DNA of 24,518 nucleotides from a virus. Where the stretch lies: IMG/VR virus record IMGVR_UViG_3300032304_000093, positions 1 to 24,518 of that record, one strand, 5' to 3'. The position numbers were made by a program, and so were the translations under genes. This document shows, in pieces, positions 1 through 24,518 of the stretch (position 1 is the first letter of the stretch; each line of letters starts with the position of its first letter). The notes below the pieces were generated by a model. That model ran no database searches and was not told the origin of the DNA. It worked only from the letters and a program-made list of their open reading frames with translations.

Positions 1-552
1 GCGGCTGGGGTAAGTAAGCTGTTGCAGATCAGTTGTGGCGCGGCTTACACAGACGACAGAGAAGTTGTGGAGTTCGATTCTGCGCCTAGGCTTGCGGTAC
101 TGGAGGAGATACTAGAAGAGACCGACCGCAAGGTCATTATCTTTGCTTTGTTCCGAAGCACCATCGACACGATCAGCACCTACCTCACCAAGAAGGGGGT
201 TGTCAATGAGTGCATCCACGGAGACGTGACGCCAAGCAAGCGTGGTCAAATCATCCACCGCTTTCAGACCGAAGCCGAACCTAGGATATTGGTGATGCAA
301 CCGCAAGCAACAGCGCACGGCATTACCTTGACAGCCGCTGACACAGTGGTGTTCTATGGGCCGTTGATGTCTGTTGAACAATACATTCAATGCTGTGCCC
401 GTGCAGATCGCAAGGGGCAGACTTCCGACAAAGTTACTGTGATTCATATTCAAGGTAGCCCAATCGAGCAACGAATGTTTAAAGCTCTGGAAGGGAAAGT
501 TAGTGATAACTCACTACTAACCCAGATGTTCGACACTGAAATTAAATCTTGA
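1..552 (+). CDS. SNF2-family DNA helicase, C-terminal part (5' end outside window)
   Basis: The frame is open from base 1 to the TGA at 550-552, so about 183 C-terminal residues are present and the start lies upstream. The visible part is the second RecA-like lobe of a superfamily 2 SNF2-type ATPase: a VIIFALFRSTID segment matching motif IV, QPQATAHGITLTAADTVVFY matching motif V, and QCCARADRKGQ (bases 388-420) matching motif VI, which in the family reads Q..GRAHRIGQ. Both arginines of motif VI are kept, while the usual G and H are A and D. The opening residues (AAGVSKLLQISCGAAY) fit the region linking the two lobes. Phages often carry such stand-alone SNF2 proteins beside replication genes; they are thought to remodel DNA-protein complexes or aid recombination. 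The Walker motifs cannot be seen here, so activity is inferred from family membership. Confidence 0.9.
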   Translation, partial: AAGVSKLLQISCGAAYTDDREVVEFDSAPRLAVLEEILEETDRKVIIFALFRSTIDTISTYLTKKGVVNECIHGDVTPSKRGQIIHRFQTEAEPRILVMQPQATAHGITLTAADTVVFYGPLMSVEQYIQCCARADRKGQTSDKVTVIHIQGSPIEQRMFKALEGKVSDNSLLTQMFDTEIKS

Positions 553-559
553 AAGGGGG

Positions 560-587
560 TTGCAAGCGCTTAGAATTCATGTAAACT
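560..587 (+). promoter_or_regulatory. Possible sigma70-like promoter
   Basis: In the 71-bp gap after the helicase gene, TTGCAA (560-565) and TAAACT (582-587) sit 16 bp apart, each matching four of six bases of the -35 and -10 consensus. A start here would give a short leader before the ATG at 624. The gap also holds the palindromes AAGCGCTT and GAATTC. This is the only gap in the rightward block with room for a promoter, but the match is weak. Confidence 0.3.
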
Positions 588-623
588 GTCCAACCTTAGA
601 CAAATAATCACACAGGAGAAGTA

Positions 624-1025
624 ATGGAAGAAGAAACGATACCGTTAGATAAGCTGGTAAAAATTTACCGCAAGTTACGCACGAAGATGACCGCACTGAC
701 CCAAGAGTACGACACACAAGCTGAAGTACTCAAGGCGCAACAGGACGAGATCAAGAATGCAATCAAAGAACAGATGAAGGCGATGGGCGTCACATCAGTT
801 CGCACTACCGAGGGCACGGCAGTTATGTCCGTGAAGACTCGCTACTACACACAAGACTGGGATGAGTTTAAGAAGTTCGTACTTCAGCACGAAGCCGTCG
901 AGCTTTTGGAGAAGCGCATTGCGCAATCCAACATGTCACAGTTCTTAGAAGAAAACCCCGGGGTCGTACCGCCCGGCTTGAATTCAACATCTGAGTTCGA
1001 TATCTCTGTACGCAAACCAACTTAA
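624..1025 (+). CDS. Small coiled-coil phage protein in the replication block
   Basis: A 133-residue protein with an AGGAG ribosome-binding site at 614-618, well spaced from the ATG. Residues about 12-57 are a charged helical stretch (Lys/Glu/Gln-rich) likely to form a coiled coil. It is followed by a beta-like segment (TEGTAVMSVKTRYYT), then helices and a Pro-Gly-rich turn (NPGVVPPGLN) before the end. This order, a coiled coil followed by a small alpha/beta tail near a ssDNA-binding candidate, recalls phage Gp157- or Gam-type accessory proteins, but no diagnostic residue proves the link. Its place between a helicase and a putative ssDNA-binding protein suggests a role in DNA replication or recombination. 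The next gene starts 10 bp downstream. The reading frame is convincing; the function is unknown. Confidence 0.85.
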   Translation: MEEETIPLDKLVKIYRKLRTKMTALTQEYDTQAEVLKAQQDEIKNAIKEQMKAMGVTSVRTTEGTAVMSVKTRYYTQDWDEFKKFVLQHEAVELLEKRIAQSNMSQFLEENPGVVPPGLNSTSEFDISVRKPT

Positions 1026-1035
1026 TGGAAATAAA

Positions 1036-2016
1036 ATGAGCAATATTGCAATGTTCAACCCCTCAAACGTCCCTGCATTTGCTAAGAATGCAGTCCTGTC
1101 AGCAACCACGTTAGCCTTGGCTGGCGGTGCAAGTTCCGGTGGAGGCATGAAGCGCGTCTCCATCAAGGGCGGTGTGTTCAGACTGCTGTCTAACGGCAAA
1201 GAGATCGCATCGATTGATGAGCGCCACCTAGATGTGATCGTGGTTAAAGCCGCCCCCAAGGTCAGCCGTATTTTCTACGCTGGTAGCTACGACAAAGACG
1301 CGGCTGCAGCCGCCCCTGACTGCACATCTGCTGATGGCGAGAAGCCTGACGCGAACGTGAAGAACAAGCAGGCATCAAACTGTTCTACATGCCCACAGAA
1401 CATCGCTGGGTCTGGTAATGGTCAAAGCCGTGCATGCCGTTACCAACAGCGCTTGGCTGTTGTGTTGGCTAACAATCCTGAAGGTGACGTGTTGCAAGTT
1501 ACTTTGCCTGCTACATCTATCTTCGGCAAGGAAGACGGCGAGAAGCGCCCACTGCAAGCATACGCTCGCTACATGGCCGCGCAGACACCGCCTGTTAACT
1601 TGGACGCCATCGTCACGCGCATGAAGTTTGATACACAAGCTGAGTCTCCAAAGATTGTGTTTGCCCCTGTGCGTTGGTTGACTGATGCTGAGTACGAGAC
1701 TGCGCAGAACCAAGCCAACTCTAAGGATGCAGAGAAGGCCGTAGCTGTTACCCCTGCCTTTGCTGATGGCGTTGTCTCGCCTGCACCTCTTGCCATACCC
1801 GGAAAGGCACCAAGTTCTGTGACTCTGGGTGCTTTGTTTGACGAAGACGACACAGCAACTCTTGCTGAAGTTAAAGCGACCAAGGCCAAGAAAGCCAAGC
1901 CTGCGGTTGAGGCTGAAGAAGAGCCCGAAGTGCGTAAAGCCCCACCCAAGGTTGAATCCGTTCCAGCTAAGAAGGGCAAGCTGGCCGACATCGTTGCTGA
2001 TTGGGACGATGAGTAA
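1036..2016 (+). CDS. Candidate ssDNA-binding protein with four-cysteine cluster
   Basis: A 326-residue protein starting 10 bp after its upstream neighbour, with a modest GGAA site before the ATG. Residues about 40-215 look like a compact beta-rich core. Inside it are four cysteines, C96, C116, C119 and C134, in an arrangement (NCSTCP ... SRACR) that could bind one zinc. Residues about 215-310 are an Ala/Pro/Lys/Glu-rich linker, and the protein ends in a short acidic tip with an aromatic residue (IVADWDDE). A folded core, a disordered linker and an acidic aromatic tip is the plan of phage T7 gp2.5 and bacterial SSB, whose tips recruit replication partners. T4 gp32 shows that a phage SSB can carry a zinc site. 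With a helicase and a primase nearby, ssDNA binding is the best guess, but sequence alone does not prove it. Confidence 0.8.
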   Translation: MSNIAMFNPSNVPAFAKNAVLSATTLALAGGASSGGGMKRVSIKGGVFRLLSNGKEIASIDERHLDVIVVKAAPKVSRIFYAGSYDKDAAAAAPDCTSADGEKPDANVKNKQASNCSTCPQNIAGSGNGQSRACRYQQRLAVVLANNPEGDVLQVTLPATSIFGKEDGEKRPLQAYARYMAAQTPPVNLDAIVTRMKFDTQAESPKIVFAPVRWLTDAEYETAQNQANSKDAEKAVAVTPAFADGVVSPAPLAIPGKAPSSVTLGALFDEDDTATLAEVKATKAKKAKPAVEAEEEPEVRKAPPKVESVPAKKGKLADIVADWDDE

Positions 2017-2022
2017 GCACAC

Positions 2023-2040
2023 AGGGGGCTTCGGCCCCCT
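2023..2040 (+). terminator. GC-rich UUCG-loop hairpin
   Basis: AGGGGGC (2023-2029), loop TTCG, then GCCCCCT (2034-2040): a perfect 7-bp stem closed by a very stable UUCG-type tetraloop. It starts 6 bp after the stop of the candidate ssDNA-binding gene and ends 8 bp before the ATG of the next. No T-run follows, only CTAAAAAC, so it is a poor classical terminator. It may instead cause partial termination, protect the upstream mRNA's 3' end, or limit translation of the next gene. Confidence 0.5.
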
Positions 2041-2048
2041 CTAAAAAC

Positions 2049-2342
2049 ATGGCCTATTCACAAAAAATCATTGACGAAGTAGCTAAGACGCCAAAGTCGC
2101 TGGGCAACCAGCTTGGGCGTTGGGCGATCCATCTTGACTTTCCGGTCACGAAGATTGCCTATGCGCTCGGCGTCTCTCGACAGACTGTCTACAACTGGTT
2201 TACAGGCACGGAAGTGTTTGTGGCCTATCGTGACCGCGTCGAATTCTTAACTCACATAATGAAGACCTCGCACTCAGCGGACGAGGCATGGAGAAAAATA
2301 TGTACGGAATACAACCTAGATCCCTCACCACGCAAGAGCTAG
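2049..2342 (+). CDS. Helix-turn-helix DNA-binding protein
   Basis: A 97-residue protein. Residues 32-51 (PVTKIAYALGVSRQTVYNWF) are a textbook helix-turn-helix: a first helix, the turn at GVS, and a recognition helix with SRQTVYNW as in Cro/CI- and transposase-type HTH domains. The rest is helical and carries no other recognisable domain. It may be a phage transcriptional regulator or an origin-binding or priming accessory protein; its place just before the primase gene allows either. No Shine-Dalgarno sequence lies ahead of the ATG, and the UUCG hairpin ends only 8 bp upstream, so translation may be weak or structure-controlled. The 3' end overlaps the next gene. The HTH is secure; the role is not. 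Confidence 0.85.
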   Translation: MAYSQKIIDEVAKTPKSLGNQLGRWAIHLDFPVTKIAYALGVSRQTVYNWFTGTEVFVAYRDRVEFLTHIMKTSHSADEAWRKICTEYNLDPSPRKS

Positions 2343-2482
2343 TTCGGTTTGCAGAAGACTTGGTGCACACCAAAGATGGTCTGCCTAAGAACTGGCAGAT
2401 GGAACTTCTAAGCCGCCTTGCTGGTTACCCAATCATGGAGCGCCCCACGACTAAAGATTCGCGTCAACTCGAACTCTTTTAA
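2300..2482 (+). CDS. Small protein ending in a clamp-binding-like QLELF peptide
   Basis: About 60 residues in a frame shifted from the HTH gene, whose 3' end it overlaps by 43 bp. An upstream ATG at 2288 is possible, but its GAGG lies only 1 nt away. The ATG at 2300 has GGAG (2290-2293) at a proper 6-nt spacing, so it is preferred. The body (LTTQELVRFAEDL ... PKNWQMELLSRLAGY) predicts two amphipathic helices and resembles small proteins often seen in phage replication regions. The last five residues, QLELF (2465-2479), match the bacterial beta-clamp-binding consensus QL(S/D)LF and sit at the very C-terminus, where such peptides are usually exposed. It may tether the replication machinery to the host clamp or interfere with it. 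That role is inferred from the motif alone. Confidence 0.75.
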   Translation: MYGIQPRSLTTQELVRFAEDLVHTKDGLPKNWQMELLSRLAGYPIMERPTTKDSRQLELF

Positions 2483-2497
2483 ACCGCAAGGACTTCA

Positions 2498-5386
2498 ATG
2501 ACTCCGCTTGAGTTTTTAGCGGTCGTTTTGCCGTCGCCAGAATTTGGCCGGTACTGCGTAGCAGAGCTTGTAAGGAAAGAGCACGCCTTTGTGCGGACTC
2601 TGGAAGAAACTACAGCGCCAATCAAACGTTGGCACGACAGTAAGCTGGATGTTTTCTTTGCCTTGGCCACCTTTGGTGACGAGGAAAAGCGCTTGGCTAC
2701 GAACGCTCGCTATATTAAATCCTTGTTTATCGACATGGACGGATACGCATCGAAGAAAGATGCGGCACAAGCTCTCAGCGCGTTTTTAGAGAAGACTGGT
2801 ATGGATGCCCTAGGCAACCCCTATGTCGTTGCGTCTGGTGGCGGTTTGCACTGCTACTGGCCATTGACTGAGGCTGTACCGATTGACTCTTGGAAGCCCG
2901 TGGCTGAGAACTTTAAACGCCTGTGCAAACAGGAAGCTTTGGCTATCGACATGACTGTGACGGCTGACGCCGCCCGCGTCTTGCGTGTGCCCGAGACTAC
3001 AAACTTCAAGAAGAAGTACGCAACGCCGCGCCCTGTGCGCATACTGTCTGAGGGCGATGTGTTCAGCTTTGAGGGGTTGGCTTCCCTTATCAGGGAAAAA
3101 CTAGCAGGCTCAATCTACGAGGCGCAACCCATGCCCAAACTAGATTTGGCCGGCACCCGTCCGTCTGCTGCTCCTTCTGCGACAAGCGTCAAGCTCTTTG
3201 AGAACAGCGTAACCAAGTTCAAACCAATTTGGCTGGCTACGCAGAACGATCGTGGGTGCGTCCAGCTTGCGCACTACGTTGAACACGCAACCGAAGAAGG
3301 CATGGAGCCGATCTGGAGGGGTCTACTGTCATGGGCTAAGGTCTGTGAGGATGGAAACAAAGCCGCGGTGTGGCTGAGCAAGATGCACCCGTATGAGCCT
3401 GAGCGCATGAACCAAAAACTTCAGAGCATCAAAGGCCCATACCCTTGCATCAAGATGGACTCCGAGAACCCCGGCGTGTGCCCCACATGCCCACACTGGG
3501 GCAAGATTACTAACCCACTGATCCTAGGTCGTGAGTTGGCAGTCGAGGTCGAGGAGAAAGAAATCGAGGTGAAGTTGACAAGTGACAGTGCCGTCACTGC
3601 AATGGAAACCATCAAGGTCATGCGCCCAACACCACCACGCGGGTACTCCTATGGAGCCAACGGCGGTACGTTCATGGAGCGCACAGTAGAGGATGACGAG
3701 GGCGTTAAGTCCAAGAAGCAAGTCATGCTACTACCCTACGAACTGTTTGTTGTTGACATCCTCAACAGCAACGGGGATCACACAGTACACCTGATAGCGC
3801 TCAAGCCTGATGGTGCAGTGAACATAACCATGGCGCAGAAAGCTGTGGTCAGTAAAGACGAGACTGTTAAGGCGTTAGCCAATCAGAATGTGGTGGCCGC
3901 TTTTGGCCACAACAACGACAAAAACCTATTTGAATATGTGAGGGCATGTGTGGAAGAAGCTAGTACAAGCAGACCTGCTATAAAGGTTCCTGACAGCTAC
4001 GGCTGGCAGGCAGACAATACTTACGTGTACGCAGGGCGTATCTTCAGTAAGGGTAAACCCCCAGTCAAGGTTCCAATGCCGGGTCTGGAGAACATCACAG
4101 TAAACACCGAACCCAAGGGAACCATTGAGGCTTGGCGCGACTTCATCAACATGTTGATCGCCAAGAAGATGTGGGGGCACATAGCCATAATCCTTGCCGG
4201 TGCTGGCGCACCTTTCATGCGCTTTACAGGCATCTACGGGATGACATACCACTGCGCTAGTACCGAGTCTGGTACAGGCAAGACGCTGTCTCTTGAAGCT
4301 GCTGCTTCAGTATGGGGACACCCAACGCACTATCGTACAGGTAAGAGTACTTCGCCTGTGGCTATGCAACAACGTCTTGGGCTTCTTAACAGCCATCCGC
4401 TTATCACGGATGAAATCACCGCCAAGAACAGAGCCGCCCCTGAGTGGTTGCCTGAGTTCCTGTTGGATATGACCGAAGGCCGTGGCAAGGAGCGTATGGA
4501 GTCTGGCTCCAACAAGGAACGCCTGAACCTCTCGACATGGATGACTGTGTGCTTGATGTCATCTAACACGCACGTTGTGGACTACTTGACCGGTGGGCGT
4601 AACCACTCATCAGAGGGCGAGCTTCGCCGCCTGCTTGAGTTCACGTTTGACGAAGCGCTGACATGGGAGCCGCATGAGATTGAGATCATCAAGTCTTTGC
4701 AGTTTAACTACGGCGTGGCTGGCTACAAGCTAGTTGAGTACATGGTTGAGCATGTCGATGAGTTCCCCACATCTGTGCGTGAAGCGGTTGCCGCTATGTA
4801 CACGGAGTTCAACGCGACTAACGATGAGCGCTTCTGGATGGCAAGTATAGGAACCGCAGTCCATGCGCGTAATGCTTTCAAAGAGGCAGGTATTGTGGAC
4901 ATCCCACTGCGCCCCGTGCTGAACGCGTTTAAGAAGGTTGTGACGGCCATGCGCTCTAGCATGAAGCATAGCTTGCGCACCGCAGAGGATGTACTAAACG
5001 CTTACACTAGGGAGAGCTACGGCAGTTTCGTGGTTATTAAACCTAGCACTGGCGGCTTGATGGCAGAGCTTGGCAGTGGCCAGATGATTGACCAGACGAT
5101 TACACGCAACAAGATTCTTGGGCGTGTAGAGCATGGCGTAACGCCCGGCTATATCGACTATTTCATTGAAGAGACACTGCTGAAGTCCTACTGTGCTTCT
5201 ATGAGTTTTGGTTACGCTTCGTTCAAGCGCCAGCTTGAGGACACGTTTCAGGTTGAGTATCTCAGGAAGAACATGACCTCCAAGACCAAAGGCCCCGCCA
5301 TGCGGGTTCCAGCAATGCGTGTCAGACGTAAGATGGACGAGCTAGATGAAAGTATCATCAATCCGCTTCCCGTGGGAGACGCTTGA
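2498..5386 (+). CDS. Primase-polymerase / DUF927-like helicase fusion
   Basis: A 962-residue replication protein with AAGGA (2488-2492) 5 nt before its ATG. The N-terminal third fits an archaeo-eukaryotic-type primase (PrimPol): FIDMD (D79, D81) as the metal-binding motif, SGGGLH (S113-H118) as the nucleotide-binding motif, and D151 followed by AARVLRVPETTNFK as the third motif. A possible zinc site follows with C317, C328, C331 and H333 (CPTCPHWG). The C-terminal half is a P-loop helicase of the DUF927 type, with Walker A ESGTGKT (K595 at 590-596) and Walker B LITDEI (D638, E639). It should unwind DNA and prime, or even extend, the phage strands. No separate DNA polymerase lies in the window. 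The gene overlaps the next by 41 bp, which suggests translational coupling. Confidence 0.92.
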   Translation: MTPLEFLAVVLPSPEFGRYCVAELVRKEHAFVRTLEETTAPIKRWHDSKLDVFFALATFGDEEKRLATNARYIKSLFIDMDGYASKKDAAQALSAFLEKTGMDALGNPYVVASGGGLHCYWPLTEAVPIDSWKPVAENFKRLCKQEALAIDMTVTADAARVLRVPETTNFKKKYATPRPVRILSEGDVFSFEGLASLIREKLAGSIYEAQPMPKLDLAGTRPSAAPSATSVKLFENSVTKFKPIWLATQNDRGCVQLAHYVEHATEEGMEPIWRGLLSWAKVCEDGNKAAVWLSKMHPYEPERMNQKLQSIKGPYPCIKMDSENPGVCPTCPHWGKITNPLILGRELAVEVEEKEIEVKLTSDSAVTAMETIKVMRPTPPRGYSYGANGGTFMERTVEDDEGVKSKKQVMLLPYELFVVDILNSNGDHTVHLIALKPDGAVNITMAQKAVVSKDETVKALANQNVVAAFGHNNDKNLFEYVRACVEEASTSRPAIKVPDSYGWQADNTYVYAGRIFSKGKPPVKVPMPGLENITVNTEPKGTIEAWRDFINMLIAKKMWGHIAIILAGAGAPFMRFTGIYGMTYHCASTESGTGKTLSLEAAASVWGHPTHYRTGKSTSPVAMQQRLGLLNSHPLITDEITAKNRAAPEWLPEFLLDMTEGRGKERMESGSNKERLNLSTWMTVCLMSSNTHVVDYLTGGRNHSSEGELRRLLEFTFDEALTWEPHEIEIIKSLQFNYGVAGYKLVEYMVEHVDEFPTSVREAVAAMYTEFNATNDERFWMASIGTAVHARNAFKEAGIVDIPLRPVLNAFKKVVTAMRSSMKHSLRTAEDVLNAYTRESYGSFVVIKPSTGGLMAELGSGQMIDQTITRNKILGRVEHGVTPGYIDYFIEETLLKSYCASMSFGYASFKRQLEDTFQVEYLRKNMTSKTKGPAMRVPAMRVRRKMDELDESIINPLPVGDA

Positions 5387-5561
5387 GAAAGGGCAGGGGT
5401 TCTTTATCCCCTGCCTAGATACGGACGAAGTTCGTGAAGTAGGGCTGCGCAAGGCAGTCCTGTGCCGAGTACTGGATGCCCGTGCCATCACGGGCATCCA
5501 CGAGGGCTTTACTGGGGTTCTGTTCTATCGACTGCCGCGCGCACCATCGAAGACAGCTTGA
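5346..5561 (+). CDS. Small conserved-looking phage protein (last gene of rightward block)
   Basis: A 71-residue protein that starts inside the 3' end of the primase gene and ends inside the 3' end of the oppositely directed giant gene (53-bp overlap, 5509-5561). Its opening (FPWETLEKGQGFFIPCLDT) and the later GIHEGFTGVLFYRL resemble a recurring family of small phage proteins of unknown function with a KGQGFF(V/I)PCLDT motif; this is from memory and was not searched. It is predicted to be a small alpha/beta fold. The ribosome-binding site is weak, which fits coupling to the primase. Two perfect hairpins, 5392-5415 and 5473-5500, lie within its codons. Because both neighbours constrain its ends and the motif looks familiar, it is likely real, but nothing here shows its function. 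Confidence 0.72.
   Translation: MKVSSIRFPWETLEKGQGFFIPCLDTDEVREVGLRKAVLCRVLDARAITGIHEGFTGVLFYRLPRAPSKTA
5392..5415 (+). repeat. Perfect 8-bp inverted repeat just after the primase stop
   Basis: GGCAGGGG (5392-5399), an 8-nt loop, then CCCCTGCC (5408-5415). It begins 6 bp after the TGA of the primase gene and lies inside the overlapping small gene. There is no T-run after it on either strand. It could stabilise the primase mRNA's 3' end or slow transcription. Confidence 0.5.
5473..5500. terminator. Perfect 12-bp hairpin at the convergent junction
   Basis: TGGATGCCCGTG (5473-5484), loop CCAT, then CACGGGCATCCA (5489-5500): a perfect 12-bp stem, the strongest inverted repeat noticed here. It lies 8 bp past the stop codon of the leftward giant gene and inside the last rightward gene, so both converging transcripts would fold it. 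Neither strand has a T-run, so it may act as a pausing, mRNA-end-protecting or factor-assisted terminator element, not as a classical intrinsic terminator. Confidence 0.5.
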
Positions 5562-8500
5562 TTTTCATCTGCCGTATCTCGGCCAGTCTCTCACGTTTCT
5601 CTTCGGGCGTAAGGCTCGAGGCACGCACGGCACGCTCATACTGGGTCAACTCACCAATCTGCTTGGTAAAGTCGCCAGAGATTTCGCCTAGCATGTACTC
5701 TCTGCCACGAGTCTCGATAAGCTCAAGCGCCTTGGATTTTTCTCCACGCTCAATGTAATCGTCCACTGTCTGCTTGACCTTGGCAAACTCGTTCATACGA
5801 TTGAATGTGCTATTGATAATCTCGCCAGCATCGTTGGGCTGGAACGCACCACCAATAAGTGCACGCTCAGACAAACGCTTGTATGTCTTCTCAGGCGATC
5901 CTTCGGAAGAGAAGGGGGAGCTAACCACTTGCAAGAACGCCAAGCCCATAGTGCCGGTGTAGCCCTTGATAAACTCCTCAACCTTGACAGGAGAAGCGCC
6001 AACCAAAGAGCCGTAAGCCTTGGCAATCTCGGTGGTGTTCTCACGGAACTGCGCTTCTGGCAACAACTGTTGCTCACCCTTAGACAGAATGTCGCGCCCT
6101 GTGTAGAACGACTTGCCCAGCGAAGTCTCAATGATAGGCTTCATGGCTTGCGGTATGGGCAGTAGCGTAGGAACCTTAAACCCGCCAACATCGATCGTAG
6201 CCATGCTAGTACCGCCGGGAATAGTCTGGATCAAGATTTGGTTAAACGCCTTGACCGCCTCTTCGCTACCATGCTCATTCATCATGGAGTTGTACAGCGC
6301 CTCTGGCAAAGCCTTGAAGATGTAGCCAATCTCAAACGGGATTGGTATACGAAGCGGCTCTTCCACACCGGGGATACGCACAAACCAATTGCCGTACTTC
6401 TGATCTGGCGTAGCGTTCTTGTAGGCTTCGTCGTCCTGCATCGAGGCGGCATACGCCAACGTACCAGCGGCAATCATCAAACCACGAGTCAACAACTTCT
6501 CCTGTATCTTCAAGCGCTCATTGAAAGGCAGGTTGCCTGTCAGGGCTTTGTACAGCACATTCAAACCTTGGATCTGTGCGTTGAAGAACGGGATCAGTGA
6601 GTTAGCCCAGTGGATGCTAGGTGACGCACCGCGCTTGTTAAAGTTCATGGACTCAAGCGCCATGTACGTGGCTTCCATCTCAGACAAGCCCTGCTTGATG
6701 TAGCTGTTGTATTGGGCGCGTCGTGTAAGCGCATCAGCTTCCATAGAGATAGCTTCTGCCCTAGACAATAGTTTGGAGAACACGCCCCTGCCAGCCGTAA
6801 TGTCGCGCAAGATTTTAGTCAAGTCTTCGCTACCGCCCGTAAACACCTGACCGCCTGTGATGCCTCGGCTCTCTAACGTGCCCTTGGTTGCGCTACCAAT
6901 CTCTTTAAGCGCTCCAGTAACAGGGAAGAAATCAGCACCGGTCAATAGCGGGGCAGCTAAAGAATCACGGAACAACTGCCTAGCTGCATACAAAGGCGAT
7001 GCCGTCACAGCCTTACGCAAGAACGTAGCGGGGGCTGCCATAGCACGCAGTGCAAACGGCATCTGGGACGGAATACCTTCCATACCCTTAACCAAAATGT
7101 CCGCAGGCACGCCTGCTTTATCGGTAGCAATCAACGCATAGCGGTCGCCCGTGTCTTTGTCTTTCTCGTTCTTAGGATCAGGCTCAACCTTAAAACGAAC
7201 CACGTTAGCGCCAGCAATAGGCTTACGGGTAATGGTTGCCAGACCCAAGTCCACCAACTCAAAGACTGCGTTGCTGGTAGCCTGATTGCGCAAAGCCATG
7301 TCAGTCAGCAAGTTTGTGTTCTGAACAGCGCTGGTCATGAAGTCAAGGATCGGCTCATCGCCACCCACCAACTCTTGCAAGTATGGCTGTTCTTTAATGC
7401 TACCAATCTTGACTGGGTTTTCTCCGCCAATCAGCAGTTCCACCACGCCGTTACGTTGACGGTAGTACGGGATGTAATCCTTAGACGCAAGTAGCTTTTC
7501 TACAACAGCGCGTGGGAGCGCATGGGTCTGAGCCGCAAACCGTACCAGCCCCTCGTTGTAGGCGTTGTATTCAGCCCGTGCTGTTTCAAACAGATCTTTA
7601 AGGCCGGGCGTGTTATTAATAGCGCGGTTGGCGCTATCCAGTTCAGCCTGTGTAATCTTGCCGTTAAACCCTAAAGTCTCCAGCCCCTTGTTCTGAGCGC
7701 GGATGCCGGCCAGATACAAAGTAAACAAACGGCTGGCGCCATCTGGACTGCCTACCAAAGGTGCTGCACGTTTGAGAATCTCAGCCACGCTACGGATGCT
7801 TGGCCCCTTGACGCTCTCAATGATGTACTCTTTACGGCCATCGGCACGGATTTTTTCTGTACGTTGCAGTGCACCATTTCCCACAGACTGAGCCACAAAG
7901 TTCATGCGTTGGTCGTACATGCGCAAGTAGTACAGCATCTGAGTGCCTTTGAGCTTTTCCATACCCTTAGACAGACGCTCAAACCCAGCAAACCGGTCAA
8001 TCATCTGCGTCTCAAACGCCAAGCCAGAGCCGTTGGCTTTGATCTTGTCGTACAGGTTTTTATCTTTAGCGACGACCTTGTCGACAATAGCGCCAGCCGC
8101 AGCCAACTCAGGCGTTGCGTAATTGGTACGCAAAGAAATCAAACCTGTTGGTGATTCGTACGTGCCCGCAAACTCCTGTTGCATACGCTTAGTGGCTTGG
8201 AACATTGTGTAGTACAAATCGCTTGTACTGACATTAGCAAGTTTAAAGAAGCCAGTATTGCGTAACCACTGGCGCAGAGCGCCAAGCACTACCTTGATAT
8301 AACGGCCAGCCTTCTGGACAAACGTCTCGTTGACTGTGGCCTCTTGCATGTGCGCCAGCATCTCACGCACAGACTGGATCTCTCCCATACGGCGAATCTT
8401 TGCCGCTGTGTCCTTGTCGCCCTTTTGTTCAGCTTCAACAGCGCGTTGCTCCCATGCAGTAGCTGACGCCACCACATCTTCTTCAACGCCCAAGGCTTTG

Positions 8501-11500
8501 GCCATACCGTAAATGCCGCCTTCTGTAGTACGAATGGCTTTGGTCAAGTCCATCATACCTTGGGGGCCAAGCACCACGTCTACGCCATAGTGACCTACGG
8601 CTTCGTGAATCAAAGTCTTCTCTAAGTCCAGCGCGTCAGTGTGCTGATCGCCAATAACAACAATCGTGCCGTCAGGTAGCACACCGCCTTTGACTGATGA
8701 CGTTTCTACATTTACGCCGGCATTAGATAGCGCTTTCAAATATTTAACTGGCGCCTGACTAAGTGTCGGGGCGTAAATAAACTTTACGTCTTTTGGTAGT
8801 TTGCTTGCAAACTTGTCTGCAATAGCTTTAGCCTCTGCTTCAGCTATGGGGTTTATAACCGCCTCCGCTTCCACACGAAACACTGTGCCGTCTGTGTCAT
8901 CAGAACTGTCAATCAAGCGTTTAACGTAACCGCCAGTAACTTCTTTCAAAGCCTTGTTGTACTCAGGTGAACCCTTAGAGTACATGGTTACCAAACGGTC
9001 TTTCTTGGCAAAACCTTCAGCCGCTCTACGCACACGCTGTTCCTCAGACGACGCACTCTTAAGCTTTTGGTTTTGCTTAATCAACGGTTTAATGTCTGAG
9101 TTCTTCTCGTCACGCGCCAGTGTGCGCATGGCGCCCTTCATGTCTTTGACGTTCTCTGCTATAGGGGCACGGGTAGCGCCCTTTGTATCTTCTTCCGGCT
9201 TGCCCAGCAGAATTTCGTCAGCGGTTTTCTTAGCCGCAAAGTAACGCTTAGTCAGGTCAGCAAGGCGCTCTTCGTTCTTAACCTCCATTGGTTTCAAACG
9301 TGTTGACAGTTCCGCCAACCGCGCCTTGGTCTTGTCAAGTTGTTGCGTTAAGTCTTTAACACGGCGGTCGTAAGCCGACTCGCTAAGTGTGCTGATGTCG
9401 TACTCTTGCTTACGCTTAACTTCAGACAACTCGTAAGCAATCTTGTCGTATTGGTTTTGAGCGTTACGCACAGCAGTGCGTTGCTGGCTAATATCTGTCT
9501 GCCCTTTAAGCGTACGTACATGCTCAATTTCTTTGCGTAGCTTCTCTTGCTCAGCACGCGCATCGGTGTACGTCTTGATGTCTTTCTTAGGCAAACGGTT
9601 AATTTCCTGAGAAACCTGCCATTTAGTATCCAGTTCTGTAGACGTAGAACCAACAACTTCTTTTACGGACACGTATCGAGCGCCTGCCAAGTCTTCCATG
9701 AAGAGTTCTTGGGCATCCAGCTTTTCTTTGGCTACGTCAATACGGCGCTGGTCTAGTGTTGTAAGTGCGTTTTTGTACGCTTTGCGGGCTTTCTTAAGCG
9801 AGTCGTACGCTTTCTTAGCCGTAACGTTCTTACGCTTTTTATCTTTATCATCAGCTTCTGGGTCGTCTTTAGGGTTGTAGTTAAAGACTGGGCCGTCTGT
9901 TGTGTATTCCACAGTCCAGCCAGCGTTCATAGTTTGAACTTCACGAGACACGCCAAACCTACCAGAAGCGTAAGCTGCCTTGCGGCCTTCTTCGCTCAAA
10001 GCTTTGACGCGGGTGACCTTGGTGCTGGGTATGCCTGCGCCTGTTTGGATGCGTTCTTGCTGAGCTTTAGCACTTAAACGCGATGCTTCTTTAGCGTTGT
10101 CTACAGCTTGCTGAGACAAAATAAGTGCGCTACGGCGCTTAGCTAAATCAACTGATTTCTTCTCATCTTTGTATGTAAGCGCTTTCTCAGCGGCTTTAAG
10201 TTTAGCCCACGCATCTTGCAACGCACTGTCGGCACGGCGAAACATTTCAACTTCGGCTTCTGTAACCTCAATGACTTTGCTTTCGGCTTCTTTAATGTTC
10301 GCGTCAATAGAAGCCAGTTGCTCACGCAACTCATACAAGTCCATGTTGAAGTCAAGAAACGCTTGCTTGTTTGTAGGGGGCGTAGCCCTAGACATCCGGT
10401 TAATAGCGTCAAACACTTCTCCGCGGCTTTCCCGCAAAGACTCAATCAAGTCTGCTTTTTCTTGCGTTTGTTTTTGTTCCTGCTCTCTTGCGCGTTCTCT
10501 GGCGCGTCCCAAAGCCGTTTTAAATGGCTCTGCTGGATCAACATCGGTGCTGTACTCTTCCATGAAACTTTCACGGAGTTGCACCAAGCGGCCTTCAGCC
10601 GTTCGCATAAACTGCTCAGTCTCTAGCTCGGCTCTGTAAGCTTCCAAACTTTCAATTTCAAACTCAGACTGCGCACGCTGATCTGGCTCTTCGCCCTTCA
10701 TGCGATTGCGTACAGCCGCAAGCTGTTTATTAACCGCGCCCATTTTTGCTTGGAATGCGTCGCCTTTGGGGATGTCCGCCGGCTTTTCTTTCACTACGGG
10801 TTCGGTCAGGCCATTTTTACGGGCTAACTCATCCATGTCAGTCATGGCAGCTTTTAAACGATCAACGTTTTTCTGCGCCATTGACAAACCAATTTCGCGG
10901 CTATCGTTTTCTACATCAAGACCTTGAATTTTGGCTTCAGCAACAATCTGTTGGAGATCTTCCGAGTACTTACTTATTTCTAACAACTTTGCGTTGTTAG
11001 CCATTTTTTCGTATAGATCGGCACGTTCTTGCAAGCGCTTGGATTCTTCTTTGTATAAATTTGCCTTACGCTCTAATACAGAATTTCCTGACGCAGTAGC
11101 TTCCGCTCTAGTCTCGAACGCTTTTTCGCGCATCCTGTCCGCTTGAAACGTGTACTGTCCTGCCAACACGCCGTAGTAATTAAACTGTGTAGCTTCTGGT
11201 CTTTTGCGTAAATCCTGCAATGCGCCAAGCGCAGTCACGTAATCAGTACGTGCTTTCTGCAAATCTTCAAACCGCACAGGCAAGATGCTGGCAAGGCGAT
11301 TTGCTTCTTTACGTAGCTTGGCAATCTTGCCGTATTTAGACGAACCCAAGAACTGTTCTGGCGTATCAAAGATAACGCCTTGTTCGGCGGTGGGAGCGAA
11401 CAGGTCAGGTGTTTCAACCTGCACGGCACGTTTTTCTCCTTCGGGGCCTTCAAATTTAAACTGAGCAGTATCGGCACCCTTTGCGGCAAAGAGTCCAAGG

Positions 11501-14500
11501 TCGTCCAGCGATGCTTGGTTTTGTGCAAGGCTCTTCTGTAGCGCTTCCATGCGCTTGTTAAGTCGTTTGAGTTCCTGTTGCTGCTCTTCAGAAAGACCAC
11601 GGCGAGGGACTTTCGCACCAACTTTAACTTCTTTGCCGGGGGCAATACCCACAAGAGCGTCAAGTTCGCCTTGCGTGTCTCTGATGGCACGCTCCAGCAC
11701 CCGCTGGTTGTACTCAAGATCGGTGCCAAGCTCAGACGCTAAGTCTTCGCCCAAATCCAACTGCTGCATACGGGCAAGCAGTTTGGCTGTCTTATCGTAG
11801 TCTTTGGCGGCAAACGCTTCCTTGATCTGGGTTTCCAGTTCAGCGGCTTCGTCGCGTCGTTCTTTAAAGTTAAACGGTGTCTCAGGCGCTTTCTGGCGCT
11901 CACCAAGTTCTGCTTGCTGTTTGTTGTAGCGGGCGGTCAGTCCTTGGATTTCTTTAGTCAGCCGCGCACGGTTTTCGTTTTCACCTTGCTTGTTTTTCAA
12001 CGCATCAAGCTGATCTTGTTTTTCTTTGATCTGCGCCAACAATCCCTGACGACGCTCAATCTCAGACACTTCCACACGCTTGCGCTCAGGCTTAGCCAAG
12101 AGCTTGGCTTCAGCCGCTTCCAACTGTTCTTTAATTGTCTCAACCGCTTTTTGGCGGTCAGCAAACGGGCGTTGGCTGGCAGGGCGTATGTCTTTTTCTT
12201 TTCTGCCTTTGGTAAGCCTAGGCTCGTCCAGACGCTTCATCAGGTCTGTAATGTCTTGCGTAACCCTAGAATCGTGCGCTGCATAGTCGTCAAACTTCTT
12301 TTTACGCAACAAGTAGCGCTGTTGCATTTGATCGCGGGCAATATACGCTTGGCTACCAACTGGGCCCTCTGGCATGGCCAACCATTTTTGACGGGCAGGT
12401 TCTAAGTCTTCACGACGATAGCGCTCCATCTGATCGCGTAGACGCATTGACTCCTGTTGCTTGGCCTTGATCTTGTTGCGGATTGGTTTTTGCTGGCTCT
12501 CAACTAGCTTGTTAATGTCAGCTATCAGAGCATCACGTTTTGCCGTTAACGCAGGAGATTTTGCGTAATCTTTTTTACTTAACTCAGCCAACTGTTCCTG
12601 CATCTTCTGCAGTTTGTTAACTCTGGTGACAACAGTTTCTTTGACAGGCTTTGCCACATACCGAGTGCTCAACTCTTTAAGCGAGTCGTACATGTCGTTG
12701 GTAGCTTGCAGAATCTGGGCGCTAGACAGGGGTGACTGTCTCTGAGCCGCACGCAAGTGCGCCGCTTCTTTCAATGCCGCTTGTACATACTCGGTACGCA
12801 GCTTAGACAGACGGACTAAGTCATACTTGTGTGGCGCATCTTTGGATGTACGTTGAGTTTCAAGCGCTTCAAGCAAACGATCGTATGCGTTGTCTTTAGC
12901 TTCTTTCTGGCGCTTGGCTTCCAACGTATGGCGCTGTGAACTGATTGCTTCGTTGTCTAAAGTTTTAAGTTCTGCCGCACCACTGACGCCCATAACCTGT
13001 GCCAACTCGTTGGCATCCTTGGCTTCCATCTTTTCAATGGGGGGCAGCGTGGTGTCAATAGTTGCTTTACGTTCTGGTGCGGCAACTACCTTCTCGGCAA
13101 GGCGTTCTTCTCCAGCCGCAGTACGGCGGCCACGTTTGCCTTCCTCAATATGCTTGAGCAAGCGCTCCAGTTCCTGCGCCTGCATGTCACGCCACAGAAT
13201 CTCCTTGGCTTTCTCTGACAGGTTGCCTTCTGTGTCGTACAGATTGTTCTCGGCAAACGGATCAGCCATGTACTGATCGAGTAGCTCTTGCGCTTTCTGT
13301 TTGCTGTCATTGAGCTTGGTACGCAACTTACCTTCGACAAACTCTGCATCTTCAATGACGTTGAGGTCAAGCTTCCTGTTGCTAAGACCTTTGAGACCAA
13401 GAATATCTTTGACTTCTGAATTAATAATGCCTGAGTCAATCGCTTCGTCCACGCCCGTCTTAGCGACCTTTGGCTCTTGCTCTTGCAGTTCCTTGGCTTC
13501 TTTCTCTGTCAAGTCACGGCTGACACCCTTTTCATCAACGATGTAGGGTACGCTTCTGGTAACTTCCTTGGGCGATGTGCTTGGAACGCGGCGGTACAGC
13601 ACCTTTGGTGCAGCTTTGCCTGCTTGTGCTTCAGGGCCAACAAAGTCAGGGTCAATACCGCGGCTCAGTGAGTCTGCATACTCTTCAGGAGTGAGTGCTT
13701 TTTTCTTACCTTCCTCCTTAGTTTTAATAACTTCTTCGTATTCTTGTTCGCTTTCAAACAACGCAGTTTGTTGTTCTGCGGCTTTCTTTTGCGCGGCTGT
13801 TTCAACGCCGGGTTGTGCGCTCACAGAAGCGCCACGGTTCTGCAGTTCTTCAATGTCTTCTTGTTTAAAGCGCTCCTCAAAACCGGGGGCAAACATGTCC
13901 AGTTGTTCGGTGGGCAGTGCCTTGACTTCGCCCGGAAACGAAACGCTAGGTGTTTTACGCTCAAGGCCCGCTTGTGTAGTCTGCAGTTTTTCTAACTGTG
14001 CGGCTAGTGTTTGGGCTTTGGCAAAGTCGCCGTTGTCCAATGCTTTGTCTAACGCTTTGCGTACCGATCCTAGATCCGCTTCAGCAGGGGTTAGTTTGTC
14101 TAATTGTTTGAGCGTACCTTTGAGGCTTTCCTCTGCCGGCACCATCTTCTCAAGTTGTTTAGACAGCGATATAACTCGCTGCATGTCCTGCTTAGCCCTA
14201 GCGTCTTTCAGTTGGTTTAACAAATCTGGCACTACGCGCTTAGCCTGCTCTAAGTCTGTCGTCACACGCTCACGAAGCGTTGACTGCAAGGTGTCAAACG
14301 GCTGGTTTTTTATCTCGTCATCGGTATAGCCCAACTGCTTGGCTATGCTATTAAGCTGTTCAGTACGCGCACGCTCTGCGTCAGGTAATTCAGAGAACTT
14401 ACCAACAACTGTCTCGTCGCCCATCTGCGCCAGCAACTCAGGCGTGCCTAGTTTCCTAGCTTGAGCTAAACGTTTTTCTTCTGCTTTGGCTAAACGTGCT

Positions 14501-15582
14501 TGTTCTTTGGCGGCTTCAGCTTGTTGCTTGGCTGCCTCTTTGTCTATGCGCTCTTGTTCTTTTCGCGTCTCTTCTTCTTGAAGCTGGCGCATCTGTTCTT
14601 CTTGACGCGCTATTTCCTGTTGCTGGGCACGTTCGCCCCGAGCCGCGGCTCTGTCCCCAAAACGACCGGCTGCACCAATAGGAGCAAGTAAACCGACTTG
14701 GTAAGCTGTTTCGCCATACTCTTTAAGGGCGTCCTCGTCTGTTAAAGACAAGCCTGCTTGCGCACGCTGCAACATCTGTTGCGTAATCTCAGTCGGAATC
14801 TCAGCAAGAGCGCCAGTGGCTGTACCTTTTGCAAGGGTGGCCAGTAGTCTTTCATCGGCTAGTTTAGATGCTTGTTCAGCAGTCCTACCAAACAAAGCTT
14901 TCTCTGGGATACCGGTCAGCTTACTGACAAGGCGGCCACCCAAAGGAATAAACGTACCGGCCACATCCAAGGCGGCTTGAGGCGCGGCGGCTAGTGCGGC
15001 TGCACCACGATCAATAGTAAGAGGCTCACCGCGTTGTTGTTGCTCGGCTGCTTGGCGCTCAATGTTGCCACCAAACTGTTGAATAAGAGACGGCAAAAGC
15101 GCACCGCCAATACCACCAACTACTGCACCTGCAGGCCCAGCAAATGAACCAAGCGCAGCACCAGCGCGAGCACCGCCTAGTGTGGTAGCAATATTGGGAA
15201 TTTGTTCGGCAATAGCCGCAGGGATTTGGCTGATAGCTTCACCAGCCGCAGGCAAAATGCCTTTTTTCTCGTAAGCTTCTATGACTTTATCAAGGCTGAC
15301 TTGTTGAGCGTAACGCCTGTCAATGTCTTCACCGCGCTCTAAAGCGGCTTTGGCGGCTTCTTCAGGAGAGCCTGTAAGGGATCCGATTGCCGTCTTGCCA
15401 GACGAGATCAAAGACTCTAGACCCTTACCTACCGCGGCACCGATGCCTTCTTTGGGTTTACGTTCTTTGGTTTTTGCACCGCCCGTCATCTCTCGGGCTA
15501 TCTGGGCCAGTCGCCTTGCCGCCTCCTTATCACCTGCTGCATCTGCGTTGCGGAGGGCTTCAAGGACTTGGCTGATTTCCAT
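5509..15582 (-). CDS. Giant internal virion / polyvalent-type protein with metallopeptidase-like motif
   Basis: A 3357-residue protein, the last gene of the leftward late operon, starting 5 bp after the transglycosylase gene; its AGG site overlaps that gene's stop. Residues 132-170 form a Gly/Ala-rich hydrophobic segment and 315-375 a Glu/Gln/Lys/Ala coiled coil. Residues about 420-2180 are almost all charged helix. HEAVGHYG (H2326-G2333), with a downstream REMLAH (E2407), resembles the zincin-like peptidase motif of phage polyvalent proteins, though spaced HExxxH. The C-terminal region (about 2440-3250, with SPLYAARQLFRDSL near 2865 and WFVRIPGVEEPLRIPIPFEI near 3065-3085) resembles Large Polyvalent Protein Associated Domain 38. 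Next to a transglycosylase virion gene, it most likely is packaged and ejected with the DNA, like T7 gp15/gp16, and may process host or phage proteins. The reading frame is certain; the enzymatic role is inferred. Confidence 0.9.
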   Translation of the reverse strand: MEISQVLEALRNADAAGDKEAARRLAQIAREMTGGAKTKERKPKEGIGAAVGKGLESLISSGKTAIGSLTGSPEEAAKAALERGEDIDRRYAQQVSLDKVIEAYEKKGILPAAGEAISQIPAAIAEQIPNIATTLGGARAGAALGSFAGPAGAVVGGIGGALLPSLIQQFGGNIERQAAEQQQRGEPLTIDRGAAALAAAPQAALDVAGTFIPLGGRLVSKLTGIPEKALFGRTAEQASKLADERLLATLAKGTATGALAEIPTEITQQMLQRAQAGLSLTDEDALKEYGETAYQVGLLAPIGAAGRFGDRAAARGERAQQQEIARQEEQMRQLQEEETRKEQERIDKEAAKQQAEAAKEQARLAKAEEKRLAQARKLGTPELLAQMGDETVVGKFSELPDAERARTEQLNSIAKQLGYTDDEIKNQPFDTLQSTLRERVTTDLEQAKRVVPDLLNQLKDARAKQDMQRVISLSKQLEKMVPAEESLKGTLKQLDKLTPAEADLGSVRKALDKALDNGDFAKAQTLAAQLEKLQTTQAGLERKTPSVSFPGEVKALPTEQLDMFAPGFEERFKQEDIEELQNRGASVSAQPGVETAAQKKAAEQQTALFESEQEYEEVIKTKEEGKKKALTPEEYADSLSRGIDPDFVGPEAQAGKAAPKVLYRRVPSTSPKEVTRSVPYIVDEKGVSRDLTEKEAKELQEQEPKVAKTGVDEAIDSGIINSEVKDILGLKGLSNRKLDLNVIEDAEFVEGKLRTKLNDSKQKAQELLDQYMADPFAENNLYDTEGNLSEKAKEILWRDMQAQELERLLKHIEEGKRGRRTAAGEERLAEKVVAAPERKATIDTTLPPIEKMEAKDANELAQVMGVSGAAELKTLDNEAISSQRHTLEAKRQKEAKDNAYDRLLEALETQRTSKDAPHKYDLVRLSKLRTEYVQAALKEAAHLRAAQRQSPLSSAQILQATNDMYDSLKELSTRYVAKPVKETVVTRVNKLQKMQEQLAELSKKDYAKSPALTAKRDALIADINKLVESQQKPIRNKIKAKQQESMRLRDQMERYRREDLEPARQKWLAMPEGPVGSQAYIARDQMQQRYLLRKKKFDDYAAHDSRVTQDITDLMKRLDEPRLTKGRKEKDIRPASQRPFADRQKAVETIKEQLEAAEAKLLAKPERKRVEVSEIERRQGLLAQIKEKQDQLDALKNKQGENENRARLTKEIQGLTARYNKQQAELGERQKAPETPFNFKERRDEAAELETQIKEAFAAKDYDKTAKLLARMQQLDLGEDLASELGTDLEYNQRVLERAIRDTQGELDALVGIAPGKEVKVGAKVPRRGLSEEQQQELKRLNKRMEALQKSLAQNQASLDDLGLFAAKGADTAQFKFEGPEGEKRAVQVETPDLFAPTAEQGVIFDTPEQFLGSSKYGKIAKLRKEANRLASILPVRFEDLQKARTDYVTALGALQDLRKRPEATQFNYYGVLAGQYTFQADRMREKAFETRAEATASGNSVLERKANLYKEESKRLQERADLYEKMANNAKLLEISKYSEDLQQIVAEAKIQGLDVENDSREIGLSMAQKNVDRLKAAMTDMDELARKNGLTEPVVKEKPADIPKGDAFQAKMGAVNKQLAAVRNRMKGEEPDQRAQSEFEIESLEAYRAELETEQFMRTAEGRLVQLRESFMEEYSTDVDPAEPFKTALGRARERAREQEQKQTQEKADLIESLRESRGEVFDAINRMSRATPPTNKQAFLDFNMDLYELREQLASIDANIKEAESKVIEVTEAEVEMFRRADSALQDAWAKLKAAEKALTYKDEKKSVDLAKRRSALILSQQAVDNAKEASRLSAKAQQERIQTGAGIPSTKVTRVKALSEEGRKAAYASGRFGVSREVQTMNAGWTVEYTTDGPVFNYNPKDDPEADDKDKKRKNVTAKKAYDSLKKARKAYKNALTTLDQRRIDVAKEKLDAQELFMEDLAGARYVSVKEVVGSTSTELDTKWQVSQEINRLPKKDIKTYTDARAEQEKLRKEIEHVRTLKGQTDISQQRTAVRNAQNQYDKIAYELSEVKRKQEYDISTLSESAYDRRVKDLTQQLDKTKARLAELSTRLKPMEVKNEERLADLTKRYFAAKKTADEILLGKPEEDTKGATRAPIAENVKDMKGAMRTLARDEKNSDIKPLIKQNQKLKSASSEEQRVRRAAEGFAKKDRLVTMYSKGSPEYNKALKEVTGGYVKRLIDSSDDTDGTVFRVEAEAVINPIAEAEAKAIADKFASKLPKDVKFIYAPTLSQAPVKYLKALSNAGVNVETSSVKGGVLPDGTIVVIGDQHTDALDLEKTLIHEAVGHYGVDVVLGPQGMMDLTKAIRTTEGGIYGMAKALGVEEDVVASATAWEQRAVEAEQKGDKDTAAKIRRMGEIQSVREMLAHMQEATVNETFVQKAGRYIKVVLGALRQWLRNTGFFKLANVSTSDLYYTMFQATKRMQQEFAGTYESPTGLISLRTNYATPELAAAGAIVDKVVAKDKNLYDKIKANGSGLAFETQMIDRFAGFERLSKGMEKLKGTQMLYYLRMYDQRMNFVAQSVGNGALQRTEKIRADGRKEYIIESVKGPSIRSVAEILKRAAPLVGSPDGASRLFTLYLAGIRAQNKGLETLGFNGKITQAELDSANRAINNTPGLKDLFETARAEYNAYNEGLVRFAAQTHALPRAVVEKLLASKDYIPYYRQRNGVVELLIGGENPVKIGSIKEQPYLQELVGGDEPILDFMTSAVQNTNLLTDMALRNQATSNAVFELVDLGLATITRKPIAGANVVRFKVEPDPKNEKDKDTGDRYALIATDKAGVPADILVKGMEGIPSQMPFALRAMAAPATFLRKAVTASPLYAARQLFRDSLAAPLLTGADFFPVTGALKEIGSATKGTLESRGITGGQVFTGGSEDLTKILRDITAGRGVFSKLLSRAEAISMEADALTRRAQYNSYIKQGLSEMEATYMALESMNFNKRGASPSIHWANSLIPFFNAQIQGLNVLYKALTGNLPFNERLKIQEKLLTRGLMIAAGTLAYAASMQDDEAYKNATPDQKYGNWFVRIPGVEEPLRIPIPFEIGYIFKALPEALYNSMMNEHGSEEAVKAFNQILIQTIPGGTSMATIDVGGFKVPTLLPIPQAMKPIIETSLGKSFYTGRDILSKGEQQLLPEAQFRENTTEIAKAYGSLVGASPVKVEEFIKGYTGTMGLAFLQVVSSPFSSEGSPEKTYKRLSERALIGGAFQPNDAGEIINSTFNRMNEFAKVKQTVDDYIERGEKSKALELIETRGREYMLGEISGDFTKQIGELTQYERAVRASSLTPEEKRERLAEIRQMKIKLSSMVRAAVDRTEPQ

Positions 15583-15587
15583 GGCGG

Positions 15588-18116
15588 TTACCTAAGATAT
15601 TTATTGATTAATGCGGAGTCAGAAGCTGACAACCCAACACCCGAAGAAGCGGCTGTTGATCTCATTATAGAAGGAAGTCCAAGGCTTGCATAGATGGCTG
15701 TGCGAACACGGTCTTCTTCACGTTGTTTAGCCAAACCACCATCTTGGTTTATGCCAGCAAACTTGCCTTCATTGCTCTTCATCCAGTCAGCCATATGGCT
15801 CTGGATCATCTTCTCAGCTTCCAACGCCATCGTCTTCTCTTTGCCACCACGCTCAATAAGCGCGGCAGATGCTTCGGCTTCTTTGGTTTTAGCTTTTTTG
15901 TAGCCCAACTCAGTGTCAATCATGGTCTGCTCACGCGCAAGCTTCTCGCGTTCTTTCTTACCAGCAACGGTAGCCAATCCAGCTTCGCCAAGCGCGGTCA
16001 TAAAGTTGGGGGACTTGCTTGCAAGCAGATTTAAACCTAAAGTTAACAGGTCATCGTTGTTAAAGCCTTTGCGTTCTTTGGCAGGCGTGGCTTCTTTAGC
16101 TGCTTCAACTATGTCATCGCGCGTCATCGGTGCTTGATTAGCTTCCTGCATACGCTGGAGTTCCGCGTCGTCAATACCTTTAAACGGAATCGATCCTGCC
16201 GCTGCATTGGCTGCAGTAGTAGCCGCATTTGATTCAGATATCGCAGCAGGCGTAGCGCCTGTCAGAGTGGCGAGCCCCTGCGCTCGGTTGGTCTGCCCAA
16301 AACGTTCGTCGGCTAATAAGTTTTGTGCGTCTGCTTTTGTAGTAGCTTCTTCTGCTTTTGCCCAGCTTTCAGCAGTTTTTCTAGCTTCTGCAGCTTCTGC
16401 TTTGTCTTTAGCCAAATTCAACAGTCGATCGCCTGTGGCCACTCTTTCGCCCTCTTGTGCGGCGCGTGCAGCGCCTTTTACGGGAGGCACCGCAGGAGGC
16501 GTTTTTGGAGGCAATGCGTTGCCCTGAGAGTCTACAAGTATGGTCTCCGCACCTTTTGCTAGCCCAGCAATACCCTGTTCCGACGGCGGGGGTAAACGCA
16601 GTGTGTCAGCAGTTTTTGTTTTTTCTGCTGCCGTTGCAGCAGCTTCTTTGGCCAGTGCTTTAACATCGGCGGCGCCTGCAGAGGGGCGCCTCACACTTGC
16701 TCCGGAGCCAATACGCGCCAAGTACGAGGGCACTTTTAAATCTTCTAATGTCTTTGCGGTACTTTCAGATACTGTTCTTCCGCCAACAGTACGGGGCTCG
16801 TACGTAACTTGTGCGGCTTTATCACGGAAAGACTTTTCCATTTCAGCGCGGTCAATACCTTTGCTTGAAAACAAATTAGGTATCTGCTCTAACACCGCCG
16901 CGCCGCCAGCCGTAGGAATAGCCAGCGTACCAGTAAGATATTGCAAAGCCGTCTCGCCAGCACCAATCACGCCTTGGTTACCTGTGATGTAACGATCTTT
17001 TTGGCCGGGTGCTGGTGGCGCTACTTTAGAGCCGGGGATCTGAGAAACTAAATCTGTAATACCCGCTTTTGGTGGTGTTTCAGCAACAGCAGAGCCGATT
17101 GGTATAGCCGATGTCAATACTGGCGCCATCTTCTTTTGCGTCCAAGCAAGTACATCGCCAACGGTCTTCTTACCGCCTAATACTTCTGGGTTGGCCGTGA
17201 GAATCTTATCCTTGTTTTTAGGATCGGTTTTATCCAAGAACGAGCTAATCGGTGTGTTGGGGTCAGCAGATAAAAGCTTAGACCCTGTCTCTGTACCCAA
17301 GAAATGGGTTGCGTATAACTCTTGTGGTTTAGGTGGGCGTCCGAGTTGTTTTGTCAGCGCCGCTTGGTTTTGTGCAAGATACTTAACACCCACACGGATA
17401 TTTTCCATTGGGTCGTTACGTTTCTTAGGATCACCGCCCAAGCCTTTAAACGTTGAATCTATCACTTGGAATAGACTTTTTGCTGAAGAACGGGGCTTAC
17501 CAGTTTTTGGATCAATGGGTTTAGCGTTGGGGTCAAAGTTGCTTTCAATGCCCGAGATCTGTAACGCCACATCAGCAGGCACGCCTTGCATTTGAGCTTC
17601 GTCAATGATGGCTTGACGATAGTCCACCACTCTGCCAGTGTCTCTATAGCCGGGAATATATGGCGCCATACCGCCACCAGCCATACGCATCACTGGCTCG
17701 CTTTTCTGAGCAAAGTTAAACATGCCGCCCATACCGCCAGTGGCCATGCCTTCTTCGTCGTCTTCGTAGCCTGCAATACCGCCATCCGCCAATGTACGGA
17801 TGTTAGGAGCGGGGATCTGTGCTATGCCTTGGTTCTCAGGTAACTGTGTTTGCGCAACAGGTGCTGGCGCTGGTGCGGGGGTCATTGCTGCAATGTTTTG
17901 ATCTACAACAGTAGGCATAGGGCCGCCTGCCTGCATCGCTTTAGATCGCTCGGCCGCTTTTACAATGTTGTTGACATGTACTGCAGTTGCAACAACTGCG
18001 GGGTCGTTCCTGTGCTGTGCGGCATAGGCTTGCCGGCCTCGGGCATCCATGCCCGCCAGCATAGTGGTCAAAGCATCAATGCGTTCACGGCTGTAAGGGT
18101 TTTGTGTTTGAAGCAT
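15588..18116 (-). CDS. Virion-associated lytic transglycosylase (SLT-type)
   Basis: An 842-residue protein with an AGAGG site just upstream of the ATG. Residues about 165-285 form a soluble-lytic-transglycosylase domain: the catalytic Glu is E191 in ISGIESNFDP, followed by SAKSLFQV (211-218, the GLMQ-like element), NIRVGVKYLAQN and ELYATHFLG. Such domains cut peptidoglycan while the DNA enters. Ahead of it are three short Gly-Gly motifs (LADGGIAGY 109-117, MATGGMGGM 124-132, MAGGGMAPY 145-153). Behind it is a GAGETALQYLTG ... TYEPRTVGGRTV module of a kind also met in giant phage proteins, then a long Ala/Lys/Glu coiled-coil stretch and a conserved-looking C-terminus (LGLNLLASKSPNFMTALGEA). 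It lies directly before the giant gene, so the two probably act together as inner core or ejection proteins. Confidence 0.9.
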   Translation of the reverse strand: MLQTQNPYSRERIDALTTMLAGMDARGRQAYAAQHRNDPAVVATAVHVNNIVKAAERSKAMQAGGPMPTVVDQNIAAMTPAPAPAPVAQTQLPENQGIAQIPAPNIRTLADGGIAGYEDDEEGMATGGMGGMFNFAQKSEPVMRMAGGGMAPYIPGYRDTGRVVDYRQAIIDEAQMQGVPADVALQISGIESNFDPNAKPIDPKTGKPRSSAKSLFQVIDSTFKGLGGDPKKRNDPMENIRVGVKYLAQNQAALTKQLGRPPKPQELYATHFLGTETGSKLLSADPNTPISSFLDKTDPKNKDKILTANPEVLGGKKTVGDVLAWTQKKMAPVLTSAIPIGSAVAETPPKAGITDLVSQIPGSKVAPPAPGQKDRYITGNQGVIGAGETALQYLTGTLAIPTAGGAAVLEQIPNLFSSKGIDRAEMEKSFRDKAAQVTYEPRTVGGRTVSESTAKTLEDLKVPSYLARIGSGASVRRPSAGAADVKALAKEAAATAAEKTKTADTLRLPPPSEQGIAGLAKGAETILVDSQGNALPPKTPPAVPPVKGAARAAQEGERVATGDRLLNLAKDKAEAAEARKTAESWAKAEEATTKADAQNLLADERFGQTNRAQGLATLTGATPAAISESNAATTAANAAAGSIPFKGIDDAELQRMQEANQAPMTRDDIVEAAKEATPAKERKGFNNDDLLTLGLNLLASKSPNFMTALGEAGLATVAGKKEREKLAREQTMIDTELGYKKAKTKEAEASAALIERGGKEKTMALEAEKMIQSHMADWMKSNEGKFAGINQDGGLAKQREEDRVRTAIYASLGLPSIMRSTAASSGVGLSASDSALINKYLR

Positions 18117-18125
18117 GTTTACCTC

Positions 18126-19199
18126 TTATGCCATGTTGTAGATAGCCAAGTCTGCCAGACCAGCAGGACGCTCGTCAACCGAGCCACCTTCAGCAAACAC
18201 GCCCAAGGCTTTACCTGTAATACCTAAACCAGCCGCTTGTTGAATCATTGATGGGGGTTGTGCGTACATAGTCTGAGACTGTTGAGTCAAAGGCAAACCA
18301 CGGATCATGTCAGACATAAAGCCCAGTTGCTTGTACGGGTAGTTCTGGTAGTTTAGGAAGTCTTGATACTCAGTGTTTAGCGCGTTCTGCACTTGCTGTT
18401 GTTGCTGAGCGCCAAAACGATTTTGAACATCCAAGAGGCCAAGGTTCTGGCCGTACTGTGTTTGACCAATGTCAGCCAAAGACTTAGCGCCTGTCATAGC
18501 TGTCTGCAAACCTTGAAGTCCTAGCCCGGCACCGAACTGTTGCTGTTGAGCGTTGAGTTGCTGGCCAGCCAAGTTCTGGGCTTGGGATTGGTTAAACTGC
18601 CCCATAGCCTGTGTGTAGGCGTCTTGCAGTCCCTTGGCTTGAATGTCGCCCTTTTGACGCATTAAAGAAGCGTTAAGTTGGTTATTGGCAAGAAGATTGC
18701 CGCTACCACCAAAAGCACCGGAGCGAGCGGCTTGGGCGTTTTGCATTTGGCGGGAAATTTCCCCTTGCCGCTGTGCGTCTGATTGCTGTCTTGCAACAAC
18801 CGTGTCCATGTACGGAGACATGTACTGGCCAACTGAGCCCGTGCCGGGCTGAAACTTACCTTGTGCGTCGTATCCGGGAAGCGTGTTTGTTCCCGTGAAC
18901 TGCTGTGTTTGATATGGGTTAAACGTGTACTGCGTATTGAGAGCGCCAAGACCTGCCAACCCTGCCATAGCCGTAGCATCACCCAACTGAGGGGCAGTCT
19001 GCATCAGCCCTGCGTTTTCGAATGATTGCTGTTGCAAAGGAGTGAACTGTGCCTGACGATCCCGCATGTACTGCATGTAGGGGGTCGCATCTATGTCAGT
19101 TTGTAACTGCGCGTCGGCTAGCAGTTTCTCTGCAAAAGGGCGGATTGGTTCCGCAAAGCCTGTTTGATATTCTTGTACTGAGGATGGTGATGTTGCCAT
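18126..19199 (-). CDS. Gln-rich virion structural protein
   Basis: A 357-residue protein with AAGGA 7 nt before its ATG; that site overlaps the stop of the upstream 915-residue gene. It is rich in Gln, Ala, Asn and Gly, with a QYMSPYMDTVV segment followed by RSGAFGGSGNLLANNQLN, then helical Gln runs (LNAQQQQFGAGLGLQGLQTA, FGAQQQQQVQNALN) and a YPYKQLGFMSDMIRGLP tail. This pattern recurs in late operons of podovirus-like phages next to nozzle and transglycosylase genes, where it is taken to be a structural or internal protein. There is no signal peptide or membrane segment. The C-terminus carries FAEGGSVDE, related to the Gly-Gly motifs of its two neighbours. Its structural role is inferred from context and family resemblance. 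Confidence 0.85.
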   Translation of the reverse strand: MATSPSSVQEYQTGFAEPIRPFAEKLLADAQLQTDIDATPYMQYMRDRQAQFTPLQQQSFENAGLMQTAPQLGDATAMAGLAGLGALNTQYTFNPYQTQQFTGTNTLPGYDAQGKFQPGTGSVGQYMSPYMDTVVARQQSDAQRQGEISRQMQNAQAARSGAFGGSGNLLANNQLNASLMRQKGDIQAKGLQDAYTQAMGQFNQSQAQNLAGQQLNAQQQQFGAGLGLQGLQTAMTGAKSLADIGQTQYGQNLGLLDVQNRFGAQQQQQVQNALNTEYQDFLNYQNYPYKQLGFMSDMIRGLPLTQQSQTMYAQPPSMIQQAAGLGITGKALGVFAEGGSVDERPAGLADLAIYNMA

Positions 19200-19209
19200 G
19201 ATCTATTCC

Positions 19210-21957
19210 TTACGCGGGAAGATATTTATCAGCGCGGCTATTGGCCGCTACTTTGTTTTTGCCTGTGGTCTTACCGCGTGCACGTTGCACACGATCCATC
19301 ATGGCGTAGAGTTTCTTAGCGCCTGCGTCTGTTGAGCCATTGCCTAGTTCGGAAACTATTCTGGCGGGTATTACAAATTCACCATCGGCAAGGCGTGCAG
19401 GTTGATTCTTGCGCCCAATCGTTGCAGGGATGCTGTCAGACACGCCATCTCCGGGGCCTTTGAGTAAACGGCCTCCATCAGAGTAGCTACCCAGAGAACC
19501 AAGACCGCCACCCATGGCGTAACCGGCCATACCACCACCAGCCAAATCGCCATCACCGTCCGGTGTGCCCACATCGCCAATGCCTACTGCTGTCGTAGAC
19601 GCAGGGCCGCCGGCACCACCAACACCTCCGGGGCCGGAACCTCCACCGCCTCCACCGCCGGGGCCACCACCTTCACCACCGCCAGCGGTCTCTTGTTGAG
19701 CCGCATTAGCCAAAGCTGCGGCAGTCAAATAACCTTCGTAGTCGCCAGCAAACTTGCGGCCTTCTTTTTTACCGTACATCAAATAGTGCTCGTACGCAGA
19801 CGTAAAGTTAGACTTGCCTGATTTCAACTCGGCTGCAACATCGGGATTAGCCGCAAGGTACTCGGCTTCGTTAAAGTAAGACTGCGGATTACCGGGGACG
19901 CCTGTAACTGTCTTTGTAGTAGCGGTAGTGTTTACAGGTCTTGTAACTCTTTTACCCAACACAGCCTCGTCATACCGCTGCATTACAGGTCTATCTCTTG
20001 TTTCTGCTTTACGTTGCGTTAAATTCTTACCCTTGCCCATCAGGAAGTTATACGCGTCCAACGAGTCATCCGTCATCTTGTTAAAAGCAGCTTGGGGATC
20101 TTTTGGTATTGGGGCTGTGTAGCCTAGACTACCGCCACCGGCGGTGTATTTGCTTTTGACCTGCTCCACACCTGTAAACCCGCCGTATGGACGACCGGGG
20201 ATGTTAGGCACAACTGTGCGCGTGCCATCGGGGTTTGTGATGATGTCGCCGGGGGTAGCAATCGAGACAGTATTACCGCGATAGTCTACGCCCGTAGCAG
20301 GGCCGGAGCCGTAGTTGCCAAACGCACCATTGTCGTAAACAGTAGCTCCGGACATTTGTGTTCCACCGGGAACTACCGTGATTGGTGTAGTTGTTGTTTT
20401 TGGCATAAACAAGTCAGCAAAATTCTTACCTGTTGCCGCTTTAATATCTGCTTGGTTGATGCCAAGTCGTTCCATTTCAGCAAGTGAAAGGTTTTGGGCT
20501 TGCTGTACAGTTAGCTTTCCTGCATTAATTTGCTCTTGTAATCTGTCGGCGGCGTAATCAATATTGGCATATAACCCTGCTATACCGCCTTTATCGCCCG
20601 GGGCATCGCCGGCTTTGTATCCGTAAGCATTGTAGAAATCTTGCGCGGCTTTAGGGGCAGAAGCAATTCCAGCGGCGTCGTCTAGTGTGTGTGTAGCCGC
20701 ATACTGCGCGGACTGAGACATGCCCGCATTTTTCATAGCGTTTGCCAACGCTTGATCTTTTAAACCTACATCAGCGGTCTTTGCTAAAAAATCAGCAGAA
20801 CTTAAAGTGGCTGGGTTAATTGCCTGTACAAAACGTTTCTCAAAGTCGCCTTGATTGGCTTGTGTGCCCGTAATACGGCCAATGTCAGCAGCGCCTACGT
20901 TGTACTTTTGCATGTCCTCGGCAATTTGTGCGTCAAGTGCTCCAGAGGCTAACTTAGATTGGTCAAGCCCTTTGAAATAATTAAATACATCTTGGTCGCC
21001 AACAAGCATGCCATTGGCATAACCGGGCACACCGCCGTTAGCCAAAGCCACAATACCGCCAGTCGCCATAGGATTTGGTTGTTGCTGTTGTTGCGGTGGC
21101 TGGTTTAAAGAACCAACGCCAAGTTCGTAGGGGTTTTGATTCTGTTTGTAAAACAAGTCACGCTGGCCTTGGAATGTTTTGTTTCCAAACTCACTGGCTT
21201 TGACAGGAGCCATTTCAACTCTGCCATATAAAGGATCTGGCATGCCTGTGTCTGGGTTAATGTTGTACGCCATCTGCCGGATGTAACCAGTGTCTTTGGG
21301 GTTTGGCATTTTAGTGGTCGTTGGAACCATCATGCCTGCTGCAATTGGTGCGGCGGCGTAAGCTAAATTACCCATATTGCTCTTAGCAAAATCCAGTGCG
21401 GCTGTGGGGCTTGCTATCGCTTTGTTAAACCCAGCGGAAACTGCACCTGAAGGGGTCATGCGCGAAACGGCGTCTTTTGTAAACTGCTCTGCCGCCTGTG
21501 CAGGCATGGCTTCGCCCAACGCTAGGTTTGCCCCGCTCAACTGTTGTTGTGCTGTAGTTGCGGCATTGGCCGCACTCATGCCTCCGCCAGCCGTCATTAG
21601 GCTTTCGCCAAGACCCGACCCACCATACGCACCCAATCCGGCCATGAGGCCGCGAGATAAACTGCCGGTAGCCAAAGTAGTAATACCACCCGTAGTAAGA
21701 CCGGCCATCATGGAAGACATACCCAATCCAGCAGGGCCTAAGAATGCGCCAAGCGCAATAGGAGCAATAGACTTAAACAAGTCGGACAAAAGACCCGCTT
21801 CGGGTAAACCCGTAGTAGGATTGATGGTCAGCGTAGTGCCGTTAGCTTGGGCAAACTGTTGTAAGTTACGGACTTCGTCCGGTGTCATGTGTACAAGTAA
21901 AGAGTCGTCACCGCGGCCTTGCGATGCTACTTGTTCGGCAAACTTATGCAGGCTCAT
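19210..21957 (-). CDS. Large Gly-rich virion protein
   Basis: A 915-residue protein with GAGAGG 5 nt before the ATG. The N-terminus (HMTPDEVRNLQQFAQANGTT, then LTINPTTGLPEAGLL) recurs in late proteins of aquatic phages. Residues about 55-130 are Gly/Ala-rich and hydrophobic. A Gly-Gly motif pair lies at 297-316 (MATGGIVALANGGVPGYANG). Residues 694-736 (NEAEYLAANPDVAAEL ... HYLMYGKKEGRKF) match a short module found in many secreted bacterial proteins. A poly-Gly linker (759-784) and a second Gly-Gly stretch (GGGMAGYAMGGG, M810) follow. The C-terminal domain has GPGDGVSDSIPA (834-845) and ADGEFVIPARIVSELGNGS, a signature common in phage structural proteins. It is probably an internal or tail-associated structural protein; its exact location in the virion is unknown. 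Confidence 0.87.
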   Translation of the reverse strand: MSLHKFAEQVASQGRGDDSLLVHMTPDEVRNLQQFAQANGTTLTINPTTGLPEAGLLSDLFKSIAPIALGAFLGPAGLGMSSMMAGLTTGGITTLATGSLSRGLMAGLGAYGGSGLGESLMTAGGGMSAANAATTAQQQLSGANLALGEAMPAQAAEQFTKDAVSRMTPSGAVSAGFNKAIASPTAALDFAKSNMGNLAYAAAPIAAGMMVPTTTKMPNPKDTGYIRQMAYNINPDTGMPDPLYGRVEMAPVKASEFGNKTFQGQRDLFYKQNQNPYELGVGSLNQPPQQQQQPNPMATGGIVALANGGVPGYANGMLVGDQDVFNYFKGLDQSKLASGALDAQIAEDMQKYNVGAADIGRITGTQANQGDFEKRFVQAINPATLSSADFLAKTADVGLKDQALANAMKNAGMSQSAQYAATHTLDDAAGIASAPKAAQDFYNAYGYKAGDAPGDKGGIAGLYANIDYAADRLQEQINAGKLTVQQAQNLSLAEMERLGINQADIKAATGKNFADLFMPKTTTTPITVVPGGTQMSGATVYDNGAFGNYGSGPATGVDYRGNTVSIATPGDIITNPDGTRTVVPNIPGRPYGGFTGVEQVKSKYTAGGGSLGYTAPIPKDPQAAFNKMTDDSLDAYNFLMGKGKNLTQRKAETRDRPVMQRYDEAVLGKRVTRPVNTTATTKTVTGVPGNPQSYFNEAEYLAANPDVAAELKSGKSNFTSAYEHYLMYGKKEGRKFAGDYEGYLTAAALANAAQQETAGGGEGGGPGGGGGGGSGPGGVGGAGGPASTTAVGIGDVGTPDGDGDLAGGGMAGYAMGGGLGSLGSYSDGGRLLKGPGDGVSDSIPATIGRKNQPARLADGEFVIPARIVSELGNGSTDAGAKKLYAMMDRVQRARGKTTGKNKVAANSRADKYLPA

Positions 21958-21991
21958 TTTTGCCTCTCAAAATGGGGGTTGTTTGATAATA

Positions 21992-22255
21992 TCATGCTTT
22001 AATTCTTAAGGGGTAACTTGTTGCAGTTCCGCCCGAAATGTCGTAGTACACATCACCCGATCTAAGGGTGTCAAAATCAGCGCTTGTTGGCAGCGTAGTA
22101 ATGTTTAGATTTAACGTTGCACCGCCCATGTCGCCGGGGTTAGATAGCTGATTAAAGTACAGGCGCAAAACATTACTTAGCTGGCTGAAGTAACGGGCAT
22201 CGTACTCCCTTGGAGCCAGTGGCAAGCTTGGTGGGGTTGCGTTTAGTTCAGCCAT
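21992..22255 (-). CDS. Small late structural or assembly protein
   Basis: An 87-residue protein whose ATG shares one base with the stop of the nozzle-like gene upstream (TAATG at 22253-22257), a typical sign of translational coupling. The protein opens with a Pro-rich stretch (NATPPSLPLAPREYD), continues with a helical ARYFSQLSNVLRLYFNQLSN and ends in a beta-like SGDVYYDISGGTATSYPLRI. Similar small proteins often sit beside the nozzle or stabilisation gene in related phages, where their role is unknown. The closing GDVYYD ... YPLRIK segment recalls a virion-associated beta-strand domain. A 34-bp gap separates it from the 915-residue gene. The frame is convincing and the function is not known. 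Confidence 0.8.
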   Translation of the reverse strand: MAELNATPPSLPLAPREYDARYFSQLSNVLRLYFNQLSNPGDMGGATLNLNITTLPTSADFDTLRSGDVYYDISGGTATSYPLRIKA

Positions 22256-24336
22256 TAGCGTCTACCGTCCGGTCTGATGTCAATACGAGGGGCACCCAAC
22301 TGCCAGCAAGTGTTAATCTGGTTGGAGGCAATCTTAAAGATCAGTTGGCGACCACGCATGCGCGTGTAAATTTGCCCTGTGAACTCTTCTGTAATAACAT
22401 ATGTGTTACTTTTAGTCACAGGTTGTGAAGCTGTACTTGTAACCCCAGAACCTGAATTAACCAGCCCTTGCAGAGTCATTGACACTGTTGGTAGAGCGCC
22501 CGCAGGAGTATTTTCAGCGTTTTCAAAAGTCAGGTCAGGAATGACGCGCCACACAAAACCAAAGTTATGGCCGTCACCAATATCAAACTCAGACGAGCTA
22601 ATGTAAGCATCAATCGCAACAGCGGTGCCGGTCGTATTATCATTTAGACCCGTCTCGTGGTTAATCAAGTTACCTGTAGATGTAGCCGAAAAGTAGTTTG
22701 CCGCAATAGGATACGGCTGCAGACCAGAATCTAACCAAGCAGTGCGGTTCATTGTGCCGTAGTACCAAATTCTTTCAACGTAGTTGTAGATAACATACTT
22801 GTCGATGGCTGTTGAATTAGCCGAGCAGTAGAACCACCAGACTTCGTTAAAACCTTCGTTAGTCCCAGCAAACACTTGCAGTGCCTGTTCTTGACTAAGA
22901 TCACCAAACACGAAACGGCGCAGGTCGCAGTTAAGCGTTTGCACACGACCATCATAGGAGTAGAACTTATCTACGCCCATCCAATACACAACACCCGAAG
23001 CAATCACCGCCGCGTTAGGACTCATGATGGACACGTTATCGCCAAGCAACTGCGGTGCCCAAACAAAAGGAGGGCCGAGGTACTGCAAGGAATATACAGC
23101 CGAGTCGGTAAACATCACAATTTCTTGACGAGTCTGCACAGTTGCAACAATCTGTGAGCCGTGGGAGATACGTATAAACCCTGCCTGATTGGTGGGGTCG
23201 GGCGTCCAGTTGTAAATATCGTCTTGTGATGACCAGCGAATTAGCATGGGGTCAAGCGTGGCTGAGCCGTAATCGTTACAACCAAACGCAATTACAAAAC
23301 GTGATGTATCAGACACCGTCATGTTGTTCTGCACAGTCGGCACGTCAACAATATTAGACACCGTACCCGAGCCCGTGGAAGTTGTATTTACTGCCGCCCC
23401 CGCTCCGGTCAAAAGCTTAAATGTCAGGCCGTTGACTTCAAAGACGTAGTACGTAGTACCTGCGGTGACACCTGTTGGCAATGAGCCGCCAGAGAATTGG
23501 AGTGCCGCGCCTTCGGTATATAGGATGGTGGAAGTCACCACAGTCGGCGAAGCATTAGTAAACGATACTGTGCCGCCCAAAGAACTAAGCAAAACACCGC
23601 GAGTGGATAGCCCAGACGTTGCGTCCCAGTAGTAAATGCTGCCCCCACGCGGGCCAAAAACTAAATCTTCGCCATAGTTTACTTGGTTCCACAAACGCAA
23701 GGCTGTTGTAGATGTGCCACCAAAACCCCAAGTCGTACCTGTTTGACCCCACGAACCTGCGCCCCAACCAAGAAGCGGTACAGGAGTGGCAGGGCCAGCA
23801 CTGACTTGATACGCAGCCACAACAGCCGAACCACCATAAGAACCTGCAGCCAACGCGGTCGACACAGTAATCGTAAATGTGCTAGCGCCAACAAAGATAA
23901 TTTGAAACTCGCCAGTAAGTTCAGCAGCGTACGTGCCCGTAGCGCCAGAAAACGTAACGTATGTACCCGCAGTTAATCCCGTAGTGGTTGCCGTTACTGT
24001 AACTGTGGTTGTGCCATCTGCAGTAAATGGGTTTGTTCCAAGCGTTACCGTTGAGGCAATTGGGGTGATGTCGTAGTAAGAACCGCCCTGCTGGATATAA
24101 AACTTAACGTTTGTGCCTACGCCGATATAGTTAGCGCCCGCAAGAGAAGTCCAATTCCACAAAGAACGGCAAACGCCGCTGTATGTAAAGCCTGAGATCG
24201 GTTGCCAGCCACCAATTACTTCGGGATTACCCTGACGAAAGCGTACCTTGTCGGCCTCGTACCAACCACCCTCGGTGGTATAGCGGGTGTTCTCTTTATT
24301 TACGCCCGGCTTGAACAGTATTTTCTGTAATGGCAT
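22255..24336 (-). CDS. Tail nozzle / packaged-DNA stabilisation protein (P22 gp10- or T7 gp12-like)
   Basis: About 693 residues from the ATG at 24336. A GTG at 24357 would add 7 residues but would overlap the lysozyme gene; the ATG start gives MPLQKILFKPGVN, the usual opening of this family. The first part (TRYTTEGGWYEADKVRFRQG ... IGGWQ) and the later PMLIRWSSQDDIYNWTPD, QTRQEIVMFTDSAVYSLQ and VYWMGVDKFYSYDG resemble the beta-propeller tail nozzle or hub proteins that close the tail and retain packaged DNA. Two Thr/Ser/Gly-rich beta modules appear inserted, at bases about 23800-24060 (TTVTVTATTTGLTAGTYVTF) and 23345-23580 (SLPTGVTAGTTYYVFEVNG), like tail add-on domains. It lies 2 bp after the lysozyme stop and is coupled to the next gene by TAATG. 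Family resemblance is strong; the exact homologue is not proven. Confidence 0.85.
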   Translation of the reverse strand: MPLQKILFKPGVNKENTRYTTEGGWYEADKVRFRQGNPEVIGGWQPISGFTYSGVCRSLWNWTSLAGANYIGVGTNVKFYIQQGGSYYDITPIASTVTLGTNPFTADGTTTVTVTATTTGLTAGTYVTFSGATGTYAAELTGEFQIIFVGASTFTITVSTALAAGSYGGSAVVAAYQVSAGPATPVPLLGWGAGSWGQTGTTWGFGGTSTTALRLWNQVNYGEDLVFGPRGGSIYYWDATSGLSTRGVLLSSLGGTVSFTNASPTVVTSTILYTEGAALQFSGGSLPTGVTAGTTYYVFEVNGLTFKLLTGAGAAVNTTSTGSGTVSNIVDVPTVQNNMTVSDTSRFVIAFGCNDYGSATLDPMLIRWSSQDDIYNWTPDPTNQAGFIRISHGSQIVATVQTRQEIVMFTDSAVYSLQYLGPPFVWAPQLLGDNVSIMSPNAAVIASGVVYWMGVDKFYSYDGRVQTLNCDLRRFVFGDLSQEQALQVFAGTNEGFNEVWWFYCSANSTAIDKYVIYNYVERIWYYGTMNRTAWLDSGLQPYPIAANYFSATSTGNLINHETGLNDNTTGTAVAIDAYISSSEFDIGDGHNFGFVWRVIPDLTFENAENTPAGALPTVSMTLQGLVNSGSGVTSTASQPVTKSNTYVITEEFTGQIYTRMRGRQLIFKIASNQINTCWQLGAPRIDIRPDGRR

Positions 24337-24338
24337 TT

Positions 24339-24518
24339 TTAGTCCAGCAGTGCGCACTCAGAGGTACGCCGTTTAAGCAAGCCCGGCAATACCTTGCCGC
24401 CGCCTTTAGTCCAGAGCATCAGTTGTTCCTTGGCCCCTTCCCAATCACTAGCGTTGATTTTCCTCTTTAATGTACTTGTTTGCAAGCGCCCAACGCCTAA
24501 ATTATAGGCAAAGTCCAC
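24339..24518 (-). CDS. Phage lysozyme (GH24 endolysin), C-terminal part
   Basis: The last 59 residues and the TAA stop of a gene that continues past the right edge; the fragment is too short for usual ORF calling. The sequence (VDFAYNLGVGRLQTSTLKRK, then INASDWEGAKEQL, LWTKGGGKVLPGLLKRRTSE) matches the C-terminal half of T4/lambdoid-type GH24 muramidases, which read F.fNvG.ga...STL...N.gd...A...l..W...GG....GL..RR..E. It would cut the glycan strands of peptidoglycan for host lysis. The catalytic Glu lies in the missing N-terminal half, so activity cannot be judged. Its stop is 2 bp before the ATG of the nozzle-like gene, so lysis and tail genes share an operon. Identification is secure, though there is no start in view. 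Confidence 0.87.
   Translation of the reverse strand: MDFAYNLGVGRLQTSTLKRKINASDWEGAKEQLMLWTKGGGKVLPGLLKRRTSECALLD

Follow-up and report, generated by a model that had tools for sequence, protein, structure and literature searches.

A 60-residue phage protein encoded before a primase-helicase gene ends in a candidate binding motif for the host beta sliding clamp

Why should a phage encode, directly before its primase-helicase, a very small protein whose last residues resemble the peptides that bind the bacterial beta sliding clamp? We sought to answer this question for a stretch of viral DNA of 24,518 nucleotides (IMG/VR record IMGVR_UViG_3300032304_000093, positions 1 to 24,518; hereafter the window). 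The microprotein ORF lies on the + strand and, as the original prediction stated for a protein of 60 residues, ends exactly in QLELF, followed at once by TAA; both the ORF and its stop are read directly from the window. The features of the locus are as follows.

22..552, + strand: SNF2-type helicase, C-terminal part, cut by the left end of the window (519 aa at full length in a relative)
624..1025, + strand: replication-module protein, 133 aa (PHROG 13900; weak Mu Gam-like and Sipho_Gp157 matches)
1036..2016, + strand: replication-module protein of unknown function, 326 aa (PHROG 27714)
2049..2342, + strand: upstream HTH protein, 97 aa, overlapping the microprotein start (weak HTH matches; gene order constant in the loci inspected)
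2290..2293, + strand: Shine-Dalgarno GGAG of the microprotein, 6 nt before ATG 2300, present in nearly all family genes
2300..2482, + strand: microprotein, 60 aa (MYGIQPRSL...RQLELF), stop TAA; GGAG before ATG 2300, ATG kept in family genes
2330..2422, + strand: predicted helical hairpin, residues about 11-41 of 60 (AlphaFold2 mean pLDDT about 90 over residues 11-40)
2423..2464, + strand: variable low-confidence linker, probably disordered (high column entropy, pLDDT about 60)
2465..2479, + strand: C-terminal pentapeptide QLELF, candidate beta-clamp-binding motif (kept in 91/110 homologues, with synonymous codon variation)
2498..5386, + strand: primase-helicase (DUF927; PHROG 25314 / 8841), the anchor for finding syntenic homologues

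Two starts are available to the microprotein: the ATG at 2288 chosen by the ORF caller, which gives 64 aa, and the ATG at 2300, which gives 60 aa. The second is most likely the one used, since its GGAG is well spaced and the ATG matching 2300 is constant among homologues, while the upstream "start" is ATG, TTG, GTG or CTG (CTG in four genes). Its first 43 nt lie within the HTH gene, and 15 nt separate its stop from the primase-helicase. The microprotein of the window had no Pfam or PHROG family match above threshold, and a search of 63 homologues gave only scattered weak matches in one or two members.

Conservation of the motif was assessed at two depths. Direct search of viral contigs returned 100 relatives, and in all 80 that were fetched the motif (QLELF, QLDLF, QAELF or QPELF) stood at the C-terminus or one residue from it. 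Loci anchored on the primase, whose identity among syntenic homologues goes down to about 56%, reached far deeper. Practically all the loci inspected had a homologue immediately ahead of the primase, including four that the extraction rule missed but for which an earlier listing shows it. The resulting set comprised 110 distinct syntenic homologues, a count that depends on pattern-seeded searches and primase similarity and on metagenomic records that may be fragments: 91 had Q-x-x-L-F with 0-4 trailing residues, three had a hexapeptide form (QLELDL or QLELDF), and 16 had no motif. The original prediction had named homologues lacking the motif as evidence against it; such homologues do occur, as a minority of 16 of 110, and the rest of the family bears the motif. 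The invariance of Q, L4 and F among the 91 carriers follows from the definition of the class and is partly circular, so the non-circular measures are the share of motif bearers (94/110) and positions 2 and 3. Position 2 was L in 74 of the 91 carriers, R in 8, K in 3, Q in 2 and another residue in 4; position 3 was D in 50 and E in 27, the two acidic residues together accounting for 77/91.

Synonymous codons are used for the motif residues: CAA or CAG, any of six Leu codons for L4, and TTT or TTC. Among 52 distinct close genes Q, L4 and F are constant despite this variation. Since the codons vary in this way and the Shine-Dalgarno sequence of the primase lies after the stop, selection acts on the peptide. 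A nucleotide-level cause, with the ribosome-binding site of the primase placed within the motif codons, was rejected on the same grounds. The linker before the motif is hypervariable, its column entropies being among the highest in the alignment. The comparison of homologues that had been proposed as a check of the motif thus shows QLxLF retained at the C-terminus, or no more than five residues from it, behind a variable linker.

If the resemblance were accidental, five residues would have matched by chance, as the original prediction conceded they could. The motif is short, which gives this explanation its footing, but it recurs in 94 of 110 distinct homologues over deep divergence and with codons changed synonymously. 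For comparison, 20 genome pieces and the window supplied 3,536 other ORFs, each 40 aa or longer, of which only four showed Q-x-x-[L/M]-F among their nine C-terminal residues. Three of these four belonged to the microprotein family, which leaves a frequency of about 1 in 3,500 for the C-terminal motif in ORFs of these phages outside the family. Homologue conservation and the ORF background together rule against an accident, which we rate as vanishingly improbable.

What is known of clamp-binding peptides fits the tail well. Their consensus is QL(S/D)LF, in which Q and the last aromatic residue are critical, position 2 is tolerant, and position 3 is variable, Asp being slightly favoured; five- and six-residue versions are equivalent, and the most frequent peptide in phage display on the clamp was LQLELDF (PMC11139829). 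QLELF and 94 of the 110 homologues match QL(S/D)LF or Qxx(L/M)x(L/F), and homologue L242 ends in QLELDF-S, whose first six residues form the core of the peptide selected by phage display. The substitutions among homologues, including the interchange of pentamer and hexamer, follow these published rules, which supports the description of QLELF as a clamp-binding-like peptide in the original prediction. Pol II, Pol IV and Pol III alpha have their clamp motif in a C-terminal tail, and an Hda peptide with QLSLPL binds the clamp with a KD of 0.38 uM. The microprotein resembles these proteins and UmuC in its pentamer and hexamer forms, its flexible C-terminal tail and its pattern of tolerance, and differs from them in that the carrier is a 60-aa phage protein without an enzymatic domain, whose binding is predicted from sequence. 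Its motif shows peptide-level selection (synonymous codons, variable linker) and lies in an accessible, disordered segment (residues 46-64, of low confidence and without secondary structure in the model). In our judgement the tail quite probably binds the host beta clamp.

A tail of this kind might instead bind another partner, such as a phage protein, as the tails of SSB or T7 gp2.5 do on polymerases, or a protease, and its likeness to the clamp motif would then be convergent. All motif carriers have an aromatic residue at the end of the chain or close to it, which would suit such a partner. However, several features match the clamp motif rather than an acidic tail of the SSB type or a terminal degron: Q is retained, the residue preceding it is mostly basic, the trailing residues are L, K, Q or DTK, and five- and six-residue forms exchange. 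The same two forms also occur in a second, unrelated family. A different partner is thus improbable.

The second family is a small protein of 73-82 aa with a clamp-like C-terminus, present in phage G007 and its relatives (L288:13527-13748; L296-L322; L295:8258-8497; L325). Its pentamer endings are QLPLFS, QLPLFP and QQDLFS, and its hexamer endings are QLNLPF, QLSLPF and QLTLPF, followed by GE and a short tail. Remote members have QLKLPFGE or QLDLPFGE plus a short tail (G012, G013), QGDLF (G008) or QLPLW (G003), and the motif is missing from the weak matches found in G006 and G019. Because the alternation of pentamer and hexamer recurs in this second family of the same phages, a target shared by both small proteins appears more likely.

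The body of the microprotein was modelled with AlphaFold2 from 63 homologues. The model has helices at residues 15-25 and 34-45 in the 64-aa numbering, a weak N-terminus and an unstructured tail, and positions E17, L18, P33, E39 and R43 of the hairpin are invariant or nearly so in the 63 members. A fold search with the hairpin model returned no confident match. A profile match to PDB 9hnh (E 2.5e-6) was not accepted as homology, the matching chain being a helical repeat that matched four times.

The replication module around the gene was then examined for the enzymes that a clamp would serve. In mapped relatives the typical order is family A DNA polymerase (PolA, about 660 aa), a 101-aa protein, a PD-(D/E)XK nuclease, the SNF2 helicase, the 133-aa and 326-aa proteins, the HTH protein, the microprotein and the primase-helicase. 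The polymerase lies upstream in 24 of the 24 longer relatives searched, and is missing from the window because the window starts inside the SNF2 helicase gene. The remark in the original prediction that no polymerase is seen is true of the window but misleading for the phage group: the idea that the phage has no polymerase fails on these 24 relatives. A recognisable clamp was absent from the 20 examined. Beta clamp, clamp loader and Pol III alpha (PF02767, PF02768, PF07733, PF13177) were found in 0 of these 20 long relatives, seven of which had been chosen for absence of the motif. The T4-type clamp (PF09116) was likewise found in 0 of the 20, a weaker negative, since the control set contained no T4 genome by which to show sensitivity.

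A clamp motif joined by a linker to a small helical protein is also the layout of T4 gp33 (PMC7892883). By analogy, the hairpin could sit on RNA polymerase and the tail on the host clamp, coupling late transcription to replication. T4 gp33 and gp55 are indeed phage proteins that hold a sliding clamp by a short motif on a linker, but the ring they hold is gp45, which T4 itself encodes, and their task is late transcription; the search of 20 long relatives, with no T4 control, showed no gp45-type clamp. Moreover, gp33 has five helices against two in the microprotein, no similarity to gp33 was seen, and the microprotein gene stands next to the primase. We consider a link to transcription very unlikely.

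If the phage replicates with its own PolA and without a recognisable clamp, then the microprotein might serve to block the host ring: by occupying the pocket it would displace Pol III and stop host DNA synthesis, while the PolA worked independently of the clamp. A small free-standing protein with a consensus C-terminal motif would suit this task, and DnaN is a target with precedents in Twort Gp168, G1 gp240 and the Caulobacter toxin SocB, which reaches DnaN through a clamp-binding motif (PMC9690074). However, a single motif peptide usually binds the clamp in the micromolar range (PMC11139829), which is weak for blocking, and the gene is located within the replication module. The precedents themselves are imperfect. 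Gp168 of Staphylococcus phage Twort and G1 gp240 are, like the microprotein, small phage proteins acting, or proposed to act, on the host clamp, but no sequence similarity between them and the microprotein was found. Gp168 blocks the DNA channel of the clamp and not its peptide pocket, and the canonical pocket motif of the microprotein argues for a different binding mode. SocB is a component of a bacterial toxin-antitoxin system that stops replication, whereas the microprotein belongs to a phage replication module.

The homologues without the motif (L156-L158, L160, L209, L212, L215, L221, L226, L232, L240, L243, L248, L250-L252) bear on the same choice. They retain the hairpin, and their chains end earlier or in a charged helix. 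This retention of gene and hairpin after loss of the motif is unexpected if blocking is the whole job, and is expected if the hairpin has a phage partner of its own; an adapter is thus favoured over a pure blocker, and the fixed place of the gene before the primase favours the adapter too. Overall, we hold the blocking role to be unlikely.

The history of the motif was traced on a primase tree of 109 rows, a quick tree that alone cannot separate gain from loss. The motif needs five state changes on it, at least four of them forced by well-supported branches, against 14.3 with shuffled labels. If the root lies among motif carriers, the motif would have been lost several times. One carrier, L210 (QLNLF), is nested in a motif-less group, which suggests regain, retention or gene exchange. 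Since the motif is missing from 16 homologues and phages without it also encode PolA, clamp tethering would be dispensable in some lineages. PolA and the neighbouring module proteins had no clamp-like motif except QTSLF inside one PolA, so a search of the module in motif-less phages for a motif that might compensate yielded nothing else. Outside the module, two motif-less phages encode a 458-aa acidic, Cys-rich protein (L283:13398-14774; L281:18128-19456; L330-L334). Near its end it has QADLF or QAELF in three near relatives and QQELPL in one; two homologues are free of the motif, and a compensating role for this protein was not established.

We infer that the hairpin has a phage partner and that the microprotein acts as an adapter rather than a blocker. 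The process would comprise two attachments. The QLELF tail would enter the peptide pocket of DnaN, the beta sliding clamp of the host, and the hairpin would most likely hold a partner in the phage replisome, either the primase-helicase or the family A polymerase. In this way a ring supplied by the host, with no recognisable counterpart in the phage, would lend the phage fork processivity or positioning. To the whole of this reading, replisome docking by the hairpin together with the tether to the clamp, we assign a probability of about 0.5. A wider proposal is more tentative, and we lean slightly against it: that these phages place clamp access on detachable small adapters (the primase-linked hairpin and, in some members, the second small protein), so that a PolA replisome runs on the host clamp without a clamp or loader of its own.

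T7 gp5, a family A polymerase, borrows host thioredoxin as its processivity factor via an insertion in the polymerase. The arrangement proposed here is alike in that a phage family A polymerase would borrow a host processivity factor, and differs in that the insertion of gp5 is part of the polymerase itself, whereas here the link to the clamp would be a separate adapter. Outside T7, little is known of how phages that have a family A polymerase but lack a recognisable clamp achieve processivity. If the proposal is true, these phages would provide a host-clamp counterpart of the use of thioredoxin by T7, the handle having been lost repeatedly in side branches. The matter can be tested directly, since the conserved 60-aa protein encoded beside the primase carries a canonical handle for the host clamp, and the family is a natural panel of clamp-binding peptides for the motif rules, position 2 being L, R, K, Q, H, A, G or P.

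The carriers of the microprotein form a widespread group of uncultured freshwater phages. A tblastn search of the microprotein against 50,697 phage records gave only chance-level matches, none of them in Staphylococcus phages. The cultured Pseudomonas phage Rollin (L169 / L335) and Rhizobium phage RHph_TM3_14A (L170 / L337) have a remotely similar primase-helicase and PolA and no recognisable microprotein homologue, and the stretches examined of Rollin, KPP25 and RHph_TM3_14A held no ORF with a convincing C-terminal motif. No copies were found in bacterial genome contigs scanned with two short peptide patterns. Literature searches, in which subscription papers were thinly covered, returned no phage protein of such a layout acting on the host clamp.

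Two further observations concern other proteins. A giant protein on the opposite strand of the window (5509-15582, -) has an internal QLDMF at residue 560, and giant proteins of relatives have QLPLF (L293), QLELF (L277) or QLGLF and QMDLF (L284); five such internal motifs were seen against 1.4 expected on shuffling, a weak excess given a shuffle maximum of 5. Finally, several different small early proteins share the ending EAKLKEKNT (L270 2254-4241; also L259, L267 and L269). The DNA of this ending (AAGGAGAAGAACACATGA) contains a Shine-Dalgarno sequence and the overlapping start of the next gene, and the shared ending looks like a translation-coupling cassette.
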